Part shown: piece by piece, positions 1-64,000 of the stretch | Position numbering within the stretch: position 1 is the stretch's first letter | Layout: the number at the start of each line of letters is the position of its first letter | Source: Gemmatimonadota bacterium | Lineage (GTDB): Bacteria; Gemmatimonadota; Gemmatimonadetes; Gemmatimonadales; Gemmatimonadaceae | Direction: 5' to 3' | Length of the DNA: 64,000 nt | Assembly (NCBI GenBank): GCA_014192065.1 | Contig: BJHH01000001.1 | Coordinates: 310,001 to 374,000, forward strand | Made by a program: the position numbers and the translations under genes | Notes under the pieces: model-generated | Seen by the model: the letters and a program-made list of their open reading frames with translations, nothing else | The model's database searches: none | Told to the model about the DNA's origin: nothing

Positions 1-1
1 T

Positions 2-1285
2 CCGTTCGCGCCGGTCGCGCAGGCGAGCGGCTACACCGCCATGTTTGCGCGGCTGGAGCAAGCGCTCGCGGAAATCACCGGGTTTCATGCGGTGTCGCTG
101 CAGCCGAACGCCGGATCACAGGGTGAATACGCCGGCTTGTTGGTGATTCGCGCGTATCACCAGTCGCGCAACGAAGGCCACCGCAACATCTGCCTCATTC
201 CCCAGTCGGCGCACGGCACGAACCCAGCGAGCGCGGTCATGGTGGGGATGGAAGTCGTCGTCGTGAAGACCGACGCGAGCGGCAACATTGACGTGGCCGA
301 CCTGAAGGCGAAGGCGACGCAGCATGCGGCGAACCTCGCCGCACTGATGGTCACGTATCCGTCGACGCACGGCGTATTCGAGGAAGCGATCACCGAGATC
401 ACAGCCGAGGTGCACAAGCACGGCGGCCAAGTGTACCTCGATGGTGCGAACATGAACGCGATGGTTGGGCTCTGCCGGCCGGGCGATATCGGCGGCGACG
501 TCTGCCACCTCAACCTGCACAAAACGTTTTGCATTCCGCACGGTGGTGGTGGCCCGGGCGTGGGGCCGATCGGCGTGGCGAAGCATCTTGCGCCGTTCCT
601 TCCCGGACACGCGGTGATCGCGACAGGCGGCGAACAGGCGATCGGTGCGGTGAGCGCCGCCCCGTGGGGCAGCGCGAGCATCCTGCCGATTTCCCTGATG
701 TACATCATGATGATGGGCGGCGATGGGCTCACGCTCGCCACCAAGTACGCGATCCTGAACGCGAATTACATCGCGAAACGTCTCGAGCCGCACTACCCGG
801 TGCTCTACAAGGGCGCCAACGGGACGATCGCCCACGAATGCATCGTGGATCCGCGCGGGCTCAAACAGTCGTCTGGCGTCGAGGTGGAGGACATCGCGAA
901 GCGCCTGATGGATTACGGGTTTCACGCGCCGACGGTCTCGTTCCCGGTGGCTGGCACGTTGATGATCGAGCCGACGGAGAGTGAGTCGAAGGACGAGATG
1001 GATCGGTTTGTCGAGGCGCTGATTGCGATTCGTGAGGAAGCGCGCGCCATCGAGACTGGCCTGATGCCGCGCGACGACAATGCACTCAAGCATGCGCCGC
1101 ATACGCTGGAGCAGATCGTCAGCGACTCGTGGTCCCACGCCTACTCACGCGAAATGGCGGCCTTCCCGCTCGCGTGGGTGCGGGGGCGCAAGTTCTGGCC
1201 AGCGGTGGGGCGAGTGGACAACGCGTTTGGGGACCGCAACCTCGTATGCGCCTGTCCGCCCATGGAGATGTACGCGAACGCGTAA
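2..1285 (+). CDS. gcvP: Glycine dehydrogenase (decarboxylating), P protein, C-terminal part
   Basis: P protein of the glycine cleavage system: decarboxylates glycine with PLP and passes the aminomethyl group to the lipoyl arm of GcvH. The frame is open from base 2, so the 5' part lies outside the window; 427 residues are visible. The PLP lysine is in [15 protein letters not shown] (codon at 521-523), followed by the glycine-rich loop. The end ([29 protein letters not shown]) is the C-terminal extension of the long, single-chain GcvP type rather than the two-subunit type. It converges on gcvH on the other strand, so the two partners are not co-transcribed. Identity is secure; only the N-terminal half is unseen. 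Confidence 0.96.
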
Positions 1286-1357
1286 ATCGCAAACGGGTTG
1301 ATGGCCGCTGCGCTCAGGCGGTAGACGGCCGGACCTGCGCCGTCACCGTGGGTGGTG

Positions 1358-1750
1358 CTACTTCCCGTCCAGGTGCGCGCTGTAGGCCTTGTCGTCCATC
1401 AGCGCGTCGACGTCCGCCTGGTTCGCGACCTTGAGCTTGATCATCCAGCCCTCGCCATACGCGTCCGCGTTCACCGCGGCTGGCTCGGCGTCGAGCTTGG
1501 AGTTCACCTCGACCACTTCCCCAGCGACCGGGCAGTAGAGGTCGCTCACGGCCTTCACCGCTTCGACCGTGCCAAAGGCGTCGTGCGCGGCAAACTTCGC
1601 GCCCGGCTTCGGCATGTCGAGAAAGACGATGTCACCGAGTTCGCCCTGCGCGTAGTCGGTGATGCCGACGAAATAGACGCCGGCGGTGTCGGTGGGCTTC
1701 AGGTATTCATGGTCCGCCGTATAGCGGAGCCCGGAGATGACGTTTGACAT
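1358..1750 (-). CDS. gcvH: Glycine cleavage system H protein
   Basis: Small lipoyl carrier (130 aa) that shuttles the aminomethyl intermediate between the P, T and L proteins. The lipoylation site is K66 in the motif VEAVKAVSD, inside the expected hammerhead domain (residues about 20-105), with the family signatures GITDYAQGELGDIVF and GEGWMIKLK. Length is typical for GcvH. It lies tail-to-tail with gcvP, separated by 72 bases, and 31 bases downstream of the coaE stop, which lies on the same strand. It may belong to the leftward unit with coaE, tdk and the helicase-like gene. No gcvT is present in the window. Confidence 0.96.
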   Translation of the reverse strand: MSNVISGLRYTADHEYLKPTDTAGVYFVGITDYAQGELGDIVFLDMPKPGAKFAAHDAFGTVEAVKAVSDLYCPVAGEVVEVNSKLDAEPAAVNADAYGEGWMIKLKVANQADVDALMDDKAYSAHLDGK

Positions 1751-1781
1751 GGGCGAATGCTACGACCCGCGCGTGCCGTTC

Positions 1782-2405
1782 TCAAGGATGCGGCGGGGCA
1801 CTATTGGCGACGCGGTCCTGAAGTAGCTGCCACACCTCGTCCGCCCGCCGGACCAGTGACTCGAGCGAACCGTCGTTATCGATCACGAAATCGGCGCGGG
1901 TGCGTTTGGAGCCGGCATCGTCCTGCGCGGCCATCCTCGCGCGCGCCTCGGCGTCGGAGATGCCGCGGCTGTGAACAAGGCGGTCGAGCCGCACGCTTTC
2001 CGGCGCGTCCACGAGTACGATGAAATCGAATGCACCGCGGAGGCCTGCCTCGAACAGCAGCGGAATGTCGGAGACGACGATCTGACGGCCCGACGCACGC
2101 GCGGCGGCCGTGGCCTCGGCGCGTCGCCGGGCAACTTCTGGATGGATGATGGCCTCGAGATCGCGCCGGGCCTGTGCGTCGGTGAACACCATCTGCCCGA
2201 GCGCGTGGCGGTCCAGCGTCCCATCAGCGGCGGCGACACGGCTGCCGAACCGCGCGATCACCGCGGCGAGCACGGCCGTCCCCTCTGCGACGGCCTCACG
2301 CGCATAACGGTCGGCGTCGAGCACCGTCGCGCCGAGCGCAGCAAAGCGTGCGGCGACCGTGCTCTTGCCACTCGCGATGTTGCCGGTGAGTCCGATGTTG
2401 AGCAT
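1782..2405 (-). CDS. coaE: Dephospho-CoA kinase
   Basis: Last step of coenzyme A synthesis: ATP-dependent phosphorylation of the ribose 3'-OH of dephospho-CoA. 207 aa from ATG at 2405, which puts the P-loop GNIASGKS at residues 8-15 as in the family. Further signatures are LDADRYAREA, IIHPEVARRR and VVSDIPLLFEAGL, the CoA-domain/lid region. The frame stays open upstream to 2633, but that part is low-complexity and antisense-like to tdk, so the shorter start is preferred. It follows tdk by 20 bases on the same strand and is probably in the same operon. Confidence 0.95.
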   Translation of the reverse strand: MLNIGLTGNIASGKSTVAARFAALGATVLDADRYAREAVAEGTAVLAAVIARFGSRVAAADGTLDRHALGQMVFTDAQARRDLEAIIHPEVARRRAEATAAARASGRQIVVSDIPLLFEAGLRGAFDFIVLVDAPESVRLDRLVHSRGISDAEARARMAAQDDAGSKRTRADFVIDNDGSLESLVRRADEVWQLLQDRVANSAPPHP

Positions 2406-2425
2406 GCGAGTTTGGCCTGTGGCCG

Positions 2426-3040
2426 TTAGAGCAGTTTGCCCTGCGCCTCGTTGGGCGGCGCGATCTTGTGGCACGACCGGCAGCGCGCCTCGTACGAATC
2501 GGCGGCGCCGACCATCACGACGGGTGAGTCGTACGTGGCAGGCTTGCCGTCGATGAGGCGCTGATTGCGCGTTGCGGGCGCGCCGCAGAGCACACAGATC
2601 GCGTGCAGCTTGTCGACCAGCTCGGCGGCGCACATGAGGAATGGCATCGCACCGAACGGCTCGCCTCGGAAGTCGGTGTCGGTGCCAGCCACGATCACCC
2701 GGCGGCCGTGCGCGGCCAGTTCGTTCACCACGGCGACGATACCGTTGTCGAGAAACTGCGCCTCATCGATCGCGATCACCTGGGCGAGCGGATCGAGTCG
2801 CCTCGTGATCTGTTCCGACGAGTCCACCGGAGTCGCCTCGATCGCACGGCCGTCGTGCGAACCCACCGTGTACACGCCACCGTAGCGGTCGTCGAGATGC
2901 GACTTGAACACCTGCACCGTCTTGCGGCCAATGAGCGCGCGGCGCACACGCCGGATGAGTTCCTCGCTCTTCCCGCTGAACATTACGCCGGCGATCACCT
3001 CGATCCAGCCGCCGTTGGGCTGGAAGATCCCAGCCGTCAT
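2426..3040 (-). CDS. tdk: Thymidine kinase (type II, TK1-like)
   Basis: Phosphorylates thymidine with ATP in pyrimidine salvage. 204 aa with P-loop GVMFSGKS (residues 18-25), the catalytic DEAQF motif (D92-E93), two zinc-binding pairs (CVLCG and CRSCH) and a substrate-binding lasso segment between them (YDSPVVMVG). All of these mark the tetrameric TK1-like family. The start ATG overlaps the stop of the upstream helicase-like gene (ATGA), so the two are translationally coupled. Together with thymidine phosphorylase (deoA, 21.9 kb) this gives the cell both a kinase and a phosphorolysis route for thymidine. Confidence 0.95.
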
Positions 3041-4452
3041 CGGTCGTCGCGGCCCCGCGGGGGTCGCGGCGGACGCGCGCCACCGCCGGTACCGCCGGCG
3101 CTACGCGGTGGACCACCAAACCCGCGGCTCGGCGCACTGCTGCGTCCACGCGGCGGGCCTCCGCGGTCACGATCGCCAAACGACGGACGCGCGCCACGAT
3201 CGTCCGGTCGCTTGCCGCGAGGCGGGCCATCGAACGAACGACTTTCCCGCGGCGCGCGATCACGCGGACTGTCTGACCGCGTGTCGGCTCGTGCGACGGG
3301 AGCCGCAGCACGCACCGCGTCGGCGGTCTTCTTGGCCAACACCTGTGTCGCGGCCTGAGCCCGTTCGTACAGGAGGAGCGCTGCGCCCGCGAGTACGAGT
3401 GGGTCGAACTCGGTCAGCAGCGGTTCGAGGGCGAGCATTTCGCGCGCCGGCAGTCCGGCGCGGATCACCCGGCGAATCATCTCGCGTTGCCGGTCTTCGG
3501 CAGCTGCGGCTTCACCGAGGGCTGAGGCGGGACTGAATGTGGTGAGTACGGCGGACGGCGCCGCGGCGGCAAGCGCCGTGCGCTCCCGCGACGTGACCAG
3601 CGCTACCGTCCTGGCCGGCGGCTTGGCGAGCATCGTGGCCAGCACGCTGGCCTTTGGAGGGCCGACCAACACCACGAGTGCTGCGCCGCCCGTCGCGCCG
3701 TCGGTTGCGACCCGTACGAGTTTCGAGCCCGCCCCGTACCCAAGCGTGGCGAGGGCGGCGCGCGCGGCCGCTTCACGACGTTCGTCGGCCGGCACGATGG
3801 CCACCGATGGCGCGTCGATCGCCTCAAGTACGTCGCCGAGCGCCGATGCCGGTGCACCGGCCGAAACCGTGCGCACTTCAATCGCGATCGCGGCAACTGC
3901 CACCAACTGGTCGACTGGCGCGGCGGTCACACGGCGCGCGCCGTGCATATGGTGCTCCATCATGCGCTCAACGAACGGTGTCGCCGTCGCCGCGGTCAGG
4001 TGCGTGGTGGCGCCCTTCGGGACCTCGGCGAGCAACTGTTCGAGCGCGGCTTCTTCGGCCTCGAGTTCGTCGGCCGCGCCAAGCAGCACCGCAGCTACGT
4101 GGCCAAGCGAAAGCGCGCTTGCCTTGATTAGGGCACTCACCACGGCCGTCGTGCCGATCACCACCTGCGGGGTCGCGGCGGCCAGCCGCTTGGCACGCTT
4201 CGGCGACGCTAGTGGGCTCACACGCACCTGCTGTGCGACCTCGAGTGCGGTGACCTCGCGGAGGAGCTCCGCTGCATCGCTCGCCGTCGGAACCAGCACC
4301 AACACCTGCACGGCGTCGAGGTTGCGATCGACGCGGGCGACGAGCGGGGCGATGCGAACCGCCACTTCAGGCCACGCGGGGGGAATCAGGTGCGCCACGT
4401 GTGTGCTGCGTGCGCTCGCCGATGTGTTCTCAGCGCGCTCGGACTCGGACAC
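3037..4452 (-). CDS. Degenerate DEAD-box helicase-like protein with RG-rich tail
   Basis: Function unknown; about 471 aa from a GTG at 4452, chosen because GGAGG lies 5 bases upstream. Residues about 25-200 resemble the first RecA lobe of DEAD-box RNA helicases: [11 protein letters not shown] (motif Ia-like), [12 protein letters not shown] (Ib-like), AADELEAEE where DEAD should be, and LTAATATPF near the SAT position. A second lobe with VAIVPAD and VTSRERTA follows. No Walker A GxGKT is visible, and motif II is altered, so ATPase activity is doubtful. The last 85 or so residues are rich in RG, RGG and PPR repeats typical of RNA-binding tails. It is coupled to tdk by a 4-base overlap. It could be a non-catalytic RNA-binding derivative; that is inference. 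Confidence 0.6.
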
Positions 4453-4530
4453 TACAACCTCCGCTGGATTTGGCGCGGAGCGTGCCCCGCACATACATAT
4501 CGTGACTCGCAGCAATCTAGCGCCCCCGTC

Positions 4531-5742
4531 ATGACGCCGCCTGATACATCCTTCACGCCATCGGCCAATATTGCGCAGCTGAAGGAGTCCGCGACGATCG
4601 CCGTGTCGCAGCGGGCCAAGGCGTTGCGCGCCGCCGGGCGCCAGATCATCGACCTAGGCGCTGGCGAGCCCGACTTCGACACACCGCGCGTCATCCGGCA
4701 GGCCGCGCAACAGGCTATCGACAACGGTGCGACCCGGTACACGGCGACCGAAGGCATCCTGCCGCTGAGGACCGCGATCGCAGCCCACGCCACGGCGAGG
4801 CGACAGCGCATCATCGCGGCGGATACCATCACGCCCGCCGAAGTGGTCGTGTCGACCGGATCGAAGCAATCGCTCTACAACGCCTGTTTTTCGCTCTTCG
4901 GCCCGGCCGACGAAGTCCTTATTCCCACACCGAGCTGGACCAGTTACTACGAGATGGTCGCGCTGGCCCGTGCCACGGCAGTGCCGGTGCATGGCTGCCC
5001 ATCGCGTGGGTTCAAGGTCACGCCGGCAGAGCTGGCCGCTCACGTCTCGGCGCGAACGCGCGGGTTGATCCTCAACTCTCCGGTCAACCCGACCGGTTCC
5101 GTCTATTCGCGCGAGGAATTCCGCGACTTGCTCGCGTGTGCTCGCGAGCACAACCTCTGGGTGATCAGCGACGAGATCTACCGTCGCATCAGCTACGGCG
5201 CCGAGGCGGTGTCAAGTTTGGACGTCGCGGAGTCGCGTGATCGGCTGGTCGTCGTGGACGGCGTCGCGAAAGCCTACGCCATGACCGGCTGGCGCATTGG
5301 CTGGACGATTTCGACGGCGCCACTCGCAAAGGCGATGACGGCACTGCAGTCGCACACGACGTTCAGCCCGGCGTCCGTGTCGCAGTCGGCCGCGCTCGCC
5401 GCGCTGACCGGCGGGCCGGCTATCGACGCCACGGTGACGGCGATGGTCGCCGAATTTCACACGCGTCGCGATGCCGCGATGGCGCTGCTGGCGACCGAGC
5501 CGAAGATTCGTGTCAATCCGCCGGACGGTGCGTTCTACCTGTTTATCGAGGCGCCCGGCGCCGGACGCATTCCCGACGCCGGTTCGGTGTTCGCGAAACG
5601 TCTGCTTGAAGAATGTGACGTCGCGGTTGTCCCGGGCGCGGCCTTTTTTACGCCGGACTGGATTCGCATCTCGTACGCAGCCGAACTCACGCAGGTCGAG
5701 TTGGCCGTTCGGCGCATCATCGACGCGTATCGGAGCGCTTGA
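4531..5742 (+). CDS. Aminotransferase class I (aspartate aminotransferase type)
   Basis: PLP-dependent fold-type I aminotransferase, 403 aa. It shows the N-terminal GAGEPDFDTP substrate motif, the PLP-binding segments STGSKQSLYNA and NSPVNPTGSVY, DEIYRRISY, and the Schiff-base lysine K247 in DGVAKAYAMTGWRIGW, then the conserved arginine in WIRISYA near the C terminus. These are features of the bacterial AspC/AspB subgroup Ib; the exact amino-acid pair cannot be read from sequence. The frame is open further upstream, but the ATG at 4531 gives the normal family N terminus and leaves room for a divergent promoter against the gene at 4452. Confidence 0.9.
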   Translation: MTPPDTSFTPSANIAQLKESATIAVSQRAKALRAAGRQIIDLGAGEPDFDTPRVIRQAAQQAIDNGATRYTATEGILPLRTAIAAHATARRQRIIAADTITPAEVVVSTGSKQSLYNACFSLFGPADEVLIPTPSWTSYYEMVALARATAVPVHGCPSRGFKVTPAELAAHVSARTRGLILNSPVNPTGSVYSREEFRDLLACAREHNLWVISDEIYRRISYGAEAVSSLDVAESRDRLVVVDGVAKAYAMTGWRIGWTISTAPLAKAMTALQSHTTFSPASVSQSAALAALTGGPAIDATVTAMVAEFHTRRDAAMALLATEPKIRVNPPDGAFYLFIEAPGAGRIPDAGSVFAKRLLEECDVAVVPGAAFFTPDWIRISYAAELTQVELAVRRIIDAYRSA

Positions 5743-5850
5743 GCTGTACGCCAGCGTCCGGCTGGCGGCGCCCCTATTCCTCGAAGTTGGCGAGCGGTAT
5801 CATCGTGTCGGGGTCTGGATGCTGAACGTCTCACCCTTTCCAATCGAGCC

Positions 5851-6129
5851 ATGATCACGACCATCGTTCTCATCCGCGCCGACCCGAAACTCATTCCGAA
5901 ATGCGCCAAGCACCTGGCGGGAATCGACAGTGTGACCGACGTCTACTCGGTGTCAGGCGACTGGGATCTCGTGGTCATCCTCAAGGTGGCCAACTACGAG
6001 GACATCGCGCAGATCGTGACGGAGCGATTCCCTGAAGTGCCCGGTCTCGTGCGAACCACGACGCTGACGGCGTTTCGCGCGTACTCGAAGGCCGACGAAG
6101 AACAGGCCTGGGATATCGGGGCCGGCTAG
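5851..6129 (+). CDS. Stand-alone Lrp/AsnC ligand-binding (RAM) domain protein
   Basis: 92 aa made only of the C-terminal alpha/beta ligand-sensing domain of Lrp/AsnC regulators (ferredoxin-like fold), with no helix-turn-helix. The core SVTDVYSVSGDWDLVVILKV and the closing beta strand TTTLTAFRAYSK fit the RAM/AsnC_trans_reg pattern. Such single-domain proteins form oligomers and may bind amino acids or modulate full-length Lrp proteins. The gene ends 10 bases before the NurA-like gene on the same strand and appears to lead the end-processing operon. Whether it regulates that operon is not shown by the sequence. Confidence 0.85.
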   Translation: MITTIVLIRADPKLIPKCAKHLAGIDSVTDVYSVSGDWDLVVILKVANYEDIAQIVTERFPEVPGLVRTTTLTAFRAYSKADEEQAWDIGAG

Positions 6130-6139
6130 GGAACGGCCG

Positions 6140-7123
6140 ATGAGCGCAACGGATGACGGGCGCGGCGGTGGAGTCCCCATTCGCGATGCTCGCCGAATCC
6201 TTGCCGCGCACGGCGGCAGCCCAGCCGCGCCCGGCGGCGAATCGCTGGAGCGACAGGCCCGCCCATCATCGGTGCCACGCCTCGACGGTGCGCCATTGCT
6301 CGAGGGCCACCAGATCGAAGCGCGTGACCTGATGGGCGCGCCGGTGGCCGCGTTTGGCGCCTTCTTGGATGGCATCCAGCGTTCGGTGGTGATCGGATAT
6401 CTCGACATCACCATTCCCGTGGTCCACGGCACGACGGCTGCGGCCATTCGCGAGCGCGACGACCGCACACTGCACACCTGGAGTGACGGGCCGATCGTCG
6501 AGCGGTCGCTCTTTCTTCCGGCAGCATTGGCCGGCACGTCGACGATGTCGGCACTGGCCGCGTCGGGAATACCTGTGCACGACACGCTGCCGGCCGCTGA
6601 TCCAGTCGCACTGCGGCATCCCGCGGAGCTGCTCGGGTTGGCGAGGCAGGCGGTGCAGGCGCGGCGCGAGCAGGCCGAGGAGCGGCTGGCCGGCGCTTGG
6701 TGTGCGTCGGCGCGTACGCCACTCTATGTCGACGGTGGCATTGGCGGATTCGCCGCCGCCTCACGCAGCCCCCTCGCGGTCGGTGTCGTGAAGTCGCACC
6801 ATACGCTCTACGTCGATGCCGACGCCGTGGCGACGGTCGCCTCGCTCAGGCCAGGGCAGCGCACGTCGGCATTTGTTGTCGCGACGCGGCGGCGCACACG
6901 AGTGGCCAGCTGGTACCTGCGCCTCCGCGACACCGGCGCGCCGCTGGGTGGATTGGTGAGGGTGGAAGTTGCCGAAGCGGGTTTCGACTCCGCTCGCGCT
7001 GACCAGATTTCGGGTTGGGTGCTCGCTGAGCGGGAGCCTGTGGCCCTACCCGATTCCCGCTGGGACGTCATGGCGTACGGTATCCGCGACTGCGAGGAAT
7101 ACCTGCGGGCCGTGGCTGGATAG
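6140..7123 (+). CDS. nurA: NurA-like nuclease
   Basis: Probable NurA-domain nuclease, 327 aa, the usual partner of HerA in DNA end resection. Evidence is context plus motifs: an acidic beta-strand motif FLDGIQRS (D77), a second acid in LYVDGGIGGF (D198) followed by GVVKSHHTLYVD (K218), a conserved VRVEV strand, and the C-terminal WDVMAYGIRDCEEYL. These match the order of the NurA RNase H-like core (DG, DG, VK, aromatic C terminus), although overall similarity to archaeal NurA cannot be measured here. The first 60 residues are low in recognisable structure. The herA-like gene follows 23 bases downstream. Function is inferred mainly from the nurA-herA-mre11-rad50 order. Confidence 0.7.
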   Translation: MSATDDGRGGGVPIRDARRILAAHGGSPAAPGGESLERQARPSSVPRLDGAPLLEGHQIEARDLMGAPVAAFGAFLDGIQRSVVIGYLDITIPVVHGTTAAAIRERDDRTLHTWSDGPIVERSLFLPAALAGTSTMSALAASGIPVHDTLPAADPVALRHPAELLGLARQAVQARREQAEERLAGAWCASARTPLYVDGGIGGFAAASRSPLAVGVVKSHHTLYVDADAVATVASLRPGQRTSAFVVATRRRTRVASWYLRLRDTGAPLGGLVRVEVAEAGFDSARADQISGWVLAEREPVALPDSRWDVMAYGIRDCEEYLRAVAG

Positions 7124-7146
7124 CTCCGGGAGGGTAGCTTTCCCGC

Positions 7147-9096
7147 ATGGGTGAAATTCTCGGCCGGGTCGTTGCCACTGAGCGGCGCCCAAATACGCCG
7201 CATCAGTTCAACTTCTGGACGGCGCTCGACGCCCAGGTCGGCATTGGCACGATCGTGCGCGTCGATGGGAAGATCCCGGTCGCCGGGCGCCTGCCCAAGG
7301 TGTACGGTGTCGTCGTCGAGGGGCTGAGCTACTCCGATCTCGAAACGCCATTGCACGACGTGCTCGGTGCCGACGGCGAGCCGGGGCGGGCCGATGACGC
7401 GCCAACGCGCCGCACAGAAATCCGGCTCTACACGGCCGCGGTGCTCCGGCACATCCCGGACGATCCGCTCCAGCCCGTGCCGCTCGGCGCGGTGTATCTG
7501 GCATCGGAAGCCGACGTGCAGGTGGCGCTCCGAATGGACGCGTACCTGAAGCCCGGCGCGAGTACGGGAATCCCGATCGGGCTCTATCGCGCGGGCGCGA
7601 CGTCTTCGCCGATTTATCTCGACGCCGATTTTCTCCTCGGGCCTGAGGCGGCGCACCTCAACATCACTGGCGTGTCGGGTCTTGCGACCAAGACCAGTGC
7701 GGTCGAGTGGCTGCTGAGTTCGATCTTCGCCCATTTCCCCGCGCAGAAGGGAAGTGTCGCGGCGCTCTGCTTCAACGTGAAGGGCCCCGATCTCTGCTTC
7801 CTCGACCAGCCAGCGACGCGGCTCGATGCGTCGGATCTCGAACTGTACGCGAAACTCGGCGTACCCGCCGAGCCGTTCAAGCATGTCGAGTACTTCGCGC
7901 CGTACACAGCGCGGGGGTATGCGCTGAACACGTTGCGGTCGAACGAGTCGCTGTCGCACAACGTGCGCCCGCTCACTTGGGGGCTGCGCGAAGTGTTGCA
8001 GTACGCGGAGGTCCTGCTCAATAAGGACGACGTGGATGCGAAGGCCGATGCGCTGATCGATTTTATCCGCGAGCGCGTCGTTGACCAGGATTTTCACGAT
8101 GACCGCCTCGCGACGTCACACCGCGTGCAGTCATTCACGGACCTGGAACGCTGGTTCCGCGATGTGCTGCGCGCGATGGAAGAGAAGAACCAGGAAGTGT
8201 GGCGCACGCACCATGTGGCCACGATCCGCAAGGTCCGCAACCGACTGACGAACATCTCGACGCGCTGCCGTGGACTCGTGACCGACGATGGCACGGTGAG
8301 CGACCTGCCGTGGGGCGTATTTCAGGATCGCGGCGTGTATGTCGTGGACGTCGCGAACCTCGAAGAGGACGCGCAGGACCTGATTTTCGCGCGCGTGGTC
8401 ACCCAGCTGCGCGAGCGGCTCGAGAAGCGCACACTCGGCGTCGACCATGTCGTGGTGTTCGTGGACGAACTGAACAAATACGCACCAGCCGACGGGCCCG
8501 ACACCTATGTGCGCAAGATGCTGCTCGATGTCGCCGAGCGTGGGCGTTACCTCGGCCTCGTGCTCTTCGCGGCGCAACAGTTTCGTTCGCAGGTGCACCG
8601 TCGCGTCGTAGGCAACTCAGGCACGGCGCTCTTCGGGCGTATGGATTCGGATGAGTTGGCGACCCCAGGATATGCCACGCTCCCACCGACCACGCGGACG
8701 AAACTGTCGACGCTCGATAAGGGTGAACTGATGGTGCGGCATCCGCACTTCACGCAGCCGGTGTTCGTCCGCTTCCCGCGGCCGGCGGTGCTGTCGGGGC
8801 GAGAAGGCGTTGAGCGCTACCCGCAGGCCGACGAGCCGACGCTCGAAGGCGCCGTCGTGCGCGCGCTGCGGCCGCTCGACCGATCGATCACACTCGACTG
8901 GGTGAAGGAGACGATTGCGCTGGCGGATGAAGACGAGGTATTGCGTGCCAGGAACCGCACGTTGCAGGTGCGGCCGGATGACGTCCAAGCGTATTTCCGG
9001 AGCCAGTTGAAGCGCCGCGTGGCGACGGAGTCCGTTGGTGCGCGAACGCGACCGGCGATTCGCACCAGTCCCGGCGACGACCCCTACGCCTTCTAG
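7147..9096 (+). CDS. herA: HerA-like hexameric ATPase / DNA translocase
   Basis: 649-aa ATPase of the HerA/FtsK superfamily that in other organisms pumps DNA into NurA. The N-terminal 130 residues form a HAS-barrel-like region (GRVVATERRPNTP, GVVVEGLSY). The nucleotide-binding loop around 175-183 reads GVSGLATKT: K182 and T183 are kept, but the classical glycine before the lysine is replaced. Walker B is HVVVFVDELNKYAP (D440-E441), and the downstream FAAQQFRSQVHRRVVGNSGTALF fits the sensor/arginine-finger region of HerA. An internal basic helical stretch (TIRKVRNRLTNISTRC) lies between the two motifs. It follows nurA closely and ends 15 bases before mre11. Confidence 0.82.
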   Translation: MGEILGRVVATERRPNTPHQFNFWTALDAQVGIGTIVRVDGKIPVAGRLPKVYGVVVEGLSYSDLETPLHDVLGADGEPGRADDAPTRRTEIRLYTAAVLRHIPDDPLQPVPLGAVYLASEADVQVALRMDAYLKPGASTGIPIGLYRAGATSSPIYLDADFLLGPEAAHLNITGVSGLATKTSAVEWLLSSIFAHFPAQKGSVAALCFNVKGPDLCFLDQPATRLDASDLELYAKLGVPAEPFKHVEYFAPYTARGYALNTLRSNESLSHNVRPLTWGLREVLQYAEVLLNKDDVDAKADALIDFIRERVVDQDFHDDRLATSHRVQSFTDLERWFRDVLRAMEEKNQEVWRTHHVATIRKVRNRLTNISTRCRGLVTDDGTVSDLPWGVFQDRGVYVVDVANLEEDAQDLIFARVVTQLRERLEKRTLGVDHVVVFVDELNKYAPADGPDTYVRKMLLDVAERGRYLGLVLFAAQQFRSQVHRRVVGNSGTALFGRMDSDELATPGYATLPPTTRTKLSTLDKGELMVRHPHFTQPVFVRFPRPAVLSGREGVERYPQADEPTLEGAVVRALRPLDRSITLDWVKETIALADEDEVLRARNRTLQVRPDDVQAYFRSQLKRRVATESVGARTRPAIRTSPGDDPYAF

Positions 9097-9111
9097 GGCG
9101 TCTACCCCGCC

Positions 9112-10311
9112 ATGCGGCTCGTCCACCTCTCCGATCTGCATCTGGGTTTCCGCCAGTTTCAGCGGAGCACGCCGGGGGGAATCAACCAGCGCGAAGCCGA
9201 CGTCGCGAAGTCGTTTACGAACGCGCTAGACAAAATCATCACGTTGCGCCCCGATGTTGTGCTGATCGCAGGCGACGTGTTTCACACCGTGCGTCCGACG
9301 AACCCGGCCATCTTGCACGCCTTCACACAGTTCTCGCGGCTGATGCGCGAACTGCCTGAGGCGAAGGTCGTGATCGCCGCCGGCAACCACGACCTGCCGC
9401 GGTCGAGCGAAACGACCTGCATCCTCAAGCTGTTCGAGCCGCTCGGCATCAGCGTGGCCGACACTACCGTGCGGTCGCTGCAGTTCGGCGATCGGGGCCT
9501 GACGGTACACGCGATCCCGGACCTGCTCGCGCAGGGAACGGTGATCGAGCCCGACCCGGCATCGAAGTACAACGTCCTGGTGGCGCACGGCGAGGTGGAG
9601 GGTACCGGACCGGTACCGTACATGGGCTCTGTCGAGGACGCGCCGTATCAGATCCCGAAGGCGCTCGTCGAGTCATCCGCGTGGAATTACGTGGCGCTTG
9701 GCCATTACCACGTCTACCAGCGGGTGGGGCCGAATGCGTACTACTCCGGCGCCACCGACTACGCGAGCTCGAACGTCTGGGGTGAACTCGCGGACCAGCG
9801 ATCGCAGAAGCTGCCGGGCAAGGGGCTGATCGAGCGCGACCTCGACACCGGAAAGCAGACCTTTCATCCACTGCCGGTAGTGCGGGAGTTCATCGACCTG
9901 CCGCCGGTCGAAGGGCGCGGGCTCTCGGCTGCCGACCTCGACGCGGTCGTCGCCGCGGCGGTGCAGCGGATCCCGGGCGGTATCGACGGCAAGGTGGTTC
10001 GACTCGTGGCGCGCGACGTCCCGCGTCATGTGGTCCGCGAACTCGACCACAAGGCGCTGCGCGACCTGCAGCGGCGCGCGCTGCACTTTCACCTCGATAC
10101 GCGTCGCCCGGAAGTCATTCGCTCTGAGCGCAGCGGCGCGCCGGGCCGACGTCCGTCGCTGGCCGACACGCTGCGAGAGAGCCTGCGCAGTCGCGTGCTC
10201 ACGGCGGACATCGACCGCGAGCGGCTGATCGAACTCGGGATGCAGTACCTCGCCGACGCGGAATCGGCCAGCGCGTTGCAGGGGGCGAGCGCACCGATGG
10301 ACGACTCGTGA
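9112..10311 (+). CDS. sbcD: Mre11/SbcD-family DNA exonuclease subunit
   Basis: 399-aa calcineurin-like metallophosphoesterase, the nuclease half of the Mre11-Rad50 complex. All five phosphoesterase motifs are visible in order: SDLHLG (D8, H10), IAGDVFH, AAGNHDLPR, VAHGEVEG and LGHYHVYQR. The C-terminal 120 residues are the capping/Rad50-binding part. The stop overlaps the GTG start of the Rad50-like gene (GTGA), so the two subunits should be made in step. Being behind nurA and herA, it fits an archaeal-type resection operon better than a simple E. coli sbcDC pair. Confidence 0.94.
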   Translation: MRLVHLSDLHLGFRQFQRSTPGGINQREADVAKSFTNALDKIITLRPDVVLIAGDVFHTVRPTNPAILHAFTQFSRLMRELPEAKVVIAAGNHDLPRSSETTCILKLFEPLGISVADTTVRSLQFGDRGLTVHAIPDLLAQGTVIEPDPASKYNVLVAHGEVEGTGPVPYMGSVEDAPYQIPKALVESSAWNYVALGHYHVYQRVGPNAYYSGATDYASSNVWGELADQRSQKLPGKGLIERDLDTGKQTFHPLPVVREFIDLPPVEGRGLSAADLDAVVAAAVQRIPGGIDGKVVRLVARDVPRHVVRELDHKALRDLQRRALHFHLDTRRPEVIRSERSGAPGRRPSLADTLRESLRSRVLTADIDRERLIELGMQYLADAESASALQGASAPMDDS

Positions 10312-12782
10312 AGATCCACCGCCTGAAGCTGCTGAACTTTCGGCAACACGCCGATTCCGATTTGTTGTTCGAAGGCGGGCTGACCGGCATTATCGGACCG
10401 AACGGTGTCGGCAAGTCGACGCTGCTCGAGGCGATCGCTTGGGCGCTCTACGGCGGCGACACTGCGCGCGGCGGCAAGGACTCGATTCGCTTCTCGCGCG
10501 CGCCCGCCCGGGCACAGGTGCGCGTCGAGCTCGAGTTCGAACTCGGCGGTCACCGCTACCGTGTCGTGCGCGGGCTCACCGTGGCGGAGCTCTATCTCGA
10601 CGGCGCCGAGCAGCCGATCGCGAACTCGGCGACGTCGGTAGGGGAGCTACTCCAGCGTCGCATCGGCATGACCCGCTCCGAGTTCTTCAACACCTACTTC
10701 ACCGGCCAGAAGGAACTGGCGGTGATGGCGTCGCTGAGCGCCACGGAGCGCGCGCAGTTCCTCTCTCGCGTGCTGGGATATGAGCGGTTGCGCGTGGCGC
10801 AAGAACTGGCCGACCAACGCCGCCGCGACCTGCGCAATGAGATCGCCGGCATGCGGAGTGGCATGCCCGATACCGACGCGCTCGCCGCGCAGGAAGCCGA
10901 GGCGCAGGGTGCAGTGGGTGGCGCCAGGTCGCGTCTGGCTGACGCCGAAATCGAGCGCTCGCGCGTGCAGGCGCAGCTCGACGCACTGGCGCCGAAATGG
11001 GCGGAGGCGCAGCGCCAGCGTGACGAGTTGCAGCTTCTCGAGGCCGACATCCGCGTGATCGAGATCGAGTTGTCCGCGCAACGCCGCAACACGGAACGCC
11101 TCGCGGTCGAGCTGCAGGCTGTTGACGAAGCCCGTGCGGCGCTGGCACCGGTGTCCGCCCAGCTCGTGCCGTTCGACGAACTGGGGAAAGAGTTGGCGCA
11201 GCTGCGCGACCTCGCAGCCCAGGACGGGCGCCGGCAGGCGCTGCTCGGGCAGGACCAGTCGATGGGGGCCGAGCTTGCGGCGATGCGGACGGAACGCGAG
11301 GCCATCGTCGGAGCGCCGGCGCTCGAGGAACAGGTCACGCTCGACCTCGAAGCGCGGCGCCGGCAACTGGAGTCCGCGCAGGGGAATCTTGAGTTGCGCC
11401 GTACCGAATGGGTGCGCGACCGTCAGGAAGCGGAAACCCGCCGCAATGCGCTTCGCGCTCAGTACGCCGAACTGCGCGACCAGCGTGACCGGCTGGTCGC
11501 ACGTGGCGAGCAGGGTGTCTGCCCGACCTGCCAGCGCCCGTTGCTCGACCACTACCGTCAGGTGCTCGACGTCCTCGACAATCAGATCGAGGCGATCAGC
11601 GCAGACGGGATGTACTTCAAGTCGCGGCTCGAACAGCTCGAGACGATGCCGGACCATGTGGCCGAGCTTGATGACGATCGGCGCCGGTTGCAGACAGACG
11701 TCGGGGCGCTCGAGCGCCGGCTGGCGCGCACGCAGATGAGCGTGCATCAGCTGGAGCACCTGGCGCGCGATGTTGCGGCCAAAGAGATGCGGCACGAAGC
11801 GCTCGCGAGGGATATTGCCGGAATCCCGGCCGGCTACGATCCAGATCGGCACCGGTCAGTCGAATCGGAGTTCGAGCGACTCGTCGCGCTCAACACGCAG
11901 GCGAATCGGCTCACGACCCAGGTGGAGCGCGAGCCGGTGCTGCGGCGCGAACAGGACCAAGTGGCGCGCAGCGAGGCCACACTCGCCGGCCGACGTGACG
12001 ACCTCCTGTCGAGACGCACCGCGCTGGCACTGTCGGAGGAAGAGTTCGGCCTACTCCGCCACCAGCACGCATCGGTGGCGACACAGCTTCAGGCCGCGGT
12101 GGGGGCGACCGTGACCGCGACGAACGAACTCGCGATGGCGCAGGCAGCGCTCGAGCGCGCGCTGGTGTCGCGCCGCGACCTTGATCGGGCCGCCGAACGC
12201 GTGGCTGTGCTCGAGCGAGACCGCCAGCTGCACGACGAACTGCACCGTGCCTATTCCGATCTACGCACGGACCTGAACTTTGCGATGCGCCCTGAACTCT
12301 CGGAGCTCGCCAGTGCGTTCCTCACCGAGCTGACCGACGCGCGCTATACGGAACTGGAACTCGACGACAAATACCGGATCGTCGTGCTCGAGGAAGGCGT
12401 GCCGAAGCCGGTGATCTCCGGGGGCGAAGAAGATCTCGCGAACCTTGTGCTCCGTCTGGCGATCTCGCAGATGATCGCCGAGCGCGCCGGCCAGGCGTTC
12501 TCGCTCCTCGTGCTCGACGAAGTGTTCGGTTCACTCGACGATGTTCGCCGCCAGAACGTGATCGCGCTGTTACGCGGGCTCCAGGACCGCTTCGAACAGG
12601 TCATCCTCATCACGCATATCGACGATGTACGCGACGGCCTCGACCAGGTGATGGAAGTCCGCGTGGACGAGCGCACGGGCGCGTCGGTGGTGCAGTACGG
12701 TGGAGTGGCGGGTCGCGAGTTGGCTGCCGCCGTGGCGGCGGGTCATCCCGGCGTGATTCGCGCCGCACAACCGTCCGAGTGA
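10308..12782 (+). CDS. sbcC: Rad50/SbcC-family SMC-like ATPase
   Basis: 824-aa SMC-type ATPase that clamps DNA ends together with Mre11. Walker A is GPNGVGKST (residues 30-38); the zinc hook is CPTC (C405-C408) in the middle of two long charged coiled-coil arms. Near the C terminus come the ABC signature ISGGEEDLANL and Walker B LLVLDEVFGSLDD, followed by the His-loop ILITHIDDV. At 824 residues it is shorter than E. coli SbcC (over 1,000), and closer to archaeal Rad50. The start is the GTG at 10308 overlapping the mre11 stop. The next gene starts inside its stop codon (TGATG). Confidence 0.94.
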   Translation: MKIHRLKLLNFRQHADSDLLFEGGLTGIIGPNGVGKSTLLEAIAWALYGGDTARGGKDSIRFSRAPARAQVRVELEFELGGHRYRVVRGLTVAELYLDGAEQPIANSATSVGELLQRRIGMTRSEFFNTYFTGQKELAVMASLSATERAQFLSRVLGYERLRVAQELADQRRRDLRNEIAGMRSGMPDTDALAAQEAEAQGAVGGARSRLADAEIERSRVQAQLDALAPKWAEAQRQRDELQLLEADIRVIEIELSAQRRNTERLAVELQAVDEARAALAPVSAQLVPFDELGKELAQLRDLAAQDGRRQALLGQDQSMGAELAAMRTEREAIVGAPALEEQVTLDLEARRRQLESAQGNLELRRTEWVRDRQEAETRRNALRAQYAELRDQRDRLVARGEQGVCPTCQRPLLDHYRQVLDVLDNQIEAISADGMYFKSRLEQLETMPDHVAELDDDRRRLQTDVGALERRLARTQMSVHQLEHLARDVAAKEMRHEALARDIAGIPAGYDPDRHRSVESEFERLVALNTQANRLTTQVEREPVLRREQDQVARSEATLAGRRDDLLSRRTALALSEEEFGLLRHQHASVATQLQAAVGATVTATNELAMAQAALERALVSRRDLDRAAERVAVLERDRQLHDELHRAYSDLRTDLNFAMRPELSELASAFLTELTDARYTELELDDKYRIVVLEEGVPKPVISGGEEDLANLVLRLAISQMIAERAGQAFSLLVLDEVFGSLDDVRRQNVIALLRGLQDRFEQVILITHIDDVRDGLDQVMEVRVDERTGASVVQYGGVAGRELAAAVAAGHPGVIRAAQPSE

Positions 12783-13753
12783 TGGCCCCGCACCCGCACC
12801 ACGATCGGCCCGCGCTCTCCGGGCCGGCGCCGATTACCAGCGCCGACATCGCTGAACTCAATACGTTGTTCAGCGACGCCTTCACCGAGCGCTACCGTCG
12901 TGACGGACTCGTCGGCGTGCGCGTGCCGCCGCTCAATCCCGCGATCTGGCGATATGCGATCGATGGCGCCGGTTCCGGCGCGATGCTCTGGCGCGATGAG
13001 GTGGGCGCGATCGCCGCGTTCAACATTGCGCACGCGTCGGGTGCCGAGGGGTGGATGGGGCCGCTGGCGGTGCGGCAAGACCGGCAAGGAGCCGGACAGG
13101 GCAAGGCGATCGTGCAGGCCGGTGTCGCCCACCTTCGCGGCCGAGGGTGCCGAACGATCGGTCTCGAAACCATGCCGCGTACCGTGGATAACATCGGATT
13201 CTACGCCGGGATCGGATTCGTGCCCGGCTTCCTGACCGTCACGATCACGCTAGAGTCGTCGGCGGCATCACGCGTGCAGGGGCTCCTGTCCGAGGTCGGT
13301 TCCGCATCGCGCGAGACGGCGATCGCGGAGTGTGCGGCGCTTGCTGGGCAGCTCAGCCCAGGCGCCGACTATTCACGCGAGATTCGGCTCACGCACGAAC
13401 TCGGGCTCGGCGACACGCTCCTCGTGCGGCAGCGCGACCAGCTCGTCGGGTTTGTGGTCTGTCATGCGGCGCCGCTCGTCGAAGGGCGCACCCGCGACGA
13501 GCTGCGCGTGCTCAAACTCGTCGCCGATCATCACGCGGTGTTCGTGTCGATGTTGCCGATGCTGACGGCGCTCGCGCGCCGTTCAGCGACGATGCGCGTG
13601 GCGCTCCGCATGCAGGGTGAGCACCGCGAGGCGTTCCGGGATACCGTCGCGGCCGGAGGCCGGGTCCGCTGGACAGACCTCCGCATGACGCTTCACGGCT
13701 ATCCGCAGCTGGTGCCGGCGGGCGGCGTCTTGCTGTCGAACTGGGAGATCTGA
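12782..13753 (+). CDS. GNAT-family N-acetyltransferase, two-domain
   Basis: 323 aa with at least one GNAT domain: the acetyl-CoA loop is in VRQDRQGAGQGKAI (about residues 98-111), followed by the usual helix and GFYAGIGF near 140-150. The second half (from about 185) looks like a second, more degenerate GNAT fold with RDQLVGFVVCHAAPL but no clear acetyl-CoA loop. The substrate is unknown. The ATG overlaps the Rad50 stop (TGATG), so it is transcribed and probably translationally coupled with the end-processing operon. A GTG one codon upstream (12779) is an alternative start. Confidence 0.75.
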   Translation: MAPHPHHDRPALSGPAPITSADIAELNTLFSDAFTERYRRDGLVGVRVPPLNPAIWRYAIDGAGSGAMLWRDEVGAIAAFNIAHASGAEGWMGPLAVRQDRQGAGQGKAIVQAGVAHLRGRGCRTIGLETMPRTVDNIGFYAGIGFVPGFLTVTITLESSAASRVQGLLSEVGSASRETAIAECAALAGQLSPGADYSREIRLTHELGLGDTLLVRQRDQLVGFVVCHAAPLVEGRTRDELRVLKLVADHHAVFVSMLPMLTALARRSATMRVALRMQGEHREAFRDTVAAGGRVRWTDLRMTLHGYPQLVPAGGVLLSNWEI

Positions 13754-13930
13754 CTAGCGCTTGTTGCGGCCAGTGCCCGGCGAGGCGGCTGCCGGTCGAG
13801 TCGCGATGCGCCAGATGAGCAGGAAGACGCCCGCGGTGAGCAGCAGGTGAATCCACCCCGGGGCCTCGAACCAGGTGCCCACACCCCACACGATCAGCAT
13901 TACCACCGACAAGATGATCACGGGATCCAT
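13754..13930 (-). CDS. Small hydrophobic membrane protein (58 aa)
   Basis: An ATG at 13930 opens a 58-codon frame ending at 13754, directly abutting the stop of the GNAT gene on the other strand. The product has two hydrophobic spans, VIILSVVMLIVWGVGTW and WIHLLLTAGVFLLIW, joined by a short FEAPG turn, and a basic tail. This layout resembles the Lmo0937-type tiny membrane proteins (two short helices with a GGFIHILL-like hinge), whose role is unknown. GGAG lies 8-9 bases upstream of the start. It is too short for many gene finders but shows coding-like hydrophobic periodicity. Confidence 0.65.
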   Translation of the reverse strand: MDPVIILSVVMLIVWGVGTWFEAPGWIHLLLTAGVFLLIWRIATRPAAASPGTGRNKR

Positions 13931-14299
13931 AGCGCGGGCTCCGGGAATGGCGCCGATCGAACCAGCGCCTCGTCAGCCAAACAATCTATCGCCATGCGCC
14001 GTGACAACGCAGTACGTAGCGCGCCGTCCGTAGGTGCGGTCGGTCTGGACGACTCCCGCGCCGATTCCTATCATTAAGGAAGGAGTCAGGGGATCTACTT
14101 TTTGAGCCGATAAGTCCTTCGGGTGGGTGCAATATCTCTGTTGACGTCATGCCCGCACGGCGGGAAGGCGGAAGGCAGGGTGAGGACCTCAAACATTCGA
14201 CAGGGCTTCAAAAACCTCTCCTCACTCCGTTGTGTCCGGAAGCTCCGGCCGTCGCCTTTGGCTCGGCCGGAGCTTCCGTCTCTCCAACCATTCTGTCGC
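13931..14299. other. Intergenic region upstream of the pterin genes
   Basis: A 369-base stretch with no convincing gene. From about 14080 it contains several local inverted repeats: CCCGC/GCGGG around 14153-14165, a GTGAGGA/TCCTCAC pair bracketing about 14180-14226, and a long perfect stem at 14237-14278. That density of pairing just before queD suggests a structured leader RNA or small RNA, but it matches no riboswitch class recognised by eye. Confidence 0.4.
14237..14278 (+). promoter_or_regulatory. Perfect 15-bp inverted repeat upstream of queD-like gene
   Basis: CGGAAGCTCCGGCCG pairs with its exact complement across a 12-base loop, ending 21 bases before the pterin-synthase ATG. The 3' side is followed by TCTCTCCAACC, not a run of T, so a simple intrinsic terminator is unlikely. 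It could be an attenuator, a ribosome-access control element or the end of a small RNA; function is inferred from position only. Confidence 0.5.
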
Positions 14300-14719
14300 A
14301 TGCCGACCGTCACGATTACCCGTCTTGCGCGCTTCAGCGCCGCGCACCGCCTGCACAATCCTGCGTTCTCCGACGACGAAAATCGCCGGATCTTCGGCAA
14401 GTGCAACAGTCCAAATTTTCACGGCCACAACTACACGATCGAGGTGACCATCGCGGGCGAGCCCGATGCGGGCACCGGATACGTGATGGACTTTGCTGAG
14501 CTCGACCGGATCGTCGATGCGGACTGCATCGATCAACTCGATCACAAGAATCTCGATCTCGACGTGCCCTGGCTGAGCGGGATCCGGTCGACGGCGGAGA
14601 ACGTCGTGGTCGCCTGCTGGGCTCGGCTCGAGCCGGCACTCATCTCCCAGCGGACCAGGCTCTCACATCTCCGGCTCTGGGAGACCGAGAACAACTATGT
14701 CGACTACGATGGGAGCTGA
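14300..14719 (+). CDS. queD: 6-pyruvoyl-tetrahydropterin synthase / QueD family protein
   Basis: 139-aa T-fold enzyme that acts on dihydroneopterin triphosphate, the product of GTP cyclohydrolase I. Zinc ligands are the histidines of SAAHRLH and FHGHNY; the catalytic cysteine is in [18 protein letters not shown] and [10 protein letters not shown] complete the active site. In the queuosine pathway the product is 6-carboxy-tetrahydropterin; in the biopterin pathway it is 6-pyruvoyl-tetrahydropterin. The neighbours (folE overlapping by 23 bases, then a short-chain dehydrogenase) make the biopterin role a real option, while no queC, queE or queF is visible here. The frame is open upstream, but the ATG at 14300 gives the family N terminus. 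Confidence 0.88.
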
Positions 14720-15359
14720 ACAATCGGACGCCAGGTCGCTCGCCGAAATGCGTGAGTTCGGCGAAGAGCCGTCGCGCATCGGCGACGTGCGCGGCACAGA
14801 GCTTCAGAATCTGGTGAAGCGCCAGATCGAGTTGCTCGGCGAGGATCCTCAGCGCGATGGCCTGCAGAGGACACCGCTGCGCGTATCGCGGGCGATGGCC
14901 TGGTTGACTCGCGGCTACGACCTGAGCGTGGCCGAGGCGGTCGGCGAGGCCGTGTTCGAGGAGCGGCACGAGAGCATGGTCATGGTGCGGGACATCGAGT
15001 TCTATTCGCTGTGCGAGCATCACATGCTGCCATTTTTCGGCAAGGCACACGTTGCCTACATCCCCAACGGCAAGATTCTGGGGCTCTCGAAGCTGCCGCG
15101 CATTGTGGACCTCTTCGCTCGCCGCCTTCAGGTGCAGGAGCGCCTCACCGAACAGGTGGCGGATGCGATTCAGGACGTGCTCGCGCCGATCGGTGTCGGC
15201 GTCGTGATCGAGGCGCAGCATCTGTGCATGATGATGCGTGGTGTCCAGAAGCAGCGTTCGCTGACGGTCACGTCGTCGCTCAAGGGGGCGTTCCGCGACG
15301 ACGAACGCACGCGCGACGAGTTCCTGCGCCTCGCCTATGCGTCGTCAGGATCGCCGTGA
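14697..15359 (+). CDS. folE: GTP cyclohydrolase I
   Basis: Converts GTP to 7,8-dihydroneopterin triphosphate, the first step toward folate, queuosine or tetrahydrobiopterin. 220 aa, homodecameric T-fold family; zinc ligands are in [10 protein letters not shown] and [10 protein letters not shown], and the active-site histidine in [23 protein letters not shown] and [18 protein letters not shown] are strong family signatures. The start at 14697 lies inside the end of the pterin-synthase gene; a second ATG at 14709 is equally possible. It overlaps upstream and is followed 2 bases later by the dehydrogenase, so the three are almost certainly one operon. Confidence 0.95.
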
Positions 15360-15361
15360 CC

Positions 15362-16096
15362 ATGGGCTCGCCGCCGTATGACGGTGCGTTCGCCGGTCGT
15401 CGCGCGCTGGTGACCGGTGCGTCGCGGGGCATTGGGGCCGCACTCGTGCGCGCCCTCGCCGCGGCCGGTGCGTCGGTGGCGGGCGTCGCGCGATCGCCGG
15501 AGCCGCTCGCCGAGGTCATCGGACCGCTTGGTGCAGGGCACCTCGCCATCGCCGCGGACCTCGCCACCGACGCAGGAACTGACGCGGTGATTTCGGCGGT
15601 GCGCGCATGGGCCGGCGGCGCGCCGGACATCTTGGTGAACAACGTCGGGGTGTTCGCGCAGGCGCCTGCCGCTGAGCAGGATCCAGTGGGCTTCGCGTCC
15701 ATGCTGCGGATCAACCTCGAGGCGCCGTTCCGGCTCACGCACGCATTCCTGCCCTCGATGTTGGCACGGAAGTCCGGTGACATTGTTCATGTTGGGTCGG
15801 TCGCAGATAAGAATGCCTTCCTCGGGAACTCGGCCTACAGCGCCAGTAAGTTCGGGTTGCGCGCAGTTCACGAGGTCCTGCGGGCCGAAACGCGCGGCAG
15901 CGGTGTCCGGGCGATTCTCGTTTCGCCGGGCGCGGTGGATACCGATATCTGGAGCCCGATCGAGTCGCAGCTCGGTAAGGGGCTTCCGGCGCGTGACGCT
16001 ATGCTCGCGGCAGACGACATGGTACGCGCGATCTGTTTCGCGTTGTCGCAGCCGTCAACTGTGAACATCGACGAACTGCGCTTGACGCGCAGCTAG
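15362..16096 (+). CDS. Short-chain dehydrogenase/reductase, candidate sepiapterin reductase
   Basis: 244-aa NAD(P)-dependent SDR: cofactor loop TGASRGIG near the N terminus, NNVG structural motif, and the catalytic triad Ser (HVGSVADKN), Tyr and Lys (SAYSASKFG). ATG at 15362 is 2 bases past the folE stop. SDRs of this length include sepiapterin reductase, the last enzyme of tetrahydrobiopterin synthesis, and also 3-oxoacyl-ACP reductases and many others; sequence motifs alone do not choose. The placement directly after a pterin synthase and GTP cyclohydrolase I is what suggests the pterin role. Confidence 0.85.
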   Translation: MGSPPYDGAFAGRRALVTGASRGIGAALVRALAAAGASVAGVARSPEPLAEVIGPLGAGHLAIAADLATDAGTDAVISAVRAWAGGAPDILVNNVGVFAQAPAAEQDPVGFASMLRINLEAPFRLTHAFLPSMLARKSGDIVHVGSVADKNAFLGNSAYSASKFGLRAVHEVLRAETRGSGVRAILVSPGAVDTDIWSPIESQLGKGLPARDAMLAADDMVRAICFALSQPSTVNIDELRLTRS

Positions 16097-16116
16097 CACG
16101 GAACGCGACACGCGCC

Positions 16117-16791
16117 GTGCTGCTCGCACTGACCGACCACCTGCATTGCACCGGCGACCATGCGGCGTCGTGGCTCGTCGCGCGCGCCGATGCCGCCGTG
16201 CGCGGCTGGATGGTCGAGGGAGAGCTCGGCTGCCCGATGTGCGACGTGACACGCGGCATTCGCGGCGGGGTCCTGTCGTGGGACCCGGCGGTCGCGGCGC
16301 AGCCCGTGGCCCCGCTCCTGATGACTGGACCAGATGACGACTCGGTGATTCGCCTCGCGGCGTTGCTCGCGCTCGTGGAGGGATCTGCGCCGTACGTGCT
16401 CTGCGGCGACATGGGCCGGTACGCCGTGGCCCTCGGCGCCGTCGCCGACGCGCCGCTTGTGCTGCTCGATCCACCGGACGATTCGGCCGCAGGGCTCGCC
16501 ACAATCATCCGCGGTGCACCCCGCATGCCGTTCGCTGATCGCTCGGTGCGGGGCATCGCGCTCGATGCGGTGCACGCGTCGGCTGAGCGTGTCGCCTATG
16601 CGGTGCGCGTGCTCGCGCCCGGTGGCCGAATGGTCGCTGGTTCCGATCTCGCTCTGCCGTCAGGAATCCGCGAGCTGGCCCGTGACGACCGCCACTGGGT
16701 CGGTGAGCGCGTGGTCGATCACTCCTCCATGTCGGCGCCGGTCGCGATTGGTCGTGCGCCCGCGGCGCCGCGTCGTGGACGGAACGGCTAG
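16117..16791 (+). CDS. Trm112-like/methyltransferase-like protein, diverged
   Basis: 224 aa, function unknown. The N-terminal part carries LGCPMCD followed by GIRGGVLSWD, like the zinc and final strand of Trm112-type domains though with only one CxxC pair. The C-terminal two thirds looks like a class I methyltransferase core: VLCGDMGRYAV in place of the SAM-binding glycine loop, MPFADRSVRGIALD and VLAPGGRMVAG as the post-core strands. The SAM loop lacks the usual GxGxG, so activity is uncertain. It begins with GTG 20 bases after the SDR stop and probably shares its transcript. Confidence 0.5.
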   Translation: MLLALTDHLHCTGDHAASWLVARADAAVRGWMVEGELGCPMCDVTRGIRGGVLSWDPAVAAQPVAPLLMTGPDDDSVIRLAALLALVEGSAPYVLCGDMGRYAVALGAVADAPLVLLDPPDDSAAGLATIIRGAPRMPFADRSVRGIALDAVHASAERVAYAVRVLAPGGRMVAGSDLALPSGIRELARDDRHWVGERVVDHSSMSAPVAIGRAPAAPRRGRNG

Positions 16792-16828
16792 TCTCACGCG
16801 GATCAGGTGGCCCGTTGTGTGACGTCGC

Positions 16829-17677
16829 CTATCGTGTCGCGCTGGCGGGCTTCGGTCGCACCAGAATAACGAATCGAACCGGACTTCCACGAACCGCTGC
16901 GCCCCGGAACTGGACCGTGGCGATCACCACGACGGAATCGGGGACCGTCGTGATCCCGAAAGGTCGGACCCGAACATTGCGCGCCGCAGTCCCGTCGGTG
17001 CCGGTGGTGTCGATCCAGGTGCGTTGCGTTCCGTTGCCAACGAGGAACACCGACGAGGTATCGCCCGCGGCGACTGCTTTCCCCGCATGAAAGGCCTGAT
17101 ACGAGACGATCCATCCCTGCGTCGCCGTGATCCCGCCGGTCGTGTCGCGCGTGAGCACCCTCACGCTCAGCGCCGCCGTCATGTTGGACGTCGCGTTGTC
17201 GGGGAGCAGATAGTTCAGTGTGTCGCGCAGCTTCCCCGTGACCACCACGGAATCTGGCCGCCTGGCCACGAGTAGCGGGCGGACCGCTGACTGGACGGTC
17301 GCGGTGTTTGCTACGAGACGCACCGTCCCCAGCCGCCGTTGCGAGACGAGGAAGTTTCCGGGTCCGATCGTCACGCCCGTGTCAAGCGAGATGTACTGGA
17401 TGTCCGGTTGTGCGATGATGTCGCCGGATCCATTGAACGCCACCGCGCGCAGCGGGGCGGCGCGGCCGAGCGAATCGCGCAGCGTATCGCCGGCGACCAC
17501 GGCCGGCGACGGCAGACTGTCGAACGAGAGCGACGCGACATGACCAGCCGCGACATTGATGTCGGTGCAGCTGCCGACCGCGGCGGCCCCGGCAAGGGTG
17601 CACAGCGCGATCAGCCGCGCGGCGGCGCGCCTCATCCTCAGCTCGGCCGCGGTGTGGTTCACTGCCGTTTTGGTCAT
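16829..17677 (-). CDS. Exported lipoprotein with Ig-like repeats
   Basis: 282 aa, no recognised enzyme. It has a basic N terminus and hydrophobic stretch ending in VGSC, a plausible lipobox placing the mature Cys near residue 37. The rest is beta-rich with repeated patterns of PDSVVVTGKLRDTL and PDSVVVIATVQFRG type, suggestive of two or three Ig-like/Big domains. A second ATG 14 codons in would give a more typical signal length. It lies 46 bases downstream of the TPR gene on the same strand. A surface or periplasmic structural role is inference. Confidence 0.6.
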   Translation of the reverse strand: MTKTAVNHTAAELRMRRAAARLIALCTLAGAAAVGSCTDINVAAGHVASLSFDSLPSPAVVAGDTLRDSLGRAAPLRAVAFNGSGDIIAQPDIQYISLDTGVTIGPGNFLVSQRRLGTVRLVANTATVQSAVRPLLVARRPDSVVVTGKLRDTLNYLLPDNATSNMTAALSVRVLTRDTTGGITATQGWIVSYQAFHAGKAVAAGDTSSVFLVGNGTQRTWIDTTGTDGTAARNVRVRPFGITTVPDSVVVIATVQFRGAAVRGSPVRFVILVRPKPASATR

Positions 17678-17723
17678 GCCGATTTCGCCCTGCTGTCTGA
17701 CGATCGCGAGATTCCGGCCCACG

Positions 17724-18191
17724 TCAGCCCTCGCCCCGTGGTTCGGGGGGCGGCGGCGTCGGGTGCCGGAGCTGTTCGAGCGTGGACTGGGCGTGGTGCA
17801 CCCATCGCTCGGCTTCGTCGCCCGATGGTGGATGCGCGAGGAAGGCCTGCAGGTGCTTGCCTGCGCCATCGGTTTCGCCACGCTTGAGCAGCAGGAACGC
17901 CAGCCCGTAATGAGCGCCGGCAAGGCTCGGGTCGAGTTCGAGTGCCTTTCTGTAGGCACGAACGGCTTCATCGAGCCGCCCGGTGCGTGAAAAGGCGATG
18001 GCCATGTTCTGGAGCACTTTCAAATCGTTCGGCTGGTCACGCAACGCGAGACGGTACGACGTCAGCGCGGCGTCGTAATCGCCCTGACGTTCAAGGACGA
18101 GCGCCTCGTTCAGGTAGTCGAGGCGCTGCGCCTTCCGTTCCGTCGCGGGGCTTCCGCCCAACATGCGGCTTATCCAGGACATGACAGGCAT
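17724..18191 (-). CDS. Tetratricopeptide-repeat protein (155 aa)
   Basis: Three consecutive TPR units: EALVLERQGDYDAALTSYRL, ALRDQPNDLKVLQNMAIAFS and GRLDEAVRAYRKALELDP with GAHYGLAFLLLKRGE after it, covering about residues 25-125; a proline-rich tail follows. No signal peptide is evident. A second ATG at 18182 is possible. It is a protein-protein interaction scaffold of unknown partner. It precedes the lipoprotein gene on the same strand and diverges from the phosphoribosyltransferase at 18340. Confidence 0.8.
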   Translation of the reverse strand: MPVMSWISRMLGGSPATERKAQRLDYLNEALVLERQGDYDAALTSYRLALRDQPNDLKVLQNMAIAFSRTGRLDEAVRAYRKALELDPSLAGAHYGLAFLLLKRGETDGAGKHLQAFLAHPPSGDEAERWVHHAQSTLEQLRHPTPPPPEPRGEG

Positions 18192-18339
18192 CTCACCAAA
18201 GACGCTCTCCCGACACTCGAAGGCACAAGCTATTGCTGCTCAGGATGCTCAGCAACCAACGGTACCGACAGCCGGCCTCTGCGGATAGTATCTACATAAT
18301 GGCGCCACGGTTCCCGCGCGCCCGCTTCTCTGGTGCCCC

Positions 18340-18873
18340 ATGTCACAAAAGGTCAAGCCAGTTTCATCGAGCAGTCGCGAAATCTTCCACGTGGACTGGC
18401 TGCTGTTTGGCGAGCTCTCGCGGGCCCTGGCGCTCAAGGTCGCCCGGGATTTCGAGCCCGAGATCGTCATCGGAATTGCCACAGCGGGTGTCGTGCCCGG
18501 AGCCGTCGTCGCGGCCATACTCGACCGTCCGTTTCGCTCGATGATCGTGAGTCGGCGATACCGGGCTGAGACCATTCGTGACACGCCAGCGGTGCTCGGT
18601 TCGGCCCCCGCGGAGGTGCGAGGCCACCGCGTGCTGATCGTGGATGAAACCTGCGACTCAGGCGACACGATGCGGCTGGCGGTAGCGGCGGTCGTCAACT
18701 CAGGCGCGTCCGAGGTGCGCACGGCGGTCAGTTTCCGTACCGGTGACTACGAGCCGGACTATGCGGCGCTCGAGACCGCGGCGACGATCGTCTTGCCGTG
18801 GGATCGAGAAATCCTTGTGGATGGAGAGCTGCTGCCGAATCCGAAATACCAGCTGCCAGGAGGCGGTTACTAG
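18340..18873 (+). CDS. Purine phosphoribosyltransferase-like protein
   Basis: 177-aa type I PRTase. The PRPP-binding motif is VLIVDETCDSGDTM (about residues 90-103), and the pyrophosphate-loop region is GIATAGVVPGAVVA. LPWDREILVDGE near the end resembles the hood of xanthine/hypoxanthine PRTases of archaeal and Gpt type. The base it uses cannot be read from sequence. It is followed by ligA in the opposite direction and appears monocistronic. Confidence 0.8.
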   Translation: MSQKVKPVSSSSREIFHVDWLLFGELSRALALKVARDFEPEIVIGIATAGVVPGAVVAAILDRPFRSMIVSRRYRAETIRDTPAVLGSAPAEVRGHRVLIVDETCDSGDTMRLAVAAVVNSGASEVRTAVSFRTGDYEPDYAALETAATIVLPWDREILVDGELLPNPKYQLPGGGY

Positions 18874-18941
18874 CTGCCGGCGCCCGTGCTGCCTGCGCGC
18901 CTGCGCGGCTGCGCGGCTGCGTACTGCTCGCCGGCCGTTGC

Positions 18942-21044
<2,103 letters not shown>

Positions 21045-21075
21045 CTACGCCCGCATCGGGTGGCTGGCGGAGTGG

Positions 21076-21852
21076 TCATAGTTTCCTGATCCGCTCCGCG
21101 GCTTGGCGCTTGTACAGGTCATCGTTGATCTCGGCGATCGGCGCCATCGCGATGCCCTCATACAGTGCGCGCGCTTTGGAACTGTTGCCACGGTCGGCGT
21201 AAATGCCGGCGAGATCGAGCCGGTGCACGATGCGTCGTGGGTCACGCTGCACCGACGCTTCGAGCAAGCGTTGCGCGTCGTCCCAGTTGGCTAGTGCGAA
21301 CACCCGTGCCCCGAGGAAGGTGCGGGCGAACCCCCGCGCGAGCCCGCTCACCCTCATGATTTCGGCATTCCACATGCCAAGGACGTGCAGCGCTCCCGCG
21401 TGCGTGCTGTCGAACGTGAGTGCTTCCAGCGCTTCGGATCGAACGATGGTGGAGTAACGGATTCGGTCCATCACGCCGACCGACAGCGCCTTGCGGCCCA
21501 TGGCGCGCGCCAGTGAAAAATGACCTTCCGCATCGTTGGGGCGAATCTGGATCGCCGCTTCGGCGTGGGTGCGCGCGAACGCAATGAGCGAGTCCAGCGC
21601 CACCCCGGGCGCAGCGGTTTCCGCCAGGTCGGTTTCGACACGAGCGGCCCTCCACAGCGCCTCATAGTGCGTGGGATCGGCGGCGATCGCCTGCAGAAAG
21701 TGTGCACGAGCCTCGACCGGCTTTCGCTGGTCGTGCGCGGCATCGCCGAGTGCGACGTGCGCCGCTGCCGATTGCGCGCACACCGGCACGGCCATGGCGC
21801 CGATGCCGAGTGCGAGACCCGCTAGTTTCACGAACCGGCTCATGACAGGCAT
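21076..21852 (-). CDS. Exported tetratricopeptide-repeat-like protein
   Basis: 258 aa from ATG at 21852, chosen because GAGGA lies 5 bases upstream. Residues 4-30 form a signal peptide (KLAGLALGIGAMAVPVCAQS, cut after CAQ or nearby). The mature part is made of TPR-like helical pairs: VALGDAAHDQRKPVEARAHF, ALWRAARVETDLAE, AEGHFSLARAMGRKAL, and DLAGIYADRGNSSKARALYE. The middle segment about an even-spaced IRYSTIVRSEALEAL is less regular. It is a periplasmic interaction protein of unknown partner, divergent from deoA with 59 bases between starts. Confidence 0.72.
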   Translation of the reverse strand: MPVMSRFVKLAGLALGIGAMAVPVCAQSAAAHVALGDAAHDQRKPVEARAHFLQAIAADPTHYEALWRAARVETDLAETAAPGVALDSLIAFARTHAEAAIQIRPNDAEGHFSLARAMGRKALSVGVMDRIRYSTIVRSEALEALTFDSTHAGALHVLGMWNAEIMRVSGLARGFARTFLGARVFALANWDDAQRLLEASVQRDPRRIVHRLDLAGIYADRGNSSKARALYEGIAMAPIAEINDDLYKRQAAERIRKL

Positions 21853-21911
21853 CAACTTCCTCGCTGACGTGACCGACTGGACAACGTAGACCCAATCATC
21901 ATACTCGGTCA

Positions 21912-23243
21912 ATGACGCTGCGTGACCTGATTGCGCGCAAACGCGATGGTGGCGCCCTCACTGCTGGCGAGTGGGCGTTTGTGGCCCGCGGGGTGGCCAG
22001 CGACCAGTTCCCCGACTACCAGGTGGCCGCGCTGTTGATGGCGTCGTTCCTGCGGGGCCTGACGCCGGACGAGACCGTCGCGCTCACCGACGCGATGCTC
22101 ATGAGTGGGAGCAGGCTGCGCCTCGACCATCTCACGGTCGGTCGTGTGGACAAGCACTCGACGGGTGGCGTCGGCGACAAAGTGTCGCTCGTGCTCGCTC
22201 CGCTCGTGGCGGCCTGCGGTGTCGCCGTCCCGATGGTGTCAGGGCGGGGGTTGGGCCACACGGGCGGCACGCTCGACAAGCTCGAGTCGATTCCCGGTTT
22301 CAACACCAGGCTCACGCTCGAGGAGGCGGCGCGCCAGGTCGAACGCATCGGCTGCGCGCTCATTGGCCAGACGGCGGAAATCGCCCCGGCCGACCGAAAA
22401 CTCTATGCGATGCGCGACGTGACGGGAACGGTGGCTGCCATGCCGCTGATCGCCGCGAGCATTATGAGCAAAAAGCTTGCTGAGGGACTCACCGGGCTTG
22501 TGCTCGACGTCAAAACGGGCATCGGTGCGTTCCTGCCGTCGCTCGACGACGAATTGGCGCTCGCGCGCCAGATGGTCGCGATCGGCGAACATTATGGTTG
22601 TCCGGTGGTCGTCCTGCTATCAAACATGGACTTTCCGCTCGGTCACGAGTGCGGCAACGCCAATGAAGTGGCCGAGGCGATTGAGGCACTCAAGGGCGGT
22701 GGTCCGCCGGACCTTCGCGAACTCACGCTGCGACTCGGCGCCGAGATGCTCGTGCTGGGCGGCGTGGCCAGGAACGTGGTCGCGGCGACGAAAACACTCG
22801 AAAAAGCGCTCGTGAGCGGCGCGGCGCTGGCCAAGTTCCGCGAGGTGGTCGTAGCGCAGGGCGGAAACCCCGCGGTCTGCGATGACCCGGCGCAGGTCCT
22901 CCCGAGGCCGGCGCGCCGGGAGCCGTACCGCGCAACGCGCAACGGCATCGTGCAGCGCGTCAATGCGCTCGTGATCGGCCGTGCCATCACGACGCTCGGC
23001 GGCGGCCGCGAGACGATGGACGACCTGATCGACCATAGTGTGGGTTTTTCACTCTCGGTCATTCCGGGCACGCCGGTCAACCAGGGGGAGGTGCTCGCGT
23101 GGGTGCTGGCGAGCGACGACGCCGGCGTGGCGGCCGGCCAGGCGGCGCTCGACGAGGCCATCACCATCGGTGATGCGCCGGTCACGCTCCCCCCGTTCAT
23201 CTCGCACCGGGTGACGCGTGACGGTGTCGAACGCCTGAGTTGA
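21912..23243 (+). CDS. deoA: Pyrimidine-nucleoside / thymidine phosphorylase
   Basis: Phosphorolyses thymidine (and possibly uridine) to base plus deoxyribose-1-phosphate. 443 aa with the family signature SGRGLGHTGGTLDKLES near residue 112, phosphate-binding KHSTGGVGDKVSLV, and the C-terminal domain with ALVIGRAITTLGGGRE. Length is normal for the class II nucleoside phosphorylase family. No deoC or cdd is next to it. It diverges from the exported TPR gene. Confidence 0.94.
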   Translation: MTLRDLIARKRDGGALTAGEWAFVARGVASDQFPDYQVAALLMASFLRGLTPDETVALTDAMLMSGSRLRLDHLTVGRVDKHSTGGVGDKVSLVLAPLVAACGVAVPMVSGRGLGHTGGTLDKLESIPGFNTRLTLEEAARQVERIGCALIGQTAEIAPADRKLYAMRDVTGTVAAMPLIAASIMSKKLAEGLTGLVLDVKTGIGAFLPSLDDELALARQMVAIGEHYGCPVVVLLSNMDFPLGHECGNANEVAEAIEALKGGGPPDLRELTLRLGAEMLVLGGVARNVVAATKTLEKALVSGAALAKFREVVVAQGGNPAVCDDPAQVLPRPARREPYRATRNGIVQRVNALVIGRAITTLGGGRETMDDLIDHSVGFSLSVIPGTPVNQGEVLAWVLASDDAGVAAGQAALDEAITIGDAPVTLPPFISHRVTRDGVERLS

Positions 23244-23349
23244 CACCGGTCCATCGCACCCCAGTTGCGTCGGTTGCTTTTGCAGCAGCACAGACGACAA
23301 TTTCAGTAGGCGAACCGGACGTTCAGCTCGTGACCACCGAGGCCAACGC

Positions 23350-23613
23350 ATGATTCCCGAGAAATTCATCAAGTACGCTGCCCTTGGCGCCATGGGTGTT
23401 GCTCCCGGCGCGTTTGGATTGTACGCGCTACTGCTCCTGAGACTCCGTCCCACGCCGACCGGTGGCATGCCAGGAAATGGCGGCGGATTTGATCAGACTG
23501 GCTGGTTGGCGCTGGCGGCTGCGATGATCGTGCCGGTGGTATTGATTGCTGCGTGGCACGTGGACTTGGGCCGGCAGCTCAAGGCTGGCAAGAACTCCTG
23601 CCCGGGCGTGTAG
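23350..23613 (+). CDS. Small two-helix membrane protein (87 aa)
   Basis: No family recognised. Two hydrophobic spans: roughly residues 9-30 (YAALGAMGVAPGAFGLYALL) and 50-68 (GWLALAAAMIVPVVLIAAW), linked by a Gly/Pro-rich loop (TPTGGMPGNGGG), with a short basic C terminus. The frame is clean from ATG to stop. It lies alone between deoA and the gyrB terminator. Confidence 0.6.
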   Translation: MIPEKFIKYAALGAMGVAPGAFGLYALLLLRLRPTPTGGMPGNGGGFDQTGWLALAAAMIVPVVLIAAWHVDLGRQLKAGKNSCPGV

Positions 23614-23684
23614 GACCGACTGCGACTGCGTGGCCGCGGAGTTTTCGCGCACCAAGAACGGAGCGTCACGGAAACCGACCACTG

Positions 23685-23740
23685 AAAAAAAAGACTGAGG
23701 GAACTGCCACGACGTGCATCGTCGTGGCAGTTCCCTCAGT
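23685..23740 (-). terminator. Strong intrinsic terminator of the gyrB unit
   Basis: Perfect 21-bp inverted repeat (arms 23694-23714 and 23720-23740, 5-base loop) followed on the minus strand by eight T. It lies 76 bases past the gyrB stop. On the plus strand the hairpin is followed only by TGTTTA, so it is much weaker in that direction. Confidence 0.92.
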
Positions 23741-23815
23741 TGTTTACGGTCGCGCTCTCCGCGGTTTCTCAGCTACCTGCGCCGCGGACCTCCGCGGTTC
23801 CTGCCCATCTGCAGG

Positions 23816-25960
<2,145 letters not shown>

Positions 25961-26269
25961 CTACCTCGCCAATTCCCAGCGGATCCTGCGAATCGGTTCG
26001 CGACCCTCGCGCGCGTTGATCTTCGCGAGCAGTTGGACCTCCATCAGCGACAGCTCCGTCATCCATCCGTGCGTTTGGACGCCCACGAACAGCGTGCCGT
26101 CATCGGTGATCTGGCGTGGCGTCGTCACCCGCGCGATCTGTGGTCCCACGAGCGCGGCCCACTCAATCAGGATCGACGCCCGTCCCACACGAACGTCGAG
26201 CCCCCTCGACTTGAGAAAGCTCGCCACGGTGTCCGCGACGGACTCTGCCTTGCCCTTGCGCTCGGTCAT
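25961..26269 (-). CDS. dciA: DciA/DUF721-family protein
   Basis: 102 aa. The pattern IEWAALVGPQIARVTTPRQITDDGTLFVGVQTHGW followed by LSLMEVQLLAKIN matches the DUF721/DciA family, the ancestral loader of the replicative helicase in bacteria that lack DnaC. The ATG at 26269 is one base past the recF stop. Some 200 bases separate its stop from the gyrB start. Being between recF and gyrB is a common place for this family. The role in helicase loading is from family knowledge. Confidence 0.85.
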   Translation of the reverse strand: MTERKGKAESVADTVASFLKSRGLDVRVGRASILIEWAALVGPQIARVTTPRQITDDGTLFVGVQTHGWMTELSLMEVQLLAKINAREGREPIRRIRWELAR

Positions 26270-26270
26270 G

Positions 26271-27449
26271 TCAGCCCGCAGCGAGTTCGCGGGTGAAGGC
26301 GCCGCCGCGGACGCGCCATCGCTCCAGCCGCGTGAATTCGCGCGGGATGTCATCCTCACGCGGAACGCAGAGGATGATCTGGCCCACCCCAGCGTGCGTG
26401 GCGTCGTCGAGGAGCGCGAGTACCCGCGCGGCACGCCCTCGATCGAGCTCGGCGAACGGATCGTCGAGTAGCACAAGCGGCTGCGCACCCATGCGCTCGC
26501 GAAAGGTTTCGGCTTCGAGCAGGCGCAGCGCGATCGCCGCCGTACGGTGCTGGCCGGCCGACCCCGTGGTCCGCAGGTCATGTGTACCAAGCGCGAGCGA
26601 GAGGTCGTCGCGGTGCGGACCAGATTGCGTCGAGCCCCGGTGCTGGTCCTGGTCGCGCGATGCGTCGAGTGCTGCGGTGAGCGCGGCTCCGGCATCGCCG
26701 GCGTCCGCAAATGCCGAGGAGTAGGTGATCGACATTGGCTGCCGCTCGCCGGCCGCGGCGGTCAATGCGGCGAACCGTTCGCGGAACGCCGTAGCCCACG
26801 ACCGGCGCGCATTGATCAGCACGGCTCCGCTCGTCGCGAGCGCCGGCTCCCACGCGCGCACCGCCGCCCGATCTTGGCGTCCAGCCCTCAGCACCGCATT
26901 GCGGCGCACCAGCGCCGCTCGGTAGCGCCGCAACGCGCTGAGGTACGCCGGCTCGGTCAGTGCCAGCACGATGTCGAGATAGCGCCGCCGCTCGCTGGGG
27001 CCCGCGGTCACCAGCGCGACGTCGGCAGGCGAAAAACAGACGGACGGGACGGCGCCCAGCGCGTCGGTGAGACGCAGCTGGTCGGTTCCGTCGAGCTGCG
27101 CGCGTTTCGTGCCGGCGCGGTCGACTCCGACGGAGACGCGCCGCGCGCGCGCGCCCTCGACAGTTGCGCCGATGTGAAACGTGTTGCGGTCAAACTGGAT
27201 CAGGTCTCGGTCGCGCGCGCCACGCATCGAGCGTAGGAGTTCGAGATACGCGACGGCCTCGAGCAGGTTCGTCTTGCCCTGGCCATTGTCGCCGATCACG
27301 GCGATGCCGTCGGCCGGTAGATCAAGCGAGGCGTCCGTGATGTTGCGGAAGCCGGTGACCGACAGCGATGTCAGGCGTGCGCGCACGACCGCACGGCCGA
27401 TGGCGGCCGCCGCCGGGCTCATGTCACGTACCGGCGCTCCAGCCGTCAC
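26271..27449 (-). CDS. recF: DNA replication and repair protein RecF
   Basis: 392-aa SMC-like ATPase that loads RecA at gaps with RecO and RecR. Walker A GDNGQGKTN (about residues 53-61), signature STQSGPHRDD region with TTGSAGQHRTAAIAL, Walker B PLVLLDDPFAELD. Translation starts at GTG 27449 or ATG 27422; the latter trims nine residues and still leaves a complete N-terminal strand. It heads the recF-dciA-gyrB run; dnaA and dnaN, the usual upstream neighbours, are not here. Confidence 0.93.
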   Translation of the reverse strand: MTAGAPVRDMSPAAAAIGRAVVRARLTSLSVTGFRNITDASLDLPADGIAVIGDNGQGKTNLLEAVAYLELLRSMRGARDRDLIQFDRNTFHIGATVEGARARRVSVGVDRAGTKRAQLDGTDQLRLTDALGAVPSVCFSPADVALVTAGPSERRRYLDIVLALTEPAYLSALRRYRAALVRRNAVLRAGRQDRAAVRAWEPALATSGAVLINARRSWATAFRERFAALTAAAGERQPMSITYSSAFADAGDAGAALTAALDASRDQDQHRGSTQSGPHRDDLSLALGTHDLRTTGSAGQHRTAAIALRLLEAETFRERMGAQPLVLLDDPFAELDRGRAARVLALLDDATHAGVGQIILCVPREDDIPREFTRLERWRVRGGAFTRELAAG

Positions 27450-27469
27450 CGCTGCATTCTCTCGTTCCG

Positions 27470-28249
27470 TCAGTTGCCGCGGAACGCGGGCGCACGTTTT
27501 TCGATGAAGGCAAGGGTGCCTTCACGCATGTCGTTCGAGTCGCCGAGTGAGGCGAACAGCGTCGCTTCCGATCGCAGCCCGTCCTCGAGGGAGAGGTCGA
27601 GGCCGACGTCCACTGCTTCGCTCGCTCGTGCGATGGCCACGGGACTGTTGGCCATGCAGGCGTCGGCCAACGTGTATGCCGTGGTCATCAGCGTCTCGGG
27701 TTCAGCGAGGAGGTCGGCGAGTCCGATCCGGTGGGCTTCCGTTCCGTCAATGGGCTCGGCGCTCAGGATGAGCCGCAGGGCAGGGCCCCGCCCGACGAGG
27801 CGTGGCAGCCGCTGCGTGCCTCCGAAACCCGGAATCAGGCCGAGCTTGACCTCAGGCAGTCCGAACTTCGCCTTGGTCGACGCCACGCGAATATGGCAGG
27901 CCAAGGCGAGTTCGCATCCGCCGCCAAGTGCGAATCCATTGACCGCAGCGATCACCGGCTTCCGCGTCTGCTCGATCGCGCGGAACACGGCTTGGCCGCG
28001 CTCGGCGAAGGCCTGGAGCGTGCCGCGCGACGCATTGGCGATTTCACCGATATCGGCCCCCGCGACGAAGGAACGGCCTGCGCCGGTGATCACGATCGCG
28101 CGAATCCCGGCATCGGACCCGAGGCGTTGCATGGCCGTTTCGAGTTCGCCCAGTACGGCGGCGTTCAGCGCGTTCAGCTTGTCGGGACGGTTGATCGTGA
28201 CCGTGCCGATCTGCTGGCGGGTTTCGACGAGAATGAGATCCGAGGGCAT
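27470..28249 (-). CDS. Enoyl-CoA hydratase/isomerase (crotonase family)
   Basis: 259-aa crotonase-fold enzyme. Oxyanion-hole segment SFVAGADIGEI, then GFALGGGCELALACHIRVAS with the first catalytic Glu and PEVKLGLIPGFGGTQRL with the second, as in true 2-enoyl-CoA hydratases. The residue set favours beta-oxidation hydratase activity, but the chain-length preference is unknown. It is 20 bases upstream of recF on the same strand, so it may be co-transcribed with recF, an odd pairing. Its ATG overlaps an ATG of the opposite strand by palindrome. Confidence 0.9.
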   Translation of the reverse strand: MPSDLILVETRQQIGTVTINRPDKLNALNAAVLGELETAMQRLGSDAGIRAIVITGAGRSFVAGADIGEIANASRGTLQAFAERGQAVFRAIEQTRKPVIAAVNGFALGGGCELALACHIRVASTKAKFGLPEVKLGLIPGFGGTQRLPRLVGRGPALRLILSAEPIDGTEAHRIGLADLLAEPETLMTTAYTLADACMANSPVAIARASEAVDVGLDLSLEDGLRSEATLFASLGDSNDMREGTLAFIEKRAPAFRGN

Positions 28250-28319
28250 GGCGCGTGTCGTGGAGGATGAAAGTCGAATCTACTCAACCGCGGCGCGCGC
28301 TGAGCGCTATTTTCACGAC

Positions 28320-29341
<1,022 letters not shown>

Positions 29342-29345
<4 letters not shown>

Positions 29346-30820
29346 CGCGATCCGTTCTCGCCATCGACCAAGGGACCACCGGGTCGACCTGTCTCGTGAT
29401 CACCGACGACGGACGTATTGCCGGCCGCGGTTACCGGGAGATTACGCAACACTTTCCCGAGCCAGGGTGGGTCGAGCACGATCCGGACGAAATCTTCCAG
29501 CGCACGCGCGACGCGGCGCGTGAAGCCATTGCGCAGAGCGGGCTCCAGCCCGAGGCCATTGGCATCACGAACCAGCGCGAAACCGTGGTGGTCTGGGATC
29601 GTGCGACCGGAGCACCCCTTGGTCGTGCGATCGTCTGGCAGGATCGCCGGACCGCGGCGCGGTGCGCGGCGCTTGAGCCGCAACGGGACCTGATCCAGCA
29701 GGCGACCGGCCTCGTCACCGACCCATATTTTTCAGCGAGCAAGCTTGAATGGATCCTGCAGCACCGAGCGCAAGGCGTTCGGGGCGGAGTCGAGTCGCTC
29801 GCCGCCGGCACGATCGACAGCTGGCTGATCTGGAAACTCACGAACGGCGCGGTCCACGCGACCGATCCGACCAACGCGTCGCGCACGATGCTCTACGACA
29901 TCAACGCGCATGCGTGGAGCGAGCCGCTGCGGACCCTGTTCGGCGTGCCGCGGTCGATCTTGCCCGACGTCCGGCCGTCGTCGGGGGATTTCGGCGTGGC
30001 CGCCGCGGAGCATTTTGGGCGCGAGATTCCGATCTCGGGTGTCGCGGGTGACCAGCAGGCCGCCCTGTTCGGGCAGGGATGCTGGCACGCGGGCATGAGC
30101 AAGAACACCTATGGAACGGGCGCCTTTCTCCTGCTCAACGCCGGCGAGGTCCGTCCAGCCGGCGGCGGCGGAATGCTCACGACCGTCGCCTGCAATGCAA
30201 CGGGTGGGACCGCGTATGCGCTCGAGGCGAGCATCTTCATTGCCGGTGCGGCGGTGCAGTGGCTACGCGATGGACTCGGCATCGTGGCGCGTGCCTCAGA
30301 GACTGAAGCGATGGCGCGTGCGGTGGAGACCAATGAAGGCGTGTATTTCGTGCCCGCACTCACCGGCCTCGGTGCGCCGTCATGGGAGCCGAACGCGCGG
30401 GGAACGATCGTCGGGCTCACACGCGGCACGACGCGCGACCACCTCGTGCGCGCCGCCCTCGAGGCGATGTGCTACGGCACGGCGGACGTGCTACATGCGA
30501 TGCGCGGCGCGAGCGGCGCACCGCTCGCAATGCTCCGTGTGGATGGCGGCGCAACGTCCAACGGGTGGATGATGCAGTTCCAAGCCGATCTGCTCGACAT
30601 GCCCGTGGAACGGCCCGACATCATCGAGACGACGGCGATGGGCGCCGGCGCGCTCGCGGGACTGCACGCGGGAGTCTGGAAGACGGCTGATGAGATGATG
30701 CGCTGCCGCAGGTACGACCGGTTCACGCCAGGCGCTGGCCGAGTGTCCGCAGCCGAAGGTGCACAGGGTTGGCAGCGCGCACTGCGTGCTGCGCTCTCGT
30801 GGGCCCGGGACACGCAGTAA
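29342..30820 (+). CDS. glpK: Glycerol kinase
   Basis: ATP-dependent phosphorylation of glycerol to glycerol-3-phosphate. 492 aa, FGGY fold: N-terminal LAIDQGTTGSTCLV (phosphate 1), ITNQRETVVVWDRATG, GTIDSWLIWKLT (substrate Asp region), GVAGDQQAALFGQG, and LRVDGGATSNGWMMQFQADLL (adenosine site). Length is normal. Its ATG overlaps the mtnA stop, so the two are coupled, though they belong to different pathways. No glpF or glpD follows. Confidence 0.95.
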
Positions 30821-30887
30821 TGCCCTTCGCATCGGTGCGTTGGTCGGAACGTCGTGCGGTGCTCGGCCAACGGCTGGCCGTGTGCCA

Positions 30888-32402
30888 ATGAACGGTGTCC
30901 TCCGGTTCACGGTGGCGCTGGCGCCGCTGTTCGCTCTCTGGGCTCTGGCGGCGTCGGTAGTCGCGATTCGTGCAGCGCGAACCGATTTTGCGGTGGCGGC
31001 GCGGCGCGGATTGTTCGCCGCAACTGTCTGCGCGCTCGTCGCGGTCGCCGGCCTGACCGCCGGCCTGATCAGCTTCGACCTGTCGAGCCGTTTTGTGATG
31101 CAATCGTCGTCAGCGCTCATGCCGATCCGTTACGTGCCGGCCGCGTTCCTTGCCGCACCGGGCGGGGCACTGCTCGTGCTCGCTGCACTAGTCGGTGCGG
31201 CCGGCTTGGCGATGACCGGTGGACGTCGGCACGATGCGTTGACGAGTCGCTGGACCGTGGCTTGCGTTGCGGGCGCGATCATCGTGCCGCTCGCAATCGC
31301 CGCGTTGGGGGCGCCATTCGACTTGCCGATCGGTGCGCGCCAAGATGGTGCGGGACTCTCGCCCGATCTTCAGCGCGGTGCGACGACGCTGCACGCGCTC
31401 GCCTTGATGCTTGGGACGGCATGCGCCACTGTGTCGTTCGCGCTGACTGCCGCGGCCGTCGCATCGCGCACGGTGGACGAGCGCTGGAGCGCGCGCGTCC
31501 GTGTCTGGAATGCACTCGCGTGGACGGCGCTGTTCGTCGGTGCCATCGCAGGCGCGCGATGGTATGCGCTGAATCCGGTGCGTGGTGCGTGGCTCTCCGA
31601 TCCAGTCACGGCACTCTGGCTCTTGCCCACGGCGACGGGTGCGTGGCTGGTGCACCTCGACAGTGGTCGGGCGACCGCCGAGCGGGCCGTCACCCGCGTC
31701 CTCCTGATCGCTGCGACTTTCGTCGGCGCGACGCTGGCGCTCACATTCGGCGCTGGCGCATTCGTCACTGGCGCGGCCTCCGCGTTGACGCATCGCGCGG
31801 GGTGGTGGGTGGGCGCGACACCGGCGGCGGCCGTGCTGCTCTTGGTCGTGCTCCTCCGTCGTGGCGATGGTGCCCTCGCCTCGGCGTCGCGTATTGCAGA
31901 CGACGTGCGCTCACCAGTTGCTGCCTGGATTGCCCACGCCGGCTTCGTGCTCGTGGTCGCGGCAGCTGTTGGTGCCCGGTTCACCCGCGACCGGACGGTG
32001 GCCCTCGGTGATGCGGAGATTTTTCGCGCGCGCGACCCGTTCGGTCACCAGTGGTCGTTCGCGAGCCAAGGCATTTCGACCCTACAGCGCGAGAACTACG
32101 CCTCACTGACGGTGTCGCTGATGCCGAAACGCGACGACCAGCAGTTGGCGATGCTTTCGGCGGAGGCTCGCTCGTATACGCTGGCCAGCGGTGACGATGC
32201 CGGACCACCCGCCTTCATCACCGGCCACCTGGCCGGCCCGTTTCTCGAGACGCGACTGACCGTGGTGGAGCCGGAGGGGAAGCGACCCACGCTTCGCATC
32301 ACCTTTGTGCCGCTCGCGCCATGGCTCGCTGTTGGCGGTTGGCTGCTGGCCATCGGAACGGTGGCGCCGCTGCTTCGGCGGCGCCGGGAACCGACATCGT
32401 GA
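30888..32402 (+). CDS. Diverged CcmF-like (heme handling) membrane protein
   Basis: 504 aa with about ten hydrophobic segments. It follows the CcmF/CcsA architecture: SSALMPIRYVPAAFLAAPGGALLVLAAL matches the family region near its second helix, WLSDPVTALWLLPTATGAWLVHL aligns with the WWD domain and its following His, and VAAWIAHAGFVLVVA carries the conserved late His. The C-terminal periplasmic domain (ENYASLTVSL to APWLAVGGWLL) also fits. The WWD loop has lost its run of tryptophans (only S-D-P-V remains of W-D-P-V-E-N), so heme binding may be altered. Start ATG at 30888 is preferred; no other ccm genes are near. Confidence 0.6.
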   Translation: MNGVLRFTVALAPLFALWALAASVVAIRAARTDFAVAARRGLFAATVCALVAVAGLTAGLISFDLSSRFVMQSSSALMPIRYVPAAFLAAPGGALLVLAALVGAAGLAMTGGRRHDALTSRWTVACVAGAIIVPLAIAALGAPFDLPIGARQDGAGLSPDLQRGATTLHALALMLGTACATVSFALTAAAVASRTVDERWSARVRVWNALAWTALFVGAIAGARWYALNPVRGAWLSDPVTALWLLPTATGAWLVHLDSGRATAERAVTRVLLIAATFVGATLALTFGAGAFVTGAASALTHRAGWWVGATPAAAVLLLVVLLRRGDGALASASRIADDVRSPVAAWIAHAGFVLVVAAAVGARFTRDRTVALGDAEIFRARDPFGHQWSFASQGISTLQRENYASLTVSLMPKRDDQQLAMLSAEARSYTLASGDDAGPPAFITGHLAGPFLETRLTVVEPEGKRPTLRITFVPLAPWLAVGGWLLAIGTVAPLLRRRREPTS

Positions 32403-32566
32403 TCTCCCTCGCCGCGTTCGTCGCGCTCGGCGTCGCGGCGTGGGTCGTTGCGCCACTGATCTGGCCGGCGCCGGCGGGCTCGCGAGCAAGCTGTCCGACC
32501 TGCGGCCCGCGCCCCGAGGCCGACGCGCGGTTCTGCTCCAACTGCGGCGAGGAAAACGCGCGCTGA
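32399..32566 (+). CDS. Tiny membrane protein with zinc ribbon (55 aa)
   Basis: A GTG overlapping the stop of the CcmF-like gene (GTGA) opens a 55-codon frame: one hydrophobic helix (AAFVALGVAAWVVAPLIW) and then a four-cysteine zinc ribbon with CPTCG and CSNCG spaced by 12-13 residues. The coupling suggests it works with the CcmF-like protein. A cytoplasmic metal-binding or redox partner role is possible but not shown. Confidence 0.65.
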   Translation: MISLAAFVALGVAAWVVAPLIWPAPAGSRASCPTCGPRPEADARFCSNCGEENAR

Positions 32567-32579
32567 CGGTTCGCTGGGG

Positions 32580-33044
32580 CTACTGCAACGACTTTCTGAA
32601 GCAGTGCTTCTCGCCGACCTGGAGTTCGCTTCGGTCGATCTTTTCGTAGCGGGAGATCTTCTCGGGGTAGTTCGTGAGCGCGGTGTATTCGAATCCGCAG
32701 GCGAGGAACAACTCGTCTGAGAAGGACACCGAGAACACTTCGGCATAGCCGCGCTTCCGTGCGAGCTCTTCCGCCGCGTTGATCAGCGCTGTGCCGTGGC
32801 CGAGCCCCTGCTCGTCCTGCGACACCGCCAGTGAGATGATCTCTACCACTGACGGCGAATACTCGTCTAGCGCGACACAGCCGATGATCTCCCCGTCGGC
32901 GCCGCGAACCACACGATAGTCGGCGAGGTGAGCGTAGGCGAACTCGCCGGAGCGCTTGAGCGTGAGCCCCTGCTGCACGTAGCGGTTGTTGAGCGCGACG
33001 AGTCCGGGAATGTCCGGCTCATTGGCAAGTTGCACACGACTCAT
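32580..33044 (-). CDS. GNAT acetyltransferase, ArgA/N-acetylglutamate-synthase-like
   Basis: 154 aa with a clear GNAT fold: acetyl-CoA loop VSQDEQGLGHGTALI (about residues 73-87), VALDEYSPSVVEIISLAV strand pair and the C-terminal FLACGFEYTALTNYPEKI, a pattern common to short N-acetylglutamate synthase-like proteins (ArgA C-terminal domain type). A role in arginine synthesis is plausible from this subgroup but no arg genes are nearby. AAGGTG lies 7 bases before the ATG. It borders the A+T-rich stretch that follows. Confidence 0.8.
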   Translation of the reverse strand: MSRVQLANEPDIPGLVALNNRYVQQGLTLKRSGEFAYAHLADYRVVRGADGEIIGCVALDEYSPSVVEIISLAVSQDEQGLGHGTALINAAEELARKRGYAEVFSVSFSDELFLACGFEYTALTNYPEKISRYEKIDRSELQVGEKHCFRKSLQ

Positions 33045-34142
33045 TGTGACACCTTCTCGAGACGCCTCAGCGCCGCGCGAATAGGAAAGTTCGTTGCCGC
33101 TGAAAAACTGCGTGTTTCTAACCCATTAATATTGAATATTGCGACAGCTGCAACACCCTATTTCACATGTCACAGTGAAGGGTTTCGTGATTCACACACG
33201 AAAGGTGCTCATACAATCAAGAAACTTAGGAATGGGAAAAGCGGAGCGAACGAGTGGGATACATGCTGCATGCACAGCAAGGGTTGCTAAGAGCAGGCTC
33301 GCCACGTGTTAGAAGAAACAGTTTATGAGCGACACTTCCAAGATTGCTGACTTACTACAGATAGTTCAGAAAGGGCAACATCACTACACCATAAGAAAGA
33401 AGCACGAGATGTTCAATTTACCGCGCACGTACTTTTCGGATTCTTAACAAAGCATTGTGGGCATAGCGCGCAATCAGCCCTCTATCAATCTGTCCAACGA
33501 ATAGAAAGTCTAAAGGTGAAGACCAGAACACTTCATCATCTGTTTGAATCGCCGCGCGGTATAGATGCACTGATTGCAAAGATTAACAGCAACACCCGCA
33601 TTCGCGAGGATACGAAGCAGGAGAAGACTGGCTCACAAGGTAAAAGTAGAGATTGTCGCCGAACGTGGAGCAATCGGGCAGAGAAGGCGCATATATCCAG
33701 AAGCCACGTTATTGTGTACATGGGGCATAAGGGAAGGCAACAAACCGACCTGTATCAAACACGCGCTATCACACGCGCCGAACTAGATGAAGATTGTAAG
33801 AAACTACAAACATTTATTGATAACGAACGCGCTGCCACTCAACCGAAACTATTATCACATTACGCACTAGCGACATCACGAGAGGTTCTCAGATGGTTAG
33901 ATGTAGAAACACAAAGCCCCGATGGGGCCGCGTGGCGATTCGCGGCACCCGGTGGACGCTGGACCTCAGTACCGGCTTCATCATCGTGGAGCGGTAACCT
34001 CGTCCAACGGTAAACGCGTCGAACGGTAGCCGCAGCCCGTGGTAACTACCGGTCTGGACGCGATGGGTTTCGCTTCGGGAAGAGACGTCAACCCGATAGA
34101 TTTCGGGTGTTCGACTCAATGTTCTTTTTCTCGGCTTCTCTA
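33045..34142. other. A+T-rich, gene-poor stretch with decayed reading frames
   Basis: About 1.1 kb with base composition unlike its surroundings; lines between 33100 and 33910 look near 40-45 percent G+C against roughly 65 elsewhere. Codon use, with many AAA, TTA and ATA, also differs. It holds a 40-codon frame (33325-33447), then an overlapping frame open from 33351 to 34013, which looks like one gene broken by a shift. The change back to high G+C occurs at about 33910 near a small GCCCC/GGGGC hairpin (33916-33928). No tRNA or clear direct repeat flanks it. Probably horizontally acquired and decaying. Confidence 0.65.
33351..34013 (+). pseudogene. Remnant reading frame in the A+T-rich stretch, unrecognised
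   Basis: The frame is open from 33351, but its first ATG is at 33516, giving 165 codons. The product is basic and shows no secure family. A segment VIVYMGHKGRQQTDLYQTRAI followed by AELDEDCKKLQTFID has the flavour of the C-terminal end of tyrosine recombinases, where a glycine-histidine box precedes the catalytic Tyr, but the other catalytic residues are not seen. An upstream short frame (33325-33447, MSDTSKIADLLQ...) overlaps out of phase and may be its displaced N terminus. The last 30 codons run into G+C-rich DNA. Confidence 0.35.
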
Positions 34143-35294
34143 ATGAAAATGTTTGTGCTTGGCGCCGGACTTCAGGGCGCTGCGTGTGCATACGATCTGC
34201 TCCAGCAGAAGTCCGTTACGGCCGTCGTGCTTGCGGATCGCGACTTCTCCAAGGCGCCGCCATTCCTCGACGCGTGCCGCGAGGATCCGCGGCTTAAGCT
34301 GCTCACGCTCGACGCGACCGACGTCAGTGCCGTGCGGCGGGCACTGGATGGCTGTGCGGCTGTCATGTGCGCTCTGCCGTACTACTTCAATCTCGAGATG
34401 GCGCGGCTCGCGGTCGATGCGGGTGCGCATTTCTGTGATCTCGGCGGAAACACCGAGATTGTGTCGAAACAGAAGGCGCTCGACGCCGATGCCCGGGCGA
34501 AGGGTGTCACCGTCGTCCCTGACTGTGGACTCGCCCCGGGCATGGTCAATATTCTCGCCCAGCTTGGCATTTCGAAGTGCGACTCGACCGACAGTGTGCG
34601 CATCTTCGTCGGTGGACTTCCGCAGCAGCCTGAGGGGGCGCTCAAGTATCAGGTGGTCTATTCGCTGGAAGGCGTGCTCGATTACTACACGACGCTTTCG
34701 TGGGTGGTGCGGAACGGCAAGCGCATGAATGTCGAGGCGCTGTCCGAGGTGGAGCTGATCACATTCGATGCTCCGGTCGGCACGCTTGAGGCTTTCCACA
34801 CCGCCGGCGGTCTTTCCACCATGGCGGTTCGCTACGAAGGCAAGATTCCTACGATGGAGTACAAGACCCTTCGCTATCCCGGCCACGCGCAGCTCATGGC
34901 CGCAATCCGCGAACTTGGTTTTCTCGATTCGGCGGCGGTGGACGTCAAGGGCCAGCAGGTGGCGCCGCGCGATCTCGCGATCGCGGTAATGAAGCCGCGC
35001 CTCACCAAACCCGATGGGAAAGACCTCGTGGCCCTGCGCGTCGTCGTCGAAGGAGTGAAAGGTGGAAAGCCCGTGAAGCACACCTGGGAACTCGTGGATC
35101 GGTTCGACGCGGAGCGGCACATCAGCGCAATGGAACGCACGACGGGATACTCGCTTGCAATCACCGGACTGATGCAGGCCGCGGGCGCCATATCGGAAAA
35201 AGGCGTACGCACTCCCGACGAGGCCGTGCCGGGCGACGCATATGTGGCAGAGCTCGGCAAGCGAGACATCAAGATCGCGTATCGGTCGGCGTAG
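34143..35294 (+). CDS. Saccharopine dehydrogenase-family oxidoreductase
   Basis: 383 aa with an N-terminal Rossmann fold: VLGAGLQGAACAYDLL binds NAD(P), ADRDFSKAPPFLD is the second strand, and CALPYYFNLEMARLAVDAGAHFCDLGG is a strong match to the saccharopine-dehydrogenase-like/LYS9 group. PDCGLAPGMVNILA marks the switch to the catalytic domain. In bacteria this family includes lysine-degradation and carboxynorspermidine-type enzymes; substrate cannot be assigned. ATG at 34143 starts directly on the Rossmann strand. It lies just past the A+T-rich stretch and seems monocistronic. Confidence 0.86.
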   Translation: MKMFVLGAGLQGAACAYDLLQQKSVTAVVLADRDFSKAPPFLDACREDPRLKLLTLDATDVSAVRRALDGCAAVMCALPYYFNLEMARLAVDAGAHFCDLGGNTEIVSKQKALDADARAKGVTVVPDCGLAPGMVNILAQLGISKCDSTDSVRIFVGGLPQQPEGALKYQVVYSLEGVLDYYTTLSWVVRNGKRMNVEALSEVELITFDAPVGTLEAFHTAGGLSTMAVRYEGKIPTMEYKTLRYPGHAQLMAAIRELGFLDSAAVDVKGQQVAPRDLAIAVMKPRLTKPDGKDLVALRVVVEGVKGGKPVKHTWELVDRFDAERHISAMERTTGYSLAITGLMQAAGAISEKGVRTPDEAVPGDAYVAELGKRDIKIAYRSA

Positions 35295-35417
35295 CGCATC
35301 GTAGCTCTGTGGAAGCTTGACGTCGCTGGGCGGTGGCACCACGCAGCTTGGCGTATCGATCGGCTATTGGCCCGATTCGCACGAGGTGTCGCGCCATACT
35401 GGCACAACCGGTCGTCA

Positions 35418-36353
35418 TCAGGTCCCGCGCTGCCCGTCGCGCGCGCGGCGATAAAATGCTGCTGCCTCGGTCGGGCGACTCATGCGATCGAGCACCATGC
35501 CGACACCCTTGAACGCGCGCCAGTTATCGGGCTCAAGCTCGGCGGCGCGGTGGTATGCCTCGAGCGCTTCGCCAAGCCGATCCAGCTTGCTCAAGGCCTC
35601 GCCGAGGTAGAAGTGCCCCTGGCCAGAGAGCGGGTCGTGCTCTACTGCGCCGCTGAGTGGTTCGACGGCCTCGCGCCATTTGGCGCGCCGGCAGGCCAGA
35701 ATGCCCTGCAGTAGCAGCACGTGGGGATCATTCGGCTTTGCCTTCTGCGCCTGCTGGAGCTCGCGCTCGGCTTCTTCGTACCGCAGCCGTCCGCTCAGGA
35801 TCGTCGCCCGGGCGCAACGGAGCATCACTGCGCTGGCGCCGGCGTCGATGGCCCGCTGCAGGGCACCCAGCGCGCCCTCGATGTTGCCGCGGTTGGCGAG
35901 CGCGTTCGAAAACGCCATCGCCGCCCGTTCGTTCCGAGGGTGCGCGTCGTGAATGCTTCGGAGTTCGTCGATCGCCGGAAGTGGCGTTGGTGGTGTTGGG
36001 TTGCGCGGGGCGACGACGCGCGGAACGGCTGGTACCGGCGGCGGCAGAGCCGCTCCGGACGAGATGGCCGGTGCGCGGCGGATCTCAGGACTTGGCGCCG
36101 AGACGGCGGATTCCGCGGTCACGGGCGTTGCCACGAATGTTGCACCAGCGCGCGATTCTGGGATTTCATCCGTATCGAACGACCATTCGCCGCAGACTGG
36201 TGGTTCACGAACCGCGACCGCACCCTCTAGCCCGTCGAGGGGACCTGCGTCACGCAGCTCAGAAGCTGCCGCGTCCAGTCCACCCAGGGTGAGCTGGTCG
36301 GAATTGGGCGGCATAAGGCCGCCAATTGGCGTTCGGTCTTGCGGAGAGACCAT
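35418..36353 (-). CDS. Tetratricopeptide-repeat protein with proline-rich N terminus
   Basis: 311 aa. Residues 1-130 are low complexity, Ala/Pro/Ser-rich (GAALPPPVPAVPRV) and probably disordered. From about 135 come at least four TPR units: AFSNALANRGNIEGALGALQ, RYEEAERELQQAQKAKPNDP, KWREAVEPLSGAVEHDPLSG and RLGEALEAYHRAAELEPDN. No signal peptide. It diverges from uvrA with 129 bases between starts. Partner and role unknown. Confidence 0.8.
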   Translation of the reverse strand: MVSPQDRTPIGGLMPPNSDQLTLGGLDAAASELRDAGPLDGLEGAVAVREPPVCGEWSFDTDEIPESRAGATFVATPVTAESAVSAPSPEIRRAPAISSGAALPPPVPAVPRVVAPRNPTPPTPLPAIDELRSIHDAHPRNERAAMAFSNALANRGNIEGALGALQRAIDAGASAVMLRCARATILSGRLRYEEAERELQQAQKAKPNDPHVLLLQGILACRRAKWREAVEPLSGAVEHDPLSGQGHFYLGEALSKLDRLGEALEAYHRAAELEPDNWRAFKGVGMVLDRMSRPTEAAAFYRRARDGQRGT

Positions 36354-36482
36354 TCAGGGGATCCGACCGGAGAGCGACCGCGCCGCCATCTCAAGAGCGT
36401 ATGGCATCAAGTGCGGAATCTATAGACGCACGCACCCCCTGCGCTTGTATCCTCCCCCCGCAGTGCCCAGTTTTATCAGGCT

Positions 36483-39299
<2,817 letters not shown>

Positions 39300-39317
39300 C
39301 TGTCTTCCGCGTCACGC

Positions 39318-40046
39318 ATGCGCCCTGTGCGACTGACGCGTCACCCGTCACGTTTTCACCGAGCCTTCGACTTGGTCTCTCTTCTCGACATCATTGGCCC
39401 CGTCATGGTTGGCCCGAGCTCGAGTCACACCGCCGGCGCCTGCCGCCTCGGTCTGCTCGCGCGCAACCTGGTGGGCGGCACGCCGGAGCGTGCGCACGTT
39501 GAGTTGCACGGTTCATTTGCGCGGACCAGTGAGGGGCATGGCACCGACAAAGCCATCGCCGGCGGGCTGATGGGTTTCCGTCCCGACGACGAGCGTATTC
39601 GCACGGCACTCGACATCGCCGAGCGTGAAGGGCTGGCCTATACATTCGAAAAGACGACGCTCGGCGAAGACAACGACGTCCATCCCAATACCGTCCGCAT
39701 CACCGTCGAGCGCGCCGACCGCACGCACGTCATGCGCGGTTCGTCGCTCGGTGCAGGGCGCGTGGTCGTCAGCGAGATCGACGGCTTCCCGGTCGAAGTC
39801 CACGGCAACCACCACACCATCGTCCTCGTGGCGGAAGACGTGAAGGGCAGTGTCGCCCGCATCGCGGGCATCCTCGCGGATGACAGCATCAACATCGCCA
39901 CACTGCGGTTGACACGGAAACACCGCGGCGGCGACGCGTTTATGGTGATCGAAGTGGATGATCCACCGGGCGAAGAAGTGCGCGACCATATTCGCGCGCT
40001 GCCCTGGGTGCGCTGGACGCACCGTCTCGACAAAGTGAGCTCCTGA
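39318..40046 (+). CDS. sdaAB: L-serine dehydratase, iron-sulfur-dependent, beta subunit
   Basis: Beta subunit of the two-chain 4Fe-4S L-serine ammonia-lyase, which turns serine into pyruvate and ammonia. The hallmark DIIGPVMVGPSSSHTAGACRLG is near the N terminus, and the last 75 residues form an ACT domain (HTIVLVAEDVKGSVARIAGI), a likely amino-acid sensor. From ATG 39318 the chain is 242 aa, but the first 18 residues are atypical and a TTG at 39372 would give the usual start. It is followed 1 base later by the alpha subunit. Confidence 0.93.
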   Translation: MRPVRLTRHPSRFHRAFDLVSLLDIIGPVMVGPSSSHTAGACRLGLLARNLVGGTPERAHVELHGSFARTSEGHGTDKAIAGGLMGFRPDDERIRTALDIAEREGLAYTFEKTTLGEDNDVHPNTVRITVERADRTHVMRGSSLGAGRVVVSEIDGFPVEVHGNHHTIVLVAEDVKGSVARIAGILADDSINIATLRLTRKHRGGDAFMVIEVDDPPGEEVRDHIRALPWVRWTHRLDKVSS

Positions 40047-40047
40047 G

Positions 40048-40932
40048 ATGTTTACCTCGCTGGCGTCGGCGATCGCTGCTGCCCAACAGGAATCCAAGTC
40101 GCTGAGCCAGGTCGCGCTTGAGGCGGAGGCTCGCGATCAAGGCAGGCCCATCGCCGAGATTCGCGACGCGCTCCGGCGCGCGCTCGTGGTGATGCGCGGC
40201 GCGATCGAGCAAGGACTCGTCGGTGACCTCAGGAGCGAGAGCGGGCTCGTCGGCGGTGACGCCGCCAAGGTGCATCACTCGAAGGCCGGCCCATTTGCCG
40301 GTTCGCCCTTCAGCGATGTGCTCGCGCGCGCGCTCGCCGTGCAGGAAGTGAATGCGGCCATGGGCGTGATCGTCGCGGCGCCCACGGCCGGTGGAGCCGG
40401 CGTGCTGCCGGCGGTGCTGACCGGACTCGCCGCCGCACGGAACATCGACGACGAACGACTCATCGACGCACTCGCCACCGCGGGCCTCATTGGTGCGGTC
40501 GTGGCTGAGCGCGCGTCGCTCTCCGGCGCGGAAGGCGGATGCCAGGCTGAGACCGGCGCCGCCGCGGGAATGGCCGCCGGCGCCGCGACCGAAATGCTGG
40601 GCGGAACGCCTGCGCAGGTCGGCCATGCCGTCGCGCTCGCACAGCAGGGTACACTCGGCCTCGTCTGCGACCCACTCGGCGGGCTCGTTGAGCTTCCCTG
40701 TGTGTTCCGCAACGCCACCGGCGCGGCGATTGCGCTCGCCGCGATTGAGATGGCGCTGGCCGGCGTCGAGTTTGCGATTCCGGCCGACGAAGTCATCGAC
40801 ACGATGGGTGAAATCGGGCTCGCGATGGACGTCCGCTACCGCGAAACGGCCGGCGGCGGGCTCGCCGCAACGCCTACCGGTCGCCGTCTCGCTCGCGAGC
40901 GCCTCGTTCATATCAAGCGATCTGGCGTCTAG
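40048..40932 (+). CDS. sdaAA: L-serine dehydratase, iron-sulfur-dependent, alpha subunit
   Basis: Catalytic alpha subunit (294 aa). Cluster cysteines are in GAEGGCQAETG, GLVCDPLGGL and VELPCVFRNA, the three-Cys pattern of this family; KVHHSKAGPF and NAAMGVIVAAPTAGGAGVLPAVL are further signatures. ATG is 1 base after the beta-subunit stop with GAG upstream, so the two are co-translated. With the glycine cleavage genes at the left end this suggests serine and glycine breakdown as carbon/nitrogen sources. Confidence 0.94.
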   Translation: MFTSLASAIAAAQQESKSLSQVALEAEARDQGRPIAEIRDALRRALVVMRGAIEQGLVGDLRSESGLVGGDAAKVHHSKAGPFAGSPFSDVLARALAVQEVNAAMGVIVAAPTAGGAGVLPAVLTGLAAARNIDDERLIDALATAGLIGAVVAERASLSGAEGGCQAETGAAAGMAAGAATEMLGGTPAQVGHAVALAQQGTLGLVCDPLGGLVELPCVFRNATGAAIALAAIEMALAGVEFAIPADEVIDTMGEIGLAMDVRYRETAGGGLAATPTGRRLARERLVHIKRSGV

Positions 40933-40968
40933 TGGCGGGCTACTATTAACGATCGCACCCACCGCACC

Positions 40969-42393
40969 ATGCGCCGATCCCTGACCTTTGCCTGTACTGT
41001 CGCCTGTGCTGTCGCCTTCGCGGCCGTCCCGCCCATGGTGCGCGCGCAGGGGGGCATTTCGGGTACGGTGTACGATTCGCTGTATGTGAGGGGGCCGCTC
41101 CGTGATGTGAGCGTGATGCTCACCGAGCTCAACCGCGTCACGACGACCGATGCGCGCGGGCGCTTCAATTTCGATTCCATTCCCGACGGCAAGTACAGCG
41201 TCACCTTTTTCTATTCGTCGCTCGATTCGCTCGGTATCGGCGGCCCGGTCGCGACCGTGACCGTCTCACGCGGACTTCCGGCCGAGACGTACCTAGCGAC
41301 GCCATCGCCGAAGGAACTCTACCGGCGGCTGTGTGGGCCGCCGAAAGATCCGTCGGTGGGCGCGGTGCTCGGGCGCGTGCGCGATGTCGACACACAGCGA
41401 CCGATCGCGTCGGCGGTGGTCGAGACGTTCTGGGCCGAGTTCGAGTACCTGCAACGCAACTTCAAGCGCCACCTCTTCAAGGCGACGACGAGGACGGGGC
41501 CGGAAGGGGTGTTCATCCTGTGCGGTGTGCCGGCCGACGTTCCGCTCGACCTCACGGCGCGGACCGGGTTGTTTCAGGCCGGGCCCGTGACCGTCAACCA
41601 CGGACGCGACATCGTGGTGCTGCGTGACATCGCCGTCAGCCTCAGGGACAGCGCGGCGCGTGCCGATACGATGATCCTTGTTCGCGACAGCTCGGCGATT
41701 CCGACGGGTTCCGGTATCGTGCGTGGCACGCTCAAGGATCGCACCGGCAAGCCCATTCCAGACTCACCGGTGCGAATCGTTGCCGACGCGCGCGAGACGC
41801 GCAGCGGCCCCGATGGCGCATTTGTGCTGACCGGTGTTCCAGCGGGAACGCGGACCGTCGAAGCGAGAGCGATCGGCTTTGGTCCTGCCTCGGCGGCCGT
41901 GGACGTGCCGACGGGGGGTTCCGTGGTCGCGCCGATCACCTTCGACCGCCGCGCCCAGGAACTGAAGGCGATCACGATCGTTGGCCAGCGCCCGCGGCGC
42001 GACATCGAAGGGTTCGGCGTGCGTGCCAAGGAAGGCCTTGGCCGTTACATCACCGATGAAGACCTCAAGAAGCGCCCGGTCTCCCGCATCGGCGACGCGT
42101 TGCTGCGTACCGGCAACATCACCTACGACCTCACGCCGATCGGTCCGGAAATCAAGATGCGGGCGACAGGATCGATGCAGAACGATTCGCGCTGCGTGCC
42201 GAACTTCTTCCTCGACGGCATGTGGATCCCTGCGCCAGAAATCAACATGCGCCAGACCATGCTGCAGTCCATCGAGACCATGGTCATCCCGGAGGACGTC
42301 CGGGGCATCGAGGTCTATGGCAGCCTGGGCGCGATTCCGCCCGAGTTCAACCGCAGCAACGGCTGCGGCGCCATCGTGATCTGGACCAGATAG
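40969..42393 (+). CDS. Secreted protein with carboxypeptidase-like repeats and an orphan TonB plug
   Basis: 474 aa. Signal peptide at residues 1-26 (ending MVRAQ). Then three beta-sandwich domains of the carboxypeptidase-regulatory type: GISGTVYDSLYVRGPL with DARGRFNFDSIPDGKY, VLGRVRDVDTQRPIASA with GPEGVFILCGVPA, and IVRGTLKDRTGKPIPDS with GPDGAFVLTGVPAG. From about 345 comes a segment like a TonB-dependent receptor plug (ITIVGQRPRRDIEGFGVR, EDLKKRPVSRIGDALLR, FLDGM, MVIPEDVRGIEVYGS, GAIVIWTR), but the chain stops where the barrel should begin. The function is unknown; a substrate-binding accessory role is possible. Confidence 0.75.
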   Translation: MRRSLTFACTVACAVAFAAVPPMVRAQGGISGTVYDSLYVRGPLRDVSVMLTELNRVTTTDARGRFNFDSIPDGKYSVTFFYSSLDSLGIGGPVATVTVSRGLPAETYLATPSPKELYRRLCGPPKDPSVGAVLGRVRDVDTQRPIASAVVETFWAEFEYLQRNFKRHLFKATTRTGPEGVFILCGVPADVPLDLTARTGLFQAGPVTVNHGRDIVVLRDIAVSLRDSAARADTMILVRDSSAIPTGSGIVRGTLKDRTGKPIPDSPVRIVADARETRSGPDGAFVLTGVPAGTRTVEARAIGFGPASAAVDVPTGGSVVAPITFDRRAQELKAITIVGQRPRRDIEGFGVRAKEGLGRYITDEDLKKRPVSRIGDALLRTGNITYDLTPIGPEIKMRATGSMQNDSRCVPNFFLDGMWIPAPEINMRQTMLQSIETMVIPEDVRGIEVYGSLGAIPPEFNRSNGCGAIVIWTR

Positions 42394-42597
42394 GCTGGCT
42401 TGCGCAGCATATCTAATGAAGGGTGGCCGCGCGCTTACTGGCGCCCGGGGCTGTGTTTGAGCGAAACTTCCAGTGTGGCCGCACCCGTAGGGCCACCAGC
42501 AAGCATCGGAGCCAGACGCATGGTCACGCACGACGACCGCCGGCAAGAAAACAGTTGAAGCCCAGATCGAAGACGCCAGTAAGGGGAAGAAATAGCG
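42394..42597. other. Intergenic region with a short coding-like tail
   Basis: 204 bases with no complete gene. A frame without a start runs from 42491 to the TAG at 42593 and ends in a Lys-rich tail (KKTVEAQIEDASKGKK) that looks like the end of a real protein, but it has no ATG, GTG or TTG of its own in phase near it. It may be a gene remnant. Confidence 0.35.
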
Positions 42598-43758
42598 TTG
42601 AGCCGCAACACCATGCGTGAGGCGGAAGGCCAGGCGTCCGCGATCCGCCGCGTCTTCCTGACGCCAGGACTCGCGGCCGTCGTGCTGACCGTCCTCGCCC
42701 TGTTGCTGGTCGGGAAGGCGGCGGACCTATTACTGCTGCTCTTGATCGCGATCCTGATCGCCGTCTACCTCGGCGCGTTCACCGATGCCATCGTCGCACG
42801 CACCTCGTGGAAGCGTCCGCTTGCCTTCGCGGCCGCGATCGTTGCCACGCTGTTCGTTCTGTGGGGAATCGAGGCGTTGCTGATTCCCCCTGTCATCGCA
42901 CAGACCAAGGCACTGGCCGCCGGCCTACCGCAATACGTCACGGCGTGGCAGCAACGACTGGGCATGCTCGTCGAACGGTTTCCCGCGCTGGAGCCGTTCG
43001 TGGGCGGCGACCGTCAGCAGGAAGTGGTGGACGCGATCATGGGGCAGGCGGAATCGCTCGTGGCCGGGCTCTTCCCGCAGGTCTTCAACCTTGCGCACGG
43101 CCTGATCAATCTCGTGTCCGTGCTCGTCATGGCGCTGTACCTCGCGCGCACTCCGCAGCTGTATACGGACTTCGTGGTCGCGCTCACGCCGCCGCGCCAC
43201 CGCGAGACAGCACGCGGAATCCTGGCCGCCATGGGCACGACGCTCAAGTCGTGGGTGTTCGCGCAACTCTTCAACATGTTCGTGCTGGGATTCCTCACGG
43301 CGGTCGGACTCTGGATTCTCGACGTGCCGTCGTGGCTTGCGTTCGGGATTTTCTCCGGGCTGGCTGCCATCGTGCCCTTCTTCGGCGTGTTGCTCGCCAC
43401 GATTCTTCCGGCGCTGTTCGTGCTCGACCAAGGCGCGACGGCGGTGGCGCTCGTACTATTGCTTGGCGTTGTCGTGCACGTCATCGAGGGCAATTTTATC
43501 GCGCCGCTCATCTTCCAGCGCGACGTACATCTGCCACCCGTCCTCACCATCATGAGCGTGCTGATCGTCGGGTCGCTGCTCGGCCCGGTCGGGCTGATCG
43601 TGGCGGTGCCGATGCTGGCGGTCGTGCTCGTGTTACTGCGGAAAATTCTGGTCGAACAGGTGTACGGCGATTCCCTGCCGGAGCGTGCTGCAGACGCTGG
43701 CCTTCGTCCGTCCGCTTCGCCGCCGAATCCCGAGTCGGGGACGTCCGCAACGAATTGA
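42598..43758 (+). CDS. AI-2E family (PerM-type) transporter
   Basis: 386 aa, polytopic with about eight membrane spans. The arrangement fits PerM/AI-2E: a helix pair near the N terminus (VVLTVLALLLVG, LLLLLIAILIAVYLGAF), a long periplasmic helical segment (residues 100-160), LINLVSVLVMALYLARTP, and the diagnostic C-terminal block GIFSGLAAIVPFFGVLLATILPALF with HVIEGNFIAPLIFQR. The substrate is uncertain; the family name comes from TqsA. TTG at 42598 has GGGG-AAG 10 bases upstream; ATG at 42613 is an alternative. Confidence 0.86.
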   Translation: MSRNTMREAEGQASAIRRVFLTPGLAAVVLTVLALLLVGKAADLLLLLLIAILIAVYLGAFTDAIVARTSWKRPLAFAAAIVATLFVLWGIEALLIPPVIAQTKALAAGLPQYVTAWQQRLGMLVERFPALEPFVGGDRQQEVVDAIMGQAESLVAGLFPQVFNLAHGLINLVSVLVMALYLARTPQLYTDFVVALTPPRHRETARGILAAMGTTLKSWVFAQLFNMFVLGFLTAVGLWILDVPSWLAFGIFSGLAAIVPFFGVLLATILPALFVLDQGATAVALVLLLGVVVHVIEGNFIAPLIFQRDVHLPPVLTIMSVLIVGSLLGPVGLIVAVPMLAVVLVLLRKILVEQVYGDSLPERAADAGLRPSASPPNPESGTSATN

Positions 43759-43814
43759 TGCGGACGGAGGGAAGGCGGTGACGGTTTCCGGGGCGCGCGG
43801 TCGCATCGTGCCGC

Positions 43815-44756
43815 ATGAACTCCGCACTCGAAATTCGCGACGTCACAGTCCGCTACGGCCGGCCCGGTCAGCATGGCCCGCCCCACGCCGCACTCGACGG
43901 CGCCACGCTTTCGGTTGAAGCCGGAGCCTGCGTTGGGCTGGTTGGAGCGCTTGGCGCAGGAACTACGACGTTGCTGCTCTGCGCGGCCGGCCTGGTTGGT
44001 CCCGACTCGGGTTGCGTGCGGTGGTTCGGGTCGCATCACTGGAACGCGGGCCGTGCGGCCTACATGTCGCCGCGGGCCGATGCCCATCCGTACCTGTCGG
44101 TACGGGCATGGCTCGATTTCACCCTGACCCAGCGGGACTTCGATGGACAGTTGCCCGACCCGGATGTGGCCTCCGTCATTGCGCGGACTGCGCTCGCGGA
44201 GTTCGCCCGCGTCCGGGTCGGGCACCTGACCCCAGGCGTGTCGGTGCGCGTGGCCCTCGCGGCTGCGCTGCTCGGTTCACCGCGGGTCGTGCTGCTCGAC
44301 CGGCCGTTCGACCTGCTCAGCAGCCCCGAACGCGCTCGGCTCGCTCAGGTGCTCGGGCTGCTTCGGGCGGACGGCGTCACGATGGTGGTCGCATCCCACG
44401 ACGCGAACGCGCTCGCGGCCCTCGCCCCGGACCGGTTGCACACGCTCGCCGCGGGCCGCGTCAGCACGCATGTGGTGCGCACGACGACCCTTGAAATCGA
44501 CGTACCATTGCCGATCGAGGCCCGGTCGCGCCTCGCGCTGCGTCTGCCGTCGGTCTACCGACGGGGCAGGGCGTTGCGGGTACCGCTTGAGCGATTCACG
44601 CCGGAGCAGGTACTCGCCGAGTGCCGAGCGCTCGGGATCGAGGTCAGGGCATCACGGCTGCTCGATCGTGACGAGCGGTCGCGGCGGCGGGTGGCCGAGC
44701 GGCCGATCGACCTCGTCCCACGCGCCGAGTCGCCCGCCGACTTGCCGAGTGGTTAA
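43815..44756 (+). CDS. ABC ATPase-like protein with degenerate catalytic motifs
   Basis: 313 aa. The fold of an ABC nucleotide-binding domain is clear (ALEIRDVTVRYGRPG, VGLVGALGAGTTTLL, ADGVTMVVASHD with its His-loop). But the Walker A lysine is gone (GALGAGTTT in place of GxxGxGKST), the signature is LTPGVSVR rather than LSGGQ, and the Walker B Glu is Arg (VVLLDRPFD). It should therefore not hydrolyse ATP in the normal way. The C-terminal 90 residues (from about 225) have no known match. No permease gene is adjacent; it is 9 bases before cysS. Possibly a non-catalytic partner of a distant ABC protein. Confidence 0.7.
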   Translation: MNSALEIRDVTVRYGRPGQHGPPHAALDGATLSVEAGACVGLVGALGAGTTTLLLCAAGLVGPDSGCVRWFGSHHWNAGRAAYMSPRADAHPYLSVRAWLDFTLTQRDFDGQLPDPDVASVIARTALAEFARVRVGHLTPGVSVRVALAAALLGSPRVVLLDRPFDLLSSPERARLAQVLGLLRADGVTMVVASHDANALAALAPDRLHTLAAGRVSTHVVRTTTLEIDVPLPIEARSRLALRLPSVYRRGRALRVPLERFTPEQVLAECRALGIEVRASRLLDRDERSRRRVAERPIDLVPRAESPADLPSG

Positions 44757-44765
44757 CTTGAAGAT

Positions 44766-46178
44766 GTGCCCGAGTTTCGACTTTACAACTCGCTGACCCG
44801 CAGCGTAGAACCCTTCGCCCCGGCCGACGGCGCGAAGGTCACGCTCTACACGTGCGGGCCGACGGTCTACAATCCGGCGCACCTCGGCAATTTTAGGACC
44901 TTTCTGTTTGAAGACCTCCTCCGTCGCGCGCTCCACATGCGTGGATGGTCCGTCGAACAGGTGATGAACCTGACCGACGTCGACGACAAAATCATCAAGC
45001 GGGCGGCGGAGCGGTCCATCTCCATCACCGAGCTCACCGATCCCGTCTGCGAGACCTTCCACGCCGATCGCGAGTTCCTCCGCATTCAGCGCGCCGAGCA
45101 CTATCCACGCGCGACCGCATTCATTCCTGAGATGATCGACCTCGTGAAACGCCTCGAGGCGAACGGAACCGCCTACAAGGCGGACGACGGCTCGGTGTAT
45201 TTCGCCATCGACAAGTTCGAAGGCTATGGCCGCCTCTCGCGCCTCGATACGCGCGAGATCCGCGCCGGCGCGCGCGTCGCGCAAGACGATTACGCGAAGG
45301 AAAACGCGCAAGACTTCGCGCTCTGGAAGGCCGCGAAGCCAGAGGACGAAGCCTGTGGTGCTGTGTGGGACTCACCCTGGGGGCGCGGCCGGCCTGGCTG
45401 GCACCTCGAGTGCTCGGCGATGGCGATGGCCATCCTCGGTGAGACGATCGATATCCACGCCGGTGGCGTGGACCTCGTGTTCCCGCATCACGAGGACGAG
45501 ATCGCGCAGAGCGAGGCGGCCACCGGCAAGCCGTTCGCGCGGTTTTGGTGCCACGGTGAGTTCCTGCTCACCGACGGCGCCAAGATGGCGAAGCGCGTCG
45601 GCAACGTGAGCACCGTCGCGGACCTTCGTGCAGAAGGAGTCAGCGCCGCTGCGCTCAGGCACTTCGTGTTCTCGACGCACTATCGCAAGCAGTTGAACCT
45701 GTCAGGCGCGGCCCTAGAGGCCTCGACCGAGGCGGTGCGCCGCATCGGGGATTTTTCGGACCGGCTTTCGCGCGAGAAGGCGGGCAGCGCACAGCTCGCC
45801 GAGGCGGCCGACACGCTGCTCATCGAAGCGACGACCGCACTGTCAGACGACCTGAACGCGCCCCGCGCGCTCGGCGCCTTGTTCGACTTCATTCATGCCG
45901 CCAATCGGGCATTCGACGCGACGGGCACCGATACCAGCGCTTTGGCCCGGGCGCGGAATGTATTTCGGCAGGTGAATGCCGTATTAGACGTCGTGCCGGA
46001 CCGAGGCACCGACGACAGCGTGCTCGCCTCCTGGGTGGATCAGCAGCTTGCCGATCGCGCCGCTGCGCGCGCCCGCCGTGACTTTGCGGCCGCCGACCAG
46101 GTGCGGAAAGCATTGGAGGAGAAGGGGATAGCCATCGAGGACTCGCCAACAGGCACGCGCTGGAAGAAGGTGCGTTAG
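44766..46178 (+). CDS. cysS: Cysteinyl-tRNA synthetase
   Basis: Charges tRNA-Cys. 470 aa, class I synthetase: HIGH-type motif in [15 protein letters not shown]-type motif KMAKRVGN, zinc site formed by CGPTVYN, the Cys in HLECSAM, and the HHEDE region. Length is typical. The start is a GTG at 44766. It lies just upstream of the tRNA cluster and is separated from the degenerate ABC gene by 9 bases. Confidence 0.96.
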
Positions 46179-46253
46179 CCGGTTTTTCGGGCCGGAAAGG
46201 CGGTTCCGAGGGCGCCATGTCAAAGCCGACGTAAGATGCTTGCTCTCAACGGC

Positions 46254-46282
46254 TTGACGCGATTTCGCAAGCGAGATAAGTT
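46254..46282 (+). promoter_or_regulatory. Candidate sigma-70-type promoter for the tRNA cluster
   Basis: TTGACG at 46254-46259 and TAAGTT at 46277-46282 are separated by 17 bases, and lie about 90 bases upstream of the first tRNA. The -35 box is a 5-of-6 match; the -10 box is weak. It is the best pair seen between cysS and the tRNAs. Confidence 0.45.
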
Positions 46283-46370
46283 ACAAGGCTCGCGAAGAAC
46301 CGATCATCTGTTTTTGGCGGTTGACGCGTGTTGTACTCTGTGTTGGTCTGTTGCAGTCAGATGCGCTAAT

Positions 46371-46443
46371 GCTGACGTAGCTCAATTGGCAGAGCACCTG
46401 ATTTGTAATCAGGAGGTCGCGAGTTCGATTCTCGCCGTCAGCT
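46371..46443 (+). tRNA. tRNA-Thr (UGU)
   Basis: Full cloverleaf: acceptor GCTGACG/CGTCAGC, anticodon stem CCTGA/TCAGG with loop TTTGTAA and anticodon TGT at 46404-46406, T-arm with TTCGATT. CCA is not encoded. It is the first of four clustered tRNA genes. Confidence 0.97.
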
Positions 46444-46529
46444 CTGTCGTCGTTGTCGGTGAAGTTCAGTGTTGTTTCACGTGGCGGAGGAGATCGAAGC
46501 GCTCGGGTCTACAGCTGGTTCGCATCTCA

Positions 46530-46612
46530 GGTGGGGTACCCAAGTGGCCAACGGGATCAGACTGTAAATCTGACGGCGCAAGCCTTCGAAGGTTCGAATC
46601 CTTCCCCCACCA
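46530..46612 (+). tRNA. tRNA-Tyr (GUA)
   Basis: Class II tRNA with a long variable arm. Acceptor GGTGGGG/CCCCACC, anticodon stem TCAGA/TCTGA, loop CTGTAAA with anticodon GTA at 46564-46566, T-arm GAAGG-TTCGAAT-CCTTC. CCA is not encoded. Confidence 0.97.
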
Positions 46613-46690
46613 TGGCGGGTCAGACGCCAAGCTGGTTTGAGCCGGTATATCGATTTGGAAGTGCACGACGTGGGAGATCGGAGGGAGCAC

Positions 46691-46763
46691 GCGGGAGTAG
46701 CTCAGCTGGTAGAGCGCAAGCCTTCCAAGCTTGATGTCGCGGGTTCGAGCCCCGTCTCCCGCT
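46691..46763 (+). tRNA. tRNA-Gly (UCC)
   Basis: Acceptor GCGGGAG/CTCCCGC, anticodon stem CAAGC/GCTTG, loop CTTCCAA with anticodon TCC at 46724-46726, T-arm with TTCGAGC. CCA is not encoded. Confidence 0.97.
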
Positions 46764-46817
46764 CTGGTGGCATGGTTGGTGGTTGGATTGAATGGACGGC
46801 AGAGGAGTGAGGGGAAT

Positions 46818-46890
46818 GCACGCGTAGCTCAGTCGGTAGAGCACCCCCTTGGTAAGGGGGAGGTCATCGGTTCAATCCCGATCGCGTGCT
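46818..46890 (+). tRNA. tRNA-Thr (GGU)
   Basis: Acceptor GCACGCG/CGCGTGC, anticodon stem CCCCC/GGGGG, loop TTGGTAA with anticodon GGT at 46851-46853, T-arm with TTCAATC. CCA is not encoded. In E. coli the gene after this tRNA is tufB; here it is rpmG, 60 bases on. Confidence 0.97.
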
Positions 46891-46949
46891 CTGTACGGAA
46901 TGGTATTGGAAGCGAACGAATCGGTTGCGGTTTTTCTGAGGAACATGGA

Positions 46950-47102
46950 ATGCCACGCGAAAAGATCATCCTCGCCTGCGGCGAGTGCAAAAATCGGAAC
47001 TACTTCACGATGAAGAACAAGCGCCTGCACCCGGAACGGGTGGAGTGGAAGAAGTATTGCCCGCGCTGCAACAAGCATCAGCTTCATAAGGAGACGAAGT
47101 AG
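46950..47102 (+). CDS. rpmG: 50S ribosomal protein L33
   Basis: 50-residue ribosomal protein of the zinc-containing (C+) type: CGEC at residues 10-13 and CPRC at 37-40 form the zinc ribbon, with NYFTMKNKR between. The ATG at 46950 is required for the normal L33 N terminus. secE starts on the very next base after the stop. The rpmG-secE-nusG order is common in bacteria. Confidence 0.96.
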
Positions 47103-47333
47103 GTGTCCAACGAGATCGTGCAGAAGGCAACTGTTCCGCAACGGACCGTGGCGTTCTATCACGACGTCATGGCGGAGATGCGGAAGGTCACCTGGCCCGA
47201 CTGGCCTCAGGTACGCCAGTTGTCGATCGGCGTGGTCATCCTGTCGCTCTTCATTGGACTCGTGATCTTTGCGATGGACAACATTTTTCAGCTCGTACTC
47301 GTGAGCTGGCTGCCGAAGTTGTTCGGTGGTTGA
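47103..47333 (+). CDS. secE: Preprotein translocase subunit SecE
   Basis: Essential small subunit of the SecYEG channel. 76 aa with the conserved amphipathic segment AEMRKVTWPDWPQVRQ and a single membrane helix (SIGVVILSLFIGLVIFAMDNIF), the short single-span form of most bacteria. GTG start at 47103 directly after the rpmG stop; its own stop is 1 base before the nusG ATG. Confidence 0.95.
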   Translation: MSNEIVQKATVPQRTVAFYHDVMAEMRKVTWPDWPQVRQLSIGVVILSLFIGLVIFAMDNIFQLVLVSWLPKLFGG

Positions 47334-47334
47334 G

Positions 47335-47883
47335 ATGGTTCCGCAGCACCGTTTCTACGCGATCCAGACGACCTCTGGTCACGAGAACAAGGTGCGCTTG
47401 CTGATCCAGCGGCGCATTGACTCGGACCCGACGGTGGCTGACCAGCGCCAGATCCGCCAGGCGCTCGTTCCGACCGAGCAGGTGGTGGAGATCAAGAACG
47501 GAAAAAAGGTGACGGTGGAGCGGAAGGTGTTCCCGGGCTATGTGCTCATCGAAATGGTGGTCGACCAAGAGACACTGCACACCATCAACTCGATCCAGGG
47601 TGTGATCAAGTTCGTGGGCAAGGACCGGGATCCGCAGCCACTGCGGCCGGAAGAAGTGAATCGTCTGCTTGGCGTCGTTGACGCCGTCGAAGCAGCAGCG
47701 CCAAAGGAAGAGATTCCGTTCCTGGTCGGTCAGGCCGTCGCCATCACGGAAGGCCCATTCACCGATTTTAATGGAACGGTCGAGGAAGTGATCATGGACA
47801 AGGGCAAGGTTCGGGTGAGCGTCAGCCTGTTTGGGCGGCCCACCTCTGTTGAACTGGATTATCTGCAGCTGCGGGCGCACTAA
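47335..47883 (+). CDS. nusG: Transcription termination/antitermination factor NusG
   Basis: Elongation factor binding RNA polymerase through its N-terminal NGN domain (FYAIQTTSGHENKV, FPGYVLIEMV) and linking to Rho or ribosomal S10 through the C-terminal KOW domain (GPFTDFNGTVEEVIMDKGKVRV). 182 aa from ATG 47335; a GTG at 47326 is an alternative. Family length and motifs are normal. The 180-base gap to rplK contains the GTA microsatellite. Confidence 0.96.
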   Translation: MVPQHRFYAIQTTSGHENKVRLLIQRRIDSDPTVADQRQIRQALVPTEQVVEIKNGKKVTVERKVFPGYVLIEMVVDQETLHTINSIQGVIKFVGKDRDPQPLRPEEVNRLLGVVDAVEAAAPKEEIPFLVGQAVAITEGPFTDFNGTVEEVIMDKGKVRVSVSLFGRPTSVELDYLQLRAH

Positions 47884-47922
47884 CCCGGTACCTGTTGGGC
47901 GCACCGACGCTGTGAACCCGTG

Positions 47923-47974
<52 letters not shown>

Positions 47975-48063
47975 AGGCTGATGTCCGTCGGCGACCACAC
48001 CGACGTTAAAACGAATGTGGGAGCCAGCGGACCTCAATGTCCGCTACTGCGAAGAGGAGTACC

Positions 48064-48486
48064 ATGGCAAAGAAGGCAGTCGGTTTCGTCAAACTGCAGA
48101 TTCCTGCAGGCAAGGCGAACCCGGCCCCTCCCGTCGGCACCGCGCTCGGTCCGCAGGGGATCAACATCATGGCCTTTTGCAAGGAGTTTAATGCAAAGAC
48201 TCAGGGCATGGATACGATCCTTCCGGTCGAGATCACGATTTACGCCGACAAGTCCTTCACCTTCATCCTGAAGACGCCGCCAGCCGCGGTGCTCGTCAAG
48301 AAGGAAGCGGGGATTGAGAAGGGTTCGGGTCAGCCAAATCGCAACAAGGTCGGGAGCATCACAGCGGCGCAGGTGAAGAAGATCGCCGAAATCAAGATGC
48401 CCGACCTCAACTGCGACTCCCTCGAGTCGGCGATGGCCATGGTGGCCGGCGCCGCGCGCTCGATGGGCGTGGAGGTGAAGGGCTAA
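48064..48486 (+). CDS. rplK: 50S ribosomal protein L11
   Basis: 140 aa; forms the GTPase-associated center with L10/L12 and 23S r[31 protein letters not shown], then [13 protein letters not shown] and the RNA-binding C-terminal domain with [23 protein letters not shown] sits 7 bases upstream of the ATG at 48064. Its last base is shared with the rplA start. Confidence 0.97.
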
Positions 48487-49175
48487 TGCGCACGTACGGA
48501 AAGAAGTACCGCAAGGCGGCCGAAAGTCGCGATATTAAGCTGAACTATCAGGCGCGTGCGGCGCTTGAACTGGTCAAGCAGACCGCGTTCGCCAAGTTCG
48601 ACGAGACGGTGGACGTCGCCGTGCGACTCGGGGTCGACCCCAAGCATGCCGACCAGGCTATTCGCGGCACGGTCGTGCTGCCAGCCGGCACCGGCAAGGC
48701 GGTTCGCGTGCTTGTTATCGCCGTCGGCGAAAAGGCGAAGGACGCTGAGGCCGCGGGCGCTGACTTCGTCGGCACCGAGTTCATCCAGAAGATCAAGGAC
48801 GGATGGACGGACTTCGACGTGATGATCGCAACGCCAGACCAGATGGGTCAGGTGGGCCAGTTGGGTCGCGTGCTCGGTCCGCGTGGACTGATGCCCAACC
48901 CGAAAGCCGGCACCGTGACCATGAATGTCGGACAGGCGGTCAAGGAAACGAAGGCCGGCAAGATTGAGTTTCGCGTGGACAAGACGGGCATCGTGCACGC
49001 CGCCATCGGGAAGGTGTCGTTCCCGGTCGAGTCGCTCGAAACGAATTTCCGGGCCTTCATGGATACGATCGTTCGCGCGAAGCCGAGCGCGACGAAGGGC
49101 GTCTACGTGCGAACCGTTGCGGTGTCCAGCACCATGGGCCCGGGCGTGCACGTGGACACGACTCCCTACCGGTAA
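48486..49175 (+). CDS. rplA: 50S ribosomal protein L1
   Basis: 229 aa; binds the L1 stalk of 23S rRNA and in E. coli represses the rplKA mRNA. Signatures: [13 protein letters not shown] terminus, [37 protein letters not shown]. The frame overlaps the rplK stop by one base (TAATG). Normal length. Confidence 0.97.
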
Positions 49176-49181
49176 CGCGCC

Positions 49182-49691
49182 ATGAAACGACCTGAGAAAG
49201 AACAGCTCGTTGCCGAGCTCAAGGACAAGCTCAAGGGCGCCAACGCCCTCTACTATACCGACTTCACTGGACTCAACGTGAAGCGGATGACGGACCTCCG
49301 CCGGCGCTTGCGCCGGGCGGGTGTTGAGTACGTGGTGATCAAGAACACGCTCGCGCTCAAGGCCGTGAATGAGAGCGGGCTCGCTGGTGTGCGGCTCAAG
49401 GGCCCCACGGGCGTGATCGTCGCGAAGGATGCGATCGCCGCCGCGAAGCTGCTGACTGCGTTCCGCAAGGAAAACGATCAGCGGCCGCTGGTGAAGGGCG
49501 GTCTGTATGAAGGGGCGCCGGTGGACGAAGCGCTCGTGAAGAAGCTGGCATTGCTTCCGACGCGCGATGAGGCCCTCGGGCAGCTCCTCGGTGCGTTCAA
49601 CAGCGTGCTCGCGATGTTCGCGCTGACCCTCGAGGCACGGAAAACACAACTCGAGAGTGAAACGACCGGTGCCGAAACAGCAGCAGCTTGA
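49182..49691 (+). CDS. rplJ: 50S ribosomal protein L10
   Basis: 169 aa; anchors L7/L12 dimers to the ribosome. Shows YYTDFTGLNVKRMTDLRRRLR, YVVIKNTLALKAV and KGPTGVIVAKD; the C-terminal helix (LLGAFNSVLAMFALTLEARK) is the L7/L12 docking site. Only 6 bases separate it from rplA. The 68 bases after it contain two short hairpins (49697-49710, 49721-49736). Confidence 0.95.
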   Translation: MKRPEKEQLVAELKDKLKGANALYYTDFTGLNVKRMTDLRRRLRRAGVEYVVIKNTLALKAVNESGLAGVRLKGPTGVIVAKDAIAAAKLLTAFRKENDQRPLVKGGLYEGAPVDEALVKKLALLPTRDEALGQLLGAFNSVLAMFALTLEARKTQLESETTGAETAAA

Positions 49692-49696
49692 TTCCC

Positions 49697-49736
49697 CAGG
49701 CGTTTGCCTGATACACACGCCCCAGGAAACCCTGGG
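49697..49736 (+). promoter_or_regulatory. Two small hairpins between rplJ and rplL
   Basis: CAGGC-GTTT-GCCTG at 49697-49710 and CCCAGG-AAAC-CCTGGG at 49721-49736 lie in the L10/L12 spacer. They have no T-run, so partial termination or RNA processing are the likely possibilities, if any. Confidence 0.4.
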
Positions 49737-49759
49737 AATTACCTACGGAGAGCAGAACA

Positions 49760-50146
49760 ATGGCTAATGCAACGCTGAGCAAGGACGACATCATCGACGC
49801 GATCGGCAGTATGTCGGTCATCGAACTTGCGGATCTGATCGAGACGTTCAAGACGAAGTTCAACGTGACGATCGCGGCCGTGTCCGCGGGCGCACCGGCA
49901 GGTGGCGGTGGTGCTGCCGCGGCCGTTGAGGAGCAGACGGAATTCAGCGTCATCCTCAAGGAAGCCGGCGCGAAGAAGATTCAGGTCATCAAGGTCGTTC
50001 GTGAGATCACCGGCCTGGGCCTGAAGGAAGCGAAAGATCTGGTCGACGGCTCGCCGCAGACGGTGAAGGCCGGTGCCACGAAGGACGAGGCGGCCGCGAT
50101 CAAGGCCAAGCTCGAAGAGCAGGGCGCGACGGCCGAAGTCAAGTAG
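49760..50146 (+). CDS. rplL: 50S ribosomal protein L7/L12
   Basis: 128 aa stalk protein that recruits translation factors. N-terminal dimerisation domain ([18 protein letters not shown]), Ala/Gly hinge with [12 protein letters not shown], and a C-terminal domain with EKTEF-like [47 protein letters not shown] precedes the ATG at good spacing. Confidence 0.97.
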
Positions 50147-50158
50147 AGGTGTGCTGCC

Positions 50159-50187
50159 CCGGCCGGCGCGCTTCGCGCTCCGGCCGG
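50159..50187 (+). promoter_or_regulatory. GC-rich inverted repeat between rplL and rpoB
   Basis: CCGGCCGG at both ends (50159-50166, 50180-50187) with an inner GCGC pair around TTCGC; no T-run follows. The place is where E. coli has its attenuator and RNase III site between rplL and rpoB, so a similar role is possible. Confidence 0.5.
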
Positions 50188-50345
50188 CTCTCACCCTCAC
50201 TTGACCTCGCCATCGTGAAAAGTTCGCACTCTCGATACACCCGAAGTTGAATTGCACGCGCACCGGCATCCGACGTTCGTCGGGTGCCGGGGCGTGGCGC
50301 TTTGTGCCTGCCAGAACACCACCCGGGTGAGCCCCGGAATACGAC

Positions 50346-53300
50346 ATGATCAAGCAGATCTCCTTCGGAAAGCTCGAGCAGGGCATGGCGATGCCGCACT
50401 TGCTCGACATCCAGACGCGCGCCTTCGAGTCGCTGCTCCAACTCGACGCCGCTGCACACCATCGCGAAGATGTCGGTCTCGAACGGGTCTTCAAGGACCT
50501 GTTCCCGATCACCGACGTTCACGAGAACTTCTCGCTCGACTTCAAGAAGTACACGCTGGGCGAGCCGAAGTACTCCGTCGAGGAGTGCATCGAACGCGAT
50601 ATGACGTATTCAGCGCCGCTCAAGGCGACGCTGATCCTCACGGTGTTCGAGGAGAACATCGCGGACGGCAAAAAGCGCATCAAGAACCAGATCGAGAAAG
50701 AGGTCTACCTCGGCGAGCTGCCCCTGCTGACCCCGCTGGGCACCTTTGTGATCAATGGCGCCGAGCGCGTGATCGTCAGCCAGCTCCACCGGTCGCCGGG
50801 CGTCGTGTTCGAAGAGTCCACGCACCCGAACGGCCAGCGACTGATCTCGAGCCGGATCATCCCGTTCCGCGGCTCGTGGGTTGAGTTCACGGTAGACATC
50901 CACGATGTGGTCTACGTCCACATCGACAAGAAGAAGAAATTCCCGGCCACCGCGCTGCTGCGCGCCTTCGGCTACGGCTCGAACTCCGATATTCTGCGCC
51001 TGTTCTTTGCGACGCGCGAGCTCGACCTGACCAGGAAGCGCGAAGGACGTGCGGAAAATCGCGAAGTCATCGGCGCCATTGTCGCGGAGAACATCACGCT
51101 GGTCGGCGAAGACGCCGTGGCGGATGCGCCCAAGCTTAAGACCAAGAAGGCGCGCGCCGAACGCGAGCGCGCTGAGGCGGCGCTGGCCGTGCGCGAAGGC
51201 GACGAACTCACGGAAGAAGTCTTCAACCGCCTCCGCCGCCTCAAGGTCGATACGATCAAGGTGTTCGCGAGCTATGTGTCGGTCGACCTCCGCGATGAAC
51301 TCGAAGCCATCGAGCGCGGTGAACGCCCGACGCCGCGGATCATCGCGATAGACGAATCGGACCCTGAAACTGGCGAAGTCGTCGCCGAAGCCGGCAACGC
51401 GCTCAAGGAGACGCTCGCGAAGCGCCTCCGCAAGCATGGCCTGACCAAGGTCCGCTGCTTCGTGGCCAGTGGCCGTGCCGAGAGCACGCTGATCAAGAAC
51501 ACGCTGGTCAAGGACCCGACGAACCCGGCGCACTTCGACGATGAAGCGCGCCGCCGCCGCGGTCATAAGGAATCCACGGACGCTGAGTTCGGCGAAGCAG
51601 AGGCGCTCAAGGCCATCTATTCCCTGCTCCGTCCTGGCGACGCGCCGAACAAGGAAACGGCGAAGCAGGCACTTGAACGGTTGTTCTTCTCGCCGAAGCG
51701 CTATGACCTCGGTCGTGTGGGCCGGTACAAGATCAACCAGCGCCTCGGACTGACGACGCCGGCGAACCATACCGTCCTCACGAAGGACGACTTCATCGCC
51801 ATTGTCCGCAACCTCGTCGAACTGCACGAAGGTCGCGGTCACGTGGACGACATCGACCATCTGGGCAACCGCCGGATCCGCTCGGTCGGCGAACTGATCG
51901 CCAACCAGTTTTCCGTCGGCCTGTCGCGTATGGCGCGCCTGGTCAAGGAGCGCATGAGCATCAACCAGGACACCGAGAGGATCGCCCTCGACGACCTGGT
52001 CAATGCCCGCACCGTCAGCGCGGTGATCCAAGCGTTCTTCGGGTCAAGCCAGCTGTCGCAGTTCATGGATCAGACCAATCCGCTTGCTGAGCTCACGCAC
52101 AAGCGCCGGCTTTCTGCGCTCGGACCTGGCGGCCTGACGCGTGAACGCGCGGGCTTTGAAGTCCGTGACGTGCACTACTCGCAGTACGGCCGCATGTGCC
52201 CGATCGAGACGCCTGAAGGTCCGAACATCGGCCTGATCACGTCGCTCGCCTGCTATGCCCGCGTGAACGACCTCGGCTTCATCGAGACCCCGTATCGCGT
52301 GGTCAAGAACGGCAAGGTGACAAACGAGCTCGCATGGCTCGACGCCAATCGTGAAGAAGACTCCACCATTGCGCAGGCCAACGCCAAGCTCAACGACGAC
52401 CACACGTTCGTCGACGAGCTGGTGCTCTGCCGTCATGGCTCGGATTTCCCGCTGACCCCGCCGCCGCGCATCGACTACATGGATGTGGCGCCGGAACAAC
52501 TGGTGTCGATCGCCGCCGCGCTCATCCCGTTCCTCGAGCACGACGACGCCAATCGCGCGCTGATGGGCTCGAATATGCAGCGGCAGGCTGTGCCGCTGCT
52601 CAATCCGCAGACGCCGCTGGTGGGCACCGGACTTGAGCGGACGGTCGCCGAACACTCGGGCGCGACGGTCATCGCCATGCGCGGTGGTGTTGTGATCCGT
52701 GTGACGGCCGACGAGATCATCGTCGACGCTGGTCCGGTCGAGAAGGGCAAGCCGGGGGCCGACGAGCCGCTGGCGCGGCTCACGCAGCAGGACCGCTACA
52801 AGGTGCGGAAGTACTGGCGCACCAACCAGGACACCGCCATCAACCAGCGCCCGATCGTGCGGCTCGGGCAAACGGTCAAGGCGGGCGAAGTCCTCGCGGA
52901 CGGCGCGGCAACCGAACAGGGCCAGCTGGCGCTCGGTTCGAACGTGCTCGTGGCGTTCATGCCTTGGTACGGACACAACTTCGAAGACGCCATCGTGCTG
53001 TCCGAGCGCCTGGTCAAGGAGGACGTGTACTCGTCCATCCACATCCAGGAGATGGAACTCCACGTCCGCGACACCAAGCGTGGGAAAGAGGAAATCACGC
53101 GTGAAATCCCGAACGTCTCGGAAGAGTCGCTCGTGGACCTCGACGAGCGCGGGATCGTTCGGATTGGCGCCCACGTGCGCCCGGGCGACATCCTCGTGGG
53201 CAAGATCACACCCAAGGGTGAGACGGAACTCTCTCCTGAAGAGAAGCTCCTGACGGCCATCTTTGGCGAGAAGGCGAAGGACGTGAAGGATTCGTCGCTC

Positions 53301-54989
53301 AAGGTTTCACCGGGCGTCGAAGGCGTCGTGATCGACGTCAAGATCTTTTCACGCGTCGAGGACCAGGTCGTCGAGAAGGACCGCGGCGAACGGATCGGCG
53401 ATGTGCGCCGCCTCGAAGGTGAAGAAAAAGTGCGCGTGAATGACGTGCGCGACGGCGAACTGAAGGAGCTGCTCGCAGGTCAGATCGTGGCCCTGGCGCT
53501 GAAGTCGGGTACCGTCGAGGAAGCGATTCCCGTCGGTACGAAGCTCACGGATGATGTACTCGAAGGCGTCCGCCTCGCGACGCTCGACCTCAAGACGTTC
53601 CGCGTCGAGAGCAAGAAGGTCAACGAGTCCATTCGCGAAATCATCGACGCGGCCAACGAAGTAAAGGCCCGCATTGAGGAGAAGGCCGAGGAGCGGATCG
53701 ATCGCATTCTGCAGCCGGATGAACTGCCCCCGGGCGTGCTCCAGCTGGTGAAGGTCTACCTCGCGGAGAAGCGCAAGATTTCAGTCGGCGACAAGATGGC
53801 CGGGCGCCACGGCAACAAGGGTATCGTGGCCCGCATCGTCCCCGAAGAAGATATGCCGTTCCTGCCAGACGGCCGTCCAGTGGACATCGTGCTCAATCCG
53901 CTCGGCGTGCCGAGCCGCATGAATGTCGGGCAGATTCTCGAGACCCACCTCGGGTGGGCCGCGCGCATCCTCGGCTTCTATGCAAAGACGCCCGTCTTCC
54001 AGGGCGCCAATGAGCGCGAGATCGGCATGTTGCTGCGTCTCGCCGGGCTGAACTGGATCCGCGGCGCGTTACGGATCAACGCGGCGGCGCCGACTGTGAC
54101 CGACAAGGAGATCAAGACACTTCTGGCCGACATGCGGCCCGAGCAAAGTCACGTGGACACGGTGCAGCTCTTGGCCGACGCCACGCTGAACGACCTTGGC
54201 AGCCGGTCGATGTCGCAGGGGTCGCGCGATGTGTACCACAGCATTCGTGACTTCATCGCCGCGGCCGCGAAGGAACTCGCTGACCGCGAGATCGAGGCCA
54301 TTGGCAACGCCATCAAGTTCAATGCGGGCTCCACCGAGAGCGAAGACTTCAACGTCGCGCGCAAGGCCGATTTCAAGAAGGCGGCCAAGGATCTCGAGAA
54401 GCGCGCTACGATGAGTGGCTCGGCCATCCTCGAGGAGATGGGCTTCACCCACCTCGCATCGATGCTCGTCAAGAAGTCGGACGCTGATGTAGACGCCGCG
54501 GCCGTTGAACTGCTGCGACTGGCCGGCCTGCAGGCCGGCGGCAAGATCCGCCTGCGCGACGGACGTACGGGCGAACGGTTCGCCTCGGCGGTGACGGTGG
54601 GCGAGATCTACATGCTCAAGCTGTCGCACCTCGTGGACGACAAGATTCACGCACGGAGCATTGGACCGTACTCGCTGGTGACGCAGCAGCCGCTTGCCGG
54701 TAAGGCGCAGTTCGGCGGCCAGCGTTTCGGTGAGATGGAAGTGTGGGCGCTGGAAGCGTACGGCGCGGCGCACACGCTGCAGGAAATCCTGACGGTCAAG
54801 TCCGATGACGTGAGCGGCCGGTCGCGCGTATACGAGGCGATCGTCAAGGGTCAGAACCTGCCCGACCCGGGCACGCCCGAGTCGTTCAACGTGCTCGTGA
54901 AGGAACTGCAGGCGCTCGGCATCCACGTCACGATGGATGCGAATGCCGACGGTTACAACACTCCCTTCTCCAGCGGGAGCGAGGAATAA
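50346..54989 (+). CDS. rpoB: DNA-directed RNA polymerase subunit beta
   Basis: 1,547 aa, longer than E. coli beta (1,342). Start [12 protein letters not shown]. The rifampicin pocket is intact: [27 protein letters not shown], with the Asp, His and Ser sites in their sensitive form. Further signatures: [27 protein letters not shown] and the C-terminal [22 protein letters not shown]. Extra length lies in two places: a charged block at about residues 235-430 ([19 protein letters not shown]-like helices and long loops) and about 150 residues between GANEREI and LRDGRTGER. Directly followed by rpoC (3-base gap). Confidence 0.97.
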   Translation: [1547 protein letters not shown]

Positions 54990-54992
54990 CTC

Positions 54993-59315
<4,323 letters not shown>

Positions 59316-59330
59316 TAGGTCTTGATACGC

Positions 59331-59363
59331 AAACGGCCCGGGGCGAAAGCTCCGGGCCGTTTT
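59331..59363 (+). terminator. Intrinsic terminator after rpoC
   Basis: AAACGGCCCGG pairs with CCGGGCCGTTT around a GGCGAAAGCT loop with a small inner GC/GC pair, and the 3' arm ends in TTTT. It ends the rpmG to rpoC transcription unit. Confidence 0.9.
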
Positions 59364-59458
59364 GCGTCGGCGCGCTCCGATTGGCGTATTATTTGTCATC
59401 CTTAGGGAGGCGTCTTCGCCGCCCGATCCACCGGCCACCTCTCTCTGGAAGGAAGTCG

Positions 59459-60145
59459 ATGCCGAAACTCACCAGGTCCCTCTCAGTACTTGCCGCCGTT
59501 GCCGTGACGTCGTCTGCCGCACTGGCCCAGAACCCCGCGGCGGCGGCACAGGCCAACCCGATGTCGTTTTTCGTCACTAGTGTCGGCAAGGGTGACGGCG
59601 CCAACCTCGACCGGCTCGAAGGCGCCGACGCGCACTGTAAGACGCTCGCCGATGCGTCTGGCGTACGGCAAGCCGACGGCCGTACCTGGCGCGCCTACCT
59701 GAGCGCCGTCGCCGCCGACGGCAAGCCGATCCATGCGCGCGACCGCATCGGCATCGGTCCGTGGCACAACGTGAAGGGCGCGCTCATTGCCGCCAACGCG
59801 GCCGATCTGCACGGCGACATCATTCGGGACCGCAACCAGATGAACAAGGTGAACGCGCTCACCGAGAAGGGCATGCCGGTCAATGGCGTGGGTGACACGC
59901 CCAACACGCACGACATCATCACGGGCTCCGACTCGTTTGGGCGTGCCGTCGGCGGGACGTTCGACACCACCTGCAGCAACTACACGAGCAACAGCGCCAC
60001 CGGGAGCACCATGCTTGGGCACAGCGACCGAACCGGCGGCGGCAACACGTCGTGGAACGCGGCTCACGCGTCCCGTGGTTGCGGGCAGGCAAACCTCGTG
60101 GCCACCGGCGGCGCGGGGCTGTTCTACTGCTTTGCGGCTAACTAG
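59459..60145 (+). CDS. Exported DUF1554/LenA-like lectin-fold protein
   Basis: 228 aa from ATG 59459 with GGAAGGA upstream; signal peptide ends in AALAQ at about residue 24. The mature region FFVTSVGKGDGANLDRLEGADAHCKTLADASG, then TWRAYLSAV and CSNYTSNSATGSTMLGHSDRTGG with late Cys pairs, follows the DUF1554 / endostatin-like (LenA-type) pattern: a GADxxC helix, xWRAYLS strand and disulfide-closed C-terminal loop. Family members are outer-surface or periplasmic proteins; the ligand here is unknown. An upstream ATG (59381) would remove the signal-peptide logic and is not preferred. Confidence 0.65.
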   Translation: MPKLTRSLSVLAAVAVTSSAALAQNPAAAAQANPMSFFVTSVGKGDGANLDRLEGADAHCKTLADASGVRQADGRTWRAYLSAVAADGKPIHARDRIGIGPWHNVKGALIAANAADLHGDIIRDRNQMNKVNALTEKGMPVNGVGDTPNTHDIITGSDSFGRAVGGTFDTTCSNYTSNSATGSTMLGHSDRTGGGNTSWNAAHASRGCGQANLVATGGAGLFYCFAAN

Positions 60146-60154
60146 GCGCAACGC

Positions 60155-61489
60155 GTGACCCATCCAGCGGCGGCGGCTCGGCCAGCCGGGTCGGTACCCG
60201 AACGCCTGATCCCCCGGCGGGCCGTCGCGAGCTGGGTGCTCTATGATCTGGCGAACACCATCTTTTCGATGGGCGTCGTATCACTCTACTTCTCGTTGTA
60301 CGTGCGCGACGAGGTAGGCGGTCAACGCGCCGACTCGACCTACGGCGTGATTACCGCGATCTCGATGGGGATCATTTTCATCATTTCGCCGCTCCTTGGC
60401 GCCATGACCGACCGCGCCAGCCGCCGGATGCCATTCCTCATCTGGACCACCGTGGTCTGCTGCGCCTGCACGGCGCTGCTCGCGCGTGGCTCATACATCG
60501 AATCGGCGGTGCTCTTCGTGGTTGGCAACGCGGCGTACCAGGCCGGCCTGCAGTTTTACGACTCGTTGCTCCCTGAAGTCAGCAACGAGTCCAATCGTGG
60601 CCGCATCAGCGGTATCGGTGTGGGTATCGGCTACCTCGGCTCGTATGTCGCCGTCGGTATCGGCCTGATGCTGGGTACCAAGGACAAGCCGCTGCTTTTT
60701 ACGATCATCGCCGTGGCGTTCCTGATCTTTTCGATCCCCTGCTTCATCTGGGTCAAGGAGCGTGGCAACCCGAATCCGCGCCCCATTTTCGGCCTCCAGA
60801 TGCTGAAGGAATCCACGGCCCAAACGCTTCGCACACTGCGAGAAGGTCACAAGTACCCTGGGCTGCTCCGCTTTTTACTGGGGCGGATCTTTTATACGGA
60901 TGCGATCAACACCGTCATCTCGTATATGTCGCTCTACGCCGTCAACGTTGCGCTGGCAAACGGCGGTACCGAGGAAGCCGGGGCGCACACGGCGCAACTC
61001 GTGATGATGGCGGCGATCTCGTTCGCGATTCTCGGCGGCTTTGTCTGGGGATGGCTCGTTGACAGGATCGGTCCCAAGCGAACGCTGAACATCGTGCTCT
61101 GGCTCTGGATCGCGACCTTGGCGCTTGCCATGGCGATCGGTTTCTTCCGGTTGACGGTCGGTTGGCTCTATCTGGTCGGCGCGCTGGCCGGCGTGGCGAT
61201 GGGCGGCGTCTGGTCCGCCGACCGGCCGTACATGCTCCGTCTCACGCCGCCGGACCGCGTCGGTGAGTTCTACGGCTTGTACGGGATGGTCGGCCGGTTC
61301 TCGGCCGTCACGGGCCCGCTCCTCTGGAGCATCATCACCTTCGCCACCGTGGAGCGCGGCGGGATGCCCGAACTCACCGGCCAGGCGTTCGCGCTGACCT
61401 CCCTGCTCCTCATGGTGGTGATTAGCTACCGAATCCTCCGGCCGTTGACGGACTCGCCGCGAGACTGGAGCGCGCTCAAGCAGGGATGA
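60155..61489 (+). CDS. MFS transporter, UMF1/Atg22-like family
   Basis: 444-aa polytopic membrane protein of about 12 spans. SWVLYDLANTIFSMGVVSLYF at the N terminus is the UMF1 (vacuole effluxer Atg22-like) signature, followed by SPLLGAMTDRASRRMPFL (MFS loop 2-3), FYDSLLPEVSNESNRGRISGIGVGIGYLG and, in the second half, GGFVWGWLVDRIGPKRTL. Substrate unknown; relatives in fungi export amino acids from the vacuole. GTG start 10 bases after the DUF1554-like gene stop. Confidence 0.88.
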   Translation: MTHPAAAARPAGSVPERLIPRRAVASWVLYDLANTIFSMGVVSLYFSLYVRDEVGGQRADSTYGVITAISMGIIFIISPLLGAMTDRASRRMPFLIWTTVVCCACTALLARGSYIESAVLFVVGNAAYQAGLQFYDSLLPEVSNESNRGRISGIGVGIGYLGSYVAVGIGLMLGTKDKPLLFTIIAVAFLIFSIPCFIWVKERGNPNPRPIFGLQMLKESTAQTLRTLREGHKYPGLLRFLLGRIFYTDAINTVISYMSLYAVNVALANGGTEEAGAHTAQLVMMAAISFAILGGFVWGWLVDRIGPKRTLNIVLWLWIATLALAMAIGFFRLTVGWLYLVGALAGVAMGGVWSADRPYMLRLTPPDRVGEFYGLYGMVGRFSAVTGPLLWSIITFATVERGGMPELTGQAFALTSLLLMVVISYRILRPLTDSPRDWSALKQG

Positions 61490-61510
61490 CGACTCGTTGA
61501 TGCCAATCTG

Positions 61511-61603
61511 ATGACCTCGTCCCGCATCGCGTTCGGCGGGCTCGCGGTCACCAACTTCGCCGTCGCGGTGCTGTTCGCCGTTGGCGGCGGTGGCGCCCTA
61601 TAA
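61511..61603 (+). CDS. Possible 30-residue hydrophobic peptide
   Basis: A 31-codon frame directly after the MFS gene encodes one hydrophobic stretch (GGLAVTNFAVAVLFAVGGGG) with a short polar start. No ribosome-binding site stands out. It could be a small membrane peptide or chance; listed because it is the only frame between 61490 and the rpsL promoter. Confidence 0.25.
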   Translation: MTSSRIAFGGLAVTNFAVAVLFAVGGGGAL

Positions 61604-61630
61604 CCCTTGCCGTAGGGTCGCTTAGACCGC

Positions 61631-61659
61631 TTGAAATATGCCCGCAACGGGCCTATCTT
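61631..61659 (+). promoter_or_regulatory. Sigma-70-type promoter of rpsL-rpsG
   Basis: TTGAAA (61631-61636) and TATCTT (61654-61659) with exactly 17 bases between, followed by about 78 bases of leader to the rpsL ATG. The best promoter seen in the window by box match and position. Confidence 0.7.
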
Positions 61660-61737
61660 TATCTGTCTGTTCCGTGCCGCCCCAACTCCTGGGGTGATCC
61701 ACGAAGTGGCAGATCGACGAACAAGACTCAGGGTTAG

Positions 61738-62133
61738 ATGCCGACAATCAACCAGCTCGTTCGCAAGAGCCGGCGCGACGTTGCCCGTAAGGAAAAGGCG
61801 CCAGCGCTCAAGGCGAATCCGTTCAAGCGCGGTGTATGCACCCGCGTCTACACCACAACGCCAAAGAAGCCGAACTCTGCGCTCCGCAAGGTTGCGCGTA
61901 TTCGTCTCACCAATGGCTTTGAAGTCACTGCCTATATCCCGGGCGAAGGCCACAACCTGCAGGAGCACTCCATCGTGCTCATTCGCGGCGGCCGCGTGAA
62001 GGATCTCCCGGGTGTCCGTTACCATATCGTCCGCGGCAAGCTCGACGCATCCGGCGTCAATGGCCGCAACAAGAGCCGCTCGAAGTACGGCACGAAGAGG
62101 CCGAAGGGTGGCAAAGCCGGGGCCGCAGCATGA
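61738..62133 (+). CDS. rpsL: 30S ribosomal protein S12
   Basis: 131 aa. [14 protein letters not shown] start, [20 protein letters not shown] with the lysine of the streptomycin site, [11 protein letters not shown] and [14 protein letters not shown] with the second such lysine, both in the wild-type state. Slightly longer C terminus (GKAGAAA). ATG at 61738. The stop overlaps the rpsG start (ATGA). Confidence 0.97.
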
Positions 62134-62600
62134 GTCGCCGAAAGAAAAGCGTTAAGCGCGTGATCCTCGCGGATTCCCGCTACGATAGCCAGACCGTCTC
62201 GAAGTTCATCAACGTCCTGATGTACCAGGGCAAGAAGGCCACCGCCGAGAAGATTTTTTATGGCGCGATGGACCTCGTCGAGACTCGCACGTCGCAGTCC
62301 GGCGTGACGATCTTCAAGCAGGCTCTGACCAACCTGAAGCCCGTGGTCGAAGTGAAGAGCCGCCGTGTCGGTGGCGCCACGTATCAGGTACCGGTCGAAG
62401 TGCGTCCTGAGCGCCGTACGGCGTTGGCGATGCGCTGGCTAATCTCGTATTCGCGTGATCGCAACGAAAAGTCGATGGCCGAGAAGCTCGCCGCCGAAGT
62501 GATTAGCGCGTCGAAGGGTGAAGGCAACGCGGTCAAGAAGAAGGAAGACACACACCGCATGGCTGACGCGAACAAGGCCTTTGCCCACTATCGCTGGTAG
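62130..62600 (+). CDS. rpsG: 30S ribosomal protein S7
   Basis: 156 aa; assembles the 3' major domain of 16S r[63 protein letters not shown] and the C-terminal NKAFAHYRW are family hallmarks. It is 4-base coupled to rpsL. fusA and tuf, the usual next genes, do not follow; a terminator does. Confidence 0.97.
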
Positions 62601-62666
62601 ACGCCAACATCAGGACGCAGGGCTCGGTACGCGCTAGACAGAAACCGTAGCACTGCCACTGTACGC

Positions 62667-62702
62667 ACGAGAGGGTCCCCCGAATGCGGGGGGCCCTCTC
62701 GT
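62667..62702 (+). terminator. Hairpin terminator after rpsG
   Basis: ACGAGAGGG-T-CCCCC pairs with GGGGG-G-CCCTCTCGT around a short loop, including one T-G wobble. There is no T-run behind it, so termination strength is uncertain, but it closes the rpsL-rpsG unit. Confidence 0.65.
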
Positions 62703-62752
62703 CACTTGCGGTGCCTTCCGTCGACGCGGGATGCGGCCTAGACTTTGCCCGC

Positions 62753-63437
62753 GTGAGAATCCTCGTGGTACTCAGCTGCTTTGTCATGCTGCGCGTAGCC
62801 GACGCGCAGCGAGCGCTTCCGCAGTATGAGGTGGGCAAGGCCCAGTTGCTCCTCCGGACACAGCTGCCGTGCCTCGGTTGCCATGAACTCGACGGCGACG
62901 GCGGGACGATTGCGCCTTCGCTGAGCACCGTGGGCGGGCGCCGCTCCGCGGCCTACATCCGCGCAATCATCGAGGACCCGCAGAAGACGCTCCCCGGCGC
63001 GGCCATGCCGAGGCACGCGATGCCGCCAGCCGTGCGCGAGCTCATCGTGCGATTCCTGGCGAACGGCGCGAAGGGTGCGGAGGGACCGGCCATCACCGCC
63101 CCGCCCGTTGCCACGCTGCCGATCAAGGGCGCCGTGCTCTACGCCAAATGGTGCGCCAGCTGTCACGGCGCCACCGGCAATGGCGATGGACCGAACTGGA
63201 AACGACTCCCGGTCGCTCCCGCGAAGCACGGCCGACCCTCGGGTGATGGGCACACGTGCGGACGACGCCTTGTTCGACCTGATCGCCGTGGGTGGCGTTC
63301 CGTACGGACGTAGCGCGCGAATGCCCGCATTCGGTGCGACGCTCTCGCCTGTTGAGATTCGCGCGCTGGTCTCGCACATCCGCACGCTGTGCAACTGTCA
63401 GGGCCCGGCGTGGTCGCGGCAGGGAGCGGGCCAGTGA
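62753..63437 (+). pseudogene. Diheme cytochrome c with a one-base frameshift
   Basis: The frame from GTG 62753 encodes a signal-like N terminus (ILVVLSCFVMLRVADAQ), a first heme site CLGCHELDGDGG and a second CASCHGATGNGDG, then loses sense at about residue 159. Dropping one G of the GG at 63230-63231 gives the natural continuation HADPRVMGTRADDALFDLI, then GGVPYGRSARMPAFGATLS with a possible Met ligand, and a stop at 63437. The whole span minus one base is an exact multiple of three (227 aa). A typical small periplasmic cytochrome c pair. Either a sequencing error or a real mutation. Confidence 0.8.
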
Positions 63438-64000
63438 GTCGCGGCGGGCGAAAGCATCGCGGCCGGCCGGCGCCGGACGGCGTTCGTGGTACTGCCGAGT
63501 CCCAAGAGACCAAGCCGACCGATCCCGCGACACGCGCTGCCGCGATGCGCCGGATTGCTCGGTCCGCTGGCGCGATGATCCTCTTGGTCACGATGATCGT
63601 CATGGTGTGGCGCTCGCTGCGATACTCGATTCCCGGCCCGCTCGGCGCGACCACACTGCCACCGCCGCGCGAAGCGCCGCCGGTGTCGCGGGTGAGTCGC
63701 GCCGATTTCGTCGGCGCCGAGCGGTGCGCATCGTGCCACGCGGATCAATTCGCGAAGTGGGCCGCCTCGACCCACGGCCGCGCCGGCGGGCCGCCTGCGG
63801 CCGACCTGGTGATCGCCCCATTCAATGGCAAGCCGATCCGTTTTCGCGACGCCGTGGTCACGCCACGCGTCGAGGCGGGCCGCTACGAGTTCGTCGTCGT
63901 GCGCGACGATGACTCCACCGAGATTGTGCGCGTGGATGGCGTGATTGGTGGCGGCCACATGGTAGGCGGCGGCACGCAGGGGTTCGTGACGAAGCGGTCC
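63434..64000 (+). CDS. Membrane-anchored multiheme cytochrome c, N-terminal part
   Basis: A GTG overlapping the upstream stop (GTGA) opens a frame that runs off the window end; 189 codons visible. A cytoplasmic basic start, then a membrane helix near residues 45-60 (AGAMILLVTMIVMVWRSL), then a heme site CASCHADQFAKWAASTHGRA, the pattern of NrfH/cytochrome-c554-like multiheme proteins in which a CxxCH is followed by W and a distal His. IGGGHMVGGGTQGFVT near the end is also seen in that group. Probably works with the preceding diheme cytochrome in electron transfer. Confidence 0.72.
   Translation, partial: MSRGGRKHRGRPAPDGVRGTAESQETKPTDPATRAAAMRRIARSAGAMILLVTMIVMVWRSLRYSIPGPLGATTLPPPREAPPVSRVSRADFVGAERCASCHADQFAKWAASTHGRAGGPPAADLVIAPFNGKPIRFRDAVVTPRVEAGRYEFVVVRDDDSTEIVRVDGVIGGGHMVGGGTQGFVTKRS

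Follow-up and report, generated by a model that had tools for sequence, protein, structure and literature searches.

A conserved chromosomal operon of Gemmatimonadaceae joins predicted bacterial-type NurA and HerA to Mre11, Rad50 and a GNAT-family protein

Six open reading frames, all on the + strand, were confirmed at positions 5851–13753 of the window, the 64,000-nucleotide stretch of Gemmatimonadota DNA analysed here. They encode a stand-alone RAM (Lrp/AsnC ligand) domain protein of 92 aa (5851–6129; PF01037, E 9.5e-14) that neighbours the core genes, a divergent NurA-type nuclease of 327 aa (6140–7123), a HerA-type DNA translocase ATPase of 649 aa (7147–9096), an Mre11/SbcD nuclease of 399 aa (9112–10311; PF00149, E 3.8e-11; TIGR00619, E 4.3e-19), a Rad50/SbcC ATPase of 824 aa (10308–12782; NF003034 Rad50, E 7e-53; PF13476, E 6.7e-21) and a GNAT-family protein of 324 aa (12779–13753; PF00583, E 6.3e-10). 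The RAM and nurA genes are separated by 10 bp, nurA and herA by 23 bp, and herA and mre11 by 15 bp, while mre11/rad50 and rad50/GNAT overlap by 4 bp each. The layout therefore agrees with the original prediction of six same-strand genes with gaps of 10–23 bp or overlaps, and the RAM domain without HTH, metallophosphatase, SMC/Rad50-type ATPase and GNAT domains that it had named were all matched.

The flanking genes are housekeeping or metabolic. Upstream, a class I/II (aspartate aminotransferase-like) aminotransferase gene (4525–5742, + strand; PF00155, E 5.6e-72) is a conserved neighbour outside the core module, present in 30 of the 49 named loci that have 6 kb of upstream sequence; BLAST 'NurA' matches overlapping it were artefacts of over-long query ORFs. 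Downstream, and also outside the module, lie PTPS (6-pyruvoyl-tetrahydropterin synthase family) and folE-like genes (14123–15359, + strand; PF01242, E 4.1e-33 for PTPS, folE-like named from sequence), which are conserved 3′ neighbours of GNAT in many relatives. Promoter and terminator scans returned nothing clearly above chance. The host, of the family Gemmatimonadaceae, is a soil and water bacterium, and the gene set is part of its normal chromosome.

Motif inspection found Mre11 and Rad50 to be as complete as predicted. Mre11 retains motifs I–V (DLHLG, GDVF, GNHD, AHGEV and GHYH) and is the only copy found in the genome; Rad50 retains Walker A, the CPTC zinc hook (residues 405–408), the SGGE signature, Walker B and the H-loop. 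With NCBIfam cut-offs, sbcd was missed narrowly (69.3 versus 77.65) and the Rad50 equivalogs were missed clearly. The GNAT-family protein carries an intact acetyl-CoA motif (RQDRQGAGQGK) that is conserved among relatives (alignment A3), together with a C-terminal half that is conserved and has no Pfam match.

Because direct family searches failed for NurA and HerA, alignments of relatives were used for both; the lone sequences fall below all curated cut-offs, and the calls rest on family profiles and structure. The product of 6140–7123 had no direct match to PF09376 and no Pfam or NCBIfam match at E ≤ 1, and a six-frame search of this genome found no match to PF09376. Despite the absent PF09376 match, the predicted NurA identity was borne out by a family profile (A1), which matched D. 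radiodurans NurA (7f6d) with an E-value of 3.7e-6, and by an AF2 model (pLDDT 93) in which the RNase H-like NurA fold covers the whole protein by structural alignment. The model superimposes with Z-scores of 19.7 to 1zup, 19.2 to 7f6d (265 residues) and 14.5 to Sulfolobus NurA (2ygk), dropping to about 9 for other RNase H-like folds, and the NurA of one distant relative reaches PF09376 with an E-value of 5.1e-4 (19.7 bits, where the cut-off is 21). Residues D77 and K218 are invariant among 62 sequences and are proposed from the alignments as active-site residues. When compared with the catalytic residues D53, K201 and R309 of D. radiodurans NurA (drNurA), K218 aligns with K201 in the profile alignment with the chain-numbering tag allowed for, D77 meets the FVDG motif of 1zup only within a weak alignment segment, and R307, possibly a further active-site residue, is placed as the counterpart of R309 solely by its distance from the C-terminus.

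For 7147–9096, Pfam gave no match and the NCBIfam HerA model scored 17.5 bits, its cut-off being 800. Here too the predicted identity was recovered by other means: the family profile (A2) had D. radiodurans HerA (drHerA) as its sole PDB match (E 5.3e-52; segments 4–282 and 396–564), with homology spanning the HAS barrel and the RecA core, and Foldseek matched the model to 7wrw with an E-value of 8.1e-29. The mean pLDDT of this model is only 68, and residue-level claims are therefore not based on it. The P-loop, GVSGLATKTS, has the same non-canonical GxSGxATKTS form as that of drHerA, in which K175/T176 contact ADP/Mg (PMC9960219), and the idea that HerA is inactive through a degenerate P-loop was accordingly rejected. 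In the profile alignment, the drHerA residues K175/T176, K217/D220, D487/E488 and R513 described in PMC9960219 correspond to K182/T183, K212/D215, D440/E441 and R467; of these, K182/T183 (Walker A), D440/E441 (Walker B) and the trans arginine R467 are invariant among 31 sequences. The arginine R154 of drHerA has no arginine counterpart here, its position being occupied by D161. Because the closest sequence and structure matches are bacterial (D. radiodurans for both proteins, T. maritima for NurA), NurA and HerA are predicted to be a nuclease and a translocase, respectively, of the bacterial (Deinococcus/Thermotoga) type and not of the archaeal one.

Of 44 named Gemmatimonadaceae loci whose flanks are long enough, 43 keep the order nurA-herA-mre11-rad50-GNAT, so the arrangement is not a chance one; the order is also common in the sister family f2. 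This part of the six-gene order originally expected in relatives therefore stood, whereas the adjacency of RAM is variable. Counted gene by gene in named Gemmatimonadaceae loci, nurA is in place upstream of herA in 72 of 74, mre11 is present in 62 of 62, rad50 in 50 of 50 and GNAT in 48 of 48. More distant Gemmatimonadota (f5, f6 and f7) still have the four genes clustered, in two orders and with HerA only about 25–32% identical. Of the f1 genomes in the phylum sample, 11 lack HerA, and the genomes without herA that were checked lack nurA as well. Comparison with relatives without nurA-herA divides the operon into modules: the mre11-rad50-GNAT part is constant, the nurA-herA pair is variable, and RAM is retained where that pair is missing.

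GNAT lies 3′ of rad50 in all 48 named loci, with a spacing of 30 bp or less in 51 of 53 and an overlap in 46, in keeping with the coupling that had been predicted. It tracks mre11-rad50, not nurA-herA, and is a candidate accessory belonging to the mre11-rad50 part. That it is a dedicated Mre11-Rad50 accessory acetyltransferase of the order, which would modify Mre11, Rad50 or a protein bound to DNA ends and so switch the machine between end binding and resection, is a tentative and rather doubtful proposal; we know of no acetyltransferase control of Mre11-Rad50 of such kind in bacteria.

Taken as a whole, the locus is probably the standard chromosomal double-strand-end processing operon of Gemmatimonadaceae, with a HerA ring feeding a NurA dimer, Mre11-Rad50 acting first and RAM standing outside. 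From the observed gene identities, motifs, conservation and modules we infer a complex, a strand polarity, an order of action and a GNAT target as follows. Mre11-Rad50 would find and open a broken or blocked DNA end; a HerA hexamer would then load onto the duplex and pump DNA into the NurA dimer, which would degrade the 5′ strand and leave a 3′ single-stranded tail for RecA. RecA might be loaded via RecFOR, RecJ would serve as a further exonuclease, and GNAT may acetylate a protein of the Mre11-Rad50 complex or a substrate closely linked to it. The genome has RecJ, RecO and one Mre11, and two profile searches of this 97.75%-complete genome detected neither PF12705 (RecB/AddAB/AdnAB-type nuclease) nor RecC; the control search for PF12705 gave matches in 12 of 14 control genomes. 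The idea that nurA-herA and RecB/AddAB/AdnAB strictly exclude each other was dropped, as they co-occur in about a third of genomes. PF12705 ORFs of at least 900 aa do tend to go with the absence of nurA-herA, being present in 10 of the 12 genomes that lack the pair versus 21 of 63 that have it (Fisher p 0.0026), in a hand tally with a post hoc length cut-off, kinship uncorrected and ORFs counted by profile only. Counted against this reading are deletion phenotypes (modest or even improved damage resistance on loss of nurA or herA in D. radiodurans or T. thermophilus, as cited in PMC9960219), the cleavage of both strands by the T. kodakarensis complex, which its authors find hard to reconcile with resection (PMC12977600), the relatives without nurA-herA, and a few f2 genomes with herA and no detectable nurA.

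An anti-invader machine, in which HerA would capture foreign linear DNA and NurA with Mre11-Rad50 would shred it in the manner of TdpAB, HerA-SIR2 or HerA-DUF4297, is unlikely. HerA partners in defence systems are known (PMC11291478; PMC12977600), and the proteins structurally close to the NurA model include TdpAB (8wet, 8wfd). Plasmids from Streptomyces, Sphaerospermopsis and Candidatus Chlorohelix carry related nurA-herA-sbcD-sbcC sets. In Streptomyces the set adjoins an ImmA/IrrE protease gene and TIGR02678/TIGR02680/DUF2397 genes, which we take to be Wadjet-like, and in Chlorohelix it adjoins ImmA/IrrE and TIR genes. In Gemmatimonadaceae, however, the locus is fixed, single-copy and conserved in place with metabolic flanks, and the sole Mre11 of the genome sits inside the operon; PADLOC gave no model for NurA, RAM or GNAT, and its HerA and Rad50 matches were to generic superfamilies, with no system. 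Because this chromosomal housekeeping neighbourhood is conserved across the family, the suggested use of the module against invading DNA is not favoured here, and it may hold for the plasmid versions.

It is very unlikely that HerA works as a translocase for chromosome or DNA handling, paired with a different nuclease, and that NurA is dispensable: nurA adjoins herA in 72 of 74 Gemmatimonadaceae loci, the two are lost together in the genomes checked, and f9 genomes keep both even where they are unlinked. These observations stand against the far better conservation of HerA than of NurA (69–88% versus 38–67% identity to the window copies), at least two f2 genomes (G041 and G053) in which herA is kept with ~500 bp upstream, too short for nurA, and four f2 genomes in which the NurA profile found no match; D. 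radiodurans HerA is also reported to stimulate RecJ (cited in PMC12977600).

Of 58 loci, 19 have the RAM gene overlapping nurA or no more than 30 bp from it, and 34 have it at a distance of over 350 bp, frequently separated from nurA by ORFs on the opposite strand. It still adjoins the aminotransferase gene in eight Gemmatimonadaceae genomes without nurA-herA; in f2, no RAM gene was detected at this locus. The RAM profile matches PDB 2djw over residues 1–90 (E 5.2e-22). This best solved relative is an ordinary stand-alone RAM protein of 92 aa, entered in the PDB as a probable regulator of the AsnC family. RAM is thus a neighbour and no working part of the resection module. The least probable reading, a six-gene unit in which RAM would sense amino-acid state and control the resection complex while GNAT modifies a partner in response, can point to the 10-bp RAM-nurA gap in the window, the 19 close loci and the near-universal GNAT/rad50 overlap, but it is at odds with the distance, the independent retention and the ordinary solved relative of RAM.

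Of the original interpretation, the NurA-HerA-Mre11-Rad50 set kept in relatives and the coupling of GNAT to rad50 survive, whereas an operon 'led by' RAM finds weak support and 'archaeal-style' gives way to the Deinococcus/Thermotoga likeness and the P-loop shared with drHerA. Bacterial NurA-HerA has been described as confined to few bacteria, e.g. Deinococcus-Thermus (PMC9960219), and as probably transferred from archaea, working in D. radiodurans without Mre11-Rad50 (PMC12977600). Our literature search found no paper on NurA, HerA and Gemmatimonadetes together, an older mention of such bacterial operons being possible. In the bacterial family studied here, all four genes form a core operon of the chromosome; the set is rearranged in other Gemmatimonadota and plasmid-borne in three other phyla. 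Gemmatimonadota offer a test bed for the disputed role of NurA-HerA and Mre11-Rad50 outside the thermophile and Deinococcus models, with genomes lacking nurA-herA at an otherwise unchanged locus as natural controls and the GNAT gene as a concrete new candidate part.

Among known systems, TdpAB, HerA-SIR2 and HerA-DUF4297 likewise pair a HerA-type ring with a nuclease or effector but differ in partner proteins and genomic setting; domain and PADLOC searches found no SIR2 or DUF4297 domain in the operon, and a literature search for TdpA/TdpB returned no paper. The plasmid sets (Streptomyces sp. BB1-1-1, Sphaerospermopsis kisseleviana and Candidatus Chlorohelix) have the four genes adjacent, NurA being found by the A1 profile, and the first two show the P-loop signature of HerA, but HerA in these sets is only about 29–32% identical and neither GNAT nor RAM lies alongside; two adjoin ImmA/IrrE genes. 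In their records the products are called hypothetical or 'ATP-binding' proteins, together with sbcCD. The four-gene end-trimming set is known mainly from heat-loving archaea. Archaeal clusters (Sulfolobus, Pyrococcus, Thermococcus; PMC2288612, PMC4641729, PMC12977600) likewise hold the four-gene partnership in one cluster, but archaeal NurA is less alike (Z 14.5 to Sulfolobus NurA versus 19–20 to bacterial NurA), the PDB sequence matches of the HerA profile include no archaeal HerA, and the RAM and GNAT neighbours are extras here. The best structural match is the little-characterised (PMC9960219) Thermotoga maritima NurA TM1739 (1zup; Z 19.7, RMSD 3.2 over 250 residues, 17% identity). The closest solved relatives of both proteins are D. 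radiodurans NurA-HerA (7f6d, 7wrw, 7wrx; PMC9960219), with only about 19–28% identity in structural alignments; the GxSGxATKTS P-loop is shared, drNurA K201 aligns with K218, and the architecture of a HerA ring on a NurA dimer is presumably the same. Whereas D. radiodurans is described as having no Mre11-Rad50 (PMC12977600), here nurA-herA is followed by mre11-rad50 in one operon, together with GNAT.

The six ORFs between 5851 and 13753, all on the + strand of a window that occupies 310001-374000 of a 705-kb contig, are tightly packed: the first four are spaced 10, 23, and 15 bp apart, and the last two junctions are 4-bp overlaps. An aminotransferase gene lies upstream, and downstream follow a gene of the PTPS family and one resembling folE, surroundings that look like housekeeping genes rather than a mobile element. 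Four clustered tRNA genes (46371-46891; Thr-TGT, Tyr-GTA, Gly-TCC, Thr-GGT) sit elsewhere in the window, where local GC is lower. As originally noted, every catalytic motif is intact in Mre11 (9112-10311), which has a single match in the genome, and in Rad50 (10308-12782). In the GNAT protein (12779-13753) the acetyl-CoA loop is intact, and the C-terminal half is conserved but matches no Pfam family; the GNAT profile matched ordinary GNAT structures only.

The second ORF (6140-7123) had been read as a NurA-like nuclease. Its single sequence had no match in Pfam and NCBIfam searches, and the anticipated direct match to PF09376 was found neither by Pfam search nor by a six-frame genome search. 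Its NurA identity is supported by a profile of 62 relatives, which matched D. radiodurans NurA (drNurA; E 3.7e-6) and, weakly, T. maritima NurA, and by structural alignments of its AlphaFold2 model (mean pLDDT 93), which gave Z-scores of 19.7 for T. maritima NurA, 19.2 for drNurA, and 14.5 for Sulfolobus NurA; other RNase H-like folds scored approximately 9, far under the values for NurA structures. A PF09376 match in a distant relative (G047; E 5.1e-4, slightly under the cut-off) falls exactly at the nurA position. No sequence in the 62-member alignment departs from D77 (FLDG motif) or K218 (GVVK motif), and K218 pairs in the profile alignment with drNurA K201, mutation of which abolishes nuclease activity (PMC9960219).

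The nearest named relatives of HerA (7147-9096) are, with few exceptions, Gemmatimonadetes/Gemmatimonadaceae records, which places the window in a Gemmatimonadaceae genome. A profile of 31 relatives had one match in the PDB, D. radiodurans HerA (drHerA; E 5.3e-52), which also ranked first in Foldseek, followed by archaeal HerA and HerA of defence complexes, with a model of modest quality. The non-canonical P-loop GVSGLATKTS is nearly invariant among relatives, has the same type in drHerA (GISGVATKTS), where it binds ADP (PMC9960219), and recurs in HerA proteins from less closely related Gemmatimonadota, from Streptomyces and Nonomuraea, and from one cyanobacterium; it is thus a mark of the bacterial type of HerA. 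The label "archaeal-style" was not supported, given this sole PDB match and the higher Z-scores of NurA to bacterial NurA.

Among named Gemmatimonadaceae loci with enough flanking sequence for the gene in question, nurA directly precedes herA in 72 of 74, followed by mre11 (62/62), rad50 (50/50), and GNAT (48/48), and all five occur in 43/44. The predicted gene order therefore stands for these five genes; RAM (5851-6129) and nurA are no more than 30 bp apart in just 19/58 loci. In approximately 40 of 69 loci (e.g., L080, L086, L089), a gene of ~280 aa, not present in the window, is inserted between herA and mre11; its product, with a weak DUF6263 match, is probably secreted, unexpected company for DNA repair genes. 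The sister family mostly retains the identical order, and three other families (f5, f6, f7) keep four genes together, as nurA-herA-mre11-rad50 or herA-mre11-rad50-nurA, with no GNAT match among the genomes listed for them. Across the full alignment, their HerA shares only ~25-32% identity with the window type. Their main type is 52-60% identical to HerA from two actinobacterial plasmid records, so the phylum contains at least two distinct HerA versions.

Natural absences divide the operon. In eight Gemmatimonadaceae, nurA and herA are absent as one unit and the remaining locus is intact (aminotransferase-RAM-(~2 kb)-mre11-rad50-GNAT); two further genomes also lack RAM there, and G038 and G042 (family f3) and G043 (sister family) have mre11-rad50-GNAT without herA. 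GNAT therefore belongs with mre11-rad50, and the presence of RAM does not depend on nurA-herA. Joint retention of NurA and HerA in family f9, although unlinked, supports a functional pair. Four genomes (G041, locus L235; G053, locus L237; G049; G060) retain herA near mre11-rad50 with no nurA detectable in the genome; their HerA may work with another nuclease.

The case for RAM as operon leader is weak. About half of the loci have a gene-sized gap holding opposite-strand ORFs between RAM and nurA; one such ORF of ~340 aa (L070:8010-9032, - strand, and ~30 loci) is lipoprotein-like, without a clear Pfam match. The RAM profile is closest to 2djw, an ordinary 92-aa stand-alone RAM protein. Archaeal stand-alone RAM proteins are of unclear physiological significance, and some bind amino acids (PMC2995911). 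The only tie of RAM to end resection found here is proximity, in a minority of genomes.

Outside the phylum, nurA, herA, sbcD, and sbcC are adjacent on plasmids of Streptomyces, Sphaerospermopsis, and Candidatus Chlorohelix. ImmA/IrrE-family protease genes adjoin the Streptomyces (L193) and Chlorohelix (L196) sets, one of which also adjoins TIGR02678/TIGR02680/DUF2397 genes, a Wadjet-like set; these neighbours suggest that the plasmid-borne version is damage-regulated or serves in defence.

In end resection, Mre11-Rad50 would be first to act at DNA ends, and, as expected from drNurA-HerA, a HerA hexamer would pump duplex DNA into dimeric NurA, which would cut the 5' tail (PMC9960219). The genome carries RecJ and RecO, and genome searches found neither a RecB/AddAB/AdnAB-type nuclease domain nor RecC, which leaves NurA-HerA as the only candidate detected in the genome for a processive translocase-nuclease in end resection. 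Long proteins matching PF12705, the profile used for that domain, occur in 10/12 genomes without nurA-herA and 21/63 with it, a post hoc comparison that ignores kinship, which hints that the two are exchangeable. Because even work on archaea and Deinococcus disputes what NurA-HerA does (PMC12977600, PMC9960219), an end-resection role for the operon is an inference.

Neither the four proteins nor the archaeal operon is new. Among the papers available to our literature search, none described bacterial-type NurA-HerA combined with Mre11-Rad50 and GNAT. What sets the operon apart from those accounts is the combination: bacterial-type NurA-HerA is joined to Mre11-Rad50 as a core operon of a bacterial group, with GNAT as a fixed partner of Mre11-Rad50.

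Follow-up and report, generated by a model that had tools for sequence, protein, structure and literature searches.

A probable integrase relic at the seam of a chromosomal rearrangement in a Gemmatimonadota bacterium

Why does a short A+T-rich patch with a broken gene stand in the chromosome of a Gemmatimonadota bacterium, and what happened to the genes on either side of it? Within the 64,000-nt stretch of DNA analysed here (the window), positions 33101-33924 have a G+C content of 45.5%, versus 64.9% for the window as a whole. This is the lowest value among all 824-bp stretches of the window (sampled every 50 bp), and both the drop and the recovery at the borders are abrupt, as an earlier note had claimed when it placed a sudden change of composition between about 33100 and 33910. 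The same note had drawn the limits of the feature at 33045-34142; the patch itself stands, but these edges do not, since 33041-33100 is the end of a host ABC-transporter gene and the DNA from 33925 onward is host DNA that belongs to another locus in relatives (Table 1). It also missed a second role of the patch, which is that of the seam of a rearrangement.

Table 1. Features of the locus in window coordinates; names and functions are predictions from similarity.
Feature	Coordinates	Strand	Evidence
GNAT acetyltransferase, host gene, left neighbour	32580..33044	-	Pfam PF00583, E 9e-13
Last 19 codons and stop of ABC-transporter gene (ABC_tran_2 in intact relative)	33041..33100	-	C-terminus AAT..P(I/V)R.ALRRLE.V shared with relatives
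Probable relic of integrative element: left end and decayed tyrosine-recombinase gene	33101..33924	+	G+C 0.455; tblastn to intact integrases; profile matches
Integrase N-terminal piece, about residues 2-16, lacking the start codon; followed by a gap of about residues 17-114	33201..33239	+	E 0.025, weak alone; order and spacing right
Integrase residues 115-177, one in-frame stop	33247..33435	+	tblastn to intact integrases
Integrase residues 179-239 after frameshift; residues about 240-314 missing after	33438..33620	+	alignment of family and tblastn
Integrase C-terminal catalytic part (RDCRR..GH..Y), own stop codon absent	33621..33875	+	65% identical to P0001, E 7e-33
Conserved 40-bp 3' flank of integrase gene, ending in 5' arm of terminator-like hairpin, 3' arm missing	33885..33924	+	similarity to flanks of intact integrases
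Last ~24 codons of gene standing just upstream of SDH gene in relatives	33925..33997	+	encodes GRVAIRGTRWTLDLSTGFIIVER then stop
Saccharopine dehydrogenase (SDH) gene, relocated	34143..35294	+	Pfam PF16653, E 1e-41
TPR-like host gene (name by eye), ancestral order resumes	35418..36353	-	homology from 35424

Very probably, the patch is what remains of an integrase gene, now decayed, from a small mobile element once inserted in the chromosome. Intact relatives of about 400 aa occur within the same genus of the phylum Gemmatimonadota, among them P0001, a 401-aa protein of genome G008. Joined together, the pieces of the relic match the intact integrases with E 5e-34, and a family-profile search of the genome recovered three of them separately (E 4.7e-27, 9.7e-15 and 2.4e-11). 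The two overlapping frames that the earlier note had proposed to join across a shift do follow one another in P0001, as residues 115-177 and then, in the next frame, 179-239. Its comparison of the segment GHKG..LYQ with the end of a tyrosine recombinase proved equally sound: the piece at 33621-33875 corresponds to P0001 residues about 315-400. At the other end, residues 5-16 of P0001 match positions 33204-33239. In all, the start codon, the stop codon and two internal blocks of the gene are gone, and a frameshift and an in-frame stop (TAG) interrupt what is left. The catalytic residues Arg254 and Lys278 (P0001 numbering) fall within the second deleted block; since both are gone, the integrase of the window is evidently dead, the copy having neither the intact gene nor the full set of catalytic residues of an active tyrosine recombinase, and the patch appears to be without present function beyond that of a scar.

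The assignment of the relic depends on what its intact relatives are. A tyrosine-recombinase catalytic domain is recognisable in their sequences: in an alignment of ten full-length members, all ten match a PHROG integrase family, and seven match Pfam Phage_integrase (PF00589) at E<=0.01, below the Pfam curated cut-off among the rows shown. The AlphaFold model of P0001 (mean pLDDT 78.8, pTM only 0.47) is predicted to adopt the tyrosine-recombinase fold. Its best Foldseek matches are tyrosine recombinases, including lambda integrase (best E only 1e-3, probability 1.00), and structural comparison with VIA gave Z scores of 12-13 with lambda Int, Tn1549 Int and Xer. By eye, R254, K278, R327, H350 and Y359 are invariant in all ten rows, so that five of the six catalytic positions are preserved, and position 324, where HxxR usually has its His, is occupied by Arg in every row; this departure from the textbook active site counts against our reading. 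A search of PDB sequences with the family profile gave no meaningful match, no relatives were found in the phage, plasmid and viral-contig collections searched, and among the papers listed by our literature search none concerned this element family, although we do not claim that it is absent from print. The integrase genes of four A+T-rich relatives, intact or nearly so, have a G+C content of 40-46%, as against 53-64% in six others. The relic falls with the former group, which explains its composition. Assemblies often break inside or just after the integrases of this family, as at contig ends in G005 (C20/C22), G014 (C20) and G008 (C19 and C21).

Intact members lie in what can be classed, from their ends and empty sites, as site-specific integrative elements, and this supports the suggestion of the earlier note that the patch is the remnant of an integrated element. 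The clearest case, in G015 (L059, 5904-9931), spans 4,028 bp between two copies of the 19-bp direct repeat TCATTCCCAGAAAGTGTCG; in G013, which agrees with it at 96-97% identity along both flanks, the site is unoccupied and the repeat occurs once (one mismatch). Besides its integrase, this element encodes a small serine resolvase and one or more further proteins. A second element, in G005, has genes for a cytosine methyltransferase and an HNH nuclease and is bounded by the 12-bp direct repeat TATTCTTTCATA; it spans two contigs, both ending in the integrase gene, and we infer its continuity. Among 18 genomes of the genus, the G005-type site holds an integrase in four and is empty in 12, with no match in two. 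Judged by eye, the target in both demonstrated cases overlaps a host gene at its start codon. No virion genes were noticed among those ORFs of the two elements that were tested. Beside the integrase and the serine resolvase, three elements have in common a third protein family of 230-295 aa (L068:6166-6966, L025:8314-9198 and L059:7791-8480; 33-37% identity to the first row), for which no Pfam match reached the cut-off and no relatives were found in plasmids and viral contigs. A role as replication protein was considered for it, but its AlphaFold model is poor (pLDDT 41.6). The genome of the window itself holds an intact family integrase on contig C5 (L024, 1-3970), in an island between ettA-like and rlmN-like genes (names by eye). 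This island includes two hairpins and two genes (TonB/zinc ribbon and DUF805) with a common 103-bp start region, and TTACGTGAYATATTACGT recurs close to each of its ends.

The similarity of the relic to these genes extends past the coding region. Over 38-40 bp, its 3' flank is 89-90% identical to the flanks of intact integrases in G007 and on contig C5 of the same genome, where the gene encodes 411 aa, and the flank is also present in G008 and G035. At these four places the sequence continues into the whole of a hairpin, AAAGCCCCGA..TCGGGGCTTT, terminator-like in appearance; in the window it stops halfway through the hairpin. By eye, the hairpin was recognised at six of the 12 loci compared, and none was seen at the other six.

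The left border is that of a lost gene. The earlier note had named the presence of the stretch at this site in all relatives as the observation that would speak against a foreign origin; all 17 other genomes of the genus instead carry the ABC-transporter gene there, within about 100 bp of the GNAT gene (the copy in G005 matches Pfam PF16949 with E 1e-106). Base-by-base identity with relatives ends at 33100. The rest of the transporter gene, present in 17 of the 18 genomes of the genus, has no match elsewhere in the window's own genome, which is 97.75% complete. This junction is probably the true end of the element, because the integrase coding part begins about 97 bp from it, a spacing near that of the G015 element (78 bp between core and start codon). 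On the other side the end is missing, so that the window copy does not have two ends with a repeat, and no direct repeat of at least 7 bp flanks the relic (no 7-mer is shared between 33060-33139 and 33901-34180). Integration at this exact site is for these reasons not demonstrable from the window alone. An Rfam scan of 32000-36000 returned nothing.

To the right of the relic stands DNA from a different place. The peptide GRVAIRGTRWTLDLSTGFIIVER matches the region upstream of SDH in seven of 12 relatives (best E 4e-10; the other five are without such a match), and a match at the DNA level has E 2e-5. SDH and GNAT lie on different contigs in 16 of the 17 other genomes of the genus, and the 17th (G017) is without an SDH match. 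In the genome of the window, the old neighbourhood of SDH is on contig C2, where the PBP and peptidase M1 genes are about 58 bp apart and SDH is absent. Beyond the relocated gene the ancestral order resumes: around GNAT in five relatives, the TPR-like gene is found beyond the transporter region in all five, and uvrA as well in four, the stretch from the fifth beginning at a contig edge. SDH and the tail of its old neighbour thus occupy the place of the transporter gene. Since the transporter gene is lost on the left, and the right side is formed by 1.4 kb of DNA from a locus that stands elsewhere in relatives and is missing there in this genome, the relic evidently marks the seam of a rearrangement, of which the integrase may have been the cause.

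Two side observations concern the same genes. Several genes place G008 as the nearest relative, and there the two genes that the seam affects were decaying as well: the transporter gene is truncated, with only residues 228-506 matching (L106, about 11650-12490), and SDH is without about 113 bp relative to the SDH of the window (L128, about 8050-8992). In the window, 2.3 copies of a 16-bp tandem repeat, CGGTAAACGCGTCCAA, occupy 33992-34028, at and just after the stop codon of the gene tail and before SDH.

The best explanation, to which we assign a probability of about 0.87, would run as follows. With the help of its tyrosine recombinase, a small A+T-rich element, the integrase gene of which lay just inside the left end and read inward, would have entered the chromosome close to the 3' end of the ABC-transporter gene; from the left end and the family, we infer that the enzyme was the element's own. 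The element would later have broken just past the integrase gene, within the terminator-like hairpin, with loss of the remainder and of the right end, while deletions, a frameshift and a stop codon ruined the integrase gene. The end left by the break is now joined to the 1.4-kb piece of another host locus, consisting of one gene's tail and SDH, after a rearrangement that may have used the element as its breakpoint; the order of these steps is the likely one. Against this course stands the position of the target, which falls within a gene at its 3' end, versus the start-codon-overlapping targets of the two demonstrated cases (by eye).

A different history would have the element carry SDH: having sat between SDH and its upstream gene, it would have left imprecisely together with SDH and reinserted in the transporter gene. 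Imprecise exit with a neighbouring gene is known from specialised transduction by phage lambda. Such carriage agrees with the direct contact between the relic and the 3' tail of the gene that precedes SDH in relatives, as well as with the disappearance of both SDH and that gene from contig C2, and the SDH of the window groups next to that of G008 in a tree (support 0.425 only), which is compatible with a native gene. However, the absence of a flanking repeat and of the right end weighs against it, a plain deletion or translocation would give the same seam, and the loss of the transporter remainder would require a further deletion; we regard carriage as rather unlikely. It is improbable, too, that the element moved a host gene within one chromosome, leaving relic and relocated SDH fused at one seam and both old sites emptied.

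An artefact of assembly, in which the contig would wrongly join three places through repeated element sequence, is very unlikely. Intact family integrases are often found at contig ends, and assemblies do break there, but the relic is a single, diverged copy in its genome, SDH is absent from its ancestral place and the transporter gene from the whole genome, and the ancestral order resumes on both sides. We consider it highly improbable that the relic belonged to an integron-like cassette array with the hairpin as an attC-like site. The hairpin did at first resemble attC, and on contig C5 two copies bracket two genes beside an intact integrase; elsewhere, however, a lone terminator-like hairpin follows one integrase gene, the complete G015 element has direct-repeat ends and no tandem array, and three integrases tested gave no NCBIfam integron-integrase match. 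A native A+T-rich host gene in decay is hardly credible, since the family, although present in several Gemmatimonadota genera (5 of 35), is patchy (14 of 179 genomes of the taxonomic family at E 1e-8; 27 of 395 phylum genomes, drawn evenly from a larger group, at E 1e-10) and found at differing sites, and the empty sites refute this reading at the family level.

The preferred reading, insertion of an element followed by breakage, decay and joining to the SDH piece, resolves an unexplained patch into a succession of events at a single locus: a gene lost, a gene moved and an element dead. It also leads to a family of small integrative elements with two recombinases in Gemmatimonadota, whose empty sites reveal their exact ends and targets. 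Should SDH indeed have been moved by the element, this would be a case of integrase-driven gene relocation inside one chromosome.

Among known systems, the intact integrases most resemble the arm-binding-domain tyrosine recombinases of the lambda Int type, which one account distinguishes from a simple group (PMC8138268). They are alike in fold, in the order Arg..Lys..xxxR..GH..Tyr, in a β-rich N-terminal region before the core-binding helices and in their location at the end of integrated elements. Their sequence similarity to the named families is very low, though, and by eye an Arg takes the place of the His of HxxR; for archaea, a second account reports KxxR and YxxR variants (PMC8371274). 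The elements themselves resemble small integrative elements and genomic islands with tyrosine integrases in their direct-repeat ends, their empty sites, the integrase gene just inside one end, and cargo exemplified by genes for a cytosine methyltransferase and an HNH nuclease. They differ in that the two demonstrated targets overlap the start codon of a protein gene, rather than lying in tRNA genes, and in the small serine resolvase gene towards the other end. Integrase relics remain after the loss of islands, with a decayed integrase beside a truncated host gene, as in the window; here, however, the other side consists of DNA of a different host locus. The relic is ordinary in kind; its modest interest lies in marking a seam and in pointing to a family of elements that has been little described.
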